From Abyssalbus ytuae (GTDB taxonomy: Bacteria > Bacteroidota > Bacteroidia > Flavobacteriales > Flavobacteriaceae): a stretch of 64,000 bases of DNA. The stretch is from contig NZ_CP094358.1 in NCBI RefSeq assembly GCF_022807975.1, positions 3,720,001 to 3,784,000 on the forward strand, written 5' to 3'. A program made the position numbers and the translations under genes. Position 1 is the stretch's first letter. Each line of letters begins with the position of its first letter. Of the stretch, positions 1 to 64,000 are shown in pieces. The notes beneath the pieces are model-generated. The model did no database searches. It saw nothing but the letters and a program-made list of their open reading frames with translations, and was not told where the DNA came from.

Positions 1-159
1 GAACATGACAGGTGGTTTGATTTAACAAGAACAGGACAGGCTAAAGAAGCTATGGCAGCCGATGGTAAAACTTTCATAGAAAATAAACATGAATTGTTTC
101 CTATTCCTAACGACCAGTTAATTCAAACCCCTGATATGTTACAAAATGAGGGATGGTAA
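1..159 (+). CDS. SusD/RagB-type outer-membrane glycan-binding lipoprotein, C-terminal end only
   Basis: Frame 1 is open from the first base and stops at TAA 157-159, giving the last 52 residues of a protein. It contains HERWFDLTRTG and, near the end, HELFPIPNDQL followed by a short NEGW tail. The R-W-F-D-L and L-F-P-I-P motifs are the hallmark of the C-terminus of SusD/RagB proteins, which sit on the outer membrane as lids over a SusC TonB-dependent porin and bind oligosaccharides. It is followed 19 bp later by the GH144 gene on the same strand. I infer that it belongs to the same polysaccharide utilization locus, with susC lying further upstream outside the window. Confidence 0.88.
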   Translation, partial: EHDRWFDLTRTGQAKEAMAADGKTFIENKHELFPIPNDQLIQTPDMLQNEGW

Positions 160-178
160 GAAATAAAAATTAAATTGA

Positions 179-1567
179 ATGCGAAATATTATCATCTCTA
201 TATCAATAAAATTGGCTGTTGCACTCTTATTTACAGGGTGCAATAGCCATAAATCTACCAAAAAAGAATCGGAAGTAAACAATTCGGAAAAAGACCTTGT
301 GCAAATTCCTGACAGTACATTGTTGGACTCGGTTCAGAAACAAACCTTTAATTATTTCTGGGAAGGGGCAGAACCTAATTCCGGTATGGCACGGGAACGT
401 ATCCATATGGACAATATTTACCCGTTAAACGATCAAAGTGTAGTAACTACCGGAGGCACTGGTTTTGGCCTAATGGCAATATTGGTGGGAATTGAAAGAG
501 GTTTCATAACCAGGGAACAGGCGGTTGAGCGATATGAAAAGATTGTTACTTTTTTAGAAAATGCCAATCGTTTTCATGGTGCATGGCCTCATTGGATTGA
601 TGGTAAAACAGGTAAAGTACAACCCTTCAGTGCAAAAGATGATGGAGGAGATTTAGTTGAAACTGCTTTTTTAATTCAGGGACTGTTAACTGTAAAAGAA
701 TATTTTAAAAATGGTAACCAGAAGGAAAAAGAATTAACAGGCAGAATTCAAAAATTATGGGAAGAAGTCGAATGGAATTGGTATACCAGGGGAGGAAAAG
801 ATGTACTTTACTGGCATTGGAGTCCTAACCATGATTGGGATATGAATTTTGCAGTAAGAGGATATAATGAATGTCTTATTATGTACGTTCTTGCAGCCGC
901 TTCCCCAACTCATTCTGTTAATAACGAAGTATATAATACAGGATGGGCAAGAAACGGCCAGATTGTAAGTGACAGAGAATTCTATGATCTGGAAACAATA
1001 GTAGATCATTATGAAACTGCCGATTCCCCGGTAGGCCCGCTTTTTTGGGCACATTATTCATATTTAGGATTAAGTCCTAAAAATTTATCCGACAAATATG
1101 CAAATTATTGGGAATTGAACCGGAATCATGCACTTATTCATTATAAACATGCGGTTTCAAACCCGGCAGGATACAAAGGATATAGTAGTAAGAGCTGGGG
1201 GTTAACTTCCAGTTATTCGATGAAAGGTTATGCAGGACATCGTCCCGACAGAGATCTTGGGGTTATTTCTCCCACCGCTGCTTTATCATCAATGCCATAC
1301 ACCCCCAAGGAAAGTATGAGATTTTTAAGGTTTATGTATGAAGAACAAGATAGCCTTATCGGAAAATATGGGCCTTATGATGCTTTTAGTTTTGAACACA
1401 ATTGGTATTTGCCTAGATACCTTGCCATCGATCAAGGCCCTATTCCGGTAATGATTGAAAATTACAGGTCCGGTTTGCTTTGGAACTTATTTATGAATAA
1501 TACTGACATTCAAAATGGCCTGAAAAAATTAGGTTTTAAAACACCCTATTTGCATGATGATGAATAA
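179..1567 (+). CDS. GH144-type glycoside hydrolase (endo-beta-1,2-glucanase-like) lipoprotein, copy 1
   Basis: This is a 462-residue protein with a lipoprotein signal (LLFTGC, Cys21) followed by a short polar linker and one large all-alpha catalytic domain of the PF10091 'glycoamylase-like' family. That family includes CAZy GH144, known for endo-beta-1,2-glucanases and sophorose-releasing enzymes in Bacteroidota. Visible family motifs are TTGGTGFG, NRFHGAWPHW, the acidic cluster DDGGDLVETAF, VEWNWY and AIDQGPI. The D-x3-D-x2-E spacing in the acidic cluster matches what I recall of the proposed catalytic region. It starts 19 bp after the SusD-like stop and overlaps the next gene by 14 bp. Substrate assignment to beta-1,2-glucan is an inference from family and from the adjacent GH3. 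Confidence 0.85.
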   Translation: MRNIIISISIKLAVALLFTGCNSHKSTKKESEVNNSEKDLVQIPDSTLLDSVQKQTFNYFWEGAEPNSGMARERIHMDNIYPLNDQSVVTTGGTGFGLMAILVGIERGFITREQAVERYEKIVTFLENANRFHGAWPHWIDGKTGKVQPFSAKDDGGDLVETAFLIQGLLTVKEYFKNGNQKEKELTGRIQKLWEEVEWNWYTRGGKDVLYWHWSPNHDWDMNFAVRGYNECLIMYVLAAASPTHSVNNEVYNTGWARNGQIVSDREFYDLETIVDHYETADSPVGPLFWAHYSYLGLSPKNLSDKYANYWELNRNHALIHYKHAVSNPAGYKGYSSKSWGLTSSYSMKGYAGHRPDRDLGVISPTAALSSMPYTPKESMRFLRFMYEEQDSLIGKYGPYDAFSFEHNWYLPRYLAIDQGPIPVMIENYRSGLLWNLFMNNTDIQNGLKKLGFKTPYLHDDE

Positions 1568-2948
1568 AACAAATATCTTTCTCGTAATATATATGATTTT
1601 ATTTTGGTCATGTTCTGATAATGGACAGGAATACAAGTCACCTACCATAGAACAACCTGACACTCAAAATCCGCCCGAACCGGAAGAACCGGATATAACA
1701 GAGGAAGAATTACTGGATTTAACACAAAAAGAAACCTTAAAATATTTTTGGGATTATGCCGAAAGTAATTCGGGGTGTGCCAGGGAGAGATATCATGTAA
1801 ATAACCCTGCCCTTGATGCAAATACCGTAACAACTGGTGGGACAGGTTTCGGAGTAATGAGTTTGCTGGTAGGAATAGAAAGAAGTTTTATAACCCGGGA
1901 AGAAGGAGTGGAAAGACTAACCAAAATTTTAACTTTTTTAGAAAATGCCAACCGTTTTCATGGTGCATGGCCTCACTGGATGGATGGAACAACCGGAAAT
2001 GTAAAACCTTTCAGCACTATGGACAACGGAGGAGATCTGGTAGAAACAGCCTTTTTGGTTCAGGGTTTGATTTGTGTAAAAGAATATTTTAAAACCGGTT
2101 CTGAAAGTGAAAAAGAGTTAGCCGAAAAAGCCGATCAATTATGGAAAGAAGTAGAATGGAATTGGTATACACAGGGAGAAAATGTTTTATACTGGCATTG
2201 GAGCCCTGATCATGATTTTGCTATGAATCATCAGTTAAAAGGCTATAATGAAGTTCTAATTACCTATATTTTAGCAGCTTCTTCACCAGATTTTAGTATT
2301 ACAAAAGAAGTATACCAAAACGGTTGGGGATCTAATGGAGAGATAAAATCAAGTAATACCAAATACAATTTACCCCTTCTGGTCAAACATAATGGTGCAA
2401 CGGAATATGGCGGACCTCTTTTTTGGGCCCACTATTCTTATCTGGGCCTCAACCCCCGGGGGCTATCAGATGAGTATGTGAATTATTGGGATGTAAATGT
2501 TAATCATTCAAAAATTAATTATCAGTATTGTGTTGATAACCCGAAAAACTTTTCAGGATATGGAGAAGACTGTTGGGGGCTTACTGCCAGCTATACCAGA
2601 AATTCTGATGGTACAACCGGATATACCGCACACAAGCCCGGAAATGATACCGGAATTATTTCTCCCACGGCAGCTATAAGTTCAATACCCTATACTCCTG
2701 AACAATCACTAAAGGCTTTGAATCACTTTTATAGCTTAAAAGATAAGCTGTTGGGACCCGCAGGATTTTATGATGCCTTTAGTCCGCATTACAACTGGGT
2801 AACAAAAAGATATTTGGCTATAGACCAGGGACCAATTATTATAATGATAGAAAATTATAGAACAGGATTATTATGGAAACTATTTATGCAAAACGAAAAC
2901 GTCATGGAAGGCTTAAATAAATTAGGGATTGATTACTTAAACCAGTAA
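1554..2948 (+). CDS. GH144-type glycoside hydrolase (endo-beta-1,2-glucanase-like) lipoprotein, copy 2
   Basis: This 464-residue protein is a clear paralogue of the preceding gene. It shares TTGGTGFG, NRFHGAWPHWMDG, NGGDLVETAF, EVEWNWYTQG, YWHWSPDHD, GPLFWAHYSYLGL and LAIDQGPI at the same spacing. It has its own lipobox (FWSC) and a Pro/Glu-rich linker (about residues 27-50), typical of surface lipoproteins of Bacteroidota. Three consecutive ATG codons (1554, 1557, 1560) lie inside the end of copy 1, so translation is probably coupled and the exact start is open. The tandem pair looks like a local duplication followed by divergence. One copy may be exposed on the surface and the other periplasmic, or they may prefer different chain lengths; the sequence does not decide this. 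Confidence 0.85.
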   Translation: MMMNKTNIFLVIYMILFWSCSDNGQEYKSPTIEQPDTQNPPEPEEPDITEEELLDLTQKETLKYFWDYAESNSGCARERYHVNNPALDANTVTTGGTGFGVMSLLVGIERSFITREEGVERLTKILTFLENANRFHGAWPHWMDGTTGNVKPFSTMDNGGDLVETAFLVQGLICVKEYFKTGSESEKELAEKADQLWKEVEWNWYTQGENVLYWHWSPDHDFAMNHQLKGYNEVLITYILAASSPDFSITKEVYQNGWGSNGEIKSSNTKYNLPLLVKHNGATEYGGPLFWAHYSYLGLNPRGLSDEYVNYWDVNVNHSKINYQYCVDNPKNFSGYGEDCWGLTASYTRNSDGTTGYTAHKPGNDTGIISPTAAISSIPYTPEQSLKALNHFYSLKDKLLGPAGFYDAFSPHYNWVTKRYLAIDQGPIIIMIENYRTGLLWKLFMQNENVMEGLNKLGIDYLNQ

Positions 2949-2974
2949 TGAGAAACAGGTCATTTCCATTACTT

Positions 2975-3076
2975 TCCCATTAGTTGCAACAGCGCAGAAA
3001 TAAACTTTTTTTCATAGATGAACTTTTTTAATTTTATTACTTCGTAATACGAAAATCTGCGCTGTTGTTAATGGGA
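2975..3076. repeat. Long imperfect inverted repeat between GH144 copy 2 and the GH3 gene
   Basis: The left arm (2975-2998) reads tcccatta, then gttg, then caacagcgcaga. The right arm (3056-3076) is its near-perfect reverse complement, differing by a small indel. The arms enclose 57 bp of AT-rich DNA that itself contains a short palindrome (attac-tt-cgtaat). The unit occupies most of the 159-bp gap. It could be a miniature element with terminal inverted repeats, or an RNA hairpin that tunes readthrough into the GH3 gene. No direct target duplication is obvious. Confidence 0.6.
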
Positions 3077-3107
3077 CTGAAAACCAGAATTTTAAATATA
3101 CATACAA

Positions 3108-5411
3108 ATGAGATTATTCTACAAACTACTACTTACTACATTAATAATTTTATCTTTATCCGCTTGCAATAGCATACCAAACTCATCCGGGAATGATCAT
3201 CAGGAATTTTCCAAAGAAATTGATTCTATTATAGGGTTAATGACTTTAGAAGAAAAAATAGGACAGCTTAACCTCCCTTCTTCCGGCGATATTACAACCG
3301 GTTTAGCCCAAAGTACCGGAATAGCAAAAAAAATAGAAGAAGGAAAAGTCGGAGGACTTTTTAATATAAAATCTATAGAAAAAATAAAAGCTGCCCAAAA
3401 ACTTGCTGTTGAAAAAAGCAGGCTTAAAATCCCTTTACTATTTGGTATGGATGTTATACATGGCTACGAAACCACTTTTCCCATACCTTTGGGCTTATCC
3501 TGCACCTGGGATATGGATCTCATTAAAAAAACAGCACAGGTTGCGGCCAGAGAGGCAAGTGCCCAGGGAATAAACTGGACATTTTCTCCCATGGTAGATA
3601 TCTCTCGTGACCCCCGTTGGGGAAGAGTTTCGGAAGGCTCCGGCGAAGATGCTTTTTTAGGAAGCCAAATAGCTAAAGCCATGGTAGAAGGTTATCAGGG
3701 TGAAAATTTAACCGATAATAATACCATCCTTTCCTGTGTTAAACATTTTGCCCTGTACGGAGCTGCAGAAGCGGGAAGGGACTATAATACGGTGGATATG
3801 AGCCGGATACGAATGTATAACGAGTATTTACCACCTTACAAAGCCGCTGTTGATGCCGGAGTCGGATCAGTAATGGCGTCATTTAATGAAATTGACGGGA
3901 TTCCTGCAACAGGAAATAAATGGTTACTTACCGAAGTTTTGAGAAATCAGTGGGGCTTTAATGGTTTTGTAGTGACCGATTATACCGGAATTAATGAAAT
4001 GATAGATCACGGTATGGGAAATTTACAAACCAGTTCAGCGTTGGCCCTTACCGCAGGAGTAGATATGGATATGGTGGGAGAAGGTTTTTTAACCACATTG
4101 AAAAAATCGGTAGAAGAAGGAAAAATTTCTGTAGAACAAATTGATACCGCTGTAAAAAGAATTTTAAAAGCAAAATATAAATTAGGCCTGTTTGAAGACC
4201 CTTATAAATATTGCGATGAAAAAAGATCTCAAACAGAAGTTTTTACCGTTGAAAATCGAAAATTTGCAAGACAAGTGGCAGCTCAGTCTCTGGTATTATT
4301 AAAAAATGATAAAAACATTTTACCCCTGAAAAAAGAAGGAACCATTGCAGTAGTAGGGCCGCTGGCTAGTACAAACGAAAATATGGCAGGAACATGGAGT
4401 GTTGCTACCAATCAGAAAAAATCAATTTCATTTTTGGAAGGAATTAAAACAGTAGCCGGAGAAAAGGCTAACATATTATATGCTAAAGGTAGTAATGTAG
4501 ATTATGATATTGATTTTGAAAAACGAGCTACCATGTTTGGTAAAGAAATTAGCCGTGATAACAAAACAGACAAGCAATTAAAAGAGGAAGCATTGGCCCT
4601 TGCCAAAAAGTCGGATGTAGTTATTGCTGTTCTGGGTGAAACCGCCGAAATGAGTGGTGAAAGCAGTAGCAGGACAAATATTCAGATTCCGCAAGCACAG
4701 AAAGATTTACTACAGGCTTTATTGAAAACAGGAAAACCTGTTGTTTTAGTATTATTCACAGGAAGGCCTTTGGATTTAAATGAAGAAAGTAATACCGTCC
4801 CGGCTATATTAAATGTTTGGTTTCCGGGTAGTGAAGCAGGCATAGCAATAGCCGATGTGTTATTTGGTGATGTAAATCCTTCAGGAAAATTATCGGCTAC
4901 TTTCCCGAGGAGTATAGGACAAATACCCATATTTTATAACCATAAAAATACCGGGCGTCCATTGAGAAATAATAAAGGTGAATTTGAAAAATTCCGTTCC
5001 AATTATCTCGATGAGAGAAACGAACCTCTGTACCCGTTTGGTTTTGGCTTAAGTTATACCACATTTGATTACAACAACTTAAAATTAAGTGCAGAGGCTA
5101 TTGGAAAAAATGAAGCCTTGAAGATTTCTATAGATGTTACCAATTCAGGAAATTATGACGGCAAAGAAGTTGTACAACTTTATATACGTGATATGGAAGG
5201 CTCAGTAACCAGGCCGGTGAAAGAATTAAAAGGATTTCAAAAAGTTGAGATTAAAAAGGGCGAAACCAAAACAGTTACTTTTGAGTTAACCCCGCAAGAT
5301 TTAAAATTTTATAATTCTCAACTCGACTTTGTGGTTGAACCGGGAGAATTTCAGGTTTTTGTTGGAGGAAATTCCAATGCAGAATTAACAGATACTTTTA
5401 AATATCAGTAG
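3108..5411 (+). CDS. GH3 family beta-glucosidase lipoprotein
   Basis: This 767-residue protein has a lipoprotein signal (LSACNS), an N-terminal GH3 TIM-barrel, a C-terminal GH3 alpha/beta sandwich and an FN3-like tail (from about residue 670). The nucleophile is D291 in GFVVTDYTG. The acid/base candidate is E518 in EMSGESSSR. KHFALYG and GRDYNTVDMS are the substrate-pocket signatures of the BglX-like clade. GH3 enzymes remove single glucose units from non-reducing ends of beta-glucans. Next to GH144 genes, a sophorose or beta-1,2-oligoglucan substrate is the simplest inference, since such GH3-GH144 pairs are known in Bacteroidota. The stop TAG is one base before the ATG of the esterase gene, so the two are co-transcribed. 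Confidence 0.92.
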   Translation: MRLFYKLLLTTLIILSLSACNSIPNSSGNDHQEFSKEIDSIIGLMTLEEKIGQLNLPSSGDITTGLAQSTGIAKKIEEGKVGGLFNIKSIEKIKAAQKLAVEKSRLKIPLLFGMDVIHGYETTFPIPLGLSCTWDMDLIKKTAQVAAREASAQGINWTFSPMVDISRDPRWGRVSEGSGEDAFLGSQIAKAMVEGYQGENLTDNNTILSCVKHFALYGAAEAGRDYNTVDMSRIRMYNEYLPPYKAAVDAGVGSVMASFNEIDGIPATGNKWLLTEVLRNQWGFNGFVVTDYTGINEMIDHGMGNLQTSSALALTAGVDMDMVGEGFLTTLKKSVEEGKISVEQIDTAVKRILKAKYKLGLFEDPYKYCDEKRSQTEVFTVENRKFARQVAAQSLVLLKNDKNILPLKKEGTIAVVGPLASTNENMAGTWSVATNQKKSISFLEGIKTVAGEKANILYAKGSNVDYDIDFEKRATMFGKEISRDNKTDKQLKEEALALAKKSDVVIAVLGETAEMSGESSSRTNIQIPQAQKDLLQALLKTGKPVVLVLFTGRPLDLNEESNTVPAILNVWFPGSEAGIAIADVLFGDVNPSGKLSATFPRSIGQIPIFYNHKNTGRPLRNNKGEFEKFRSNYLDERNEPLYPFGFGLSYTTFDYNNLKLSAEAIGKNEALKISIDVTNSGNYDGKEVVQLYIRDMEGSVTRPVKELKGFQKVEIKKGETKTVTFELTPQDLKFYNSQLDFVVEPGEFQVFVGGNSNAELTDTFKYQ

Positions 5412-5412
5412 C

Positions 5413-6330
5413 ATGTTAAACAGACTGGTGTGGATAGGTTTTATTCTATTGTTTTTTTCACTAAAGGGAAATTCACAAACCAGGTATGTAGATTCGTTAT
5501 TTTCTGAAATAAACAAACACACTTTTACCTATTCTGATACCCTCCAACTTGATTTTTATAGCCCTGATGAAAAAAAGTCAATAAACAGGCCGCTCCTGAT
5601 TTTAGTGCATGGCGGAGGATTTGCCGGGGGAAAAAGAGATAACCCCCTGGAAAGTAAATTTTGTAAAAAAATGGCTGCCAAAGGTTATGTTGTGGCCTCC
5701 ATTTCATACAGGCTTACACGGAAAGGAAAAGGTTTTGGATGCAATTGCCCTGCTTCCGAAAAAATGAAAACATTTGTTACCGTTTCAGAAGATATATTAA
5801 AAGCAACTTCCTTTCTGATAAATAAAAAAAATGAATTGTTTATTGATAGTGAGAAAATAATCCTGATAGGAAGTAGCGCCGGGGCCGAAGGAGTTTTGAA
5901 CACCGTTTTTATGCAAAACCATAAAAGTTTTAAATACCTGCCTTATAACAACATTAAGTTTGCCTCCGTAGTTTCTTTTGCAGGCGCAGTTCTTGATATA
6001 AATTATATTAATAAGGTTAATGCCCTGCCACTGGCTTTATTTCATGGTAAAAAAGACAAACTCGTACCTTATGAAACAGCACCACATCATTATTGTAAAA
6101 ATGATAAACCCGGTTACCTGATGTTGAACGGTTCAGGAGCTATCGTAAATAAGTATAAACAAATTGGGGCTTCCTATAAATTATTTGTTGATAGTACAGG
6201 AAACCACAATTGGGCAAACCTTGCTTATTCATTTACCGGAGAAATAGCGGAGTTTATATATGAAACAGTAGTTCTTGAAAATAAAGTACAATGCGAAACC
6301 CCGGTATCTCCTAACCAAATATTAGAATGA
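5413..6330 (+). CDS. Secreted alpha/beta-hydrolase, probable carbohydrate esterase
   Basis: This 305-residue protein has an N-terminal signal sequence ending near GNSQ and an alpha/beta-hydrolase fold. The oxyanion-hole motif HGGG follows LILV. The nucleophile elbow is G-S-S-A-G with S155. An acid in the GKKDKLVPYE segment and the His of GNHNW complete a plausible triad. The order and spacing match esterase/lipase families often found in polysaccharide loci (BD-FAE/CE10-like). A C-x-C in GFGCNCPASE might form a disulfide. In this operon it would remove acetyl or other acyl groups from the substrate, but the sequence does not fix the ester it cuts. It begins one base after the GH3 stop. Confidence 0.78.
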   Translation: MLNRLVWIGFILLFFSLKGNSQTRYVDSLFSEINKHTFTYSDTLQLDFYSPDEKKSINRPLLILVHGGGFAGGKRDNPLESKFCKKMAAKGYVVASISYRLTRKGKGFGCNCPASEKMKTFVTVSEDILKATSFLINKKNELFIDSEKIILIGSSAGAEGVLNTVFMQNHKSFKYLPYNNIKFASVVSFAGAVLDINYINKVNALPLALFHGKKDKLVPYETAPHHYCKNDKPGYLMLNGSGAIVNKYKQIGASYKLFVDSTGNHNWANLAYSFTGEIAEFIYETVVLENKVQCETPVSPNQILE

Positions 6331-6392
6331 AACGAACATTAACAAATTTAATAATTCGCTTATAATCAATTTAATTATTAAAATTTAAACAT

Positions 6393-8102
6393 GTGAAAAA
6401 CTTACTTTATATATTACTGGTTTTTAACTTATTAGCTGCATGCAAACACACTCCGGAAAATAAATCGGTTCAAAATAAAACAAAATTACCACCTAACATT
6501 CTTTTTATAATGGCCGATGACCATGCAGCACAGGCTATTAGTGCCTATAGGCATGAAATTAGTAAACTGGCCCCTACCCCTAACATAGACCGGATAGCAA
6601 CAAACGGAGTAGTTTTTAAAAATAATTTTTGTACAAATTCTGTTTGCGGGCCCAGCAGGGCAGTTATACTAACCGGTAAGCACAGTCACATAAACGGGTT
6701 TAGAAAGAATGGAGAAATATTTGATGGCAACCAACCCACATTGCCAAAAAAACTAAAGAAATTAGGATATCAAACAGCAATAATCGGGAAATGGCATTTG
6801 CATGGCTTCCCTCAGGGTTTTGATTACTGGAAAATTCTAAACGATCAGGGTAATTATTACAATCCGGAGTTCATACATTTAAAAGATACGGCCAGTATCG
6901 ATAAAAATTATGTTGATACAACAGCTCATTGGGCTGTTAATATGAAGGACACAGCTATAGTAAAAGGATATGTAACAGATCTGATCACTGATTATGCAAT
7001 TGACTGGCTAAAAGAAAAAAAACAGGCTGATAAACCATTCTTTATGATGGTTCATCATAAAGCACCCCATAGAAACTGGATGCCGGCATTACGCCATCTT
7101 AACAAGTATGATTCGATTAAGTTTCCTTTGCCCGCAACATATTTTGCTTCTCATGAAGGGCAGCAGGCCGCTAAAGAACAGTTACAGACTATTTATAAAG
7201 ATATGTATGAAGGCCACGACCTTAAAATGACAAAACACTATGGCACTCCAGAATTAGCACACAATCCATGGAAAATAGATTTTGAAAGAATGACACCGCA
7301 CCAGCGATCTGTCTGGGATTCTGCCTATCAGGCAAAAAATGATGCTTTTCATAAAGCCAATTTAAAAGGAGAAGAGATGGCAGAGTGGAAAGGCCAACGT
7401 TATTTACAGGATTATATGGCTACTATTGCTTCGGTTGATGAAGGTGTAGGCAAAATACTTGATTATCTTGAAGAAACAGGCCTCGATAAAAATACGTTAG
7501 TAGTATATACTTCCGACCAGGGTTTTTATCTGGGAGAAAAAGGATGGTTTGATAAACGTTTTATGTACGAAGAATCTATGCGTATGCCTTTGCTTATGCA
7601 ATTACCCGGAGTAATAGAATCGGGAACTACAATTGAAGCATTAACACAAAACCTTGATTTTGCGGATACATTTCTTGATTTTGCCGGGGGAAATCAATTA
7701 AACGATGACATGCAGGGAGAATCCTTTAAACCTTTATTGGAAGGGAAGATAAAAGATGAAAATTTCAGAGATGTGATCTATTATCATTATTATGATTTTC
7801 CGGCATTTCATATGGTAAAAAAACATTATGGAGTAAGAAGCAGGCGATATAAACTCATGCATTTTTACGATGATATCGATGCCTGGGAATTTTATGACCT
7901 GGAAAAAGACCCGCAGGAACTGCATAATGCCATCAATGATAAAGAATATGAAGATGAAATTAATATGATGAGGTACAAACTCGATTCCATTCAAAAATAT
8001 TACAGGGTAACCGAAAAAGAGTTTGAAAAAGCTTCAAAAGTAGAAATCGAAAAAGCATATAAAACTTTTGAAAAATTAAGAGGTAACTCTAATAAAAATT
8101 AA
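6393..8102 (+). CDS. Type I (formylglycine) sulfatase lipoprotein
   Basis: This 569-residue protein carries a lipobox (LLAAC, Cys17). The sulfatase core begins PPNILFIMADDHA, which holds metal-binding Asp residues. The catalytic signature C85-G-P-S-R89 is followed by AVILTGKHSHINGF and GKWHLHG, as in Cys-type sulfatases that need conversion of Cys85 to formylglycine. TSDQGFYLGEKGWFDKRFMYEESMRMPL is represented by the TSDQGF and EESMRMPL segments, both family hallmarks. No maturation enzyme (anSME) is encoded here. The ATG at 6391 is followed at once by TGA, so the gene must start at the overlapping GTG 6393. An AT-only inverted repeat (6347-6356 with 6373-6382) lies just upstream. Its presence suggests a sulfated glycan. 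The sulfatase subfamily is not assigned. Confidence 0.92.
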   Translation: MKNLLYILLVFNLLAACKHTPENKSVQNKTKLPPNILFIMADDHAAQAISAYRHEISKLAPTPNIDRIATNGVVFKNNFCTNSVCGPSRAVILTGKHSHINGFRKNGEIFDGNQPTLPKKLKKLGYQTAIIGKWHLHGFPQGFDYWKILNDQGNYYNPEFIHLKDTASIDKNYVDTTAHWAVNMKDTAIVKGYVTDLITDYAIDWLKEKKQADKPFFMMVHHKAPHRNWMPALRHLNKYDSIKFPLPATYFASHEGQQAAKEQLQTIYKDMYEGHDLKMTKHYGTPELAHNPWKIDFERMTPHQRSVWDSAYQAKNDAFHKANLKGEEMAEWKGQRYLQDYMATIASVDEGVGKILDYLEETGLDKNTLVVYTSDQGFYLGEKGWFDKRFMYEESMRMPLLMQLPGVIESGTTIEALTQNLDFADTFLDFAGGNQLNDDMQGESFKPLLEGKIKDENFRDVIYYHYYDFPAFHMVKKHYGVRSRRYKLMHFYDDIDAWEFYDLEKDPQELHNAINDKEYEDEINMMRYKLDSIQKYYRVTEKEFEKASKVEIEKAYKTFEKLRGNSNKN

Positions 8103-8113
8103 GATTCAAACCT

Positions 8114-9955
8114 ATGAAAAAATATATTCTTATAATATCGGCTATCCTTTCTGTGGCTTGTAATATTAAAAAAAAAGATCAGGAAAAGGAATTAATACAA
8201 ACTGAAAATTCTGAACCAGATCCTATTGTCAATGGTTTTAGCACGTATTGTAATCCCATCGACATTGATTATTCATATATGACTCATTACGCATATAAAA
8301 ATGTGAGTTATCGTTCTGGAGCCGACCCGGCAGTGGTAAGGTTCAAAGATGCATATTATATGTTTGTAACCCGGTCTCATGGGTACTGGTATTCTAAAAA
8401 TTTAACTAACTGGCAGTTTATATCTCCCCAAAGCTGGTACTTTAACGGGTCTAATGCCCCGGCTGCATGGCCTTTTAATGATGAATTACTCGTATTGGGA
8501 GATCCCTCGGGAATAGGAGCCATAATAAAGACTGATGATCCTAAAAAAGGCAACTGGAAAACAACTTTTAACGTGATTCCGCATACGCTGCACGATCCGG
8601 CAATTTTTGTGGATGACGATGGAAAAGTTTATATATATGAAGGCTCGTCAAATAAATTTCCCATAAAAGGGATGGAATTAGACGCTGATAAAAACTTTGT
8701 GCCTGTAGGTGAACCTGTGGATTTACTTTTACTTCATCCCAATGAACATGGCTGGGAAAGGTTTGGTCAAAATCATAAATCAACTGTCGATCCGTTTATA
8801 GAAGGACCATGGATGACCAAACATAACGGAAAATATTACCTTCAGTACGCAGCACCCGGAACCCAGTGGAATATATACGGTGATGGTGTTTATGTGGGAG
8901 ACCACCCCCTGGGGCCCTTTACATATGCCCCTTACAATCCTGTAGCCTACAAACCGGGAGGTTTCTTAAATGGTGCCGGTCATGGAAGTACTGTTAAAGA
9001 CCATCATGATAATTACTGGCATTTTGCAACCATGCCTATATCGGTAAATTATAAGTTTGAACGGAGAATTGGAATGTACCCCGCTGGTTTTGAAGAGGAT
9101 GGGCAAATGTATGTAAACACAGCCTATGGTGATTATCCTCAGTACGCTCCTAACGCTAAAGCAAAAAATCATAAAAACCGTTTTACAGGATGGATGCTGT
9201 TGTCTTACAAAAAGCCGGTAAAAACAAATTCGGGCGTAGTGAGTATACTTGCTAAAATCATTGAGGAAAATGAAAAAGAATATCTTCAGGAAAAACTAAA
9301 ACCCGAATACGATGCTGCTAAAGTAACCGATGAGAATATAAGAACATTCTGGGTAGCTGAAAGTAATAATGATTCTACCTATTTGTCGGTAGATTTAGAA
9401 GCAAAAATGAAAATAAAGGCAATACAGATAAATTTTCACGATTTTAATGCCGAAGTATTTGAAAGAGTAGACACTCTGAAACATCAGTTTATAATTGAAG
9501 CTTCATCCGATAATAAAACATGGAAAACCATTGCCGACTATTCAAAAAATGAGAGGGATCAACCTCATGCTTATATAGAAATAAAAGATTCGGTAGAAGC
9601 CAGGTATATAAAATATAAACACGTACATTGTTCTAACAAATATCCGGCAATTTCTGAATTAAGGATATTTGGAACAGGTTTAGGAGAAAAACCTGCAAAA
9701 CCTGCAAATTTTGTAGTAAAAAGAAAAGAGGACCGAAGAGATGTCTCATTAAGCTGGAATAAAGTAAACAATGCACAGGGGTATATGCTGTATTGGGGAA
9801 TAAAACCGGAAAGACTGAATAATTCGGTTTTAATATATGATAACAATTTTTACGATTTGAGAGCCCTTAATATTAATCAGGAATATTTCTTCAGGGTTGA
9901 GGCATTTAATGAAAACGGTATTTCAGAAAAAAGTGAAATTGTAAAAACAGAGTAG
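8114..9955 (+). CDS. GH43-type glycosidase with F5/8C (CBM32-like) and FN3 domains, lipoprotein
   Basis: This 613-residue protein has a lipobox (LSVAC). The N-terminal five-bladed propeller domain (about residues 40-345) shows the GH43 triad in order: D71 in GADPAVVRF (base), D161 in LHDPAIFVDDD (pKa modulator) and E230 in FIEGPWM (acid). It is followed by a discoidin/F5-8C module (about 385-525, ending ELRIFGTG) and an FN3 module (about 530-613, LSWNKVNNAQGYMLYWG). GH43 enzymes act mostly on arabinosides, xylosides or galactosides, but this long architecture also occurs in members of unknown specificity. It starts 11 bp after the sulfatase stop and is part of the same operon. Confidence 0.82.
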   Translation: MKKYILIISAILSVACNIKKKDQEKELIQTENSEPDPIVNGFSTYCNPIDIDYSYMTHYAYKNVSYRSGADPAVVRFKDAYYMFVTRSHGYWYSKNLTNWQFISPQSWYFNGSNAPAAWPFNDELLVLGDPSGIGAIIKTDDPKKGNWKTTFNVIPHTLHDPAIFVDDDGKVYIYEGSSNKFPIKGMELDADKNFVPVGEPVDLLLLHPNEHGWERFGQNHKSTVDPFIEGPWMTKHNGKYYLQYAAPGTQWNIYGDGVYVGDHPLGPFTYAPYNPVAYKPGGFLNGAGHGSTVKDHHDNYWHFATMPISVNYKFERRIGMYPAGFEEDGQMYVNTAYGDYPQYAPNAKAKNHKNRFTGWMLLSYKKPVKTNSGVVSILAKIIEENEKEYLQEKLKPEYDAAKVTDENIRTFWVAESNNDSTYLSVDLEAKMKIKAIQINFHDFNAEVFERVDTLKHQFIIEASSDNKTWKTIADYSKNERDQPHAYIEIKDSVEARYIKYKHVHCSNKYPAISELRIFGTGLGEKPAKPANFVVKRKEDRRDVSLSWNKVNNAQGYMLYWGIKPERLNNSVLIYDNNFYDLRALNINQEYFFRVEAFNENGISEKSEIVKTE

Positions 9956-9987
9956 ATTAACAATCAACTTATAATAATAACACAACA

Positions 9988-10833
9988 ATGAAACAAAAAC
10001 TCATCATCCTGGCTTTTTTCTGCTTAATTGTATATTCAATAAAAGCACAGGAAATTACTGTATTAACTTATAACGTAAAGTTTGATGATACCAGGGACAC
10101 GGTAAATGGCTGGAATAATCGTAAAGATTTTATGGTAAGTCAGTTAAGCTTTTATGAACCTGATATTTTCGGCACACAGGAAGGATTAATTAACCAGCTT
10201 AAATTTTTAAAAGAAAACCTGTCCAATTACAATTTTATTGGTGTAGGCAGAGATAAAGGTAATAGTGAAGGCGAGCATACCGCTATTTTTTATAAAACCG
10301 ATAAATTAAAAGTTTTAGAGCATAGTACCTTCTGGCTGTCCGAAACACCTCAAAAACCTTCAAAAGGATGGGATGCCGCCCTTAACCGTATTTGTAGTTA
10401 TGCTCTTTTTAAACATAACGGCTCAAAACAAAGTTTCTGGGTATTTAATACACACTTTGATCATATGGGAAAACAAGCCAGAAAAGAAAGTGTAAAACTC
10501 ATCCTTAAAAAAATTGAAGAACTTAACCATAAAAAACTGCCCGTAATACTCATGGGAGATTTTAACCTGGAACCTAATAACGAAAGTATTGTTAAGTTAT
10601 CTCAAGTTATGAATGATGTTCACCTCACAAAAGGGATTAATATTTTTGGTCCGGCCGGTACATTTAACGGATTTAATTTTCATGAACCTGTTACCAGAAG
10701 AATAGATTATATTTTTCTGTCAAAAACAGATTTTAAAGTAGTGAAATATGCTGTACTAAGCGATTCTAAAAATTGCAAATATCCCTCCGATCATTTGCCG
10801 GTACTGGCAAAAGTAAATTTTAAACGTGAGTAG
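9988..10833 (+). CDS. Secreted endonuclease/exonuclease/phosphatase-fold protein
   Basis: This 281-residue protein has a signal peptide (MKQKLIILAFFCLIVYSIKAQ) and a complete EEP metal-dependent phosphoesterase fold. Visible are LTYNVKFDD, FGTQEG (metal-binding Glu), NTHFDHMG, MGDFNLEP and the terminal SDHLPV. This fold includes DNases, sphingomyelinases and inositol-phosphate phosphatases. Stand-alone secreted members are frequent inside Bacteroidota polysaccharide loci, where the role is not settled and may be removal of a phosphate or phosphodiester decoration. It overlaps the GH2 gene by 8 bp, so it is clearly part of this operon. No nuclease substrate should be assumed. Confidence 0.82.
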   Translation: MKQKLIILAFFCLIVYSIKAQEITVLTYNVKFDDTRDTVNGWNNRKDFMVSQLSFYEPDIFGTQEGLINQLKFLKENLSNYNFIGVGRDKGNSEGEHTAIFYKTDKLKVLEHSTFWLSETPQKPSKGWDAALNRICSYALFKHNGSKQSFWVFNTHFDHMGKQARKESVKLILKKIEELNHKKLPVILMGDFNLEPNNESIVKLSQVMNDVHLTKGINIFGPAGTFNGFNFHEPVTRRIDYIFLSKTDFKVVKYAVLSDSKNCKYPSDHLPVLAKVNFKRE

Positions 10834-13342
10834 GAATATTTTTATACTTATTAGTTGCTTATTTTATCTAAGGCTTTTTTCCCAAAAAACCGTACTTGAG
10901 GACTGGGAATTTAGCCTGGATAATGAGCCAGCTGCATTTTGCAATGTAAAAATACCCCATACATGGAATAAAAATGATGCTTTTGATGATGCAGGTGGCT
11001 ATTACAGGGGTATCGGTACTTATAAAAAGAAAATAATCATAAAAGATATTTCAAAAAAGTACTATCTGCATTTTAAAGGCTCCAACCAATTTACTACGCT
11101 ATGGATAAATAACAGAAAGGTTGGAGAACATAGAGGAGGGTATACCTCCTTTAGTTTTGACATTTCTGATTTTATTCAGAAAAACGAAAATGAGATTACA
11201 ATTACAGTAAATAATAGTCATAACGAAAAAATCCCTCCTCTGGATGCCGATTTTACTTTTTATGGAGGTATTTACCGAAGTGTATATTTAGTTGAAGAAA
11301 ATTTTATTCATTTTAAAAAACATTTAGGAAACGATTATGTAAAAACTGATGCCGTAGTTACAAAAGAGAAAAAGGGTAGGGTTACCATACATGCTGTTAT
11401 AACCAATTCTGAGAATACCCAAAAAGGTGGGCTTCATTTAAGTTTAATTTCCCCCGAAGGAACAGTAAAAACCATAAATAAAAAAATAAAACTACAAGAA
11501 GGAGAAAATAAATTCATTATTGATTATGAAATAGAATCGCCGCTTTTATGGTCTGTTCAAACTCCCAATTTATATAAACTGACTGCAGAAATTCTTGATA
11601 AGAAAGGACTGGTACAGGATAGTTATTCCTGTAATATCGGATTTAGAACAATACAGGCAACAACCAAAGGATTCTTTTTAAATGGTGACTATTTAAAATT
11701 AACAGGAGTGAACCGTCATCAGGACTTAGAAGGTTACGGAAATGCAGTCCCTGTTCATTTACAATTGGACGATTTGGTGAAAATTAAAGAAATGGGCAGT
11801 AATTTTTTACGTTTGGCCCATTATCCGCAGGATGAAGAAATTTATAAAGCGGCCGACAGCCTCGGTCTTATTCTTTGGTCTGAAATACCGGTGGTGAACA
11901 AAGTGCCCCTTGGAAATGATTACGAGAGTTATAAAGAGAATGCCCTCCTGATGCAAAAAGAACATATCTTTCAAAATTATAATCATCCTTCATTTGTTTT
12001 TGTAGGATATATGAACGAAATATTTTTAAGAACAGTTTTTGATAGCCCGGCGGAAGAAACAAAACAACAGATTGTAAATAATACATTAGATTTAGCCGGG
12101 GCACTTGAAGATTTAACCCGAAAAGAAGCCCCCGGTCATATCACGGTAATGGCTTTACACGGAAATCAGATTTACAATGAAACAGGGATTGCACAAATTC
12201 CTATGGTTATCGGATGGAACTTATATTTTGGTTGGTATGGCGGTAATATTTATGATTTGGGAGGGTTTCTGGATAAAGAAAATAAAAAGTTTCCCAATCG
12301 TCCCCTTATTATCTCAGAATATGGAGTAGGGGCAGATGTCAGGTTGCACAATGAAAACCCGGAGATTTTTGATTTTTCAGAAGAATATCAGTTAGATTAT
12401 CATATTGGTTATTGGAATCAGGTGCATGAAAGAGATTTTGTAATTGGTATGAGTGCCTGGAATTTTGCCGATTTTGGATCAGAATTCAGGGGAGACGCCA
12501 TGCCCCATATTAATCAGAAAGGATTGGTGAATTTTAACCGGATCCCTAAAAACATTTACTATTGGTATAAAGCTACTATGAAACCAACTGAAAAGCTTAC
12601 CAGAATTTACAGGGATTTGCCGGTTCATTTAAGTAATTCCCCTAAAAAACTTTTAAAAATTATAAGTAATCAACCTGTTATAGTAAAATTAAATGGAAAT
12701 AGTATAGCAAATGAATCACCTTTAAATAATTTAATTAACCTGGAAATAAACCTTGTAAAAGGTCAAAATGTAATAGAAGTATATGGCCGGAATGATATTC
12801 TGTTAGATAAGGAAATAATAGAATGGAAAAAACCACTCATAACAAACAAAGGCGATTTGCTTGCAATAAACTTAGGAAGCAAAAACTATTTTAAGGATAC
12901 GGAAAATGTAATATGGTATCCGGTTACCACATCCACAGGCAATATTTATTTAGCAGGCAATATCAAGCAAGTTAAAACCAGTGCCAATGTAAAAGGTACA
13001 AGCAATGACCCCGTGTATCAGTACGGGTTATCCGGATTGAATGAAATAAAAATAGAAGTTCCAAAAGGTAAATATGAAGTTAAATTGCTATATGCAAATT
13101 TACTTAAACGCAAAGCCATTGCTTATGAACTGAAAACAGAAAAGGAGCCGGGGGAAATTATTTCAAAACCCATCAAATTTTATGTTAATAACCTGTTGGT
13201 AGAGATTGACACCAAAGAAAAACTCACGAAATTTGAAAAGACTATAATCACAGAAGTCAAAAATGACCAACTTCAGATTTCATCTGCCACTAGTGCTCCC
13301 TTTACATTAAGCGGAATAATGATTAAAAAAATAGAACTCTGA
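10826..13342 (+). CDS. GH2 family glycosidase (beta-galactosidase/glucuronidase-like)
   Basis: This 838-residue protein has a signal peptide (FILISCLFYLRLFSQ) and the GH2 order: sugar-binding jelly roll (about 25-175), Ig-like domain (about 180-285), TIM barrel (about 285-590) and a C-terminal beta region. The acid/base is E398 in GYMNEIF, and the nucleophile is E498 in IISEYG. GVNRHQDLEGYG and LRLAHYP are barrel signatures of the family. It starts with GTG inside the end of the upstream gene. Members of this type cut beta-galactosides, beta-glucuronides or related sugars, and specificity cannot be read here. It is the last gene of the operon, and a weak hairpin (13364-13381) follows the stop. 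Confidence 0.88.
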   Translation: MSRNIFILISCLFYLRLFSQKTVLEDWEFSLDNEPAAFCNVKIPHTWNKNDAFDDAGGYYRGIGTYKKKIIIKDISKKYYLHFKGSNQFTTLWINNRKVGEHRGGYTSFSFDISDFIQKNENEITITVNNSHNEKIPPLDADFTFYGGIYRSVYLVEENFIHFKKHLGNDYVKTDAVVTKEKKGRVTIHAVITNSENTQKGGLHLSLISPEGTVKTINKKIKLQEGENKFIIDYEIESPLLWSVQTPNLYKLTAEILDKKGLVQDSYSCNIGFRTIQATTKGFFLNGDYLKLTGVNRHQDLEGYGNAVPVHLQLDDLVKIKEMGSNFLRLAHYPQDEEIYKAADSLGLILWSEIPVVNKVPLGNDYESYKENALLMQKEHIFQNYNHPSFVFVGYMNEIFLRTVFDSPAEETKQQIVNNTLDLAGALEDLTRKEAPGHITVMALHGNQIYNETGIAQIPMVIGWNLYFGWYGGNIYDLGGFLDKENKKFPNRPLIISEYGVGADVRLHNENPEIFDFSEEYQLDYHIGYWNQVHERDFVIGMSAWNFADFGSEFRGDAMPHINQKGLVNFNRIPKNIYYWYKATMKPTEKLTRIYRDLPVHLSNSPKKLLKIISNQPVIVKLNGNSIANESPLNNLINLEINLVKGQNVIEVYGRNDILLDKEIIEWKKPLITNKGDLLAINLGSKNYFKDTENVIWYPVTTSTGNIYLAGNIKQVKTSANVKGTSNDPVYQYGLSGLNEIKIEVPKGKYEVKLLYANLLKRKAIAYELKTEKEPGEIISKPIKFYVNNLLVEIDTKEKLTKFEKTIITEVKNDQLQISSATSAPFTLSGIMIKKIEL

Positions 13343-13432
13343 AAAATTCTAGGCAGTATCTTTAATACTTCAAAAAGTATTTTCACATACCACTGGCGTA
13401 CTCCTGAAATTTTAGCATAACTACACGCGAAT

Positions 13433-13463
13433 CCACCCCGACAGATTTGTTCTGTCGGGATGG
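13433..13463. repeat. Hairpin-forming intergenic repeat with a CTGTCGGG core
   Basis: The arms ccccgacaga and tctgtcggg pair around a 5-base loop, extended by cca/tgg with one mismatch. The stem is strong but not followed by a T run, so it is a poor terminator. The tctgtcggg end resembles the ccctgtcggg core of the repeats at 32331-32617, which suggests a dispersed REP-like family. It lies in the gap after the GH2 operon. Confidence 0.5.
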
Positions 13464-13560
13464 TTGGGATTGTTATTATTAGTGCTTAACCGAAAAACAT
13501 TAACTTTAATCCCGTAACGGAAGGTTATATGAAATCCTTCTTTAGTAAAAATGTAATTTA

Positions 13561-14430
13561 TTGAAAGGAACAGCATATTTAGTACAAGGCGCTTTGATTT
13601 CACTTTGGTGGCTTGGATTGGCAATTAGTGACGATTTTTACAATGCCTTTCAATTTCCTGAGATTTCAAAAGTAGCGTTCAACTCTTTTTTAGCACCAGA
13701 TATTTTAATTATTACCTTTTTGTCCATTCTAAGAGCTTATAAAACAAGTAGGGATCTGGAGTTAATTATCCTGGGAGGTTTTGCCTATGGCTGCCTTTAT
13801 TGTTTGAATGCTTCTATTTTGTCATCGGGTGGTTATTTGTCAACAACCATAATGTTTTTAGGACTTTTTTACAATCTTTTTCTGGTTTATCAATCAGGAT
13901 TGTTCAGAGAGTCCAGATCACGGAACCCGTTAACAAATGCACTCAAAACTATTTTACAAATTCTCAGCGTTTGGTCTATTACCTTGATTTTGTTTCCCTG
14001 GATAATAATCGATGCCTTCGAAATTGAAACAACCTCTTCCCAGGCGATTAAGATATTATCATATATAATTTTTGTTTTTTCCAGTATTCTTGGTTTATCG
14101 AGTGCCTATGTTCTTGTAAAATATGGTAATGGGACTCCTTTGCCTGCAGACCAGACACAAAAGTTGGTGGTAATTGGATCTTATAAATATGTCAGAAATC
14201 CAATGGCAATTGCTGGAATGGGTCAAGGGCTTGCAATATCTTTATATTTTGGTTCAATTCATATTCTGATATATACCATAATAGGTGGATTACTCTGGCA
14301 TATTGTTGTTAGGCCAATAGAAGAAAAAAATATGTTCAAACGATTTGGCAAGGACTACCAGATGTATCATGAAAAAGTTAAATTATGGACTCCAAAATTC
14401 GGAAAAACGCCATACAAAATGCACAATTAA
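13561..14430 (+). CDS. Membrane methyltransferase of the PEMT/ICMT-like family
   Basis: This 289-residue integral membrane protein has about seven hydrophobic segments. Its C-terminal part carries the signature of the phospholipid/isoprenylcysteine methyltransferase superfamily: VVIGSYKYVRNPMAIAGM (about residues 200-220) and RPIEEKNMFKRFGKDYQMYHEKV (represented by RPIEEKNMF and YHEKV). Family members use S-adenosylmethionine to methylate lipids, prenylated cysteines or small substrates at the membrane. The target here is unknown. No ATG is usable at the start (an upstream ATG is followed by TAA), so TTG at 13561 is the best start. It stands alone between the PUL and a repeat region, with no obvious operon partner. 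Confidence 0.7.
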   Translation: MKGTAYLVQGALISLWWLGLAISDDFYNAFQFPEISKVAFNSFLAPDILIITFLSILRAYKTSRDLELIILGGFAYGCLYCLNASILSSGGYLSTTIMFLGLFYNLFLVYQSGLFRESRSRNPLTNALKTILQILSVWSITLILFPWIIIDAFEIETTSSQAIKILSYIIFVFSSILGLSSAYVLVKYGNGTPLPADQTQKLVVIGSYKYVRNPMAIAGMGQGLAISLYFGSIHILIYTIIGGLLWHIVVRPIEEKNMFKRFGKDYQMYHEKVKLWTPKFGKTPYKMHN

Positions 14431-14618
14431 TTGTTGTTGAATTTCATTTTCGAAAATTCATACAAATTAATTATATTTAATATTCAGCAGAATGTTTCAT
14501 GCATAATATCTCATAACTGACTTATCCAAAAACTGCTATGTGAAATTAAGTCAAACGTTACGCAAATTTGTAAAATCTGAAAAAAGAAAGGAAGATTAAG
14601 GTTCTCATTCTATCCACA
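14431..14618. other. AT-rich spacer upstream of the 21-bp repeat
   Basis: The stretch from the methyltransferase stop to the tandem repeat has no recognisable gene. Together with the repeat and the terminator it makes a 530-bp gap. A degenerate repeat-like segment (aaggttctcattctatccaca) occurs just before the first good unit and may be a decayed copy. Confidence 0.5.
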
Positions 14619-14849
14619 TTGAAGAACAATCTCAGTATATTGAAGAAAGACCTCACCATTTCCAAGGATCATCTCACCACATCGAAGGGCAACCTCAACA
14701 CATCGAAGAGCAACCTCAACACATTGAAGGACAAACTTACCACCTCGAAGAAAAATCTCTGCACTTCGAAGCTCAACCTCATCATCTCGAAGAACAATCT
14801 TAATACATTGAAGAATAATCTCACCACTTAGAAGAATGATCTACACACT
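14619..14849 (+). repeat. Tandem array of eleven 21-bp units, open in one frame for ten units
   Basis: Units begin at 14619, 14640, 14661, 14682, 14703, 14724, 14745, 14766, 14787, 14808 and 14829. The consensus is close to tcgaagaacaacctcaacac plus a. Units 4 and 5 are almost identical, and the flanks are more diverged. On the + strand one frame stays open from TTG 14619 to the TAG at 14829 and would encode a heptad repeat (S/L)-K-x-N-L-(N/T)-T, about 70 residues. Units 11 and 12 carry in-frame TAG codons, so the coding reading is decaying or never existed. No spacers are present, so this is not a CRISPR array. I do not recognise a family. Confidence 0.8.
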
Positions 14850-14913
14850 TAGAAGCTTATCCGGCCTGTATTAAAAAACAGTCGGTACGTGCTATGAAAA
14901 TACTTTAAACAAA

Positions 14914-14941
14914 AAAGAGGCCACTTTTATGCAGCCTCTTT
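14914..14941 (-). terminator. Rho-independent terminator of the long-form pfk gene
   Basis: On the minus strand, an aaagaggc/gcctcttt stem with a 12-base loop is followed by a T run. It lies 20 bp past the stop of the phosphofructokinase gene and also gives a symmetric signal for + strand transcription. Confidence 0.75.
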
Positions 14942-14960
14942 CTTGATATAATAAAATAAT

Positions 14961-16283
14961 TTATTCCATTGAAAATGGTTGTCCTGTACTTTGGAGTACC
15001 GAAAACCACAGTTCGCCTTCCAGGTTAATTTTCTTTCTTTCGGTAACAACTTCAGAAATTGGCAGGTAAACATATTTACCATTTACCAGGCCTACAACAA
15101 ATTTGGTTTTTCCCGCCATGGCACCATGTACGGCATGATAAGCCAGCCTGTTGCAAAAAATACTGTCACTGGGGTTAGCCGGTGCACTTCTTACAATATA
15201 GCTGGGATCAATATATTTTATGGTAATATTATAGTTTATGGATTTAAAATATTCGTTTATTTTATCCCTTAAAAACAACCCTATATCTTTATGCTTTATA
15301 TTTCCGGAGGCGTCTTTAACCATTTCGGCATCATTTTCAAATAAATGCTGTCCGGCTCCTTCTGCAACCACTATAACGGCATGTTTTTTTTCATCCAGCC
15401 GCTTTTTTAAAGAAGTTAAAAATCCGTTTTCACCTTCCATGTTAAAACTCATTTCAGGAATAAGCACAAAATTTACCACGGGCATAGACATAGAAGCCGA
15501 TGCGGCAATAAACCCGCTGTCTCTACCCATTAGTTTTACCAGGGCTATACCATTATAGGCACCTGTGGCCTCATTATGAGCATCTCGTATAATGGGGTTA
15601 GCTACATCAAATGAAGTTTCAAAACCAAATGATTTGTCAATTAAATTAATGTCATTATCAATGGTTTTGGGAATACCCACCACACTGATCTTTAATCCTC
15701 TTCTTTCAATTTCTTCCCCAATCGCATTGGCACCTTTTAAGGTTCCGTCTCCACCTATGGTAAATAATATGTCTATTTTATTCTCCACAAGGGTGTCAAC
15801 CATTATTTTTACATCTTGTCCGCCACGTGACGAGCCTAAAATAGTCCCCCCGAATTCATGAATATCTTTTACTTTGTCATGGTTTAGCTCCACCAACTCA
15901 TGGTTAAATTCCGGGTTTAATCCTTCATAACCATAAGGTATACCAATAATTCGTTTTATTCCGTAAAAGTAATGCAGGGTCATTACCAATCCTCTTATTA
16001 CATTATTTATTCCGGGGCAAAGGCCACCGCAGGTAACTACGGCTGCTGTAGTGTTTTTTGGATCAAAAAATATTTTTTCTCTCGGTCCGGCTTTTTCAAG
16101 GCTGGGAGGTTGTTCATGCTGGTCGCATATCTTCTGAAAAAAACTTAAATTGGTATTTTGTAATATTTTGTCATTATCATTAATAAAATTAAAAATATTA
16201 TCTCCTTTTACATTACTCAACCCTAATGGCGATTTGTAGGTAGCATTACCAAGAGTATGAATATCAAATTTTTTTGAGGTCAT
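14961..16283 (-). CDS. 6-phosphofructokinase, long (plant/trypanosome-like) clade, probably ATP-dependent
   Basis: This 440-residue protein phosphorylates fructose 6-phosphate. It has a roughly 75-residue N-terminal extension before the PFK core (AAVVTCGGLCPGINNVIRG). Decisive motifs are GGDGT (177-181) and PKTIDND (205-211). Gly in the first position argues for ATP rather than pyrophosphate, while Lys in the second is typical of the long ATP-PFK clade of plants, trypanosomes and some bacteria. GRDSGFIAA and AEGAGQHLF follow. A second, short PfkA is encoded at 27804, so the cell has two different enzymes for this step. The gene is monocistronic, with its own terminator and a promoter-like region with an inverted repeat upstream. 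Confidence 0.88.
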   Translation of the reverse strand: MTSKKFDIHTLGNATYKSPLGLSNVKGDNIFNFINDNDKILQNTNLSFFQKICDQHEQPPSLEKAGPREKIFFDPKNTTAAVVTCGGLCPGINNVIRGLVMTLHYFYGIKRIIGIPYGYEGLNPEFNHELVELNHDKVKDIHEFGGTILGSSRGGQDVKIMVDTLVENKIDILFTIGGDGTLKGANAIGEEIERRGLKISVVGIPKTIDNDINLIDKSFGFETSFDVANPIIRDAHNEATGAYNGIALVKLMGRDSGFIAASASMSMPVVNFVLIPEMSFNMEGENGFLTSLKKRLDEKKHAVIVVAEGAGQHLFENDAEMVKDASGNIKHKDIGLFLRDKINEYFKSINYNITIKYIDPSYIVRSAPANPSDSIFCNRLAYHAVHGAMAGKTKFVVGLVNGKYVYLPISEVVTERKKINLEGELWFSVLQSTGQPFSME

Positions 16284-16712
16284 ATTGTATATTTTTTTAT
16301 TTGAATTATCAATATTAAGTAAGCCTGATAGTGTCTTTGTTGCAGTACAACAAAATTAACTACATTTTAAAGATTTACACTCAAGAAGTATTCAGGCATT
16401 TTTTATAGCACAAAAAATCAGCACAATTTACGACATAACAATTACTTTTTCCTTATAGTTGAATTTAATTTATTATTATCTTTTTAGATAAAAAGGAAAA
16501 GAAGACAACGTATGTTTATTACTTGTTTGGTAATTAATAGGTTACTGTTAAGACTTTACAAAATAGCTGCTTTACAATTGATATAATATCACTATTTTTT
16601 TTAAAATTGTTATAGACAGCAATACAATTAGCAGTAATTTTTAATCAGGAAGGTAATTAAATTAGCTAAGAAATATAATTAATGGAGATAAATTATTAAG
16701 AATCACTTTTAC
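16284..16712. other. 429-bp AT-rich intergenic region between pfk and the DM13 gene
   Basis: No open frame of interest is seen. It holds the promoter-like elements of the minus-strand pfk (16336-16358) and otherwise AT-rich sequence downstream of the DM13 gene, including T-rich runs that might aid termination. Confidence 0.4.
16336..16358 (-). promoter_or_regulatory. Putative pfk promoter -7 box overlapped by an inverted repeat
   Basis: The minus strand reads TAATTTTG across 16358-16351, a match to the TAnnTTTG -7 element of Bacteroidota, about 70 bases before the pfk start. No good -33 TTG is seen. The perfect repeat tttgttg-cagta-caacaaa (16336-16354) spans the -7 box and the expected start point, so it could be an operator or a 5' hairpin. 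Both are inferences. Confidence 0.4.
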
Positions 16713-17147
16713 CTATTCAAGTATAGCATGTCCGAAATTAACTGAAAAATCTACACACCAAACCATTATATATTTATAATTTTCAAAATTGATATTTTTC
16801 GGGAGTTGATAAATGAAATCTCCTTCAAGTCCTTTTAATTTTCCCAATGATATATAATCCGAAGCATTGGTATTAGTTGACAGGTAAAGTTCCAGTAATG
16901 GCCCGTTATCCGATTTAAAATTTGTTAATGTTAATTCTGTTCTGCCTTCATTTACCATGGCCATTCCGGAAGTAGGATGCGCCCCTGAAATAAAATTACC
17001 GGTTAATTTATTATTTGTCACACCTCCGTTAGAATCATTCATATCCATTTCCTCCTGATTATCAGTGTTAAGGGTAGAGTCATCATTTTCAGAACTACAC
17101 GATAAGTATATTGCAAGTAAGAGAATAAAAAAATAGTTGGTCTTCAT
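16713..17147 (-). CDS. DM13-domain lipoprotein
   Basis: This 144-residue protein has a lipobox (LSCSS), an acidic Asp/Asn/Glu-rich linker (about residues 19-45) and a DM13 domain (about 47-144). The domain is recognised by GNFISGAHPTSGMA, LELYLSTN and the closing VWCVDFSVNFGHA, with the conserved single Cys. DM13 domains have been proposed to bind heme or mediate redox steps, but the role of small bacterial lipoprotein versions is unknown. It diverges from the VanX-like gene with only 50 bp between the start codons. Confidence 0.75.
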   Translation of the reverse strand: MKTNYFFILLLAIYLSCSSENDDSTLNTDNQEEMDMNDSNGGVTNNKLTGNFISGAHPTSGMAMVNEGRTELTLTNFKSDNGPLLELYLSTNTNASDYISLGKLKGLEGDFIYQLPKNINFENYKYIMVWCVDFSVNFGHAILE

Positions 17148-17162
17148 ATTTAACTGATTTGA

Positions 17163-17193
17163 TTGTTTATTGTTATATTGCTGTATAATTTTG
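17163..17193 (+). promoter_or_regulatory. Promoter of the VanX-like gene, implying a nearly leaderless mRNA
   Basis: TTG (17163-17165), a 20-bp spacer and TAATTTTG (17186-17193) fit the Bacteroidota housekeeping promoter well. Transcription would then start around 17197-17200, at or next to the ATG at 17198, so the transcript would have almost no leader. Confidence 0.55.
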
Positions 17194-17197
17194 ACGA

Positions 17198-17929
17198 ATG
17201 AAATATATATTGCTTACATTTATTTTTTTAGTATTCTTATTTTCCTGTAAAAAAGAAACACCCAAAAAAGAGATAAAAAAAGTTGCCAATACGGAAATAA
17301 CACATTCCGAAACTCCTGTTCCGAATGATTCTGTTATTGAAAAAAAGGACATTAAAAAACAAGCCAGCCTGGAAGAACTTAATGACACTGTTTTTATTAA
17401 ATTAAAAGATTATAGCGATGATTTTGTGTATGATTTAAAATATGCAACCAACGACAATTTTTTAAAGACAGTAGTATATGATTGTCCTGAATGTTATTTA
17501 AGGGTAAGTGCAGCCAGAGCAATCATAAAAGCTAATAAAGAGTTTATGTCAAAAGGATATAAAATAAAATTTTTTGATTGTTACCGTCCTCATGATGTGC
17601 AAAAAAAAATGTGGAAAATTATGCCCAACCGTATTTATGTTGCCGATCCGGCGGTTGGCTCAATTCACAACAAAGGAGGTGCCGTGGATATGACTTTGGT
17701 AACATTAAAAGGGGATGAGGTTGATATGGGGACACACTTTGATTATTTTGGAAGAGAAGCACATCATGCATACCGGGGTTTTAATGATTCAATATTGAAA
17801 AACAGGCTATTACTAAAAGAAACTATGGAAAAACATGGTTTTGGATCGATAACTTCAGAATGGTGGCATTATAACCATAAAGGAACACTGGGAACCTCAA
17901 TTGCTAATTTCAGGTGGGATTGTGAATAG
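17198..17929 (+). CDS. VanX/DdpX-like D-alanyl-D-alanine dipeptidase (M15D), lipoprotein
   Basis: This 243-residue protein has a lipobox (LFSC) and a Lys/Glu-rich linker, followed by a zinc dipeptidase domain of peptidase family M15D. Zinc and catalytic residues are visible as H157 and D164 in SIHNKGGAVDM, and E221 and H224 in SEWWHYNH. DLKYAT and FDCYRP are family motifs. These enzymes hydrolyse D-Ala-D-Ala. In VanX this confers glycopeptide resistance, but in Gram-negative bacteria it is more likely peptidoglycan dipeptide recycling as a carbon or nitrogen source. No vanA/vanH-like neighbours exist, so resistance is not implied. It is predicted to be anchored in a periplasm-facing membrane. 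Confidence 0.88.
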   Translation: MKYILLTFIFLVFLFSCKKETPKKEIKKVANTEITHSETPVPNDSVIEKKDIKKQASLEELNDTVFIKLKDYSDDFVYDLKYATNDNFLKTVVYDCPECYLRVSAARAIIKANKEFMSKGYKIKFFDCYRPHDVQKKMWKIMPNRIYVADPAVGSIHNKGGAVDMTLVTLKGDEVDMGTHFDYFGREAHHAYRGFNDSILKNRLLLKETMEKHGFGSITSEWWHYNHKGTLGTSIANFRWDCE

Positions 17930-17974
17930 TTATTTTAAGGAAATATGATACATTAAACTATTTCCATAAAATTT

Positions 17975-18097
17975 TTATTTACAATTTTTATAGATTCTTT
18001 TCATTTTCCATAATTTAATTAATTGCTTTAGTAATAAAAAAAGCAAAGTAATGCCTATGGTAAAAGCGATAGTAAATAAAAGATAAATAAAAAACAT
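17975..18097 (-). CDS. Possible 40-residue single-pass membrane peptide
   Basis: An ATG-initiated frame encodes 40 residues: a hydrophobic stretch (FFIYLLFTIAFTIGI then TLLFLLL) and a strongly basic tail (KQLIKLWKMKRIYKNCK). This positive-inside single-pass layout is common in genuine small membrane proteins. The start codon lies in one arm of an 8-bp inverted repeat (acatctta at 18094-18101 with taagatgt at 18118-18125), which could hide it in an RNA hairpin. There is no Shine-Dalgarno sequence, as is normal in this phylum. AT-rich DNA can generate such frames by chance, so this is only a candidate. Confidence 0.35.
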   Translation of the reverse strand: MFFIYLLFTIAFTIGITLLFLLLKQLIKLWKMKRIYKNCK

Positions 18098-18202
18098 CTT
18101 AACAATTTAATAATCGGTAAGATGTGGTACGCTTTTTAATTTACGATATTTTTTAACGTTATAGCTTTCAATGTAGTGTTAAATTTTACAAAAAAAATGT
18201 TA

Positions 18203-19390
18203 TTAATGTATTTTATTACAAATAATGATACTTTTTTCTTCATTCATAAGAGTAGTGAAGAATAAATAAATGTCACCCCCTTCTTTAATTTTTAATTTTT
18301 TTCTTATTCCTGCTACATTTTCAGGAAAATTTCGTGTGGTAATGTTTGCCTTGGTTATTTTAAAATTTTCCTTGAGGATTTTCTTCTGATAGGGGAGTAC
18401 TTGAATAATTTTAAAACTCCGTCCAGGGAAATTGCTTGTAAAAACCTCACTTGTATATAAATGAGAATGCTGATGCAGCTTGCCTATGTTTAATTTTTTG
18501 GAGATCAGGTTAAATGCCCCCGATTTTAGAATTGCAGAATTAGGTTCATAAAGAAAACTTTTTGGCAGCGTATATTCTGCACAGGCATTTTTTTCTTCAG
18601 TAAGATAAAAGCTGAATTTTTCATCTTCATCCTTTTTTAAATTAACTGTAATTATTTCAATATCGCCTTTATAATTTTTGTCAAGAACCCACAACTCTTC
18701 TTTTACATCATTGTTTACAGCTATTATATGAATTTGTTTTACAAATTTTAATTCCCTTGTACCAATTGACAGATCAAGCAAAGGCGAGGTTTTAATTAAA
18801 ATGTTATTGGAATGTTCAAATAAGAAGTCTAAATTTTCTGGTACCTGAGGCAAACAATCTTCTAATCGGAAAACTTTTCCTTTAATATCATTCCTGCGGG
18901 AAGGGTCAATATAAATCCAGTCGTAAAAGAGGTTGCTTTCTTTCAAAAACCGGAGTCCGTTTTCCGGTACGGTTTCAATGTTTTTTACATTTAAAATTTT
19001 GTTATTGTATTGTACGATTGCCGAAAGGTTTTCATCAATTTCGCAGTGCGTAACCTTATTTATTTTTTTTGAAAAAAAATAAGAGTCTATTCCAAACCCA
19101 CCGGTTATATCAACAAGTGTTTTTCCATCAACCAAATTTGATTTGTACCGGGCTGTTATTTGGGATGAAGTTTGTTCGATATTTAGTTTATTTGGAAAGT
19201 ATATTTTAGGAGTGTTATACCAGATCGATAATTTTTTTTTACATTTCTTTTTTGCTTCAATTTGCCAGACAACTTCTTTTAAGGAAACTCCTTCAAAAGA
19301 AACCTTTTTTAATAGAAGTGACGAAATGTCAGTGTTTAAATTTTCATTTATAAATATCTGTATATCAGTATTTAATATATTTTTATTCAA
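18203..19390 (-). CDS. SAM-dependent methyltransferase with PG_1098/THUMP-like domains
   Basis: This 395-residue protein has a class I methyltransferase core (about residues 90-240): LVDITGGFGIDSYFF is the SAM-binding motif I, and YIDPSRRN is the catalytic-loop motif with DPSRR. It is flanked by an N-terminal segment and a C-terminal THUMP-like region (about 250-395). The combination is the Bacteroidota family typified by PG_1098. It probably modifies RNA, but the target nucleotide is not known. It lies 7 bp downstream of the AI-2E family gene on the same strand, so the two are probably co-transcribed. Confidence 0.8.
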   Translation of the reverse strand: MNKNILNTDIQIFINENLNTDISSLLLKKVSFEGVSLKEVVWQIEAKKKCKKKLSIWYNTPKIYFPNKLNIEQTSSQITARYKSNLVDGKTLVDITGGFGIDSYFFSKKINKVTHCEIDENLSAIVQYNNKILNVKNIETVPENGLRFLKESNLFYDWIYIDPSRRNDIKGKVFRLEDCLPQVPENLDFLFEHSNNILIKTSPLLDLSIGTRELKFVKQIHIIAVNNDVKEELWVLDKNYKGDIEIITVNLKKDEDEKFSFYLTEEKNACAEYTLPKSFLYEPNSAILKSGAFNLISKKLNIGKLHQHSHLYTSEVFTSNFPGRSFKIIQVLPYQKKILKENFKITKANITTRNFPENVAGIRKKLKIKEGGDIYLFFTTLMNEEKSIIICNKIH

Positions 19391-19397
19391 AGTTATA

Positions 19398-20498
19398 CTA
19401 TAAATCTTTAGTCAATGATCTTACTATTTTGTTGTCGGATAAAAACTCTTTTAAAATAACTTTAATTGCGGTGTAAGCAGGCACTGCTACAATCATACCT
19501 ACTACTCCAAAGAGCAATCCGCCAATAATAATAATCAGGAAAATTTCAAGTGGGTGAGATTTTACACTACTTGAAAAAATAAAGGGTTGACTGAAGAAAT
19601 TATCGACTAATTGTCCTAGAATAAAACCTATAAAAACATATATAGTTTTTGGTAAAACCACACTGCTGAAATCCTGACCAATATTGCTGCTCATAGTAAG
19701 TATAATCATAAGGATTCCTCCAATTAAAGGACCGATATAAGGGATTAAATTAAGCAAGGCACACAGAAAAGCTATAACTACGGCATTTTCTATACCAAAA
19801 ATGAGTAGGATTACGGTATAAAAAATAAACAGAATGGTTATTTGAACCAATAACCCTATAAAGTATCTGGACAGTAAATTCTTGATTTTGTCAAACGAAT
19901 TTTTAACTTTCGATTCCTTATCTTCAGGAACCATCATCATTATACTGTTTTCGAATAATTTACTGTCTTTTAAAAAGAAAAATGAAATAAAAATAACTGA
20001 AAAAAAGCCTATGCTAAAATCACCCAATAAGGAGGCTATGGAGTTAAGTAAATTAGGAATAGCAGAAAAATCAAAATTTGTTACCCAATCGGTTTCTTTA
20101 AGGCCTTCTTCAATACTTTCTTCAACTTCACGGGGACTTAAATTAAAATAATCTGATATTTCTTTATAAATAGCTTTTAAATTAATATGAAGTTCATCAA
20201 TATTCAATAAAGAAAGATTTTGCCCCTGTTCTTGTATAAGTGGAATAAACATTGAAATGATTCCCATAAAGAATAACACCATTATAAGCATGGTCAGTAT
20301 GACTGCCAGGGTATTTGTAAATTTTAAATGTCTCCTTAAGAACAGTACAAATGGCCGGCCTATTAAAGATATGACAACAGCTATTAAAATGTATACTATT
20401 ACTGACTGTACTTTGTAAATAAAAAACATTAACAAAGCAATTCCAATTAATATTGCTATTGCCTTGAGAATACCATTGGCTATTATTTTTGAATTCAT
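19398..20498 (-). CDS. AI-2E family (PF01594) membrane transporter
   Basis: This 366-residue protein has two hydrophobic segments near the N-terminus (about 12-80), a soluble middle region, and four to five further segments towards the C-terminus, including LCALLNLIPYIGPLIGG, the family signature. Members form multimeric membrane permeases. Some have been linked to autoinducer-2 export or Na+/H+ exchange, but most have no proven substrate. It sits between the DUF4159 and THUMP-like genes, all on the minus strand. That order recurs in Flavobacteriaceae and does not inform the substrate. Confidence 0.88.
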   Translation of the reverse strand: MNSKIIANGILKAIAILIGIALLMFFIYKVQSVIVYILIAVVISLIGRPFVLFLRRHLKFTNTLAVILTMLIMVLFFMGIISMFIPLIQEQGQNLSLLNIDELHINLKAIYKEISDYFNLSPREVEESIEEGLKETDWVTNFDFSAIPNLLNSIASLLGDFSIGFFSVIFISFFFLKDSKLFENSIMMMVPEDKESKVKNSFDKIKNLLSRYFIGLLVQITILFIFYTVILLIFGIENAVVIAFLCALLNLIPYIGPLIGGILMIILTMSSNIGQDFSSVVLPKTIYVFIGFILGQLVDNFFSQPFIFSSSVKSHPLEIFLIIIIGGLLFGVVGMIVAVPAYTAIKVILKEFLSDNKIVRSLTKDL

Positions 20499-20539
20499 AG
20501 ATAATTAAATAATTAGGAGGAAAGTTAAAGTTTTATGAA

Positions 20540-21184
20540 TTAATTTTTGAACGCAAATTGAATAATATTTGCTCCCATTTGTAATGCTTTTAATCTTACA
20601 TCTTCAGGATCATTGTGTACTTCCTTATTTTCCCACCCGTCACCTAAATCACTTTCATAAGTAAAAAGCAAAATAAGCCTGTTGTTATCAAAAATACCGA
20701 AAGCTTGTGGTCTTTTCCCATCATGTTCGTGAATTTTAGGGAGGCCGTTGGGAAACTTGTATGTTTGGTTAAAGATAGTATGGCTTGGGGGAAGCTCCAT
20801 TAAATCTTTATCGGGGAAAATTTTTTTTAGTTCTTTTTTTAAATAAGGCTCCATCCCATAATTATCGTCTATATGTATAAATCCGCCTGATAGTAAATAA
20901 TTTCGTAAGTTTTCGGCATCTTCCGGACTAAAAAAAACATTTCCGTGTCCCGTCATATGTAAAAAGGGATATTGAAAAATATCAATGCTTCCTGCCTCAA
21001 CAGTTTGTGGTTTTTCATTTATGCGGGTGTTTATATTTTTATTACAAAATTTAATGAGATTTGGTAAAGCTGTTGGATTGCCATACCAGTCACCACCACC
21101 CTGATATTTTAAAATGGCAATATCCTGGGCTGGTATAAGGTTAAAAAAAAGTAGTGAGGCAACAATTACAAAGAGTTTTTTCAT
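20540..21184 (-). CDS. DUF4159 exported protein
   Basis: This 214-residue protein has a signal peptide (LFVIVASLLFFNLIPAQ) and one DUF4159 domain. GGGDWYGNP near the start, PFLHMTGHG, LLSGGFIHIDDNYG and the final DPEDVRLKALQMGANIIQFA region are characteristic. The fold resembles glutamine-amidotransferase-like proteins, but the biochemical role is unknown. It overlaps the rsmE stop by 4 bp (ATGA), so its translation is coupled to rsmE. Confidence 0.82.
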   Translation of the reverse strand: MKKLFVIVASLLFFNLIPAQDIAILKYQGGGDWYGNPTALPNLIKFCNKNINTRINEKPQTVEAGSIDIFQYPFLHMTGHGNVFFSPEDAENLRNYLLSGGFIHIDDNYGMEPYLKKELKKIFPDKDLMELPPSHTIFNQTYKFPNGLPKIHEHDGKRPQAFGIFDNNRLILLFTYESDLGDGWENKEVHNDPEDVRLKALQMGANIIQFAFKN

Positions 21185-21897
21185 TGTTCATTGTTTATTA
21201 AACTAACGGTATGGCAGGCTACTATTGCTGCTGTTTCTGTTCTTAATCTATTATCTCCTAAAGATACAGGAACAAATCCTTTTTTTAAAGCTAAATTTAT
21301 TTCATTTTTAGAAAAATCTCCCTCGGGACCAATTAATATGGTTATTTTATGATCTGCCAGTGCTACCCGGTTTAAGTATTCTTTTTTAAAATCATCTTCT
21401 TCGCAATGAGCAATAAAAGTTTGTCCGTTAAAACTGTTATTAAGAAAATCATTAAGTTTCACAGCATCGTTGATTTTTGGTAAATAACAGTTTAATGATT
21501 GTTTCATGGCCGATTGAATAATTTTTTCGTATCGTTCTTTTTTTATTTGTTTCCTTTCAGAATGATCACAAATTATCGGAGTTATTTCATCAATGCCTAT
21601 CTCTGTTGCTTTTTCCAGAAACCATTCATAACGATCGTTCATTTTGGTAGGGGCAACCGCCATATGGAGATAATAAAGTTTTTTATCCTGTAATTTACTC
21701 TTTATAATATTTGCTATACAATTTTTAGAGTCTGCCACAATTATTTCAGCTTCAAATAACCAGCCTTTGCCATTGGTTATTGATAAAATATCGCCTTCTT
21801 TTTTCCTTAAAACCCTTGTTATATGTTTACTTTCATCCTGGCTAAATGTAAATTGTGAGGTACTTTCACTAATGTTGGGGTTATAAAATAGTTGCAT
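21181..21897 (-). CDS. rsmE: 16S rRNA m3U1498 methyltransferase RsmE
   Basis: This 238-residue SPOUT methyltransferase has an N-terminal PUA-like domain (SKHITRVLRKKEGDIL) and the C-terminal knot that binds SAM. Motifs include APTKMNDRYEWFLEKATEIG, IGPEGDFSKNE and VSLGDNRLRTETAA. RsmE methylates N3 of U1498 in helix 44 of 16S rRNA during 30S maturation. Its length is normal for the family. It lies between tsaD and the DUF4159 gene, on the same strand as both. Confidence 0.95.
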   Translation of the reverse strand: MQLFYNPNISESTSQFTFSQDESKHITRVLRKKEGDILSITNGKGWLFEAEIIVADSKNCIANIIKSKLQDKKLYYLHMAVAPTKMNDRYEWFLEKATEIGIDEITPIICDHSERKQIKKERYEKIIQSAMKQSLNCYLPKINDAVKLNDFLNNSFNGQTFIAHCEEDDFKKEYLNRVALADHKITILIGPEGDFSKNEINLALKKGFVPVSLGDNRLRTETAAIVACHTVSLINNEQ

Positions 21898-21930
21898 GGT
21901 TATTATTGATAAAGAGGATATGTTGATACA

Positions 21931-22953
21931 TTAAATTGAATATCTTGCGGTTGCAGTAATATCTTGACGTGCAAAGTCGTTGGCCAAATATTTGTAATAC
22001 CCTGCAATTCCTATCATTGCAGCATTGTCTGTGGTATACTCAAATTTGGGAACAAAGGTCTTCCAGCCATATTTTTTTTCAGCTTCTTTTAACGAATTCC
22101 TTATACCGGAATTTGCAGAAACGCCACCACCGATTGCAATTTGTTTAATATCTGTTTGTTTAACAGCTTTTTTTAGCTTATCCATTAAAATTTCAATAAT
22201 AGTATATTGAAGAGAGGCACAAATATCATACAGATTTTTATTAATAAAATCCGGATCCTCCTTCACTTGTTTTTGTATAAAATATAAAACGGAAGTTTTA
22301 AGACCGCTAAAACTGAAATTGAGACCTTCAACTTTAGGCTTTGGAAATTTATATGCTTTTGGGTTGCCTTGTTTAGCATATTTATCTACCAGTGGTCCGC
22401 CTGGATAAGGTAAGCCTAAAATTTTAGCTGTTTTATCAAAGGCTTCTCCCACAGCATCATCTATGGTTTCTCCAATAATTTCCATCTCAAAATAGTTGTT
22501 TACTCTAACAATTTGGGTATGCCCGCCACTTATGGTCATGGCTAAAAAAGGAAACTCCGGTTTGTTAAAATTATCCTCATGAATAAAGTGGGCTAAAATA
22601 TGTCCCTGCATATGATTTACCTCTATTAACGGGATGTTTAAGCCAATTGCCATAGACTTGGCAAATGAAGTTCCAACGAGTAATGAACCTAATAATCCTG
22701 GTCCGCGTGTAAAAGCTATGGCATTTAATTGATTTTTGTCGATATTTGCCTTAGCTATGGCCTGATGAACTACCGGAACAATGTTTTGCTGATGCGCCCG
22801 AGATGCCAATTCCGGTACTACTCCGCCATATTCCTCATGTATTTTTTGGCTGGCCACCACATTGCTTAAAACACTATCGTTTTTAAGAATAGAGGCCGAA
22901 GTATCGTCACACGAAGATTCTATGGCTAAAATATATACATCGGGAATTTTCAT
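21931..22953 (-). CDS. tsaD: tRNA N6-adenosine threonylcarbamoyltransferase TsaD
   Basis: This 340-residue ASKHA-fold protein transfers threonylcarbamoyl to A37 of ANN-decoding tRNAs, together with TsaB and TsaE. ILAIESSCDDTSASI opens the domain, and NHMQGHILAHF has the metal-binding His pair. GGHTQIV, DDAVGEAFDKTAK, GGGVSANSGIR and TTDNAAMIG follow. The frame extends 14 codons further upstream, but the start at 22953 gives the standard N-terminus (MKIPDVYILAIE). A promoter-like TACCTTTG lies 29 bases upstream of it. The gene diverges from the TamB-like gene. Confidence 0.96.
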   Translation of the reverse strand: MKIPDVYILAIESSCDDTSASILKNDSVLSNVVASQKIHEEYGGVVPELASRAHQQNIVPVVHQAIAKANIDKNQLNAIAFTRGPGLLGSLLVGTSFAKSMAIGLNIPLIEVNHMQGHILAHFIHEDNFNKPEFPFLAMTISGGHTQIVRVNNYFEMEIIGETIDDAVGEAFDKTAKILGLPYPGGPLVDKYAKQGNPKAYKFPKPKVEGLNFSFSGLKTSVLYFIQKQVKEDPDFINKNLYDICASLQYTIIEILMDKLKKAVKQTDIKQIAIGGGVSANSGIRNSLKEAEKKYGWKTFVPKFEYTTDNAAMIGIAGYYKYLANDFARQDITATARYSI

Positions 22954-22981
22954 AGTTTGTTTTGGAATAAAAATTGTGACA

Positions 22982-23008
22982 CAAAGGTAAAACATATAGG
23001 GTTATCAA
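22982..23008 (-). promoter_or_regulatory. Putative tsaD promoter
   Basis: On the minus strand, TTG (23008-23006), a 16-bp spacer and TACCTTTG (22989-22982) resemble the Bacteroidota promoter, with a spacer slightly shorter than usual. It supports the tsaD start at 22953. The elements overlap the probable 5' coding region of the divergent TamB-like gene. Confidence 0.45.
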
Positions 23009-23060
23009 AAAACTTAGAAAAATATTAATAAGAACCTTCCTGGTTATTATATCAATACTT

Positions 23061-26000
23061 GTGTTGATATTTATTTTATTTTCCCTGCCGGTTGTACAAA
23101 CCACCCTTGGAAAGAAAGTAACTAATTATCTTAATAAACAATATGACACTAACATTAATGTAAAAAAAGTCGGGCTTTCTTATTCCGGTGATGTTTTACT
23201 CAAAGGGGTATATGTTGAAGACTATAAAAAAGATACCCTGTTTAATATTTCGGAACTGGCTACATCTATTCTGAATACAAAAAAATTGCTGGATGGAAAA
23301 TTGGAATTTGGAGATATTGATATAGACGGACTTCTGTTTAAATTAAAAACCTACAAAGGAGAAAAAGACACAAACCTCGATGTTTTTGTAGCTAAACTCG
23401 AAGGAACTGATACGATTCGGCCACCCGATTATGAATCATCATTTTTACTTACTTCCTCAAAGGTTGAAATACATAACAGCAGGTTTAAACTCATTGATGA
23501 AAATAAAAAGAACAGTAATGTCCTTAATTACAGAAACCTGAATGTAAAAGGGAAAGACTTTAAAATTAATGGCCCCAATGTAGATATAAAGGTAGAAGAG
23601 TTATCTTTTGTTAGTGAACAGGGGGTGGTTATTGAAAATTTAAGTACAAACTTTGGCTACACCAGGACAGGAATGAAATTTGAAAATCTAAACGTAAAAT
23701 CTCCAAAGTCTGAAATTCACGGAAATGTACAATTTTCTTATAAACGGGAAAATTTGCAGGATTTTCTTAATAAGGTAAACGTAAAAGCTAATTTTACAAA
23801 CTCCAGGGTAGCTTTAGATGAAGTAAATATTTTATATAATGAATTCGGATCAGGGAAAGTTGTAACATTTTCTAGCCGTGTTGAAGGTGTTTTAAATAAA
23901 CTGCAAACCCGAAACTTATCTTTAAGTTCCGAAAATACCTCTATAAAAGGAGATTATCTGTTTTATAATTTATTTGAGAGTAAAAAACCTTTTAAACTGG
24001 AAGCAAATATTAATAATATATCTTCAAACTATTACCAGTTAAGGGCTTTGTTACCTAATCTGTTGGGTAAATCCCTTCCTTCTTCCATCGCAAAATTAGG
24101 ACAACTTCATTTAAAAGGGGAGTCTGTCATCACAGAAGAGTTTATTGAGGCAGAGCTTGATGTAAATACCAATCTTGGATATTGTTATACTGATATAAAA
24201 ATAAGTAACATAGACAATATTGATAATGCATCCTATAAAGGCTTTGTGTCTTTAGAGAATTTCCAGTTAGGGAAATTTCTCAATGACGAAACGGTGGGAA
24301 AAGCAACTTTTGATTTTGATGTTGACGGGAAAGGTTTTACCCAGGATAATTTAAATACCGAAATAATTGGTAAAGTTTGCGGGCTCGAATATAATAATTA
24401 TAATTATAAAGATGTTGAAGTTTCCGGAATTGTAAAAGACAAACTTTTTGATGGTACTTTACACTCCAAGGATCCTAACTTTATGGTTGATTTTAAAGGA
24501 TTAGCCGATTTTTCGGGCGAATTAAACCATTTCAATTTTATTGCTTCCGTAGATCATATGGATTTACGAAGGTTAAATTTTGCAGCCAGGGATACAAAAT
24601 CCATATTCAAAGGAGATATTCATATGGATATGGTGGGAAATAATTTAGATAACCTCGCAGGAGAAATTACCTTTGAAAATACCCAATACTCCAATCAAAA
24701 CGACATCTATAATTTTCGTGACTTTAATATCACTTCCACCTTTGAAGGCCGTGAAAGAATTTTAGAAATTAATTCTCCCGATATTATAACCGGTTACATC
24801 AAAGGAAAATTCTATTACAAGGAATTAGGCGATCTGGTTCAAAACTCAATAGGCAGTATATATACCAATTACAGTCCTCATAAAATATCTCCCGATCAAT
24901 ATGTAGAATTTAACTTGAAAATTTATAATAAAATAGTAGATGTTTTTTTCCCGGAATTGCGATTTGGTAAAAATACTTTTATAAAAGGAAGTATGAGAGC
25001 CGATGACGGAGATTTTAAACTCACCTTTAAGTCACCAAAAATAAACGCTTATGGTAATTTACTGGATAATATAAGCATACTGGTAGATAATAAAAACCCG
25101 CTGTTTAATACCTTTATTGAAGTAGACAAAATAGATGCAGGATTTTATAACATTGAGGATTTTAATCTAATTAACGTTACATTACAGGATACACTGTTTT
25201 TCAGGACAGAATTTAAAGGAGGAAAAAATCTGGATGAAATATATAACCTTAACTTTTATCATACTTTTAATGAAGATAATAAATCTGTAATAGGGTTAAA
25301 AAAATCTGAATTAGGCTTTAAAGGAAATAGCTGGGTAATTAACCGGAACAACAACAACAAAAACCGGGTTGTATTTAACAATACGCTGGATTCCCTTAAT
25401 ATAGAAGAAGTTGTGATGAATAATGGCAATGAACAAATAGATTTAAAAGGATCCATCATAGGCGAAAATGAAAAAGATATTCAATTGCGGTTTAAAGATG
25501 TTTCCCTTAATAAAATCCTTCCTGAAATAGATAGTTTACAACTAAGCGGAGTAATGAACGGTGATTTTAATATTATTCAAAAAGGAAATTATTTACCCTC
25601 ATCAAATGTTAACATCAGCAATTTTAAAGTAAACAATTTTGATTTCGGAACATTTAAATTAGGCATAGTCGGAGACGAAAGTTTAACCAAGTACTCCGTT
25701 GATGGTATAATAGAAAGAGAAGAAAAAGACATTATAAGCCTTTTCGGAGAGGTAAATTATGCAGGCAAAGAGTCGGAACTCGATTTAAAAGCTTACCTGA
25801 ACGAAGTAGAACTGATGCCCTTTAGTCCGTTGGGAGAAGATGTAATTTCCAATATGAGAGGCTATGTTACAGGTGATGCTACCATTACAGGAAGTGTTAA
25901 TAATCCTAATATCAATGGCAAATTATTATTGTTTGATGCGGGTATTTATGTGCCTTATTTAAATATTGATCTTGATTTTGAAAGCCCTGCAACAGTAAAC

Positions 26001-27461
26001 CTGTTTAACCAGACTTTTGATTTTGATAACATTCAAATAACCGACAGAAAATTCAATACCTCCGCAGTACTCGACGGTACCATTACCCATAACACTTTTA
26101 GCGATTGGTACCTTGATCTCAATATTGATACAAGAGGTAACCGGTTTTTGGTTTTAGATACTAATGAAAATGATAATGATTTGTACTACGGAAGTGGATT
26201 TATAAGCGGAAATTCAAGAATATACGGACTTACAGATGAACTGACCATTGATGTGCAGGGAACAACAGAAAGAGGGACCTCCCTTAAAATACCCGTGAAT
26301 GATGTAGAAACCATAGCTGATGCATCCATCATAAATTTTATAAATAAAAATGAAGAAGAAAGAGCCTTTGAAATAAGAAAAATTTCCGATTTCAAAGGGC
26401 TTGAAATGCAATTTGACCTGGATGTTACCCCCGATGCCGAAGTAGAAATATTACTCGATGAAAAAACCGGAAGCAGCCTCAAAGGTAAAGGGTATGGTAA
26501 CTTACTAATTGAAATAAACACCAATGGTAAGTTCCGTATGTGGGGTGACTTTTTAACAACTACAGGTGAATATAACTTTAAATACGCAGGGGTTATTGAT
26601 AAGCGTTTTACCGTACTTCCGGGTGGTTCTATAAACTGGGAAGGAGACCCTCTTAGTGCCGATGTAGATATACAGGCAATGTATACATTATATGCAAACC
26701 CTTCGGCCTTATTAGACAATGCCCCCATTACACGAAAAATAGAAACCAACGTTATCGTTAAACTTTCCGAATCATTATTACAGCCGGAACTCGATTATGA
26801 AATAAATTTCCCGACGGCCAATTCAATCATAAATTCTGAATTGCAATACAGGCTTGAAGATAAAAATAAACGCGAATTACAGGCTTTATCATTACTCTCG
26901 CAGGGAATGTTTATTGACGAAGTGAACATAAACCAGCAGGCACTAACAGGTAATTTAATAGAAACTGCCTCAAGTTTGGTAAACCAGATTTTAAATAACG
27001 GCGATGGTAAATTTGATGTAGGGTTGTCGTACGAACAGGGAGACCGTAATCCGAATCTCGATTACCAAACCGAAGATAGGCTCGGGGTAACAGTATCAAC
27101 CCAGGTAAGCGACAGGATTTTAATAAATGGTAAAATAGGTGTGCCGGTAGGAGGTGTTACAGAAACCGTGGTAGCAGGCGATGTAGAAGTACAGATTTTA
27201 TTAAATGAAGAAGGGAGTCTTAGTGCCCGTATTTTTAATCGTGAGAACGAAATCCAGCAATTCTTTGCACAACAGCAGGGGTATACCCAGGGAGTAGGAC
27301 TTTCTTACCAGGTAGATTTTGACACCTTCGGAGAGCTTTTAAGAAAAATATTCGGGAAAAAAGAACAAAAAGACCAGACAGAGAAAAATGATCAGGACAA
27401 CAAAAAAACGTTGGGTGACGGGTTGATTATTTTTTCCGAAAAAGCCGACTCGGGAGATTAA
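23061..27461 (+). CDS. TamB/DUF490-domain envelope lipid-transport or assembly protein
   Basis: This is a very long (1466-residue) AsmA/TamB-type protein: a membrane anchor, an extended beta-rich groove made of repeated strands, and a C-terminal DUF490/TamB domain (about 1000-1450, with GDATITGSVNNPNINGKL, GSINWEGDP and the terminal SYQVDFDTFGELLRKIF). TamB-like proteins bridge inner and outer membrane and move phospholipids or help outer-membrane assembly. The GTG at 23061 is the first canonical start in frame, but the frame is open back to 22980. The codons just upstream encode a basic and hydrophobic stretch (KKLRKILIRTFLVIISI) that looks like the true N-terminus. No ATG, GTG or TTG precedes it, so the real start is unresolved. 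Confidence 0.88.
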   Translation: MLIFILFSLPVVQTTLGKKVTNYLNKQYDTNINVKKVGLSYSGDVLLKGVYVEDYKKDTLFNISELATSILNTKKLLDGKLEFGDIDIDGLLFKLKTYKGEKDTNLDVFVAKLEGTDTIRPPDYESSFLLTSSKVEIHNSRFKLIDENKKNSNVLNYRNLNVKGKDFKINGPNVDIKVEELSFVSEQGVVIENLSTNFGYTRTGMKFENLNVKSPKSEIHGNVQFSYKRENLQDFLNKVNVKANFTNSRVALDEVNILYNEFGSGKVVTFSSRVEGVLNKLQTRNLSLSSENTSIKGDYLFYNLFESKKPFKLEANINNISSNYYQLRALLPNLLGKSLPSSIAKLGQLHLKGESVITEEFIEAELDVNTNLGYCYTDIKISNIDNIDNASYKGFVSLENFQLGKFLNDETVGKATFDFDVDGKGFTQDNLNTEIIGKVCGLEYNNYNYKDVEVSGIVKDKLFDGTLHSKDPNFMVDFKGLADFSGELNHFNFIASVDHMDLRRLNFAARDTKSIFKGDIHMDMVGNNLDNLAGEITFENTQYSNQNDIYNFRDFNITSTFEGRERILEINSPDIITGYIKGKFYYKELGDLVQNSIGSIYTNYSPHKISPDQYVEFNLKIYNKIVDVFFPELRFGKNTFIKGSMRADDGDFKLTFKSPKINAYGNLLDNISILVDNKNPLFNTFIEVDKIDAGFYNIEDFNLINVTLQDTLFFRTEFKGGKNLDEIYNLNFYHTFNEDNKSVIGLKKSELGFKGNSWVINRNNNNKNRVVFNNTLDSLNIEEVVMNNGNEQIDLKGSIIGENEKDIQLRFKDVSLNKILPEIDSLQLSGVMNGDFNIIQKGNYLPSSNVNISNFKVNNFDFGTFKLGIVGDESLTKYSVDGIIEREEKDIISLFGEVNYAGKESELDLKAYLNEVELMPFSPLGEDVISNMRGYVTGDATITGSVNNPNINGKLLLFDAGIYVPYLNIDLDFESPATVNLFNQTFDFDNIQITDRKFNTSAVLDGTITHNTFSDWYLDLNIDTRGNRFLVLDTNENDNDLYYGSGFISGNSRIYGLTDELTIDVQGTTERGTSLKIPVNDVETIADASIINFINKNEEERAFEIRKISDFKGLEMQFDLDVTPDAEVEILLDEKTGSSLKGKGYGNLLIEINTNGKFRMWGDFLTTTGEYNFKYAGVIDKRFTVLPGGSINWEGDPLSADVDIQAMYTLYANPSALLDNAPITRKIETNVIVKLSESLLQPELDYEINFPTANSIINSELQYRLEDKNKRELQALSLLSQGMFIDEVNINQQALTGNLIETASSLVNQILNNGDGKFDVGLSYEQGDRNPNLDYQTEDRLGVTVSTQVSDRILINGKIGVPVGGVTETVVAGDVEVQILLNEEGSLSARIFNRENEIQQFFAQQQGYTQGVGLSYQVDFDTFGELLRKIFGKKEQKDQTEKNDQDNKKTLGDGLIIFSEKADSGD

Positions 27462-27803
27462 TTATGTGCTTTACAGCTACTTGCATTTTCTTTTCTTAAA
27501 GCTTCATTATTACCCTGGAAAAATTAAGTTCCATTCATCGAAAAAGCTAAGAAATACAAAGCTTTTTGTAGTGGCTATAACTAAATGATTTCGTATTTTT
27601 GCAAAGCATTTTCGAAGCGATAAAACCAGCATTATAAGTCATGATAAAAAGGCTACAGATTGTAAAAAAATCTAAAAATGTGAGTGCTATTTGTTACGAA
27701 AATATACCGAAAACGTTTGAAATGTTTTTATCCTTCAATTTTACAGTTACAATATTAAATAATTGAAAATAGTTTGGTAGTTTTACGATCCAAAATTTAC
27801 TAA
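27462..27803. other. 342-bp intergenic region upstream of pfkA
   Basis: AT-rich, with no gene. A TATTTTTG at 27594-27601 could be a -7 box with a TTTG at 27565-27568, but the 25-bp spacer is long. I see no convincing terminator for the TamB-like gene and no riboswitch motif. Confidence 0.35.
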
Positions 27804-28790
27804 ATGTCAAAAAACATTAAGAAAATAGGGGTAATGACCTCAGGAGGAGACTCTCCTGGAATGAATGCAGCAATAAGAGCTGTAGTTAGAGCATGCGCTT
27901 ACCATAAAATAACTTGCTTAGGTATTTACAGAGGATACCAGGGTTTAATTGAAGGAGATTTTGAAGAAATGAATGCCCGTAGTGTACATCATATCATAAA
28001 TAAAGGAGGCACTATTTTAAAGTCTGCACGTTCTCAGGATTTTCGAACTCAGGAAGGAAGGGCAAAAGCATATGAAAATATTAAAAAGGCAAATATAGAT
28101 GCATTAGTTCTTATTGGAGGTGACGGTACCTTTACAGGGGGGATGGTTTTTAATGAAGAATACAATTTCCCCGTAATTGGAATCCCCGGCACCATAGATA
28201 ACGATATTTTTGGTACAAAGTTTACTTTAGGTTATGATACTGCCTTAAATACAGTAGTTGATGCAATTGATAAAATAAGGGACACGGCAAGCTCACACAA
28301 CAGATTGTTTTTTGTAGAAGTAATGGGAAGGGATGCCGGACATATCGCTTTAAATGCCGGAGTAGGATCAGGTGCTGAAGAGATTTTAATCCCGGAAGAA
28401 AATCTCGGCCTCGCACGTTTACTGGAATCATTGGAAAGAAGCCGGAAATCCGGTAAATCTTCCAGTATTGTAGTAGTTGCCGAAGGAGATAAAACAGGAA
28501 AAAATGTGTTTGAACTGGCCGAATATGTAGAGAAAAATTTACCGTATTACGATATAAGGGTTTCGGTTTTAGGACATATGCAACGCGGCGGCAGCCCCTC
28601 TTGCTATGACAGGGTGCTGGCAAGTAGAATGGGAGTAAAAGCCGTAGAGTCTTTACTCGAAGGAAAAACAAATTATATGGTAGGGATACAGGATGATAAA
28701 ATGATACTTACACCTTTGGACCAGGCAGTAAAAGGAAAATCAGAAATAGATAAGGAACTGCTTAAGGTGTCGGATATCATGTCAATTTAG
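27804..28790 (+). CDS. pfkA: ATP-dependent 6-phosphofructokinase, short bacterial PfkA type
   Basis: This 328-residue protein has the classical bacterial PfkA motif order: MTSGGDSPGMNAAIR (ATP loop), GGDGT (105-109), PGTIDND (128-134), VEVMGRDAGHIAL and LGHMQRGGSPSC. Gly at both positions that distinguish ATP from pyrophosphate users indicates an ATP enzyme. It commits fructose 6-phosphate to glycolysis. It is followed 31 bp later by gapA, so the two glycolytic genes are probably co-transcribed. It is clearly distinct from the 440-residue PFK at 14961. Confidence 0.95.
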   Translation: MSKNIKKIGVMTSGGDSPGMNAAIRAVVRACAYHKITCLGIYRGYQGLIEGDFEEMNARSVHHIINKGGTILKSARSQDFRTQEGRAKAYENIKKANIDALVLIGGDGTFTGGMVFNEEYNFPVIGIPGTIDNDIFGTKFTLGYDTALNTVVDAIDKIRDTASSHNRLFFVEVMGRDAGHIALNAGVGSGAEEILIPEENLGLARLLESLERSRKSGKSSSIVVVAEGDKTGKNVFELAEYVEKNLPYYDIRVSVLGHMQRGGSPSCYDRVLASRMGVKAVESLLEGKTNYMVGIQDDKMILTPLDQAVKGKSEIDKELLKVSDIMSI

Positions 28791-28797
28791 AAGTTAA

Positions 28798-29823
<1,026 letters not shown>

Positions 29824-29862
29824 TTATTAACCAGCAAATCTTTGCAACACTAAATAGTATAT

Positions 29863-30720
29863 ATGATTTTAATTGTTGATAGTGGAGCCACTAAATCCGA
29901 TTGGATAGCACTGGATGAGGATGGAAACAAGTTGTTTTTTACACAAACACTTGGATTAAGCCCCGAGGTGTTAACCAGGGAGATTATTCAGGACCGTCTT
30001 GCAAATAATTTTGAATTAAACAAACACAGAAAAGAAGTTACTCACCTGTATTTTTACGGGGCCGGTTGCGGTACCGTCAGAATGAGAAAATTTCTTAATA
30101 GTATTTTTTCAAATTATTTTGTGAATGCAAAGATTGATGTAAAAGAAGATACATATGCTGCCATTTATTCTACAATTAATCCCGATGAACCTGCAATAGT
30201 TTGTATTTTAGGAACCGGGTCTAATTGTAGTTACTGGGATGGAAGCCAGCTTATTCAAAAAGTTACTTCTTTAGGTTATATTTTGATGGATGATTGTAGC
30301 GGTAATCATTTCGGAAGAAAATTAATCCGGGATTATTACTACCATAAAATGCCTTCAAAATTATCAACCAAATTTGCACAACAGTATGATTTGGATGCCG
30401 ATGTAATTAAAAATCATTTATATAAGGAACCTAATCCTAATACATACTTAGCTACTTTTGCTCGCTTTATTATAGAAAATAAAGATGAGGAGTATAGCCA
30501 GAGAGTAATCAAAAACGGTATGCAACTGTTTATTGATAACGCTATCAAGCAATACGAAGTGGCTAAAACGGTTCCTGTGCATTTTGTGGGCAGTATAGCT
30601 TACTATCTTCAAAAAGAATTAAAAGAAAAAATGGAAGAAAACGGTCTGAGGGTTGGTAATATAATGCGCCGGCCTATTGACGGACTGGTTGAATACCATA
30701 AGAATATTATTTTTAGCTAA
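29863..30720 (+). CDS. BadF/BadG/NagK-family ATPase, probable N-acetylglucosamine kinase-like sugar kinase
   Basis: This 285-residue ASKHA-fold protein opens with ILIVDSGATKSDW (phosphate 1 motif). It then shows YFYGAGCGT, CILGTGSNCSYWDG (phosphate 2) and VHFVGSIAYYLQKEL (adenosine motif). This matches the COG2971 family, whose bacterial members phosphorylate N-acetylglucosamine or glucosamine, though some of this superfamily activate CoA dehydratases. Its place after pfkA-gapA, 39 bp downstream, and a strong terminator behind it favour a role in feeding amino sugars to glycolysis. The exact sugar is not readable. Confidence 0.8.
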   Translation: MILIVDSGATKSDWIALDEDGNKLFFTQTLGLSPEVLTREIIQDRLANNFELNKHRKEVTHLYFYGAGCGTVRMRKFLNSIFSNYFVNAKIDVKEDTYAAIYSTINPDEPAIVCILGTGSNCSYWDGSQLIQKVTSLGYILMDDCSGNHFGRKLIRDYYYHKMPSKLSTKFAQQYDLDADVIKNHLYKEPNPNTYLATFARFIIENKDEEYSQRVIKNGMQLFIDNAIKQYEVAKTVPVHFVGSIAYYLQKELKEKMEENGLRVGNIMRRPIDGLVEYHKNIIFS

Positions 30721-30742
30721 TCTTTGTTATAATAGTAAATAA

Positions 30743-30770
30743 AAAAGCGGGAGTTTAGTAGCCCGCTTTT
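30743..30770 (+). terminator. Rho-independent terminator after the pfkA-gapA-kinase operon
   Basis: The perfect stem aaaagcggg/cccgctttt with a 10-base loop continues into a T run. It lies 22 bp beyond the kinase stop. Confidence 0.88.
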
Positions 30771-30870
30771 TTTTTAACTAAAATTACTATTCGTAATCTG
30801 TTTATAAACCTGGAAGGTTTATATTATAGAAATATCTTATATGGAAGATAGCTTGCAGATGCAGTACTTT

Positions 30871-32214
30871 TTATATCCCCGTATAATTGGAAGGCGTTAT
30901 TTTTTTGAGCTCGGTTTTTATATCGTCCGATACGTTAAGTGTATTAATAAAATTAGCAATGGAATTCTGCGTTATTTTTTCATTGGTCCTGGTAAGTCCC
31001 TTTAAAGCTTCATACGGATTAGGATATCCTTCCCTTCTCAAAATAGTTTGTATCGCTTCGGCCACAACTGCCCAGTTATTTTCAAGGTCTTGTTTAAATT
31101 TATCCTCATTTAAAAGTAATTTGTTTAAACCTTTCAGGGTAGATTGAAAACCAATAAGAGTATGCCCGAAAGGAACCCCTATGTTTCTTAATACGGTACT
31201 GTCAGTTAAGTCCCGTTGTAATCTTGATACCGGAAGTTTTGCTGCCAGGTGTTCAAATATGGCATTGGCTATTCCCAGGTTACCTTCGGAGTTTTCAAAG
31301 TCTATGGGGTTAACCTTGTGAGGCATTGCCGAAGAACCAACTTCACCTTTTTTTATTTTTTGCTTAAAATAGTCCATAGATATATAAGTCCATATATCGC
31401 GGTTAAGGTCAGTTATAATGGTATTGATTCTTTTTAAACCATCAAACAAAGCAGCCATATGGTCATAATGTTCAATTTGAGTGGTGGGAAAAGAATGTTG
31501 CAAACCTAATTCTTCCTGCACAAAACGGGTTCCAAACTCTTTCCAGTCAATATCAGGATAGGCTACTTTATGGGCATTGAAATTGCCTGTAGCACCTCCG
31601 AATTTTGCTGCTCCCGGAATATCATTTAATAAATTGAACTGTTCTTTTAACCTTACTACAAATACTTCAATTTCTTTTCCTAAACGGGTGGGCGAGGCGG
31701 GCTGTCCATGGGTTCGCGCCAGCATGGGGATATTTTTCCATTCCCCGGCAAGGAATTCAAGTTTTTCCAATACCAATAAATATTCCGGTATATATACATC
31801 TCCCAGGGCTTCTTTTATAGAAAGAGGGATGGCAGTATTGTTTATATCCTGGGAGGTTAATCCGAAATGGATAAATTCCTTATATTCTGAAATGCCTAAC
31901 GAATCAAACTTTTCTTTTATAAAATATTCTACCGCCTTTACATCATGATTGGTTGTTTTTTCAATTTCTTTAATAGCAGATGCATCAACTGTTGTAAAGC
32001 TTTTATAAATATCCCTTAAATTTTCAAATAAAGAAGTATTAAACTCTTTTAACTGGGGTAAGGGGATATTGCATAGTGCAATGAAATATTCGATTTCTAC
32101 CAATACCCGGTATCTTATTAATGCCTCTTCTGAAAAATAAGCAGAAAGTTTTTCTGTTTTATTCCGGTAGCGGCCATCTATGGGTGAAATGGCATTTAAG
32201 GGTGTGAGTTTCAT
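30871..32214 (-). CDS. purB: Adenylosuccinate lyase PurB
   Basis: This 447-residue member of the fumarase/aspartase superfamily splits adenylosuccinate and SAICAR in purine synthesis. Motifs include PIDGRYR at the N-terminus, ARTHGQPASPTRLGKE, GGATGNFNAH and the signature GSSAMPHKVNPIDFENSEGN (catalytic Ser in the flexible loop). The frame extends upstream to 32463, but those 83 residues are a translation of the intergenic repeat and carry no homology. The ATG at 32214 gives the normal N-terminus, and a TAAATTTG (-7-like, 32245-32238 on the minus strand) precedes it. Confidence 0.95.
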   Translation of the reverse strand: MKLTPLNAISPIDGRYRNKTEKLSAYFSEEALIRYRVLVEIEYFIALCNIPLPQLKEFNTSLFENLRDIYKSFTTVDASAIKEIEKTTNHDVKAVEYFIKEKFDSLGISEYKEFIHFGLTSQDINNTAIPLSIKEALGDVYIPEYLLVLEKLEFLAGEWKNIPMLARTHGQPASPTRLGKEIEVFVVRLKEQFNLLNDIPGAAKFGGATGNFNAHKVAYPDIDWKEFGTRFVQEELGLQHSFPTTQIEHYDHMAALFDGLKRINTIITDLNRDIWTYISMDYFKQKIKKGEVGSSAMPHKVNPIDFENSEGNLGIANAIFEHLAAKLPVSRLQRDLTDSTVLRNIGVPFGHTLIGFQSTLKGLNKLLLNEDKFKQDLENNWAVVAEAIQTILRREGYPNPYEALKGLTRTNEKITQNSIANFINTLNVSDDIKTELKKITPSNYTGI

Positions 32215-32330
32215 TTTATGAATTTTTAAAGAAGGCACAAATTTACAGCCTCTTAGCCAAAATTGACTACAGAAACTGTATTTTTTTATTAAAAAACCAG
32301 CTTTCAAAAACCGGAGTTTTCTTCTTTCCC

Positions 32331-32617
32331 GCCAGAATGACCCTGTCGGGCTGGCCCTCCAGAATGACTTTGTCGGGCTGGCGGAAACCCTGTAATGACT
32401 GCTGCACGCATGTTTCACGCTTCCGGAAACTGCAGAAGGCCGGCGCATACAGTTTTCTGCCAACCTGGCATTCCAAATTAGCTGGCGTATGTATGTTTTA
32501 CCAATCCCCAGGATGCAGAATGCTGTTTCCTGAAGTTTTCAGCCAATCTGAATCTCTAAATAAACTGTTTCCTGAATTTTTCGACCAATCCCACCAGAAT
32601 GACCCTGTCGGGCGGGC
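32331..32617. repeat. Cluster of three REP-like repeats with core CCAGAATGACCCTGTCGGG
   Basis: Copies lie at 32331-32355, 32358-32383 (tttgtcggg variant) and 32594-32617. Each is bounded by GC-rich arms (ccgcc/ggcgg or ccc/ggcggg) that can pair, and the first two together make a larger inverted structure from cccgcc to ggcgg. The core resembles the hairpin at 13433-13463. This looks like a dispersed intergenic repeat family rather than a gene. Confidence 0.7.
32523..32590 (+). repeat. Two direct copies of a 26-bp segment, period 42 bp
   Basis: The segments at 32523-32548 and 32565-32590 both start ctgtttcctgaa and end ccaatc, differing at only a few positions. They adjoin the third REP-like copy and are probably part of the same composite repeat. 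Confidence 0.65.
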
Positions 32618-32717
32618 TGAAACCCGGGAACGCTGTCGACAAAAGCTTTCTGCCAAAGTAGTTAGTGAAGTGTACTATTTATTTAATAGACTGTAAACCT
32701 TTGCTTGTATTTGAGAA

Positions 32718-33278
32718 TTAATTCTTGTTTAATTGGTATAGTATATGCCTGGCACGTGCCTTGTATGCAGCAGAATGGGAAGAAAACCCTATTTCAAGTA
32801 TTTTTTTAAGTTCGGGGTGTATCCACTTAATTTCTTTTCCCAACAGGTATAAAGTTTGCATGGAATAGGCTTTTACAGCTACTTTTTCATCATTTATTAT
32901 CCAGTCAAAACAACATTCGGTAATTTTTTGCAAATGGGAAGTGTTTAAAATTTTTTTTACCGGTGAATCATTTTTTCCGAAGTATTCACAACACAGCATT
33001 TCACATATTTTAGCTATGGGGCGTACAGCCGAATCAAACTTTATTTTATGAATGTTTTCTATAAAATAATCAATATCACCCAGTAGCCATTCCATATTTT
33101 TTTTACACACAAACTCCAGCACCCAACAGGCTTTTACCGACACTTTATCTTCAACCATAAAACATATTTTTAAAAGCCCGGGAAACAGGGGTTTATTTGC
33201 CAGGACCAGTTCAGCAGCTTGTAACCTTGCTTGCCTGGAGGCATTAATATATTTTAGATTGTTGTACAGTAAGTTCAT
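32718..33278 (-). CDS. HEAT/ARM-like helical-repeat protein of unknown role
   Basis: This 186-residue, leaderless, soluble protein is almost entirely alpha-helical, with repeating helix pairs (for example KVSVKACWVLEFVCKK and KVAVKAYSMQTLYLLGKE) that read as degenerate HEAT repeats. It probably binds another protein. No catalytic motif is present, and I do not recognise a named family. It lies upstream of purB on the same strand, separated by the repeat cluster, an association I believe recurs in Flavobacteriaceae. Several Cys residues (six or more) are noticeable but not in a metal-binding pattern. Confidence 0.65.
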   Translation of the reverse strand: MNLLYNNLKYINASRQARLQAAELVLANKPLFPGLLKICFMVEDKVSVKACWVLEFVCKKNMEWLLGDIDYFIENIHKIKFDSAVRPIAKICEMLCCEYFGKNDSPVKKILNTSHLQKITECCFDWIINDEKVAVKAYSMQTLYLLGKEIKWIHPELKKILEIGFSSHSAAYKARARHILYQLNKN

Positions 33279-33341
33279 TTGCTTTTTTGTAATTTTAGTT
33301 TATAAATTTAAAGTTTTTTACTATCCAAATAATATCGTGTA

Positions 33342-33809
33342 ATGAAAACAAAGCATAAAATTCTTATTGTTTTATTGGTAATTTTTATAGGCATGCAGTT
33401 TTATGTGCCGGAAAAAAACCTTTCTAAAGGGGAGCCAAAATTAGATTTTTTACATCTGACTAATCCGTCGCGTGAAATTGCCGATATTTTTACAACCTCC
33501 TGCTATGATTGCCATTCTAATTTTACCTATTATCCCTGGTATAGTAGAATTGCTCCCGTATCTTATTGGTTGAGCCATCATATAAATGAAGGCAAAGAGC
33601 ATCTTAATTTTTCAGAGTGGGAAAATTATCCACGGGATAAAAAAATAAGAAAGCTTGAAGAAATAAGGGAAGAAGTTCAGGAAAAAGAAATGCCCCTTAA
33701 ATCGTATACTTTATTACATGGAAACGCCAAGTTGAGTAACGACCAGATTTTTGATTTACTGGAATGGGTTGATAAAATTAAGAAAGGTTACGAATCAGGT
33801 GTTCGATAG
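33342..33809 (+). CDS. Heme-binding domain protein, single CXXCH
   Basis: This 155-residue protein has an uncleaved or cleaved N-terminal hydrophobic segment (ILIVLLVIFIGMQFYV) and a haem_bd domain with C54-Y-D-C57-H58, the covalent c-type heme site. NPSREIADIFTTSCYDCHSN, represented by SREIADIF and CYDCHSN, followed by YPWYSRIAPVSYWL, are the family motifs. It should face the periplasm and could serve electron transfer or heme sensing; no partner oxidase is adjacent. Its 3' end overlaps the convergent sirtuin gene by 32 bp. Confidence 0.82.
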   Translation: MKTKHKILIVLLVIFIGMQFYVPEKNLSKGEPKLDFLHLTNPSREIADIFTTSCYDCHSNFTYYPWYSRIAPVSYWLSHHINEGKEHLNFSEWENYPRDKKIRKLEEIREEVQEKEMPLKSYTLLHGNAKLSNDQIFDLLEWVDKIKKGYESGVR

Positions 33810-34470
33810 CCATGGGCACTCCTTCGGTAGCTTTTTTACTAATGACTTTTAAACCGGGCACTTCATTTGTTGAAATATTAGGATTGGGATCAATAAAATA
33901 AATGGGAGTACCTGGCTGGGTAAAGTTTATAAGGCTGGCAGCCGGATATACCTGCATAGAGGTGCCCACTATCATTAAAAAATTTGCTTCGGCTACAACA
34001 CCTGCCGCTACCTTAATCATGGGGACATCTTCATAAAACCATACTATATGCGGGCGTAATTGAGAATTTTTTTCGCATACATCACCAATATTGATATCTC
34101 CTTTCCAGTCATAAATCAAGTTATGGTCTGCCGTACTCCTTGCTTTTAACAATTCTCCGTGCAAATGAATAACTTTGGTGCTGCCTGCTCTTTCATGTAA
34201 ATCGTCTACGTTTTGGGTTATAACAGATACGTCAAACTCCTTTTCAAGTTTGGCAATAGCTTCATGTGCCGTATTGGGTTTTACCGTACACAGTTGTTTT
34301 CTTCTCTGATTGTAAAAATTGAGAACCAGCCCTTTGTTAGCGGCCCATCCCATGGGAGATGCCACCTGCATTACATCATGGCCTTCCCATAACCCGTTAG
34401 AGTCCCTGAAAGTATTAATACCGCTTTCGGCACTCATACCGGCACCTGTGAGTACTACTAGTTTTTTCAT
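33778..34470 (-). CDS. Sir2-family NAD-dependent protein deacylase (class III sirtuin)
   Basis: This 230-residue sirtuin removes acyl groups from lysines using NAD+. Motifs are GAGMSAESGINTFR (NAD binding), TQNVDDLHERAG (catalytic core), and the catalytic His in HLHGEL. Y-x-x-R in FYNQRRKQL is the residue pair that class III enzymes use to bind succinyl or malonyl lysine. The zinc module is eroded: where CobB has paired Cys residues, this protein has KARSTADHN and a single DVCEKNSQ. Loss of these cysteines seems common in Bacteroidota relatives. Its tail overlaps the heme-binding protein gene. Confidence 0.88.
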   Translation of the reverse strand: MKKLVVLTGAGMSAESGINTFRDSNGLWEGHDVMQVASPMGWAANKGLVLNFYNQRRKQLCTVKPNTAHEAIAKLEKEFDVSVITQNVDDLHERAGSTKVIHLHGELLKARSTADHNLIYDWKGDINIGDVCEKNSQLRPHIVWFYEDVPMIKVAAGVVAEANFLMIVGTSMQVYPAASLINFTQPGTPIYFIDPNPNISTNEVPGLKVISKKATEGVPMAIEHLIRNLS

Positions 34471-34523
34471 TTTCTTTGCTTTTCTAAAACTAAAATAACA
34501 TCTATATTTAAAAAAAAGTAATA

Positions 34524-35183
34524 ATGACTGATATTGATTTGTTAAATTATCTCGAAGATTATTTAACAGAAGAAAGAAAAAACAAGTTTATTGAAGTTTT
34601 AAACCGGCGCACAAGACATTTTACCCTCGCTATTGAAGATGTTTACCAGTTGCACAATACCAGTGCGGCTATAAGAAGTTGTGATGTTTTTGGGGTACAG
34701 GAAGCTCATGTAATTGAGCAGCGTTTTGGTAAACGGCTGGATGAAAAAATTGCAATGGGAGCCCAGAAATGGGTAGATGTAATAAGACATAAAAACACCA
34801 CCGATTGTATTGATTATTTAAAGGGAAAAGGATATAAAATAATTGCAACCACCCCTCATAATGATTCATGCTATCTTTATGATTTTGATATAACGGAAAA
34901 AGCGGCTTTCTTTTTTGGCACGGAAAAAGAAGGAATATCGGATGAGGTGATTAACAGTGCCGATGGTTTCTTAAAAATTCCTATGGCAGGTTTTAGTGAA
35001 AGTTTAAATGTATCGGTCTCGGTAGCTATTGTACTTCAGTATGTAACTTCCAAACTAAGAAATTCGGAAATAGACTGGGGTTTAACAGAAGGTGAGATAT
35101 TGGAGAAACGATTGGACTGGGCAAAAAAATCAATTAAAAGTGTTAGCAAAATTATTGAAAGGTATAAGAAGGATAATTTATAA
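34524..35183 (+). CDS. trmH: tRNA (Gm18) 2'-O-methyltransferase TrmH
   Basis: This 219-residue SPOUT-class methyltransferase shows the TrmH motifs: NTSAAIRSCDVFGV (motif 1 with the catalytic Arg), FFFGTEKEGISDEV (motif 2) and IPMAGFSESLNVSVSVAI (motif 3, knot). The C-terminal helix extension (EKRLDWAKKSIKS) is also typical of TrmH rather than RlmB. It methylates the ribose of G18 in tRNAs. It diverges from the sirtuin gene. Confidence 0.9.
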   Translation: MTDIDLLNYLEDYLTEERKNKFIEVLNRRTRHFTLAIEDVYQLHNTSAAIRSCDVFGVQEAHVIEQRFGKRLDEKIAMGAQKWVDVIRHKNTTDCIDYLKGKGYKIIATTPHNDSCYLYDFDITEKAAFFFGTEKEGISDEVINSADGFLKIPMAGFSESLNVSVSVAIVLQYVTSKLRNSEIDWGLTEGEILEKRLDWAKKSIKSVSKIIERYKKDNL

Positions 35184-35207
35184 ATTTCTCAAGGGGAAAA
35201 TGAATAA

Positions 35208-35966
35208 TTATTTTCTGTTAAGTACTTTATATTCTTCATAGCAACTACTAATTGCATCAAGTATTTGAAGGTCGTTTGCTGTTTGTATAAAACTATCGGA
35301 ATAATTGCAATTTCTAAGAATTTCGTCAATATCAACCCTGTCTACCTGCAAAAGGGCCATTAAAGTTTCCCTGTCAAATTTTGAAGCAAGCAGGTCTCTT
35401 ATTTCATCATCCTGTTTCATCTTTCTTAATTTTCGCATCTGGGCGGGTTTGCTTCCAAATAAATTATGTAAAAAGTCGGCAGGGTTAAACAAGGCTCCTA
35501 TGGCTTTTGCAATACCCCGGGGGCTATGGCTACCTGCTTCGTAACCTTTTGGTAAACCTGAAATACTATATCTGGGAGCATCGTTAATAGGAATGTTTTT
35601 AGAGTCTATTTCCAAATAGCCGGTAAGCTGGTAAGGTCTTACCACCACTTCTTCAAGAGCATATGCAAGCTCGGTTAAGCCAACTTTGGTATTCTGAAAC
35701 TTAAACATATCATTGGTTACCCTTACTTTTATAGATTTAAACCCGATAAAAGAAAAATAAAGGGTATCATTCACTCTTGCCGAAATTTCAAATTCCCCTT
35801 TTGGGTTAGTAACAGTACCAATTACCTGGTTGAGGTTTACTATATGAACATTGTCCATAGGTAAATCATTCTCCGCATTTACAACTATTCCGGTTACCAG
35901 ATCTTCTTCCTGGGCCATAATGGTATGGCTTACCAGTGCTATTATTAAAAAAAGTAATCTTTTCAT
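35208..35966 (-). CDS. CarboxypepD-reg-like domain protein, exported
   Basis: This 252-residue protein has a signal peptide (LLFLIIALVSHTIMAQ) and an N-terminal beta-sandwich of the carboxypeptidase-regulatory-like type (about 22-105): VTGIVVNAENDLPMDNVHI, then GEFEISARVNDTLYFSFIGF. The remainder is a charged helical region with no known domain. Such proteins are numerous in Flavobacteriaceae, related to the N-terminal domain of TonB receptors, and of unknown function. It is convergent with trmH. Confidence 0.75.
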   Translation of the reverse strand: MKRLLFLIIALVSHTIMAQEEDLVTGIVVNAENDLPMDNVHIVNLNQVIGTVTNPKGEFEISARVNDTLYFSFIGFKSIKVRVTNDMFKFQNTKVGLTELAYALEEVVVRPYQLTGYLEIDSKNIPINDAPRYSISGLPKGYEAGSHSPRGIAKAIGALFNPADFLHNLFGSKPAQMRKLRKMKQDDEIRDLLASKFDRETLMALLQVDRVDIDEILRNCNYSDSFIQTANDLQILDAISSCYEEYKVLNRK

Positions 35967-36002
35967 ATGTTAAACAGAGGCTAAAAGTAAATAAACTAAA
36001 AC

Positions 36003-36030
36003 AAAAAATGCACCCCCCGGTGCATTTTTT
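36003..36030 (-). terminator. Rho-independent terminator of the DEAD-box helicase gene
   Basis: A perfect 12-bp stem (aaaaaatgcacc/ggtgcatttttt) with a cccc loop, 25 bp past the helicase stop on the minus strand. Being symmetric with T runs on both sides, it can act in both directions. Confidence 0.88.
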
Positions 36031-36054
36031 ATTTTAATATTAACAATTAGAGCA

Positions 36055-37797
36055 TTAAAAATTTCTTTTATTTTTCTTCCTGGAAGAATTACCTTTTTTA
36101 GAACCGAATTTACCTTCGGTTTTAAAGTTTTTGGTATTTCTTTTTCTGTCACTTCTTCTTTTTCTGTCCTTGCCATTGCGACCCCTGTTACTGTTTTCCC
36201 GGGCATTTTTTGAGATTTCGACATTTATATAACGTCCGTCCATCTTAAATTCGGAAAAAGTAGCAAGTATTGCTTCAGTATGGTTAGCATCGGTATTGAA
36301 AAAAGAAAAACTTTCTTTTACGTCAACTTTAAAAATGTCATCCCTGCCAAAATTCATGGTTTCCTTCAGAAAATCTTTTAAGGTTCTCCAGTCATATCCG
36401 TCTCTTTCTCCTACATTAATGAAATAGCGAACGGTACCTTCTGAAGCTGAGAAACTATTAGAAGAGTTGGAACTTTCAGCGTTCAGATCTTTTGCATTTT
36501 TGTAATAGTTTGCAAAACGGCTGAACTCTACCGAAACCATTTTTTTGATAAGATCGTCCCTGTCAATTCCTTTTAACACATCATTTACGGCAGGTAAAAA
36601 ATCGTTTATTTCTTCGTTAATTTCAGTATTTTTTATTTTGCTGGCCAGATGATAAAGCTGAATTTCACAAATTTCTTCGGCATTAGGGATCTTCTTTGCT
36701 TCGAATTTCTTTTTTATAATTCTTTCTATGGCCGAAATTTTTCTCATTTCGCTTTTGGTTACTATTACCATAGAAATTCCTGATTTACCGGCTCTTCCTG
36801 TTCTCCCGCTCCTGTGGTTATAAGTTTCAATTTCGTCGGGAAGCTGATAATTGATCACGTGAGTTACATCGTCCACATCAATTCCTCTTGCTGCCACATC
36901 GGTTGCAACGAGCATTTGAATTTGATTGGTCCTGAAGGCTTTCATAACCATATCGCGCTGGTTCTGGCTGAGGTCGCCATGTAAAGCTGCTGCGTTATAT
37001 CCGTCTTCAATTAATTTTTCTGCAACATTCTGGGTGTCGCGTTTTGTACGGCAAAAAACAACTGAAAAAATATCAGGATTGGCATCAGCAAGACGTTTAA
37101 GAGCAAGGTAACGCTCCCTTCCGCTCACTACGTAATATTCGTGTTGCACGTTTTCGGATCCCGAATTTTTTGTCCCTACGGTTATTTCCATGGGGGTGTG
37201 CATAAATTGTTTGGCTATTCTGGCCACTTCCTTGGGCATTGTAGCCGAAAAAAGCCAGGTAAACTTCTCTTCGGGGGTATGAGATAGTATGGAGTTGATA
37301 TCTTCATAAAATCCCATATTTAACATTTCATCGGCTTCATCAAGAATGCAGTATTCAATTTTGGAAATATCAACCATTTTCCTGTTAATCATGTCCTGCA
37401 TTCGTCCGGGTGTAGCCACCACAATCTGGGCTCCTTTTTTTATCTGGCTTGCCTGCTCGGTTATGCTTGCACCTCCGTAAATAGCCACTATATTAAGGCC
37501 TTTTACATATTTAGCATAATTTTTTAACTCGTTGGCAATTTGTAAACACAGCTCACGTGTGGGCGATAATATAAGCCCTTGTGTAGTCCGGCTGTCGGGA
37601 TATATTTTTTGAATTAACGGAAACCCGAACGCAGCTGTTTTACCTGTTCCTGTCTGTGCCAACGCAACCAGGTCGGTATCATTGGCTAATAGGACCGGAA
37701 TAGCTTCTTCCTGTACCTCCGAAGGTGTTTCAAAGCCCATGTCTTTGATGGCATTTAACAGCTGTTCGTTCAGTCCTAATTCTTTAAATTTATTCAT
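36055..37797 (-). CDS. DEAD-box RNA helicase (DeaD/CsdA-DbpA like)
   Basis: This 580-residue ATP-dependent RNA helicase shows the full motif set: ALAQTGTGKTAAF (I), PTRELC (Ia), DEAD (II), FSATMP (III), VATDVAARGIDVDDV (V) and HRSGRTGRAGK (VI). A DbpA-type RNA-binding domain follows (about 455-540, RYFINVGERDGYDW), then an Arg/Lys/Asn-rich tail (RNGKDRKRRSDRKRN). The start at 37797 (MNKFKELGL) is preferred to 37821 because it gives the usual Q-motif spacing. A TACCTTTG -7-like box lies upstream (37826-37819). Its likely roles are ribosome assembly and cold adaptation. Confidence 0.92.
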   Translation of the reverse strand: MNKFKELGLNEQLLNAIKDMGFETPSEVQEEAIPVLLANDTDLVALAQTGTGKTAAFGFPLIQKIYPDSRTTQGLILSPTRELCLQIANELKNYAKYVKGLNIVAIYGGASITEQASQIKKGAQIVVATPGRMQDMINRKMVDISKIEYCILDEADEMLNMGFYEDINSILSHTPEEKFTWLFSATMPKEVARIAKQFMHTPMEITVGTKNSGSENVQHEYYVVSGRERYLALKRLADANPDIFSVVFCRTKRDTQNVAEKLIEDGYNAAALHGDLSQNQRDMVMKAFRTNQIQMLVATDVAARGIDVDDVTHVINYQLPDEIETYNHRSGRTGRAGKSGISMVIVTKSEMRKISAIERIIKKKFEAKKIPNAEEICEIQLYHLASKIKNTEINEEINDFLPAVNDVLKGIDRDDLIKKMVSVEFSRFANYYKNAKDLNAESSNSSNSFSASEGTVRYFINVGERDGYDWRTLKDFLKETMNFGRDDIFKVDVKESFSFFNTDANHTEAILATFSEFKMDGRYINVEISKNARENSNRGRNGKDRKRRSDRKRNTKNFKTEGKFGSKKGNSSRKKNKRNF

Positions 37798-37914
37798 ATA
37801 CTTATTTAAAATTGGGCGCAAAGGTAATGTTAATAATCTACAATATTGAAAATTAATTTAATATTTGTTTTTATTCTTTGCTGATAATGAGAAGTTTAGT
37901 GGATTGTAAGATTT

Positions 37915-38493
37915 TTATTTAATGTCATTGAGAAATGTAATGAGTTTTTTCATTGCTTTTCCCCTGTGACTTATTTTGTTTTTTATTTTCAGGGGTAATT
38001 GGGCAAAAGTGAGGTCGTATCCTTCCGGAATGAACACAGGGTCATAACCAAAACCGTTTTTCCCTCTTTTTTCCATAATTATTTCGCCTTTTATCACACC
38101 TTCAAAAAGATGTGTTTTTCCGTTTAAAATTAAACATATTACTGTAATAAACCTGGCTTTACGATTGTTTATGCTTTTTAAGTTAAGCAGTAATTTTTTT
38201 ATGTTGTCTTCGGAGTTTTTTTGATTGCCTGCGTACCGGGCAGAATATACACCTGGTTCATTATTAAGGCTTTCTACCTCAAGGCCGGTATCATCGGCAA
38301 AACAATTGAGTTTGTATTTGTTATAAATGTAGGTTGCTTTTTGAATGGCATTTTCCTGTATAGTATCTGAGGTTTCAGGAATGTCTTCATAACACCTGAT
38401 ATCATCCAGGTTTAACATTTCAAAATTTTCAGGGATCAGTGCTTTTACTTCCTTAAATTTATTTTTATTGTGGGTGGCAAAAATTAGTTTCAT
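37915..38493 (-). CDS. rdgB: Non-canonical purine NTP pyrophosphatase (RdgB/HAM1 family)
   Basis: This 192-residue housecleaning enzyme hydrolyses dITP, ITP and XTP to monophosphates. Family motifs are [13 protein letters not shown] (N-terminus), [12 protein letters not shown] (metal site), [25 protein letters not shown] and [10 protein letters not shown] (C-terminus). Its length is normal. A TACCTTTG (38517-38510 on the minus strand) just upstream of the ATG is a probable -7 box. It diverges from the hexosaminidase gene. Confidence 0.95.
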
Positions 38494-38606
38494 TGTGTTT
38501 TTATTGCGCCAAAGGTAAGAAGCAAAAAATAATTAATTAGCGGGGCATGCTAAAAACATATAACATAAATAATTATATTAGCGTTTTTACCAATCAAATA
38601 TTGAAT

Positions 38607-40157
38607 ATGAAATCAACCGCCTTTTTAGTTTTGTCTTTTTTTCTGTTATTAAATCTTTCAGCATGTAAAAAAGAAAAAGCAGTAATTAAAATTCCGCCCC
38701 AACCTATAGATATTTCACTCACAAGTATTATTCCGGTACCTGTTTCACTGGAAGCGTCAAACAGCTCATTAGCAATTACGCCGGGAACCACAATTTTTGT
38801 GGATAGCACTTCTAAAGAATTATATGCCATAGGTAAATTGCTGAAAAGTTATTTAAGTGACAGCATTCATGTTGAGGCTTTTTCGGGAAGTAAACAATAC
38901 GGGAATATTTATTTGACACTTGCCGATTCCATAGAACATAAGGAAGGATATATACTTAATATTAACGAAGACTACGTAGAGCTTACGGCAAACCAACCTG
39001 AAGGGGTTTTCAGGGGTGTGCAAACGATAAGGCAATTATTACCTGTTAAAATCAACGATTCGGTTCAGCACATAGGGACCGGTAGAATAACTGACTACCC
39101 CAATTATGAATACAGGGGGGCAATGCTGGATGTTGCCAGGCATTTTTTTAGTGTGGAAGATGTTAAAACATTCATAGACTGGCTGGCATATTATAAAATG
39201 AATATTTTACATCTTCACCTTACCGATGACCAGGGATGGAGGATAGAAATAAAATCATGGCCAAATTTAACTGCTCATGGGGGTCAAACTGCGGTTGGCG
39301 GAGGAAAAGGTGGTTTTTTTACGCAAGAAGATTATAAGGAAATAATAAAATATGCTGAAGAAAGGTATATTACTATTGTTCCGGAAGTTGATATGCCGGG
39401 GCACACAAATGCAGCACTCTCATCATATGCTGAACTGAATTGTGACGGTAAAGCTCCTGAAATGTATACAAAAATGAAAGTAGGGTTTAGTACTCTCTGT
39501 ACAGATAAGGATATAACTTATAAATTTTTAGATGATGTAATTGGAGAAATTGCTTCAATAACACCCGGGCCATACTTTCATATTGGTGGGGATGAATCTC
39601 ATGCTACAAAACTGAAAGATTACATATTTTTTATTAATAAGGCACAGGATATAGTTCATAAACATGGTAAACGGGTAATAGGCTGGGATGAAATTACCCA
39701 TGCCACTTTAAAAGAAAATACCGTCGTGCAATACTGGAATAAGGCTGAGAATACGGTAAAAGGGGTTGAACAGGGGGCAAAAGTAATTATGTCTCCGGCA
39801 CCTAAGGCGTACCTTGATATGAAATATAATAAAGAAACCGAATTAGGTTTGGGATGGGCCGGTTATATTGAAGTTGATACGGCTTATATATGGAATCCTG
39901 CTAAACTGGAACCAGAGATAAAAAGAGACAATATTTTAGGTCTTGAAGCACCTTTGTGGTCTGAAACTGTAACCAATATTGAAGAGGTGGGCTATATGGT
40001 TTTTCCGAGACTTGCAGGTTATGCAGAAATAGGTTGGAGCCAGGACTCTTTAAGAAACTGGGATGAATATAAGTTAAGACTGGCAAAACATGCAGATAGA
40101 CTGAAAGCTCTGAAAATAAATTACTACAAATCGGAGAAAATTCCATGGGAAGATTAA
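38607..40157 (+). CDS. GH20 beta-N-acetylhexosaminidase lipoprotein
   Basis: The 516-residue protein starts at the ATG 38607, which gives a clean lipoprotein signal (FLLLNLSACKK); the 20 residues that the open frame adds upstream are not signal-like. A GH20b domain (about 40-155) precedes the TIM barrel (RGAMLDVARHFFS onwards). Catalytic D329-E330 lie in HIGGDESHA, where Asp orients the substrate acetamido group and Glu is the acid. LHLTDDQGWRIEIK (substrate site) and EVDMPGHTNAAL are family motifs. It releases terminal GlcNAc or GalNAc, from chitin or glycoprotein glycans, on the periplasmic side. The product could feed the GlcNAc-kinase-like protein at 29863. Confidence 0.93.
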   Translation: MKSTAFLVLSFFLLLNLSACKKEKAVIKIPPQPIDISLTSIIPVPVSLEASNSSLAITPGTTIFVDSTSKELYAIGKLLKSYLSDSIHVEAFSGSKQYGNIYLTLADSIEHKEGYILNINEDYVELTANQPEGVFRGVQTIRQLLPVKINDSVQHIGTGRITDYPNYEYRGAMLDVARHFFSVEDVKTFIDWLAYYKMNILHLHLTDDQGWRIEIKSWPNLTAHGGQTAVGGGKGGFFTQEDYKEIIKYAEERYITIVPEVDMPGHTNAALSSYAELNCDGKAPEMYTKMKVGFSTLCTDKDITYKFLDDVIGEIASITPGPYFHIGGDESHATKLKDYIFFINKAQDIVHKHGKRVIGWDEITHATLKENTVVQYWNKAENTVKGVEQGAKVIMSPAPKAYLDMKYNKETELGLGWAGYIEVDTAYIWNPAKLEPEIKRDNILGLEAPLWSETVTNIEEVGYMVFPRLAGYAEIGWSQDSLRNWDEYKLRLAKHADRLKALKINYYKSEKIPWED

Positions 40158-40212
40158 AATAAAGTTGTTGCCATACTTATCGTATTAAAAACATTTAGTA
40201 CTTTCGTTCTTA

Positions 40213-40288
40213 TACTCGGGGTGTTCAATGTGTTGGGCTGAGATTATACCCGTAAACCTGATCTGGATAATTCCAGCGTAGGAAAGTA
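40213..40288 (+). promoter_or_regulatory. TPP (thiamin pyrophosphate) riboswitch
   Basis: The conserved aptamer core is plain. The segment actcggggtg is followed by CTGAGA (40238-40243), a tacccg strand, ACCTGATCTGGATAAT and CCAGCGTAGG (40273-40282). P1 is short (tact with agta), and a longer competing pairing exists between tactttc (40199-40205) and gaaagta (40282-40288). A small hairpin (cacatt-atg-aatgtg, 40300-40314) follows, but no classical terminator is visible, so control may be at translation or by another route. It lies 85 bp upstream of the methyltransferase ATG at 40374. Confidence 0.93.
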
Positions 40289-40373
40289 AAATCTGCTTTC
40301 ACATTATGAATGTGTTCCATCCTATCTGTTTTTAGAAAGTCAGGTTGTTTTTAGTAATTTAAAAATACCTGGA

Positions 40374-41099
40374 ATGAGCAATTTACAAAAGCAAAAATTT
40401 GACCTTGTCACCCAAAATTTGAAAAAGTGGCAGGGTAGGGACGAATGGTTTTTTAACCGTGAACATACCGATACTTATGAACTATGGTACGAAGGAAGAT
40501 ACAAGAGGGCAGAAGTGTGGCAAAAAAAAGTACTGGCATCTTTAATTAAAAAAGATTCACGTGTAAAAACTTTACTGGAATTCGGATGTGGTACTACACG
40601 TTTTACCCGCTGGTGGAAAGAAATAGGCATAGAAGCCTGCGGTGGCGATATTTCACCTTTTATGCTGGGGCAGGGAGTTCATTTGTTTGACGGAGACCTT
40701 GTTTTAGCCGATTCTCATCATATGCCGTTTAAAGATGGCTCTTTTGATGCTCTTGCTTTCATTACAACTTTTGAATACTATAAAGATCCTGTTAAAGTGA
40801 TACAGGAAGCAGTGCGAGTGGGCAAATACGGGGTTATTTTTGGTATGATGAACCGAAATTCGCCTAAACTGGTTCGAAGAAGGGTACAGCAGGCTTTTGG
40901 CAAAAACCCGTTTTATGTAACTGCCACTTTTTATTCCCCAAAAACTTTAATAGCTGTTATAGATAAAGCCTTAAAAGGCAGGGATTATACAATTAAATGG
41001 ACAACCACCGGCCTGCCAAAATGGTTTCCTGTACAGCAATGGGATATGGCTTATGGCGATTTTTTTGGTTTGCATGTAAGGCTAAATGATGTGGAATGA
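40374..41099 (+). CDS. SAM-dependent methyltransferase, first gene of the TPP-riboswitch cassette
   Basis: This 241-residue class I methyltransferase has motif I in TLLEFGCGTTRFTRWW, an acidic end to strand 2 (CGGDIS), and the post-core LVLADSHHMPFKDGSFDALAFI (represented by ADSHHMPF and SFDALAF), like UbiE/Methyltransf_11 enzymes. An N-terminal helical region rich in Trp and Tyr (WQGRDEWFFNREHTDTYELWYEG, in part) may be the substrate lid. It is the first gene behind the TPP riboswitch and overlaps the next by ATGA. No standard thiamin pathway step uses such an enzyme, so the substrate is unknown. A Trm112-like protein is encoded three genes downstream. Confidence 0.8.
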   Translation: MSNLQKQKFDLVTQNLKKWQGRDEWFFNREHTDTYELWYEGRYKRAEVWQKKVLASLIKKDSRVKTLLEFGCGTTRFTRWWKEIGIEACGGDISPFMLGQGVHLFDGDLVLADSHHMPFKDGSFDALAFITTFEYYKDPVKVIQEAVRVGKYGVIFGMMNRNSPKLVRRRVQQAFGKNPFYVTATFYSPKTLIAVIDKALKGRDYTIKWTTTGLPKWFPVQQWDMAYGDFFGLHVRLNDVE

Positions 41100-42160
41100 G
41101 TGCTTTTAAAGATAATTCCGGAAAAATATCGGCTTCTACCTTCAAAGAAACTCTTTTTCCAAAATGCGGCTATAAAAGAAAAGAAGTATTAACCGGACCT
41201 GAATTTGGGGTAGATACTGCAGTGATTGATATTGGAAATAATATGGCAATGGCAGTTTCAAGTGACCCTTTGTCGTTAATACCTTCGTTGGGTTTACAGG
41301 AGTCTGCATGGTTATCAGTTCATTTATTGGCTAATGACATGGCTACAACAGGTTTTGCGCCTATGTATGCTCAATTTGTGCTTAATCTTCCTGCAAGCCT
41401 GTCACTTCCTGATTTTGAAGAGTATTGGGCGTATATACATCAATATTGTAAAGATATTGGTGTGGCAATCACAGGGGGGCATACCTGTCAGATAGAAGGA
41501 CAGAATTCAACTGTTTCTGGTGGCGGAACCATGTTTCTGACAGCACCAAAGGGTCAAATAATTACCAGTAACGGGGCACAACCCGGAGATTTAATTGTTG
41601 TAACCAAAGAAACTGCCTTGGTATCCTCTTCAATTTTGGCAATGAGTTTTCCTGAAACAGTTAAGAAAGAATTAGGAAAAGAAAGTTTGGAAACAGCAAT
41701 TGAAAACTTTTATCATACCTCTTCTTTGCATGATGCTTTGTGTGCCGCCCATGTTTTGCAACCTAACAGTGAGCTTAAAGCAATGCACGATGTTACTGAA
41801 GGTGGGATTATAGGAGCTATTTGTGAAGTGGCACGGGCTTCTGATTGTGGCTTTAAAATTTATGATGAGTTGATTCCCATTGGGGAAGTTCAAAAACAAA
41901 TAACCCGTTTCTTTAAAATAGATCACCGCTATAGCGTGGGAGCCGGATCAATGATAATGATAATTAAAAAGGGGAGCGAAGATAAATTAGTTAATCACCT
42001 GGCAGATAAAAATGTAAAAGCCACTTTAGTAGGTAAAATGACTACAAAAAATAAAGGATACAGGATCATTGAAGAAGATGAAGAAAAAGTGATCGATTTT
42101 AATGGTACCGATCCTTATTGGGAAGCTTTTTTTAGTGCTTATAAAAAAGGATTAAAATGA
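41096..42160 (+). CDS. AIR synthase-related (HypE/ThiL-fold) protein
   Basis: This 354-residue protein has the two-domain AIR-synthase (PurM) fold. The N-terminal ATP domain contains FGVDTAVIDIGN and LLANDMATTGFAP, and GVAITGGHTCQIEG fits HypE/SelD-like relatives. The C-terminal domain contains MHDVTEGGIIGAICEVA and YSVGAGSMIMII. Relatives transfer phosphate to a carboxamide, thiamin phosphate or selenide. The C-terminus lacks the HypE Pro-Arg-Ile-Cys tail, so it is not a hydrogenase maturation factor. ThiL, the thiamin-monophosphate kinase, is the closest functional fit with the TPP riboswitch, though the motifs are not classical ThiL. ATGA overlaps join it on both sides. Confidence 0.75.
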   Translation: MSAFKDNSGKISASTFKETLFPKCGYKRKEVLTGPEFGVDTAVIDIGNNMAMAVSSDPLSLIPSLGLQESAWLSVHLLANDMATTGFAPMYAQFVLNLPASLSLPDFEEYWAYIHQYCKDIGVAITGGHTCQIEGQNSTVSGGGTMFLTAPKGQIITSNGAQPGDLIVVTKETALVSSSILAMSFPETVKKELGKESLETAIENFYHTSSLHDALCAAHVLQPNSELKAMHDVTEGGIIGAICEVARASDCGFKIYDELIPIGEVQKQITRFFKIDHRYSVGAGSMIMIIKKGSEDKLVNHLADKNVKATLVGKMTTKNKGYRIIEEDEEKVIDFNGTDPYWEAFFSAYKKGLK

Positions 42161-42807
42161 TAAAGAACGCATTAAAAATAGGCGGGGTATATTTAGTGAT
42201 TGATCCCTCTTTGCAAAAGGAGCTCCTGCTGGAAAAACTGATTTTGGCATTAGAAGGTGGAGTTTCAATGGTTCAGGTATGGAATAACTGGAGTGTGAAT
42301 TTCACCAAAAAAGAAAAGGAACAACTCATTGTTTCAATCCACCGGGTAACCCAAAAATTTAATGTACCACTGTTAATAAACCAGGAATGGAAGTTATTGA
42401 AAAATACAGGTATGGAAGGTATTCATTTTGATGATATTCCGCAAAATTTCGATAGGATTAAAAGTGAAATTAAAAAACCTTTCATAGCTGGTATAACATG
42501 CTCTAACAATTTGGAAACTATTCAATGGGCCGAAACGAATAATCTTGACTATGTGTCGTTTTGTTCCGTTTACCCTTCCGCATCGGTCTCATCCTGCGAA
42601 ATTGTAAAGGAAGAAACCATTATAAAGGCAAGACAGATAACCCAAATGCCAGTTTTTTTATCGGGAGGCATAAATATTCAAAATATTGAGAAATTAAATA
42701 AATACGATTTTCAGGGTGTAGCAGTTATATCGGGAATATTAAACTCGGAATCCCCCAAACAATCGGCAAGTGATTATAATAAAAACTTAAAAGATATTTT
42801 AAAATGA
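42157..42807 (+). CDS. ThiE-fold protein, divergent from thiamin phosphate synthase
   Basis: This 216-residue TIM-barrel protein has the overall order of ThiE (GGVYLVIDP, EGGVSMVQVW, GMEGIHF, DYVSFCSVYPSAS, PVFLSGGI, GVAVISGIL). The functional residues of standard ThiE do not align: QxREK is VQVWNN here, the ND pair of the pyrophosphate site reads NQ, and the PTxTK segment is PSASVSS. These positions bind HMP-pyrophosphate and magnesium in known enzymes. So it is either a ThiE with a changed substrate, or a non-catalytic barrel. ATGA overlaps link it to both neighbours, under the TPP riboswitch. My comparison is by eye. Confidence 0.72.
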   Translation: MIKNALKIGGVYLVIDPSLQKELLLEKLILALEGGVSMVQVWNNWSVNFTKKEKEQLIVSIHRVTQKFNVPLLINQEWKLLKNTGMEGIHFDDIPQNFDRIKSEIKKPFIAGITCSNNLETIQWAETNNLDYVSFCSVYPSASVSSCEIVKEETIIKARQITQMPVFLSGGINIQNIEKLNKYDFQGVAVISGILNSESPKQSASDYNKNLKDILK

Positions 42808-43076
42808 AAAAATCCTTTCTTCAAAAACTATGTTGTCCTATAGATAAACATGAATTGGAAATAAGAATATTTCTTCAGGATGAAAAAGAAAACATAATCG
42901 AAGGGTTACTTACCTGTCCATCCTGTAAAAGATATTATCCGGTAATTTATGGCATCCCAATTATGACCCCGGATGAATACAGGGAGAAATCTTTGGAGGA
43001 ACCATTGCTAAAAAAATGGGGCGTACAGGTTCAGGAAGAATTGAAAAAAACTCATATTACTCTTTTAGAAAAATAG
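42804..43076 (+). CDS. Trm112-like zinc-ribbon protein
   Basis: This 90-residue protein resembles the Trm112/UPF0434 family, which pairs a small zinc ribbon with a hydrophobic surface. The first metal knuckle is KLCCPIDKHEL, and the second is LTCPSCKRYYPVIYGIPIM; the last part, RxYPVxxGIP, is the classic motif. The first knuckle has CCPID rather than CPxC, so one ligand may differ. In eukaryotes and archaea Trm112 activates several methyltransferases by covering a hydrophobic edge. Encoded with a methyltransferase under one riboswitch, it may be its partner. It starts inside the previous gene (ATGA) and ends 9 bp from convergent rlmH. Confidence 0.75.
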   Translation: MKKSFLQKLCCPIDKHELEIRIFLQDEKENIIEGLLTCPSCKRYYPVIYGIPIMTPDEYREKSLEEPLLKKWGVQVQEELKKTHITLLEK

Positions 43077-43085
43077 TGGTGTTTT

Positions 43086-43559
43086 TTACCTGTGGTGATA
43101 AGGTTCATTTCTTAAAATGGTAAATCCCCTGTAAAGTTGTTCAACAAAAAATAAACGTACCATCTGATGGGAAAATGTCATTTTTGACAGTGATATTTTC
43201 CCGCTACTCTTTTTATATACTTCATCAGAAAAGCCGTAAGGCCCGCCAATAACAAACACAAGTTGCTTTGCCCCCGAGTTCATTTTTTTTTGTAAGTAAC
43301 CCGAAAACTCTTCCGAAGTATATTGTTTGCCTTTTTCATCAAGTAAAATTAATACATCGGCAGACTGTATTTTTTTCAAAATTAATTCTCCTTCCTTTTC
43401 TTTTTGTTGGGCTTCACTTAAGTTTTTTGCATTCTTTATATCAGGAAGTATTTCTAAATTAAAATTAATATAAAACCCCAGTCTTTTAATGTATTCATCA
43501 ATAAGCTTTTGTAAGCTCTCATTATCCGTTTTACCTACAGCAAGAAGTTTAATATTCAT
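43086..43559 (-). CDS. rlmH: 23S rRNA pseudouridine-1915 N3-methyltransferase RlmH
   Basis: This 157-residue SPOUT methyltransferase of standard family length starts at 43559 (MNIKLLAVGKT); the further 14 codons upstream are not conserved-looking. Motifs are LILLDEKGKQYTSEEF, FVIGGPYGFSDEVY and the knot MTFSHQMVRLFFVEQLYRGFTI (in part). The terminal YHR is the usual ending of RlmH. It methylates pseudouridine 1915 in helix 69 of 23S rRNA on the 70S ribosome. It converges with the Trm112-like gene and diverges from nadC. Confidence 0.96.
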   Translation of the reverse strand: MNIKLLAVGKTDNESLQKLIDEYIKRLGFYINFNLEILPDIKNAKNLSEAQQKEKEGELILKKIQSADVLILLDEKGKQYTSEEFSGYLQKKMNSGAKQLVFVIGGPYGFSDEVYKKSSGKISLSKMTFSHQMVRLFFVEQLYRGFTILRNEPYHHR

Positions 43560-43664
43560 TTTGTAAAAGTATGAAATATCAAATTTAAGCCGAAAGATCA
43601 ATATATCATTGAATAGAAGGAATCTAAAAAACTATTTTAATAAATTAGCAAAAAAACATATTTC

Positions 43665-44522
43665 ATGATACCGAAAGAACAATTTGACAAAGAACTTGAG
43701 CTTATTATCGCTAATGCTGTGAGAGAAGATGTAGGTGATGGCGATCATAGTTCTTTAGCTTGTATACCCGAAAATGCAGTAGGCAAAGCCAAGCTATTGG
43801 TAAAAGATAAAGGAATAATAGCCGGGGTAGAATTTGCTGAAATGGTTTTTGCATATGTTGATCCGGAGATGAAAATAAAAACAGTCATAAAAGATGGGAG
43901 TTTTGTTAATTACGGTGATGTGGTGTTTTATATAGAAGGGAGGTCTCAGTCTATTTTGAAAGCAGAACGATTAGTCCTAAATGCTATGCAGCGAATGAGT
44001 GCCATAGCAACAAAAACCAAAAGGTTTGTTGATTTACTGGAAGGTACAAAAACAAAAATTTTAGATACTCGTAAAACAACTCCGGGTATCAGGGCGTTAG
44101 AAAAATGGGCCGTAAAAATAGGAGGAGGTGAAAATCATCGGTTTGCCCTGTATGATATGATTATGTTAAAAGATAACCATATTGATTTTGCCGGAGGGAT
44201 TACTAACGCTATAGAGAAAACCAGAGCATATTTAAAAGAAAAAAACAAAGACTTAAAAATTATTGTTGAAGCCCGGAATTTAGAAGAAGTACAAACAATT
44301 TTAAAATCGGAAGGTATTTATAGAATTTTACTGGATAATTTTAATTATGAAGATACATTGAAGGCTGTGAAATTAATTGGAAATAAGTGTCTTACGGAAT
44401 CATCCGGGGGAATTAATGAAAAAACCATACGAAAATATGCCGAGTGTGGAGTTAATTATATATCTTCAGGAGCATTAACCCACTCTGTTTATAACATGGA
44501 CTTGAGCCTAAAAGCTATTTAA
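43665..44522 (+). CDS. nadC: Nicotinate-nucleotide pyrophosphorylase (carboxylating)
   Basis: This 285-residue enzyme turns quinolinate and PRPP into nicotinate mononucleotide in de novo NAD synthesis. Motifs include ALVREDVGDGDHSS-like AVREDVGDGDHSS at the N-terminus, AERLVLNAMQRMS, ILDTRKTTPGIRALEKWAVKIGGG (in part TRKTTPGIR and KWAVKIGGG), HRFALYDMIMLKDNHI and ESSGGINEKTI. All are typical of NadC. It is followed after one base by the YihY gene. nadA and nadB are not in the window. Confidence 0.96.
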   Translation: MIPKEQFDKELELIIANAVREDVGDGDHSSLACIPENAVGKAKLLVKDKGIIAGVEFAEMVFAYVDPEMKIKTVIKDGSFVNYGDVVFYIEGRSQSILKAERLVLNAMQRMSAIATKTKRFVDLLEGTKTKILDTRKTTPGIRALEKWAVKIGGGENHRFALYDMIMLKDNHIDFAGGITNAIEKTRAYLKEKNKDLKIIVEARNLEEVQTILKSEGIYRILLDNFNYEDTLKAVKLIGNKCLTESSGGINEKTIRKYAECGVNYISSGALTHSVYNMDLSLKAI

Positions 44523-44523
44523 A

Positions 44524-45525
44524 ATGTCTGAAAAGGTAGAAGGAGGTCTTTCAAAAATACCCATAATTAATATTGTAGTAAAACTGCTAAAAGGGGTAAA
44601 GTTGCCTGGTTTTGAAGGTTTTTCGTTATACGAACTGCTCGAGATGTACATAACGGGTATTCTAAAAGGGGCTATGTCTACCCGGGCAAGTGCTATTGCC
44701 TTTAGTCTTTTTATGGCACTTTTCCCATTGCTGATTTTTTTGGTTACACTTTTACCAATAGTAAGGGATTATATCCAAATGGATAATTTTGATACTGAGT
44801 TCCTTTCTTTTCTTGAATCTTTTTTACCCGATGCCACCAGTGATTATTTTGGTGATATCTATGAACAGATTAAAAATCAAAAAAGGGAAGGTTTATTGTC
44901 ATCCTCTTTTTTTGTATCAATTTTTTTAATAGCAAATGGTGTAAATGCAATTTTTGGAGGTTTTGAAAATTCATATCATGTAGAACTTACCAGAAATTTC
45001 ATCCGCCAGTATTTATATGCTTTATTAATAGGTTTAATGCTGGCTCTTTTGATTATTATTTCGGCCGTTGGCTTTATATATTTTGAATTTTATGTGGTAG
45101 AATATTTAAGTGAACTGGCAGATAAAACTACGGGTTTTGGAACAAAATCCGGAGATTTGATAGGAGCTAATATTGCTAAAATAACCTTCTTTATTTTATT
45201 AACTTATTTGGTAACAGCAACGCTGTATTTTTTTGGTACGGCCGAAGGGAGAACAGCACGTTTCTTTTCCCCCGGAGCTATGCTTACTACCATACTTTTT
45301 GTAACTACCTCGTATTTATTTGGTATATATGTTGAAAAATTCGCCAGGTATAATGAGTTATATGGAGCATTGGGAGGGCTTTTAATACTTATGGTATTCA
45401 TATGGTTAAACTCCAACATTTTACTGTTAGGCTTTGAACTAAATGCAACTTTGAACCGTTTTAAAAGAAGAAAATTATTAGAACAAGCCATAAAAGAAAA
45501 AGAAGAAGAGATAGAAAATGAATAG
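44524..45525 (+). CDS. YihY/BrkB family integral membrane protein
   Basis: This 333-residue protein has six hydrophobic segments. The YihY hallmark region is TRASAIAFSLFMALFPLLIFL (in part ASAIAFSLFMALFPLL), and the C-terminal YNELYGALGGLLILMVFIWL segment is equally characteristic (in part YGALGGLLILM). The family was once annotated as ribonuclease BN but is now regarded as a transporter-like membrane protein of unknown substrate. It is probably translated with nadC, as the ATG lies one base behind the nadC stop. A charged, Glu/Lys-rich tail faces the cytoplasm. Confidence 0.88.
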   Translation: MSEKVEGGLSKIPIINIVVKLLKGVKLPGFEGFSLYELLEMYITGILKGAMSTRASAIAFSLFMALFPLLIFLVTLLPIVRDYIQMDNFDTEFLSFLESFLPDATSDYFGDIYEQIKNQKREGLLSSSFFVSIFLIANGVNAIFGGFENSYHVELTRNFIRQYLYALLIGLMLALLIIISAVGFIYFEFYVVEYLSELADKTTGFGTKSGDLIGANIAKITFFILLTYLVTATLYFFGTAEGRTARFFSPGAMLTTILFVTTSYLFGIYVEKFARYNELYGALGGLLILMVFIWLNSNILLLGFELNATLNRFKRRKLLEQAIKEKEEEIENE

Positions 45526-45577
45526 AATTTATCGCTTGAGAATTAATAATCTCAGGCTAAAATAAAATGAAAAAAAG

Positions 45578-46000
45578 ATGAAAAAGATTTTAATTGTATT
45601 TTTTCTGGGAGGAATAAGTTTTCTTAATGCCCAAAGTATTTTCGGAAAATGGAAGACAATAGATGATGAAACAGGAAAAGCGAGATCGATTGTGCAAATT
45701 TATGAAGAAGGAGGGAAGGTGTTTGGTAAAATAGTAGATATATTACAGGAAGAAAAGAAAAATAAAAAGTGCATAAAATGTAAAGGAGAGAAAAAGGATA
45801 AGCCTATCATGGGGTTAGTGATTATGGAGGGTTTGGTTCTCAATGATAACACTTATGAAGATGGTATTATTTTAGATCCCGGAAGAGGAAAAGAATATAA
45901 ATGTAAAATTTGGGTAGATGAAGATGACTCTGATGTCCTGAATGTAAGAGGATATATAGCTTTTTTGTACCGAACCCAGCAATGGATACGTGTTAAATAA
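45578..46000 (+). CDS. DUF2147 exported protein
   Basis: This 140-residue protein has a signal peptide (ILIVFFLGGISFLNAQ) and a DUF2147 beta-barrel-like domain. IFGKWKTIDDETGKARSIVQI (in part GKWKTIDDETGKARS) opens the domain, and GRGKEYKCKIWV and RGYIAFLYRTQQWIR close it. A Cys pair (CIKC) lies in the middle. The family is common in Bacteroidota and Proteobacteria and has no proven function; a lipocalin-like ligand role has been suggested by its fold. It lies 53 bp after the YihY gene. Confidence 0.82.
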   Translation: MKKILIVFFLGGISFLNAQSIFGKWKTIDDETGKARSIVQIYEEGGKVFGKIVDILQEEKKNKKCIKCKGEKKDKPIMGLVIMEGLVLNDNTYEDGIILDPGRGKEYKCKIWVDEDDSDVLNVRGYIAFLYRTQQWIRVK

Positions 46001-46054
46001 ATTATTTAGATTAAATTTTATTAAAGGGAAAGTATTAGTAGCTAAATTTGCTTC

Positions 46055-48517
46055 ATGACCTGTTTTATTGATGTTATACTTCCCATTCCTTTAGAAAAAC
46101 TCTTTACTTACAAAATTTCTGAAGCTGAAGCAGATTTCCTTAAGCCCGGAATGAGGGTAGCTGTACCCTTTGGAAAATCAAAAATATATACTGCACTGGT
46201 ATACCAGTTGCATAGTAATCCGCCGGTTGTTTACGAAGCAAAAGAAATAGACCAGATTTTAGATGAAACCCCGATAATTACTTCTAAACAATTAGAACAT
46301 TGGTTTTGGTTATCTGAATACTATATGTGTACTGTAGGAGAAGTATTTAGAGCTGCCGTACCCTCGGCTTTTTTGCTGGAAAGTGAGACTGTTATAAGTA
46401 AAAATGAATGTTTTGATACCCCTGAAGAAGGTTTGGAAGATGATGAATGGCTTGTATTTGAAGCACTACAGCATCAATCAATTTTAAAAGTACACGAAAT
46501 AAGTAGTATTGTAGAAAGAAAAAATGTTCTTCCAGTTCTCAAAAGGCTTCTGGAAAAAAATATAATTAACATAAAGGAAGAAATCTATGAGCAATATAAA
46601 CCCAGATTAGTTAAATATGTAAAACTTCACAGTAATTATACTTCCGATGAGGAATTAAATAAATTACTGGACCAACTATCCAGGGCAAATAAACAAAAGG
46701 AAGCTTTATTGTCCTTTTTTTCCCTTTCGGCTACTACAAAAAAGCCTGTAAAAGCTAAAGATCTTGAAGAAAAAAGCAAAGTATCTAATTCTGTACTAAA
46801 GGCTTTGGTGAATAAAAATATTCTTGAAGAATTTTATATACAAAAAGACAGAATTAATTATGAAGGGGAAACCGAGGAAACAAAAACACTTAATGAGCAT
46901 CAGGAAAATGCATTGAGTGAAATAAAAGAAAACTTTAAAAAATACGATACCGTGTTACTGCATGGTATTACTTCTTCAGGAAAAACCGAAGTGTACGTAA
47001 AACTTATAGAAGAAATTATAAGTAAAAATAAACAGGTTTTATATCTTTTACCGGAAATTGCTTTAACCACCCAGCTAATTTCCAGGCTGCAAAATTATTT
47101 CGGGGAAAAAGTAAGTGTATATCATTCCAAATATTCCGTAAATGAAAGAGTGGAGGTATGGAATAATTTGTTAAATAACTCCCCTAAAGCCCGGATTATT
47201 ATCGGAGCCCGTTCTTCGGTTTTATTGCCTTTTACTAATTTGGGCCTTATTGTGGTAGATGAAGAACATGAAGTTTCATTCAAGCAGTTTGACCCGGCAC
47301 CCCGTTATCATGCCAGGGATGCAGCGGTTGTATTGGCAAAAATACATGGTGCAAAAGTATTGATGGGTTCGGCAACTCCGAGCATAGAAAGTTATTACAA
47401 TACCAACACAGGCAAATATGGCCTGGTGGAAATCAAACAAAGATTTGGAAATGTTCTTTTACCCGATATGGAACTTGTAGATTTAAAAGAAAAGTACAGG
47501 AAGAAACTAATGAAAGGCCATTTTTCAGACAGATTGACGGAAGAAATGGAAGAAGCTCTTTCAAATGGAGAACAAATCATACTTTTTCAAAACCGACGCG
47601 GCTATGCCCCGATAGTAGAATGTAATACTTGCGGGCATTCACCCCAATGCCCAAATTGCGATGTCAGTTTAACTTTCCATCAATATAAAAAACAGTTAAG
47701 GTGTCATTATTGTAGTTACAGCATTGCTTTGCAACCTGCTTGTATGGCATGTGGTAGCTCTGATCTGGATACAAAAGGTTTTGGAACAGAGCAGGTGGAA
47801 GAAGAAGTAAAACAGTTATTTCCTGACGTCAAAACAGCCAGAATGGATTCTGATACCACCCGGGGCAAATATGGATATGAAAAAGTTATTACGGCGTTTG
47901 AGCAAAGAGAAACAGATGTCTTAGTGGGAACTCAAATGCTAACAAAAGGGCTGGATTTTGATAATGTGAGTCTTGTGGGGATTATGAATGCTGATACAAT
48001 GTTGAATTTCCCCGATTTCAGGGCGCATGAAAGATGTTTTCAACTTATACAGCAAGTAGCCGGCAGGTCTGGCAGAGCCGGGAAAAGAGGGAAGGTTATA
48101 ATACAAACATACAATCCGTATCATCAGATAATGCAACAGGCTTCGATGAATAAATATACAGATATGTTTACTGACCAGATTAATGAAAGAAGACAATACA
48201 AATACCCACCCTTTTACCGCTTAATTAAAATTTCTTTTAAACATAAAGATTATAATAAAGTAAACGAAGCTTCTTATTGGTTTTCAAGTTCACTAAGAAA
48301 TATGTTTGGCAGGAAAAGTAATATTGAAATTCTTGGTCCTGAATTTCCTCCTGTATCCAGGATTAGAAATGAATATATAAAAAACACATTGATTAAAATT
48401 CCTCCACATCAGTCTATTAAAAATATAAAAGCAGTTGTAAAAAAAACAGGCAATAGTTTTAATTCTATTGCCCAATATCGTAGTGTGAGAGTTATAATAA
48501 ATGTGGATAATTACTAA
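46055..48517 (+). CDS. priA: Primosomal protein N' (replication restart helicase PriA)
   Basis: This 820-residue superfamily 2 helicase has an N-terminal 3'-DNA-binding domain (FIDVILPIPLEKLFTY), Walker A in GITSSGKTEVY, a DEEH box (VVDEEHEVSFKQ), ATPSIESY, and a cluster of eight Cys residues in CNTCGHSPQCPNCDVS and later CHYCSY and CMACGSSD, which bind two zinc ions. Motifs VGTQMLTKGLDFDNV and QVAGRSGRAGKRG complete the helicase core. PriA recognises abandoned forks and reloads the replisome. It ends 4 bp inside the convergent LytTR gene. Confidence 0.96.
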   Translation: MTCFIDVILPIPLEKLFTYKISEAEADFLKPGMRVAVPFGKSKIYTALVYQLHSNPPVVYEAKEIDQILDETPIITSKQLEHWFWLSEYYMCTVGEVFRAAVPSAFLLESETVISKNECFDTPEEGLEDDEWLVFEALQHQSILKVHEISSIVERKNVLPVLKRLLEKNIINIKEEIYEQYKPRLVKYVKLHSNYTSDEELNKLLDQLSRANKQKEALLSFFSLSATTKKPVKAKDLEEKSKVSNSVLKALVNKNILEEFYIQKDRINYEGETEETKTLNEHQENALSEIKENFKKYDTVLLHGITSSGKTEVYVKLIEEIISKNKQVLYLLPEIALTTQLISRLQNYFGEKVSVYHSKYSVNERVEVWNNLLNNSPKARIIIGARSSVLLPFTNLGLIVVDEEHEVSFKQFDPAPRYHARDAAVVLAKIHGAKVLMGSATPSIESYYNTNTGKYGLVEIKQRFGNVLLPDMELVDLKEKYRKKLMKGHFSDRLTEEMEEALSNGEQIILFQNRRGYAPIVECNTCGHSPQCPNCDVSLTFHQYKKQLRCHYCSYSIALQPACMACGSSDLDTKGFGTEQVEEEVKQLFPDVKTARMDSDTTRGKYGYEKVITAFEQRETDVLVGTQMLTKGLDFDNVSLVGIMNADTMLNFPDFRAHERCFQLIQQVAGRSGRAGKRGKVIIQTYNPYHQIMQQASMNKYTDMFTDQINERRQYKYPPFYRLIKISFKHKDYNKVNEASYWFSSSLRNMFGRKSNIEILGPEFPPVSRIRNEYIKNTLIKIPPHQSIKNIKAVVKKTGNSFNSIAQYRSVRVIINVDNY

Positions 48518-49206
48518 ACATTGCTCAAAGCTTCTGCCAACTCTTGTTTTTTATTTCTGCTTAAAGGTATTTGTTTACCATTTATTTCAACATTCTTACT
48601 GTTAAATTTATCTACTTTCCCGAGATTAACAATGTAAGATTTATGTATTCGTAAAAATCTTTCAGCCGGTAATTCCTTTTCAAAAGCTTTCATGGTTGAC
48701 AAAACTACTATATTTGCTTCATCAGTAACGAGTTTTATATAATCCCCCAGGGCTTCAACCCAGTTTATTTCATTTAAATAAACTTTTCTTTTTTTAAGGT
48801 TGCTTTTCACAAAAATATGATCATCATCTTCTTTAGAGCTGTTTACCAGTTTAAATTTATCCATTGCTCTTTTAATCGCAGAATCAAATCGTTCGGTAGT
48901 AATAGGTTTTTGTAAATAATCCGTTACATCATAGTCAAAAGCTTTCACTGCATATTCTGCTTTTCCGGTAACAAGAATTACCTGAGGCGGTTCATTTAAA
49001 GATTCCAAAAGATCAAACCCGCTAACAATAGGCATTTCCACATCCAGAAAGATGAGGTCCACCTTTTCATTTTTTAATCCGTTTTTGGCTTCAATTGCAT
49101 TGCTATACTCCGCCACCAAATTTAATGAAGTATGATTTTTAATGAGTTTTGCAACTGACATGCGTTGTAAAGTTGAGTCATCTACTATTATACAATTCAT
49201 TTTCAT
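48514..49206 (-). CDS. LytTR-family response regulator
   Basis: This 230-residue two-component regulator has an N-terminal receiver domain (about 1-120) with phospho-acceptor D55 in LIFLDVEMP, acidic DD at positions 9-10 and Lys in YLQKP. A C-terminal LytTR DNA-binding domain follows (about 135-230; FVKSNLKKRKVYLNEINWVEA, FLRIHKSYIVNLGKVD, IPLSRNKKQEL, in parts). No histidine kinase lies beside it, so the partner is elsewhere. It is divergent from the rpsF operon and tail-overlaps priA. Confidence 0.92.
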   Translation of the reverse strand: MKMNCIIVDDSTLQRMSVAKLIKNHTSLNLVAEYSNAIEAKNGLKNEKVDLIFLDVEMPIVSGFDLLESLNEPPQVILVTGKAEYAVKAFDYDVTDYLQKPITTERFDSAIKRAMDKFKLVNSSKEDDDHIFVKSNLKKRKVYLNEINWVEALGDYIKLVTDEANIVVLSTMKAFEKELPAERFLRIHKSYIVNLGKVDKFNSKNVEINGKQIPLSRNKKQELAEALSNV

Positions 49207-49338
49207 ATAATATACACCTAAGGTAATTGGATTAGGGGTTTAATATGGCAATTTTAGTGAAAAAATCAATGCCGACCAATTTTTTATTGTAAAAGAGACA
49301 ATTTTAAACGTTAAAAAAATAATTCTTAGCCAATACTG

Positions 49339-49369
49339 TTGGTATTTATTCATTAAATTACTACTTTTG
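49339..49369 (+). promoter_or_regulatory. Promoter of the rpsF-rpsR-rplI operon
   Basis: TTG (49339-49341), a 20-bp spacer and TACTTTTG (49362-49369) match the Bacteroidota sigma-A consensus TTG-N(17-23)-TAnnTTTG. Transcription would start near 49373, giving a leader of about 24 bases before the rpsF ATG at 49397. Confidence 0.7.
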
Positions 49370-49396
49370 CACGCTTAAAATAAATTTTTATTATAT

Positions 49397-49735
49397 ATGA
49401 ATCATTACGAAACTGTTTTCATTCTTAATCCCGTTTTATCTGAAGCACAGATAAAGGAAACAGTTAAGAAGTTCGAAGATTTCTTAATTTCTAAAGGGGC
49501 TGAGTTTGTATCTAAAGAAGATTGGGGGCTTAAAAAATTAGCTTATCCAATCCAAAACAAAAAAAGTGGTTTTTATCACTTATTTGAATTTAAAGTAGCC
49601 GGAGAAGCAATTGATCCGTTTGAAGTTGAGTTCAGACGCGATGAGCGTGTAATGCGCTATTTAACTGTTAAGTTAGATAAGCACGCTATTGCATGGGCAG
49701 AAAAAAGAAGAAAAAAACTTAACGAAAAAGCTTAA
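49397..49735 (+). CDS. rpsF: 30S ribosomal protein S6
   Basis: This 112-residue protein folds as a ferredoxin-like domain that binds S18 on the small-subunit platform. The start MNHYETVFILNPVLSEAQIKE (in part YETVFILNPVLSE), the WGLKKLAYPIQNKKSGFYH segment and RRDERVMRYLTVKLDKHA are diagnostic. It is the first gene of the rpsF-rpsR-rplI operon, with a clear promoter upstream. The C-terminus ends in a basic helix. Confidence 0.97.
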   Translation: MNHYETVFILNPVLSEAQIKETVKKFEDFLISKGAEFVSKEDWGLKKLAYPIQNKKSGFYHLFEFKVAGEAIDPFEVEFRRDERVMRYLTVKLDKHAIAWAEKRRKKLNEKA

Positions 49736-49741
49736 GAAATT

Positions 49742-50041
49742 ATGTCTACATCTATCGAACAACAGGCAAAAGGAAAAAAAGACGGTGAAATTAGATATCT
49801 TACTCCGTTAAATATAGAAACAAACAAGACAAAAAAATATTGTCGATTTAAAAAGTCAGGTATTAAATATATAGATTATAAAGATCCTGATTTCTTATTA
49901 AAGTTTGTGAATGAGCAAGGTAAAATTTTACCAAGGAGATTAACAGGAACGTCATTAAAGTATCAAAGAAAAGTGTCTACAGCTATTAAAAGAGCACGTC
50001 ACTTAGCTTTAATGCCATATGTAGCTGATTTATTAAAATAA
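49742..50041 (+). CDS. rpsR: 30S ribosomal protein S18
   Basis: This 99-residue basic protein has the S18 core motifs [38 protein letters not shown] (in part [16 protein letters not shown] and LPRRLTGTS) and [11 protein letters not shown]. The N-terminal roughly 15 residues ([15 protein letters not shown]) are a variable extension. It starts 6 bp after the rpsF stop. Confidence 0.97.
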
Positions 50042-50056
50042 AAAGGAGAGCAGACT

Positions 50057-50509
50057 ATGGAATTAATATTAAAACAAGACGTAGAAAAATTAGGTTTTAA
50101 AGATGATATTGTAACCGTAAAAAACGGTTATGGACGTAATTATTTAATACCTCAGGGATTTGCTATATTGGCTACTCCTTCAGCTAAAAAAGTATTGGCA
50201 GAGAATTTAAGACAAAGAGCTTTTAAAGAGAAGAAGATTGTTGATGATGCTAAAAAAATAGCAGATAAGATAAAAGCATTAGAAATTAAGATATCTGCAA
50301 AAACAGGATCAGGAAATAAACTTTTCGGATCAATTAATAATGCAGATTTAACCGCAGCTATTTCTAAAGAAGGTGTTGAGGTTGATAAAAAATATATTAG
50401 CGTAATAGGTGGCAATATCAAGGCAACAGGTCCTTATAATGCTACTATAAGATTGCACAGAGAAGTTGTTTTTGATTTTCCTTTTGAGGTAATTTCAGAA
50501 GCTAAGTAA
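50057..50509 (+). CDS. rplI: 50S ribosomal protein L9
   Basis: This 150-residue protein has an N-terminal rRNA-binding domain (MELILKQDVEKLGFKDDIVTVKNGYGRNYLIPQG, in part GFKDDIVTVKNGYGRNYL), a long central helix and a C-terminal globular domain. Unusually for this phylum, a Shine-Dalgarno-like AAGGAG (50043-50048) sits 8 bases before the ATG. It is the last gene of the operon and is followed by a strong terminator. Confidence 0.97.
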   Translation: MELILKQDVEKLGFKDDIVTVKNGYGRNYLIPQGFAILATPSAKKVLAENLRQRAFKEKKIVDDAKKIADKIKALEIKISAKTGSGNKLFGSINNADLTAAISKEGVEVDKKYISVIGGNIKATGPYNATIRLHREVVFDFPFEVISEAK

Positions 50510-50539
50510 TTAACAATTTTTCGTTAAGAAAATATTAAG

Positions 50540-50567
50540 AGCCGCTCAATTGAGCGGCTTTTTTTAT
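50540..50567 (+). terminator. Rho-independent terminator after rplI
   Basis: A perfect palindromic stem (agccgctcaa with ttgagcggct, 50540-50559) runs directly into a T run (50559-50565). Confidence 0.9.
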
Positions 50568-50577
50568 TGTAATTTTG
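50550..50577 (+). promoter_or_regulatory. Possible promoter of the Oar-like receptor gene, overlapping the terminator
   Basis: TAATTTTG (50570-50577) is a -7 match, with TTG (50550-50552) inside the terminator stem at 17-bp spacing. A start near 50582 would leave about 30 bases before the ATG at 50612. The overlap with the stem makes this less certain. Confidence 0.38.
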
Positions 50578-50611
50578 AATTGCTTAATTCAAAAAAACTA
50601 ATTTATTCACG

Positions 50612-53600
50612 ATGAGGAAGTTATTATTCTTTTTACTGACTTTTTTTGCTGCCATCTCAATGGCTTATTCACAAGTAACAACATCCAATATAAAAGGACT
50701 TGTTGCCGATTCACAGGGGGAACCCTTACCTGGTGCCAATATTATAGCAGTTCATACCCCTACGGGAACAAATTACGGGGTAGTTACTAATTTTGACGGG
50801 CGCTATAATTTACTTAACCTTCGGGTAGGAGGGCCTTACAACATAACAGTCTCTTATATTGGTTTTCAAACTCAACAATTTGATAATGTTTTTCTCGAAC
50901 TGGGAAAAACATTTACATTGGATGTCGTTTTAGCTGAAGATACCCAGGAACTGGACGCAGTAATTATAACAGGTGATAGTTCAGGAACATTCGGAGGTGA
51001 TAGAACAGGGGCAGAAACCAGTGTGGGAAGAAGAGAATTAACACGGTTACCCACCATAAGTCGGTCTGCACAGGATTTTACCCGATTAGAGCCCTCTGCC
51101 AGTGGAGGTTCATTTGCCGGCAGAAACGATCAGTTTAATAACTTTTCATTAGACGGAGCTATTTTTAATAATCCTTTTGGATTAGATGCTGCCACTCCTG
51201 GAGGACAAACGGACGCACAACCTATTTCATTAGATGCTATCGAGCAAATTCAGGTGTCAATAGCTCCTTATGATGTCACTCAGTCTGGTTTTACGGGAGC
51301 CTCTGTAAATGCGGTTACAAAAAGCGGAACCAATGAGTTTCATGGTACTATGTATGGTTTTTATAGAAATGAAGATCTCACAGGAGGAAAAATTAAAGGA
51401 GAAGATGTTACTAAACCTGATTTAAAACAAAACCAGTATGGGTTAAGTATTGGAGGACCTATTGTAAAAAATAAATTGTTCTTTTTTGCCAATTTTGAAA
51501 GAGATGAAAGAACAGATCTGGGTACGAATGGCTGGGTGCCTAACACCGGTTCGGGAGCTGTAAACGAATCCAGGGTATTGGAAAGCGATTTGATAGCGGT
51601 ACAAAATGCATTAGCAGCTTTGGGATATGATACAGGAAGATATGAAGGATTTACCTATGGAGCGGAATCTACAAAAGGGATATTTAAATTAGACTGGAAT
51701 ATTAATGATAAAAACAGAGTAGCGGTTATTTATAATTTTTTAAATGCATCCAAGGAAAAACCGGCACATCCCACTGCTATTGGTGCCAGAGGCCCCAGTT
51801 TTTCTACCCTGCAGTTTGAGAATTCCGGATACGAAATAAATAATAATATCCAGTCATTTCAATTGGAATTAAATTCTACTATAACCGATAATGTAGTGAA
51901 TAAACTACAAATAGGTTATACGCATTTTGATGATTTCAGAAAGCCTTTCTCCACACCTGCACCTGTTATCACAATTCAGGACGGAAATGATTCTAATTAC
52001 ATTATTGCAGGCCACGAACCTTTTTCTATAAACAATAAACTTGATCAAAAGGTATTTCAGATAACCAATAATATGAATATTTTCAGGGGAAATCATACCT
52101 ATACTGTTGGCTTTTCATTTGAGAAATTTCAATTTGATAATTCTTTCAACCTAACTAATTACGAGTCATTTAATTTCGGAATATTCCCTTATTATGGATT
52201 ATTTGCTCCATACCCCAGCGTTCAGGAGTTTTTGGATAATGCTGCACCGGGTGGAGTTGTTGATCAGTATTTAACAGCAACACAAAATGCTTATAATGCT
52301 TTTAACGCTGCAGGAGAAGGTAATGACGGAGGTTGGAAATTATCTGAAACTAATGTTGGACAACTCGCGTTTTATTTACAGGATGAATGGAATGTTACTG
52401 AAGATTTTAAGCTAACTTACGGAATCCGTTTTGATAAGCCTCTTTATTTTGATACCGCTCAAAAAATCCGGGAATTTATTGATACTGATAATGGTGCCAC
52501 AAGAGACAACTCTATTTTGTATTTTGACCCTGAAACCGGCGAAGATGTAACTTTAGATTCCACAATTTTACCTGACAATGACATTTTAGTTTCCCCGCGT
52601 TTGGGCTTTAATTGGGACCTCAAAGGAGAAAATATAACACAGTTAAGAGGAGGTACCGGTTTGTTTACCGGACGTTTACCGTTTGTATGGATAGGTAACC
52701 AGGTGAGTGGAGCTGATGACGGCTTTTTTCAGATTGTAGATAAAGATTTTAAATTTCCCCAGGTGTGGAGAACAAATTTGGGTGTTGACCACAAATTTGA
52801 AAATAATATTATTGTAAGTGCCGATGTGTCTTTTACTAAAGATCTAAATGCAGCACATGTACAGAACTGGGGCTTGAGAAACCCTTCCGAAACTTTAAAT
52901 GCACCCGGAGATAACAGGCCGGTATATGCCGAGACAGATAAAATTTATCCGTCGGAAGGCTCTGACCCTATTAACGCTTATGTATTTACCAATTCTGATA
53001 AAGGAAGAGTATGGAATGCGACCGTGAAAGCACAAAAAACGTTTTCTAACGGTATATATGCAAGTTTAGCTTATAACTATCTTAATGCCAAAGAAGTAAA
53101 TTCAATAGAAGCTGAAATAACCGGAGATGCTTTTGACTTTAATCCTATAGTTGGAAATGCAAACAATGATGTATTGTCTTATTCAAAATACGGGGATACC
53201 CATCGTTTTGTAGGAGTTGCTTCAAAACAATTTAAATATGGGGGTGATAAATGGGCAACTACTATTTCAACCTTTTTTGAATACGCACAGGGAGGAAGGT
53301 TTAATTACACCTATGGCGGTAATATAAATAATGACAGTTCGGGGCAAAATAATGATTTAATTTATATTCCTACAGCTGAAGAAGTAACACAAATGCAGTT
53401 TTCTGGACCTGGACAAGCTGAAGCTTTTGAAGCTTACATTCAGCAGGATGATTATTTAAATGATAACAGGGGTAGTTATATGGAGCGTTATGGAGCACTT
53501 TCTCCCTGGAGAAGCCGTTGGGATGTAAAGGTGTTACAGGACTTTAATTTTAAAGTGGCCGAAGGTAAAATACACACCATTGAGTTAAGTATTGATGTAC

Positions 53601-53800
53601 TTAACTTTGGAAACCTTTTAAATTCCGATTGGGGAGTTATTCAACAACCTAATAATTTAAACCCGTTATCAGTGAATGTAGATCCTGATACGAATGTTCC
53701 GACATATACATTTAATCCGGATTTAAAGAAAACATTCGGATATGATTCCAGTCTTGCCTCAAGATGGCAGGCACAGTTTGGAATAAGATACATTTTCTAA
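50612..53800 (+). CDS. TonB-dependent outer-membrane receptor, Oar-like with CarboxypepD-reg N-terminus
   Basis: This 1062-residue protein has a signal peptide (LLFFLLTFFAAISMAYSQ) and an N-terminal carboxypeptidase-regulatory-like domain (about 25-112: IKGLVADSQGEPLPGANI). A plug domain follows (about 125-250: NQFNNFSLDGAIFNNPFGLD, in part SLDGAIFNN), then a large beta-barrel that ends in an aromatic residue (FGIRYIF), as outer-membrane barrels do. It resembles the Oar-like TonB receptors that lack a SusD partner. It is not next to a SusD gene, so an oligosaccharide ligand is not implied. Its own strong terminator follows. Confidence 0.9.
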   Translation: MRKLLFFLLTFFAAISMAYSQVTTSNIKGLVADSQGEPLPGANIIAVHTPTGTNYGVVTNFDGRYNLLNLRVGGPYNITVSYIGFQTQQFDNVFLELGKTFTLDVVLAEDTQELDAVIITGDSSGTFGGDRTGAETSVGRRELTRLPTISRSAQDFTRLEPSASGGSFAGRNDQFNNFSLDGAIFNNPFGLDAATPGGQTDAQPISLDAIEQIQVSIAPYDVTQSGFTGASVNAVTKSGTNEFHGTMYGFYRNEDLTGGKIKGEDVTKPDLKQNQYGLSIGGPIVKNKLFFFANFERDERTDLGTNGWVPNTGSGAVNESRVLESDLIAVQNALAALGYDTGRYEGFTYGAESTKGIFKLDWNINDKNRVAVIYNFLNASKEKPAHPTAIGARGPSFSTLQFENSGYEINNNIQSFQLELNSTITDNVVNKLQIGYTHFDDFRKPFSTPAPVITIQDGNDSNYIIAGHEPFSINNKLDQKVFQITNNMNIFRGNHTYTVGFSFEKFQFDNSFNLTNYESFNFGIFPYYGLFAPYPSVQEFLDNAAPGGVVDQYLTATQNAYNAFNAAGEGNDGGWKLSETNVGQLAFYLQDEWNVTEDFKLTYGIRFDKPLYFDTAQKIREFIDTDNGATRDNSILYFDPETGEDVTLDSTILPDNDILVSPRLGFNWDLKGENITQLRGGTGLFTGRLPFVWIGNQVSGADDGFFQIVDKDFKFPQVWRTNLGVDHKFENNIIVSADVSFTKDLNAAHVQNWGLRNPSETLNAPGDNRPVYAETDKIYPSEGSDPINAYVFTNSDKGRVWNATVKAQKTFSNGIYASLAYNYLNAKEVNSIEAEITGDAFDFNPIVGNANNDVLSYSKYGDTHRFVGVASKQFKYGGDKWATTISTFFEYAQGGRFNYTYGGNINNDSSGQNNDLIYIPTAEEVTQMQFSGPGQAEAFEAYIQQDDYLNDNRGSYMERYGALSPWRSRWDVKVLQDFNFKVAEGKIHTIELSIDVLNFGNLLNSDWGVIQQPNNLNPLSVNVDPDTNVPTYTFNPDLKKTFGYDSSLASRWQAQFGIRYIF

Positions 53801-53802
53801 AC

Positions 53803-53841
53803 AATAATAAACCCTGATTAGTCAGGGTTTATTATTTTTGC
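53803..53841 (+). terminator. Strong terminator after the Oar-like receptor
   Basis: The 15-bp stem aataataaaccctga/tcagggtttattatt with a ttag loop (53803-53836) is followed by ttttg. It starts 3 bp after the stop codon. Confidence 0.9.
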
Positions 53842-53843
53842 AG

Positions 53844-53868
53844 TTCCCACGAGAGTGGGAATCTTTTT
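53844..53868 (+). terminator. Second hairpin with T run, possible dispersed repeat
   Basis: The stem ttcccac/gtgggaa with a gaga loop (53844-53861) is followed by tcttttttt. It lies 7 bp behind the first terminator and could be a backup terminator or part of a repeated intergenic element. The next gene starts 25 bp further on. Confidence 0.7.
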
Positions 53869-53892
53869 TTGTAATAACAGGATTTTTTTTAA

Positions 53893-54363
53893 ATGAAATA
53901 TACACGCTTAACTAAAGAGCAATTTGAAGAATTGCATCAGGAATTTATTAATTTCCTGGCAACACAATCAATAACTGCAGATGAATGGAAGGATATAAAA
54001 GAAAATAAACCTCATGTTGCCGAACAGGAACTGGACGTCTTTAGTGATTTAATATGGGAAGGTGTTCTGGGAAAAATTGAATATCTCGAAAATATTTCGA
54101 CAGATCAAATGCATCTTTTTTATCTGTCTCATAGTATAATGAAACTAATAGCAATCAGGGTTTCACAACCCGGTATAGATTTAACTACTAAAAAAGGATT
54201 TGATTGGTTTAAGCAAAATTTCAGGACGGATGCCGTAGAAATAATGGTTGCTTCAAAAGATTATTCCGAGGACAAAAACCTTGATAAATTTCAGCTTATA
54301 GAAAAAGGAGCTGTTATTACCAAAGGTGAATTGTACAGGTGGTTTGAAGAAATCCTTCCCTGA
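53893..54363 (+). CDS. Conserved flavobacterial protein, likely DUF6495
   Basis: This 156-residue protein has no signal sequence and an acidic, mostly helical make-up. It opens MKYTRLTKEQFEELHQEFINF (in part LTKEQFEELHQEF) and contains ITADEWKDIKENKP and GFDWFKQNFRTDAVEIMV. I recognise this pattern from small proteins of Flavobacteriaceae, to which the DUF6495 name probably applies, though from memory only. No catalytic motif is present. The context (an outer-membrane receptor before, hisS after) gives no clue, and its function is unknown. Confidence 0.65.
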   Translation: MKYTRLTKEQFEELHQEFINFLATQSITADEWKDIKENKPHVAEQELDVFSDLIWEGVLGKIEYLENISTDQMHLFYLSHSIMKLIAIRVSQPGIDLTTKKGFDWFKQNFRTDAVEIMVASKDYSEDKNLDKFQLIEKGAVITKGELYRWFEEILP

Positions 54364-54544
54364 GGTCTCAATAATAATCACTAATCTGTAAAACTTTTAA
54401 TATTTAGTAATAAAGTAAGATATTTGTTAATGCAAAGACATAAAAAATATCATTATCTCAAACATAGTAAGAAATCTCACTTTTTAACTTAATTTCATTG
54501 ATTTCTTACAAAATCGGATAAATTTTGTAATTCACAACTTAATA

Positions 54545-55933
54545 ATGGCACAAAAACCTTCAATACCTAAAGGAACACGAGACTTTACACCAACAGAAGT
54601 AGCTAAACGAAACTATATTATTTCTGTAATAAAAAAACATTTTGAAACTTTTGGTTTTCAACCCATAGAAACCCCAAGCTTTGAAAATTCCGAAACCTTG
54701 ATGGGTAAGTATGGAGACGAAGGAGACAGGCTTATTTTTAAGATATTAAATTCGGGAGATTTTCTGTCTAAAGTGACGGAAGATGTTTTACGGGAAAAGG
54801 ATTCTAATAAGTTAGCTTTAAAAATATCAGAAAAAGCCCTTCGCTATGATTTAACAGTACCTTTTGCACGCTATGTGGTAATGCACCAGAACGAAATTGA
54901 CTTTCCGTTTAAACGCTACCAGGTACAACCTGTATGGAGGGCCGACAGGCCTCAGAAAGGAAGGTTCAGGGAGTTCTATCAATGTGATGCCGATGTGGTC
55001 GGATCAGCTTCACTGTGGCAGGAAGTAGAGTTTATTCAGTTGTATGATACGGTTTTTTCCGATTTAAAAATAAACGGAGTCACTATCAAATTAAATAACC
55101 GTAAGATTTTATCAGGAATAGCAGAAGTTATTGGTGCTAAAGATAAATTGACAGATTTTACGGTTGCTCTAGATAAACTCGATAAAATCGGGGAAGAAGG
55201 AGTTAAAAAAGAAATGCTAAGCAAAGGTATTTCTGAAGAAGCTCTGGAAAAAGTTCAGCCTTTGTTTAAGTTTTCTGGTGATAATTTTGAAAAATTAAGC
55301 AAATTAAAACAACTCCTGGAAAAATCAGAAGAGGGGAAAAAGGGTATTGAAGAACTTGAATTTATAATAAGTAACTTAAATAATCTGGGTCTGAAAACTG
55401 CCAGGGTTGATGTAGATGTAACCCTTGCGCGTGGATTGAATTATTATACCGGGGCAATTATAGAAGTTGCTGCACCTGCTGAAGTAAAACTCGGCTCAAT
55501 AGGAGGAGGAGGCCGGTATGACGACCTTACCGGAATTTTTGGACTAAAAGATGTAAGTGGAGTGGGTATTTCATTTGGATTAGACAGAATTTATCTGGTG
55601 CTCGAAGAATTGAATCTTTTCCCTGAAACTGTCACAAAAAATCTGGATATATTGTTTATAAACTTTGGCGAAAAAGAAGCTTTTCAATCGTTAAAAACCA
55701 TTAATTCACTTCGTGAAAAAGGTTTAAAGGTTGAATTATATCCTGATGCGGCAAAAATGCAAAAGCAAATGAAGTACGCAAACAAGCGCAGTATTCCTTT
55801 TATTGTAATGATAGGAGAAAAGGAATTGGAAAACAATACTTTTGTGTTAAAGAATATGGTGTCCGGTGAGCAGACTACTTATAATTTTAAGGAAATTGAA
55901 GAAGTTTTTAATCAGGTAAACAACCAAGATTAG
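54545..55933 (+). CDS. hisS: Histidyl-tRNA synthetase
   Basis: This 462-residue class II aminoacyl-tRNA synthetase has motif 1 near [23 protein letters not shown] (in part), motif 2 in [20 protein letters not shown], and the histidine-specific [14 protein letters not shown]. Motif 3, [13 protein letters not shown] with [11 protein letters not shown], follows, then the C-terminal anticodon-binding alpha/beta domain (about 360-460). It charges tRNA-His. It is slightly longer than the Escherichia coli enzyme because of an insert of about 60 residues ([15 protein letters not shown]), as seen in a eukaryote-like subgroup found in Bacteroidota. Confidence 0.95.
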
Positions 55934-56014
55934 CCATAACGTTATTGTAAAAATCATAACAATTTTTAAGATTATAAATATCTTTTACTCAACTAAAACT
56001 AACCAATACTTAAA

Positions 56015-57385
56015 ATGAAATTTCCAAAAGATTTTGTGTGGGGTTCTGCCACATCATCTTATCAAATAGAAGGGGCGTGGAATGTTGACGGGCGGGGCCC
56101 TTCAATATGGGATGCTTTTTGCCAGATTCCCGGAAAAGTATTTAATAATGAGACCGGCAATGTGGCTTGCGACCATTATCATAAAATAAAGGAAGATGTT
56201 GTACTTATGAAAGCTATGGGGTTAAAAGCCTACAGGTTTTCTATTTCATGGTCAAGAATTTTACCACAGGGCAGAGGAGAGGTGAATGAGAAAGGGATTA
56301 AATTCTATTCAGATCTTATTGATGAATTACTTGCAAACAATATAGAACCGTGGGTTACTTTATATCACTGGGATTTACCTCTGGCTCTTCAGCTTGAAAT
56401 GGATGGATGGCTGAATAAAGATATATCTGATGTTTTTGCCGAATATGCACAAATATGTTTTGAGCACTTTGGCGATAGGGTAAAGCACTGGATTACTTTT
56501 AATGAAGCCTGGGTTGTGTCTATATTAGGTTATGGTCAGGGAGTTTTTGCCCCGGGCCGAATTTCTAATGCTGAACCTTACTTAGCCGGTCATCATATTT
56601 TAATAGCTCATGCAAAAGCAGTAAAATTATACAGGGAAAAATATCAGTTTTTACAAAAAGGAAAAATAGGTATTACCAACAATTGCGACTGGAGAGAACC
56701 ATTAACAAATAGCAAAGAGGACAAAGAAGCAGCTGAAAGAGCCCTAGAGTTTTTTTTGGCATGGTTTACTGATCCGATCTATTTTGGACATTATCCTAAA
56801 AGTATGGTTGAAAGGCTGGGTGAAAGATTACCGGAATTTACAAGGGAAGAGAAAGAAATGCTGATGGGTTCCACTGATTTTTTCGGGTTGAACCATTATA
56901 CTACCATGTTGGCTTCTGAGGCTAAGGAAGTTGAACAGGGATCGGTGTATGGTAACGGGGGATTGTCTGAAGATCAGGATGTAAACCTTTCTATGGATCC
57001 TGACTGGGAGCTTACTGAAATGAAATGGGCTGTTGTTCCCTGGGGATGTAGAAAACTGTTGGAATGGATATCGGAAAGATATAATTATCCGGAAATAATA
57101 ATTACTGAAAACGGTTGCGCATATGATGACAGATTGATAAATGGAGAAGTGAATGATATTAAAAGAGTAGAATTTTTTGAAGGCTATTTAAAAGAGTGCT
57201 CCAGGGCCATTGAAAAAGGGGTTAATTTAAAAGGTTATTTCATGTGGTCTTTTATGGATAATTTTGAGTGGGCTTCAGGATACAGCAAACGTTTTGGTGT
57301 GCATTATGTAGATTTCAATACACTAGAACGTACACCAAAAACATCTGCTATTTGGTTTGGAAACTTTATTCGTACTAATTCTTAA
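56015..57385 (+). CDS. GH1 beta-glucosidase
   Basis: This 456-residue protein lacks a signal peptide, so it is cytoplasmic. It has the GH1 N-terminal signature FPKDFVWGSATSSYQIEG. Acid/base E164 lies in WITFNEAW and nucleophile E365 in IITENGCAY. LYHWDLPLALQ is also typical. It hydrolyses beta-glucosides (perhaps cellobiose or other gluco-oligosaccharides) inside the cell. It stands apart from the PUL and is next to an AraC-like sensor gene, whose stop lies 6 bp from its own stop in the opposite direction. Confidence 0.94.
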   Translation: MKFPKDFVWGSATSSYQIEGAWNVDGRGPSIWDAFCQIPGKVFNNETGNVACDHYHKIKEDVVLMKAMGLKAYRFSISWSRILPQGRGEVNEKGIKFYSDLIDELLANNIEPWVTLYHWDLPLALQLEMDGWLNKDISDVFAEYAQICFEHFGDRVKHWITFNEAWVVSILGYGQGVFAPGRISNAEPYLAGHHILIAHAKAVKLYREKYQFLQKGKIGITNNCDWREPLTNSKEDKEAAERALEFFLAWFTDPIYFGHYPKSMVERLGERLPEFTREEKEMLMGSTDFFGLNHYTTMLASEAKEVEQGSVYGNGGLSEDQDVNLSMDPDWELTEMKWAVVPWGCRKLLEWISERYNYPEIIITENGCAYDDRLINGEVNDIKRVEFFEGYLKECSRAIEKGVNLKGYFMWSFMDNFEWASGYSKRFGVHYVDFNTLERTPKTSAIWFGNFIRTNS

Positions 57386-57391
57386 AGCTTT

Positions 57392-57928
57392 TTAATTGAG
57401 ATAAAATAAAGGAAGATCATTATCTAATTCTTTAAAATAATTTTCATCATTTTCTCTTAATAAGGATTTTGAGTGCAGGATTTCAAATAAAAAATTCTCA
57501 ATTAAGTTAATCCTGGATTTTAAAGTTTCACATCGGTAAATCTGGTATTCAATGCGTCTATATTCAATTCCAAAAATATCAGTTAATGCAGTATAAGAAT
57601 TCTTTAAATTTTCTTTTGTAATTAATGAAATATTTAGGGGTGATTGAGATCTTAAAATTACAAATATTAGTTTTACCTTTTCTTCAAAGTAATATGATAC
57701 TTCTTGATCGTATAATCCGTACACCCCACTTTTAGGTAGGTTGTGTTTTTTATCATCCTTATCAATTCTGTAACAATTATCTCCATAATTAAAAAAGAAT
57801 CCTGCTGTTTCTGAAAAATTTACTGTGTATTCTTTTGCTCCAAAAATTTGTTGTGATGTACCTTCAATTACTAAATAATCTTCAACATAATTCTGTAACC
57901 AACTTGTCGGGGTAACTAATGCAATCAT
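57392..57928 (-). CDS. AraC-type regulator sensor domain without its HTH (probably truncated)
   Basis: This 178-residue protein resembles the N-terminal ligand-sensing domain of AraC/XylS-like factors of the DUF6597 type. It opens TSWLQNYVEDYLVIEG, then has SGVYGLYDQ and, near the end, the linker-like TLKSRINLIENFLFEIL that in full regulators precedes two HTH motifs. The reading frame stops soon after, and the GH1 gene begins to overlap the expected HTH space. So the DNA-binding half is missing. It could be a remnant, or a stand-alone sensor that binds a partner. It ends 6 bp from the GH1 stop (convergent). Confidence 0.6.
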   Translation of the reverse strand: MIALVTPTSWLQNYVEDYLVIEGTSQQIFGAKEYTVNFSETAGFFFNYGDNCYRIDKDDKKHNLPKSGVYGLYDQEVSYYFEEKVKLIFVILRSQSPLNISLITKENLKNSYTALTDIFGIEYRRIEYQIYRCETLKSRINLIENFLFEILHSKSLLRENDENYFKELDNDLPLFYLN

Positions 57929-58047
57929 TTTAAAATTTTCCGAAAATTACTTAAAGCGTCAGGGCGAAGATTAATCAACTATTTGTTTCTTATTTTTTTG
58001 GTTAAAATGTATTATAAGACAGGTGAAATGCAAATTTTTGTTATAAA

Positions 58048-58078
58048 AAAAGCGATTCTATTTTAGCGAATCGCTTTT
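58048..58078 (-). terminator. Rho-independent terminator behind the 58124 gene
   Basis: The 11-bp stem aaaagcgattc/gaatcgctttt with a 9-base loop, with A/T runs on both sides. It can end minus-strand transcription from the 135-residue protein gene. Confidence 0.8.
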
Positions 58079-58123
58079 AACTTCCATAAAATTAAGGTTG
58101 AGTTCGAGGATGGTTATTTTTTA

Positions 58124-58531
58124 TTAGTCAGCAAATACAAGTGTTTTAATATCGTGCTGTACTAATCTTGTTTTTTCATGTTCATCTTTGTAAATAAATC
58201 GAATTTTTTTCTTCTCGTAATCAACTATCAAGTTATATTTATTACCCGAGTCACTAATAGCTTCGAAATTATAAGAACGATTTTTCTCGTCATATTTCTG
58301 TAATCTTGTTTTAAAGATAGAAAGACCGGACGAGGTGAAATGAGTCAAAAAAGTATAATTTTCATTAAACTCAAATGTTGTGCTGTTTTCTTCTTTATTT
58401 ACTATATCCCACTCATTTCTCAAATCACTCCAAACACCACATATCCTTTTTTCTGAAGAAATTTTAGTTTGCGCTTTTAAACTTGGACTCCATGCAAAAA
58501 TCAGGATAAATATTTTTAGTGTGTTCTTCAT
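58124..58531 (-). CDS. Small exported protein of unknown function
   Basis: This 135-residue protein has a signal peptide (TLKIFILIFAWSPSLKAQ) and a predicted beta-rich mature part. It includes CGVWSDLRNEWDIVNKE and FEFNENYTFLTHF, which recall the small lipocalin-like or 'DUF4488-like' proteins of Bacteroidota, but I cannot place it. There is one Cys and no catalytic motif. It is monocistronic, with a strong terminator. Confidence 0.6.
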   Translation of the reverse strand: MKNTLKIFILIFAWSPSLKAQTKISSEKRICGVWSDLRNEWDIVNKEENSTTFEFNENYTFLTHFTSSGLSIFKTRLQKYDEKNRSYNFEAISDSGNKYNLIVDYEKKKIRFIYKDEHEKTRLVQHDIKTLVFAD

Positions 58532-58822
58532 ATTGTATGCAGCTTAGGATTTGAAATTTTAAAAAGAAAGTTAGGTTAAATATTGTGTTTAAAATATACT
58601 TAATTAAGGTTCAAAGATTTAGGTTTTTAGCAGGTTTTATAGATCAATAACATAGGTTACGGATCAAATATATGTACAATAAAAACACCTAAGCTGTAAC
58701 ACAACTTCAAAATAGATATGGTAAAACCGTATTTTTAACTTTGGTTTAACAGTTGTGAAAGAATTTTCTAACCCTCGGTTTTCCTTTGAAAGAAATTATA
58801 GCAACTTTTTTTAAGGGTATTG

Positions 58823-59485
58823 CTAAAACTTAAAGAGGTCTTTAAGTTTTAAGTCGAGGTTTTTATTTAAACGGTTGCAAATTTTTAAAAAAGCAATTGC
58901 CGTTATAAAAGCATCGCCGGCAGCAGTATGTCGGTCAGAAACATCAATACTGAGTGTTTCGGCTATTTCATCAAGAGTATAACGTTTTTCTTTATCAATA
59001 AGATTAGAAGTAATGCGGCTTGCCCGATAAAGAACTCCGGTATCCAGGACTTTATTTTTTAAGCCAGGAAGTCCTAATCTTTTCATAGCATTGTCTATCA
59101 TGGTAATATCAAAATATGCATGATGAGCTACAATTACTGAATTACCGGCATATCTTAAAAACTTTTCAATTGCTTGTTCTTCAGATATGGTTTCAAAATT
59201 TTCATTATGTAGCAAACCGTGTATTTTAACCGACTCTGGATTGAATTTCTCTTGTTTTATATATACTTCAAAAGTATTGGAAACATCAATAATATTATTT
59301 TTTAAAGTAACAGCACCAATGCACAATATCCTGTCAGTTTTATAATCAAAACCAGTGGTTTCCGTATCTAAAACTATAAAAGTAGTATCCTGTATTTCTA
59401 CTGGATTTTTTCCCTGTAACGCTGCAGTATAATCAAGCCAGTAATCAGGTAGTTTTTTTTTGTGCTTATTGAATAACTTTAGCAT
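58823..59485 (-). CDS. DnaQ-like 3'-5' exonuclease
   Basis: This 220-residue DEDDh-type exonuclease shows ExoI in FIVLDTETTGFD, ExoII in VAHHAYFDITMIDNAM and ExoIII in DRHTAAGDAFITA. The DEDDh acidic set is intact. Its fold is that of the DNA polymerase III epsilon subunit, but no polymerase-binding tail is evident. It lies just downstream of the DUF294 nucleotidyltransferase-like gene. This pair is often found together across bacteria, though its joint job is unknown. A TAGATTTG -7-like site lies upstream (59532-59525). Confidence 0.88.
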   Translation of the reverse strand: MLKLFNKHKKKLPDYWLDYTAALQGKNPVEIQDTTFIVLDTETTGFDYKTDRILCIGAVTLKNNIIDVSNTFEVYIKQEKFNPESVKIHGLLHNENFETISEEQAIEKFLRYAGNSVIVAHHAYFDITMIDNAMKRLGLPGLKNKVLDTGVLYRASRITSNLIDKEKRYTLDEIAETLSIDVSDRHTAAGDAFITAIAFLKICNRLNKNLDLKLKDLFKF

Positions 59486-59605
59486 ATTGCTTTGTAGTTA
59501 ATTTAGTAAACTTACATTCAAAAACAAATCTAATATTAATATATTGTTCTTAATACTAAATAATTAACCGTTATATGTGGTCAATTTTCCTGTAGTAATT
59601 ATTTA

Positions 59606-61507
59606 TTATATAAGATGGCTTACTTTATACCTCAATTTTATTAGTTCCTGAACATCTTTTATGCTTTTAAAGCATCGTTTTAACTTCATTTTCTCTTCTT
59701 TGGAAAGAGTAGGAAGCTCAATATACCTGCCGCTGTCGTTGTGTAACAATCCTTGTTTCGTCCTGAATTTTAAAAGGGCCTTAGAGGCATAAGAACATGA
59801 AAGATAAAGTTCTTTGTTTTCAGGTTCCAGTTCTGCCATTTTTTCGAATCTTTCGGCAGTATTGTTTATGTTTTTAACCTTATGCGATAAAATTAATAAA
59901 CGACCGGCATCCGTTATAGGCATCAAAGCTCTCTTTTTGAGGTCAAAAAAATCTTTATATTGTCCGTCTTGCTCAACTAAAAACTGCCTAAAAAAACCAA
60001 GAGGCGAAGCACTGCGTATAGCACTTGCAGCCAGCATGGATAAAAATATTTGGTTATTGCCCGTTTGATTAAAAATATGTTGGGATAACTCATTGGTCAG
60101 CGATAATTCACCATAGGAAATATCAAAATCAAAAAATATAGAACATAATAATATTTCATCATCACCGGGCTCTAAGATCCATTTTGTGAACTGATCTTTC
60201 CATTCATTTAAACTTAAACACCATTTAGGATTTTTTGCCATCATTTCGGCAGGACAATATTCATATCCTATTGTATTAAGACGTTTGTTTATTTTTTTAG
60301 CCAGAAGCAAAAAATAGCTTCTTACTTCTTCAATATTTTCTTCTTTTACATTTTCAAATATAATCGCATTATCCTGGTCGGTTTGTAATAGCTGTTCTTT
60401 TCGTCCCTGACTGCCCAAAGACATCCATGAAAAATTTACCGGGGGAGGAGAATCCATTTTGTCAATACATCTTTCGATAACACGTTTTATGGAAGCATCA
60501 TTTAATTCGAAAATTATTTTTGAAATATGTGTTAAAGGAATATTTTGTTGAATATATCCTTTTAAAAGATAAGTAATCTTTTTTCTGATGTTTTTTAATT
60601 CTTTGGTACTATTAGCTCTTTTAATGGCTTTCATCAGTACTGACGGATTGTTTCCCTGTGTAACTACTATGTCGTGTTCTGATAAAACCCCTACAACTTC
60701 AGAATTGGGTGTTCCGTCTTCGGTAATGCATAAGTGGCTTATACGGTGTTTCATTAATGCAATTTGAGCCTGGGCAATGGTGATGCCTTTTGCATAGCAA
60801 ATAACGGGAGATGACATTATGTTAGATACGGTTGAACTGATAGACAGGTTACCGGTGGCAACACTTTCCCTAAAATCCTGATCAGTTACAATACCGATGG
60901 GTGAATTATTTTCTGTGATAATTACCGAACCAACATCATATTTGGTCATAAGTTTTGCTACGGTTTTTATTTGAGACCCTTTTGGGGCCGTAATCACATT
61001 CTTTACATATTTGGCGGGTTGTAATTCAAATAATTCATCAGAAGGCTTGGAATATAGTTTACTGCTCTGCTCTTTGGAATAAGGAGTTTGTGTATTGGTG
61101 GCAAACGTTTCAATTAAATAAACCCCAATATCAATATTTTTTTCTACAATGGGTTTAAATTTATCAATCGGTATACCATACAAAATAGTTTCTTCTTCGG
61201 TTATTGCATTTATTTCATAATTTTCTTTGGCAAATAAGGGACGAAGACCAAAAATATCACCTTCATCACACTTATCTATGGTTTCCAGCGTGTCATGCTG
61301 CATATTTTTTATTTCGACAGCTCCTTTGTGTACAACATAAAATTCTGCATGCCCTTCCTCTCCTATGTTAAAAATATTTTTTCCCTTATCCAGATAAATT
61401 ATTTTAACATGTTCGGCTATTTTTAAAAGTTGATCCTGTTGCAATAAATCAAAAGGGGGGTATCTTTTTAAAAAGTCGGCAACTCTTGCTGAAATTGTAT
61501 TTTTCAT
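59606..61507 (-). CDS. DUF294 nucleotidyltransferase-like protein with cNMP-binding and CBS domains
   Basis: The product has an N-terminal cyclic-nucleotide-binding domain (about 10-130), a pair of CBS domains (about 165-290, GSVIITENNSPIGIVTDQDF, in part IGIVTDQDFRE), a DUF294 nucleotidyltransferase-like domain with GSQGRKEQLLQTDQDNA (metal D-x-D) and a DUF294_C tail. Related to GlnD-type transferases, it may add or remove nucleotides in response to cAMP and adenosine ligands. ATG 61507 is favoured because it lies beyond the upstream Nudix stop (61515); the frame also allows 61531. It is the gene before the DnaQ-like exonuclease. Confidence 0.85.
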   Translation of the reverse strand: MKNTISARVADFLKRYPPFDLLQQDQLLKIAEHVKIIYLDKGKNIFNIGEEGHAEFYVVHKGAVEIKNMQHDTLETIDKCDEGDIFGLRPLFAKENYEINAITEEETILYGIPIDKFKPIVEKNIDIGVYLIETFATNTQTPYSKEQSSKLYSKPSDELFELQPAKYVKNVITAPKGSQIKTVAKLMTKYDVGSVIITENNSPIGIVTDQDFRESVATGNLSISSTVSNIMSSPVICYAKGITIAQAQIALMKHRISHLCITEDGTPNSEVVGVLSEHDIVVTQGNNPSVLMKAIKRANSTKELKNIRKKITYLLKGYIQQNIPLTHISKIIFELNDASIKRVIERCIDKMDSPPPVNFSWMSLGSQGRKEQLLQTDQDNAIIFENVKEENIEEVRSYFLLLAKKINKRLNTIGYEYCPAEMMAKNPKWCLSLNEWKDQFTKWILEPGDDEILLCSIFFDFDISYGELSLTNELSQHIFNQTGNNQIFLSMLAASAIRSASPLGFFRQFLVEQDGQYKDFFDLKKRALMPITDAGRLLILSHKVKNINNTAERFEKMAELEPENKELYLSCSYASKALLKFRTKQGLLHNDSGRYIELPTLSKEEKMKLKRCFKSIKDVQELIKLRYKVSHLI

Positions 61508-61514
61508 TGAATTT

Positions 61515-62063
61515 TTATAATTGTTTTTCAATTGAACCGAACAGCAATGTATAGTATGAATCTTCTTGTTTTACATAGGCTTTACAAGCCTCACTGTCAA
61601 GTAAATATTTTTTATATTTTGCGAGGGAGATGAGTTTGATTTCCTCGACTTCACTTTCCTGGATTTTTAATTTTTGAAGCGGAGTTTTTAATTCAGCAAT
61701 AAAAATGTGGTTGAATTCGCAGTCAGTTAAATTATCCTTATGCTTATGAATATTTTTATAGACGCCTATTTTTGTCAGGTTGGTTTCTTCAATATTCAGT
61801 CCTATTTCTTCTTTTACTTCTCTTATTGCACTTTGCACAATTTCTTCCCCTGCGCCAATATGGCCTGCTACAGAAACATCCCATAAGCCCGGGAATGTAT
61901 CTTTTGTAAAAGCCCTTTTCTGAATTAATAGTTTCCCGTTTTTAGTATAAAACCATACATGAATGGTAGGGTGAAACAGCCCTTTTTGGTGCGCAACAGA
62001 TTTTAAGGCTGTTTCACCGGTAGGTTTTCCGGATGAATCAAGGATGTCTATGTACTCATCCAT
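61515..62063 (-). CDS. Nudix hydrolase (YfcD/IDI-like)
   Basis: This 182-residue Nudix protein has a perfect Nudix box: G-x5-E-x7-REVKEE-x-G, spanning GHIGAGEE and SAIREVKEEIGL (about residues 67-89). The N-terminal DEYIDILDSSGKPTGE and the FHPTIHVWFYTKNG segments match YfcD-like members related to isopentenyl-diphosphate isomerases. It hydrolyses an unknown nucleoside diphosphate derivative or acts as an isomerase-like enzyme. It lies between the M42 peptidase and DUF294 genes, 6 bp after the former. Confidence 0.85.
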   Translation of the reverse strand: MDEYIDILDSSGKPTGETALKSVAHQKGLFHPTIHVWFYTKNGKLLIQKRAFTKDTFPGLWDVSVAGHIGAGEEIVQSAIREVKEEIGLNIEETNLTKIGVYKNIHKHKDNLTDCEFNHIFIAELKTPLQKLKIQESEVEEIKLISLAKYKKYLLDSEACKAYVKQEDSYYTLLFGSIEKQL

Positions 62064-62069
62064 ATTTAT

Positions 62070-63158
62070 TTATTCAAAATAACTAAAACTTTCACCTTCT
62101 TTAATATTAAGCAATGTTTGATAAATAAGCGAAATTACATTCTCTACATCATCTTTATGAACAGTTTCAACCGTTGTGTGCATATATCTGAGTGGAAGTG
62201 AAATAAGTGCAGAAGCTACCCCCCCATTACTGTAAGCAAAAGCATCAGTATCAGTGCCGGTATGTCTCGATGAAGCCATGCGTTGAAAGGGTATTTTTTT
62301 ATCTTCAGCCGTTTCAATAATTAATTCCCTCAATTTATTTTGTACGGCCGGAGCATACGAAATAACAGGCCCTTTTCCAATTTCGGTATGGCCTTGTTTT
62401 TTCTTTTCAATCATTGGGGTAGTAGTATCATGGCATACGTCAGTTACGATAGCAACATTTGGTTTAATAGTTTGTGTAATCATTTCTGCGCCTCTTAAAC
62501 CAATTTCTTCCTGTACTGAATTTGTTATGTATAAACCAAAAGGTAAATCTTTTTTATTTTCATGCAACAATCTTGCAACTTCAGCAATCATAAATCCTCC
62601 AATCCGGTTATCAATTGCACGGCACACAAATTTGTCTTTGTTTAATATTTGAAATTTATCCGGATAAGTGATAACACAACCCACATGAACTCCCAGTTTT
62701 TCAACCTCTTCTTTATCTTTAGCCCCAATATCAATAAAAATGTTGTCAAGTTTAGGTGATTCTTCTTTGCTGCTATCCCTTGTATGAATTGCAGGCCAGC
62801 CAAATACTCCTTTAACAATTCCTTTCTTAGTATGAATATCCACCCATTTTGAAGGTGCTATTTGATGATCGCTTCCCCCATTTCTGATTACATAAATCAA
62901 ACCATTATCCGTTACATAATTAACATACCATGATATTTCGTCAGAATGTCCTTCAATTACAACTCTGTATTTGGCTTGGGGGTTAATTACCCCTACAGCG
63001 GTACCGTAAGTATCGGTAATAAATTCATCTACATATGGTTTTAAATAATCCATCCAAACTTTCTGTCCTTCCCATTCATATCCGGTTGGAGAAGCATTAT
63101 TTAAATATTTTTCAAGAAAATCAATTGATTTTTTGTTGAGTACTTTATTCTTTGCCAT
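62070..63158 (-). CDS. M42 family metallopeptidase (glutamyl aminopeptidase-like)
   Basis: This 362-residue dinuclear-zinc aminopeptidase has VIEGHSDEISWYV (zinc-binding His-x-Asp), NRIGGFMIAE with the metal-bridging Asp just before (CRAIDNRIGG), and SVQEEIGLRGA (general base Glu and metal Glu). The C-terminal ASSRHTGTDTDAFAYSNGGV and PLRYMHTTVETVHKDD complete the family pattern (each in part). It removes residues from peptides, as large self-compartmentalising oligomers. It heads the minus-strand M42-Nudix-DUF294-DnaQ series. Confidence 0.93.
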   Translation of the reverse strand: MAKNKVLNKKSIDFLEKYLNNASPTGYEWEGQKVWMDYLKPYVDEFITDTYGTAVGVINPQAKYRVVIEGHSDEISWYVNYVTDNGLIYVIRNGGSDHQIAPSKWVDIHTKKGIVKGVFGWPAIHTRDSSKEESPKLDNIFIDIGAKDKEEVEKLGVHVGCVITYPDKFQILNKDKFVCRAIDNRIGGFMIAEVARLLHENKKDLPFGLYITNSVQEEIGLRGAEMITQTIKPNVAIVTDVCHDTTTPMIEKKKQGHTEIGKGPVISYAPAVQNKLRELIIETAEDKKIPFQRMASSRHTGTDTDAFAYSNGGVASALISLPLRYMHTTVETVHKDDVENVISLIYQTLLNIKEGESFSYFE

Positions 63159-63267
63159 TTAATATGAAATTTAAATAAGATACGAAAATACTAATATTCA
63201 AAATAATTATATGTGCCGGGCATGGTTATTTTAGTATTTTTGGTATGATTTTAGACGTGTTTATTTT

Positions 63268-63945
63268 GTGAAAAAAATTCTTTATATAATCTTTTTTATA
63301 AACTGCTTTTTATTTTCTCAGGAAAAGAAAGGGGTAAAAGATTCTCTTCAATTACCCTATTATTTTTTTGAAGAAGATACTATACCCCGTTCCTATATCG
63401 ATCTGGATCCGGTGGTCGTTTTTCAGCCATTAAAATTCCCTTCAAAAGAAGATAAATACAGATATTATATTTTAAGGCGAAAAACTATAAAAGTATATCC
63501 TTATGCCAAATTGGCATCAGAAAGACTGGAAAAGTTAAATGATACCTTGAGTAAAATAAAGAAAAAGTCGAAAAGAAGAAAATACACACGAAAACTGCAA
63601 AAGTATATAGAAGATGAATTTTCGGCTGAATTAAAAAAATTAACCCGTACAGAAGGTCAAATATTAGTTAAACTTATTTACAGGCAGACAGGTGCTACGG
63701 CTTTTGATTTGGTTAAGGAATTAAGAAACGGATGGAGGGCATTTTGGTACAATACAACTGCAAGCCTGTTTAAAATATCTTTAAAAGAACGTTATGATCC
63801 TCAGGAAGTACATGAAGACTATTTAATAGAAGATATACTACAACGAGCTTTTGCTTCAGGCAAGTTAATTCCACAATCCTCTGTACTTAATTTTGATTAT
63901 TCCTCCCTAACCAATAAGTGGAAAGAAGAAAAAAAATCACGATAA
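63268..63945 (+). CDS. DUF4294 exported protein
   Basis: This 225-residue protein begins at GTG 63268 with a signal peptide (ILYIIFFINCFLFSQ). The DUF4294 domain covers most of the rest: RYYILRRKTIKVYPYAKLAS and LTRTEGQILVKLIYRQTGATAFDL (each in part) are its conserved core, and GWRAFWYNTTASLF follows. The family is restricted to Bacteroidota and has no known function. The position, divergent from the M42 peptidase gene, is typical of Flavobacteriaceae. A complete stop at 63943-63945 precedes the window end. Confidence 0.85.
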   Translation: MKKILYIIFFINCFLFSQEKKGVKDSLQLPYYFFEEDTIPRSYIDLDPVVVFQPLKFPSKEDKYRYYILRRKTIKVYPYAKLASERLEKLNDTLSKIKKKSKRRKYTRKLQKYIEDEFSAELKKLTRTEGQILVKLIYRQTGATAFDLVKELRNGWRAFWYNTTASLFKISLKERYDPQEVHEDYLIEDILQRAFASGKLIPQSSVLNFDYSSLTNKWKEEKKSR

Positions 63946-64000
63946 GATTAGTTGCATTGTATTAAAAAATTGATTAATTTTAAGGCTCTTTTCCTTGTAA

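Follow-up and report, generated by a model that had tools for sequence, protein, structure and literature searches.

A SusC/SusD locus of Abyssalbus ytuae combining GH144 enzymes with sulfatase and phosphoesterase genes, a candidate system for an anionic, decorated β-1,2-glucan

The window analysed here, 64,000 nucleotides of Abyssalbus ytuae (NZ_CP094358.1, positions 3,720,001 to 3,784,000), opens within a PUL that lies on the + strand and runs from a regulator through SusC, SusD, two GH144 genes and GH3 to a set of genes beginning with an esterase and ending with a GH2. The sequence-only reading had described an esterase, a sulfatase, a GH43, an EEP-fold protein and a GH2 at 5413-13342, joined to a β-1,2-glucan module; open reading frames and Pfam matches bore out all of these genes, including an S1-type sulfatase, each intact, on the + strand and at the positions first given. 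The features are listed below; positions prefixed L002 are in the numbering of that locus, the others in that of the window.

L002:12533-15349, +, regulator, 938 aa, preceding SusC/SusD in the genome
L002:15610-18708, +, SusC, preceding SusD in the genome (TIGR04056, 3.5e-239)
1-159, +, 3' end of the SusD-like lipoprotein gene (whole gene, L002:18726 to window 159)
179-1567, +, GH144 A, β-1,2-glucanase-type, with lipoprotein signal (lipobox) (Pfam PF10091, 9e-77)
1554-2948, +, GH144 B, β-1,2-glucanase-type, close to CpSGL (PDB 5gzh, E 2e-168)
2949-3107, +, intergenic inverted repeat/RNA hairpin (z -5.7)
3108-5411, +, GH3, BglX-type β-glucosidase (NF011678, 9e-282, above cut-off)
5413-6330, +, esterase, BD-FAE/α/β hydrolase (PF20434, 4e-23; GSSAG serine motif)
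6393-8102, +, S1_11-type sulfatase, lipoprotein, GTG start, CGPSR (Pfam Sulfatase 2e-53, SGSH_C 2e-60)
8114-9955, +, GH43-like glycosidase with F5/8 C and fn3 domains (Pfam GH43, 1e-22)
9988-10833, +, EEP-fold phosphoesterase, relative of mannosyl-6-phosphatase 4c1r (Exo_endo_phos, 5e-17)
10826-13342, +, GH2, predicted β-hexuronidase (GH2 domains, 3e-25; NxK at HINQKGL)
13434-13464, +, GC-rich hairpin 3' of the last gene, probable end of the unit

The locus thus holds an adjacent SusC/SusD pair, a regulator and degradative enzymes on a single strand, as is characteristic of a PUL. Intervals had been given as 1 to 32 bp or overlaps, which held for most junctions (GH3-esterase, 1 bp; sulfatase-GH43, 11 bp; GH43-EEP, 32 bp; EEP-GH2, 8-bp overlap), but the esterase and sulfatase genes are 62 bp apart. 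This spacing suggests that the locus is co-transcribed as a single unit, which probably ends at the GC-rich hairpin. A scan for intrinsic terminators inside the unit returned 15, about equal to the 11.4 obtained in shuffles. The 159-bp gap between GH144 and GH3 carries a stable hairpin lacking a U-tract, and in most relatives its place is occupied by a gene for an α/β hydrolase of about 260 aa. The possibility that this repeat is a mobile element was rejected, as it is present in a single copy in the genome.

The GH144 proteins have the PF10091 domain, and GH144 B, which is close to the endo-β-1,2-glucanase CpSGL, keeps the general-acid Glu (in GYNE) and the DNGGDLVET motif of that enzyme; the pair is predicted, from these sequence features, to be β-1,2-glucanases. 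It had been considered that the SusC/SusD pair might be specific for an unrelated glycan; however, SusD ends 19 bp before the first GH144 gene, and in Winogradskyella the full enzyme set is accompanied by a SusD of the same type as that of the window.

The association of the two halves was examined in a sample of 199 genomes of Flavobacteriaceae type. A close copy of the sulfatase was present in 31 of them, every one of which had GH144, a gene carried by 52 of the 199 (Fisher p 1e-22); 30 of 32 such copies lay within 25 kb of GH144, while none of nine more distant sulfatase relatives was linked to it. EEP genes were present in 30 of 64 loci with both GH144 and sulfatase vs 2 of 22 GH144-only loci (p 0.002); the corresponding counts were 27/64 and 3/22 for the esterase and 16/64 and 0/22 for GH2, and GH43 was also commoner where the sulfatase was present. 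Other GH144 loci contain calcineurin-like phosphoesterases or GDPD. The locus set is dominated by named marine genera; soil- and groundwater-type members occur.

The GH144-linked sulfatases form essentially one clade, and the sulfatase tree requires 7 changes of label (GH144-linked or not) vs 33 in shuffles. The clade reaches Sphingobacterium, Proteiniphilum, Margulisbacteria, Flammeovirga and the alphaproteobacterium Qipengyuania, whose locus combines GH144, a TonB receptor, GH3, the sulfatase, EEP and GH97. A plain β-1,2-glucan PUL might merely have come to lie beside an unrelated gene set for a sulfated glycan, an arrangement that would fit the minimal SusC-SusD-GH144-GH3 loci with no recognised decoration genes (L087-L091) and the hairpin-bearing gap between GH144 and GH3. 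Against this, the same genes are tightly co-localised again and again: they are re-associated, with their order changed, in dozens of genera, and other phyla show them as well, which argues that the composition of the locus is not due to chance. Chance adjacency of two loci is thus strongly disfavored, being rejected by both the co-occurrence and the tree label changes, and we consider it very improbable. The earlier proposal of a decorated glucan or a heteropolysaccharide as target is partly supported, in that the two halves are one evolutionary unit.

The sulfatase has a complete S-site (C/S-x-P-S-R, here CGPSR; DD; GKWH; SDQG; K) and retains the S1_11 sugar triad, namely the O4 Asp/Arg dyad (FDKR) and the O3 His, as located in columns of our own alignment by a published rule (PMC10154612). 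Among solved structures whose function is known, those closest to it are S1_11 enzymes, a group that can also act on 6S-GlcNAc or 6S-L-galactose (PMC10154612), and the predicted activity is removal of 6-O-sulfate from a gluco-configured sugar. No anSME was found in the complete host genome, where the FGE-domain matches were only GldK and GldJ, and about 10 of 30 sulfatase-positive relatives examined likewise had no high-scoring FGE; the claim of sulfatase activity is therefore held at reduced confidence. The protein could be unmatured and inactive, or could be a phosphodiesterase acting on β-1,2-glucan substituted with phosphoglycerol or phosphoethanolamine, a reading consistent with phosphoglycerol being a known substituent of this glucan (PMC11842490) and with a paralogue in the same genome (70%) that adjoins GDPD. 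However, the S-site motifs and the S1_11 triad are essentially invariant across the GH144-linked clade, the locus already has a separate phosphoesterase, five strong sulfatase-domain genes are retained in the genome, and unrecognised maturation systems are possible. A role other than that of a sulfatase is accordingly judged unlikely.

The EEP protein (PF03372; best match 4c1r/3mpr) has the Asn/Glu/His/Asp/His catalytic motifs and is predicted from its sequence to be a phosphatase or phosphodiesterase acting on sugar O6. Its nearest kin not linked to GH144 lie beside GDPD (glycerophosphodiesterase) genes, and the tree allows for repeated recruitment of EEP to GH144 loci. GH43 has the β-propeller fold with Asp base, Asp modulator and Glu acid (D71/D161/E230, invariant); in a fold search for its subfamily the best match, 5msx (BT_3662), was at 19% identity and low TM. 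GH2 has the catalytic motifs MNE and SEYG and, in loop 8, the NxK motif of GH2 β-hexuronidases (PMC12243196).

GH43 and GH2 suggest a substrate beyond a homoglucan, the NxK motif hinting at uronic acid and hence at a heteropolysaccharide or uronyl branches. If the former, the target (an exopolysaccharide of algae or bacteria, for instance) would combine uronic acid, pentose/galactose, sulfate and phosphate with β-1,2-glucosyl units arranged in stretches or as side chains, and GH144 would handle only part of it. In accord with this, NxK is invariant across the linked GH2s, roughly half of the loci carry a GH43 whose catalytic residues are intact, and GH97 occurs in some loci. The sulfatase paralogue, moreover, sits in a GDPD-GH16-GH31-GH92 PUL without GH144, which means that the sulfatase does not have to recognise the β-1,2 linkage. 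Some loci, however (among them L101, L110, L131 and L136), are limited to GH144, GH3 and the sulfatase, with GH2, GH43 and EEP not recognised, and the minimal substrate therefore looks like a glucan core plus sulfate. We regard a heteropolysaccharide as doubtful, albeit the most serious of the competing explanations.

We favor, with a probability of roughly 60%, a single SusC/SusD PUL for an anionic, decorated β-1,2-glucan. Natural substituents of β-1,2-glucan include succinate, phosphoglycerol and phosphoethanolamine, and cyclic forms are reported from Chlorella (PMC11842490). Because the undressing enzymes accompany those for β-1,2-glucan in dozens of relatives and in some distant bacteria, the glucan very probably bears acidic groups (sulfate, phosphate, acyl); the decoration is probably at O6, where the nearest characterised families act, and uronic-acid or pentose branches are possible. 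To our knowledge, no sulfated or phosphorylated algal β-1,2-glucan has been described. The two GH144 enzymes would cleave the chain, SusCD would import the fragments and the BglX-type GH3 would release glucose, while the products of the esterase-to-GH2 half would strip the decorations and let the exo-enzymes proceed: the sulfatase taking off 6-O-sulfate, EEP the 6-phosphate or 6-phosphodiester, the esterase acyl groups, GH43 pentosyl/galactosyl-type side residues and the NxK-type GH2 hexuronosyl side residues. More tentatively, and at somewhat less than even odds, such a glucan (6-O-sulfated, with 6-phosphate or phosphodiester and possibly uronic branches) is widespread in aquatic habitats, and a sulfatase clade dedicated to its digestion evolved, together with recruited EEPs, alongside GH144 in Bacteroidota, Margulisbacteria and Alphaproteobacteria. 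If true, this would represent an overlooked marine pool of carbon, sulfur and phosphorus.

Among known systems, BT3177 and BT4656 (S1_11, 6S-GlcNAc) and the L-galactose-6-sulfatase group share the S-site motifs, the FDKR dyad and the O3 histidine with the window sulfatase, but the latter falls in a clade of its own, linked to GH144 and marked by CGPSR and PAFH motifs. PDB 9s03, a "putative sulfatase" of Mariniflexile fucanivorans, is of this clade (99.8% to locus L113) and is itself encoded in a GH144 PUL, which does not favor the fucoidan-enzyme role that its source species would suggest; it is apparently a C-to-S variant, to which the window protein is 64% identical, and our literature search found no publication describing it. 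EEP shares its fold and a predicted action on phosphoesters at sugar O6 with mannosyl-6-phosphatase 4c1r and a GlcNAc-6-phosphodiesterase (PMC10704324) but falls in another subgroup, and GH2 resembles the β-hexuronidases of Bacteroides uniformis (5uj6/6d50) in NxK motif and domain layout, although the window type, of predicted function, occurs in only a subset of loci. The association of GH144 with sulfatase was noted in 2019, when Lapebie et al. proposed a ubiquitous, sulfate-decorated marine β-1,2-glucan (PMC6499787). PULs of marine Bacteroidetes in that study and a Maribacter dokdonensis 62-1 cluster (PMC8072126) likewise unite SusC/SusD, GH144, GH3 and sulfatase, with the same sulfated-glucan inference. 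The relevant sections of the two papers name GH144, GH3, susCD and sulfatase, whereas the window adds EEP, esterase, NxK-type GH2, GH43 and the S1_11-type clade. New here are the links to phosphoesterase, hexuronidase and esterase, the sulfatase clade and its tie to structure 9S03. The 2019 proposal can now be taken up in testable pieces: a defined sulfatase clade with a crystal structure, a co-travelling phosphoesterase and esterase, hosts that can be cultured (Winogradskyella, Kordia, Leeuwenhoekiella, Mariniflexile), and a chemistry predicted to involve sulfate and phosphoester at O6 of a β-1,2-glucan.

The five genes for which a single transcription unit had been proposed from sequence (an esterase, a sulfatase, GH43, an EEP-fold protein and GH2, in that order) are all present and intact on the plus strand of a complete 4.37-Mb genome (window at G000:C1:3720001-3784000, G000 being the window genome and C1 its contig).

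Genes of the locus (window positions)
179-1567, plus strand, first GH144, upstream of the five-gene set
1554-2948, plus strand, second GH144 (GH144b), upstream of the five-gene set
3108-5411, plus strand, BglX-type GH3, directly before the esterase
5413-6330, plus strand, BD-FAE-type esterase, ORF intact
6393-8102, plus strand, sulfatase, ORF intact
8114-9955, plus strand, GH43, ORF intact
9988-10833, plus strand, EEP-fold protein, ORF intact
10826-13342, plus strand, GH2, ORF intact

The sequence-only reading gave the spacing as 1 to 32 bp or overlaps, which holds for GH3-esterase (1 bp), sulfatase-GH43 (11 bp), GH43-EEP (32 bp) and EEP-GH2 (8-bp overlap), but not for esterase-sulfatase, where the gap is 62 bp. 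The GH144-GH3 gap (2949-3107, 159 bp) holds a near-perfect inverted repeat, single-copy genome-wide, that forms a strong hairpin (z -5.7) with no U-tract; in most relatives this position is occupied by a gene for an alpha/beta hydrolase of about 260 aa. A GC-rich hairpin lies 3' of GH2, the last gene. The SusD gene ends at position 159; before it, in the same orientation, the surrounding genome encodes SusC and a regulator of 938 aa. A SusC/SusD pair specific for an unrelated glycan would have counted against the sequence-only reading; the window's SusD type (64-70%) accompanies the full set of GH144, GH144, GH3, GH2, esterase, sulfatase, GH43 and EEP in Winogradskyella echinorum and W. eckloniae, which speaks against that possibility.

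When the family was sampled with a single genome for each genus (199 in all), GH144 was found in 52 and a close copy of the sulfatase in 31, all 31 of which also carried GH144 (Fisher p 1e-22). Thirty of 32 close copies lay no more than 25 kb from GH144; of the other two, one is near the end of the sequence available, on a short contig, and one is the paralogue in the window genome itself. None of nine more distant sulfatases (at most 53% identity) was near GH144. A FastTree phylogeny called for 7 changes of the GH144 label, versus 33 when labels were shuffled. Named genomes, when scanned, showed this pattern too, in Kordia, Winogradskyella, Flavivirga, Muricauda, Leeuwenhoekiella, Maribacter, Polaribacter and others, and beyond these in Sphingobacterium arenae, Proteiniphilum, a Margulisbacteria MAG, Flammeovirga and the alphaproteobacterium Qipengyuania. 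The Q. qiaonensis contig (L141) clusters EEP, GH144, a TonB receptor, GH3, an S1_11-type sulfatase and GH97, and is a parallel version without SusCD. The remaining genes are optional, yet enriched alongside the sulfatase: comparing GH144 loci with and without it, EEP occurred in 30/64 versus 2/22 (p 0.002), GH2 in 16/64 versus 0/22 (p 0.009), the esterase in 27/64 versus 3/22 (p 0.02) and GH43 in 34/64 versus 6/22 (p 0.05), counts that are lower bounds, as 20-kb loci can miss edge genes, and that include near relatives which are not independent.

The window sulfatase matches S1_11 enzymes, and its closest solved chain is 9s03, a Mariniflexile fucanivorans protein 99.8% identical to that of locus L113, encoded within a GH144 PUL and apparently crystallized as a C-to-S variant. 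Across 67 relatives (at least 58% identity) there is next to no variation in the CGPSR motif, S-site residues, FDKR dyad and O3 histidine. In a review (PMC10154612), recognition of a gluco-configured 6-sulfated sugar at its O4 and O3 is attributed to an Asp/Arg dyad and a histidine; their placement on the FDKR and histidine columns is that of our own alignment, not of the cited work. A second copy, 70% identical, lies elsewhere in the genome (L056, G000:C1:2418501-2438500) in a PUL that runs regulator, SusC, SusD, GDPD, GH16, this sulfatase, a TPR/cytochrome-like protein, GH31 and GH92.

The host genome has five strong sulfatase-domain genes and no recognized maturase (L192, L193): no anSME was found in the complete genome, and its only FGE-domain (PF03781) proteins resemble, by size and neighbours, the gliding proteins GldK and GldJ. 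Of the relatives examined that carry the sulfatase, about two thirds have a high-scoring FGE and the others lack one. The host may have a maturase of an unrecognized kind; if not, its sulfatase would be inactive or act in some other way. The lack of a recognized maturase weakens the case for sulfate as such more than the case for a decorated glucan.

The structures nearest to the EEP protein are 3mpr and 4c1r, the latter deposited as a mannosyl-6-phosphatase, and a neighbouring subfamily strips phosphocholine and phosphoethanolamine carried at O6, readily from GlcNAc but only weakly from glucose (PMC10704324). The closest EEP clade that lies away from GH144 loci adjoins GDPD-type glycerophosphodiesterases, in two cases within a minimal SusC-SusD-GDPD-EEP set, and other GH144 loci contain calcineurin-like phosphoesterase or GDPD genes. 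The small SusC-SusD-GDPD-EEP loci L189, L190 and L187 may be minimal PULs whose substrate is a glycerophosphodiester or bears phosphoglycerol. An EEP paralogue (46%) in the same genome (L057, G000:C1:3854001-3874000) has two GDPD-type proteins, a calcineurin-like phosphoesterase and SusC/SusD alongside, and looks like a phosphodiester-utilization locus.

GH144b matches the endo-beta-1,2-glucanase CpSGL (5gzh, E 2e-168), including the catalytic stretches GYNE and DNGGDLVET. The GH2 carries an NxK motif (HINQKGL), conserved among GH144-linked relatives, which separates GH2 beta-hexuronidases from beta-galactosidases (PMC12243196), and is thus a predicted hexuronidase. GH43 keeps its catalytic residues; a search for a close solved structure found none.

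Since some loci hold GH144, GH3 and a sulfatase only, glucan and sulfate would form the core substrate. For the sulfatase and the EEP protein alike, the nearest characterized families act at O6, a free position in beta-1,2-glucan. Succinate, phosphoglycerol and phosphoethanolamine are known substituents of beta-1,2-glucans, and Chlorella is reported to contain cyclic ones (PMC11842490). On the most economical reading, the target would be a beta-1,2-glucan made anionic by sulfate and phosphoester groups, sometimes with uronic acid or pentose branches.

Lapebie et al. (PMC6499787) describe marine GH144 PULs that gain a sulfatase, with an unknown, ubiquitous sulfated marine glucan inferred, and a Maribacter study (PMC8072126) describes a GH144-sulfatase cluster; the locus is therefore a member of a recognized class. 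Our analysis adds the sulfatase clade and its tie to 9s03, the spread of that clade past the Flavobacteriaceae, also into hosts of seemingly non-marine origin, and the phosphoesterase partners and predicted hexuronidase.
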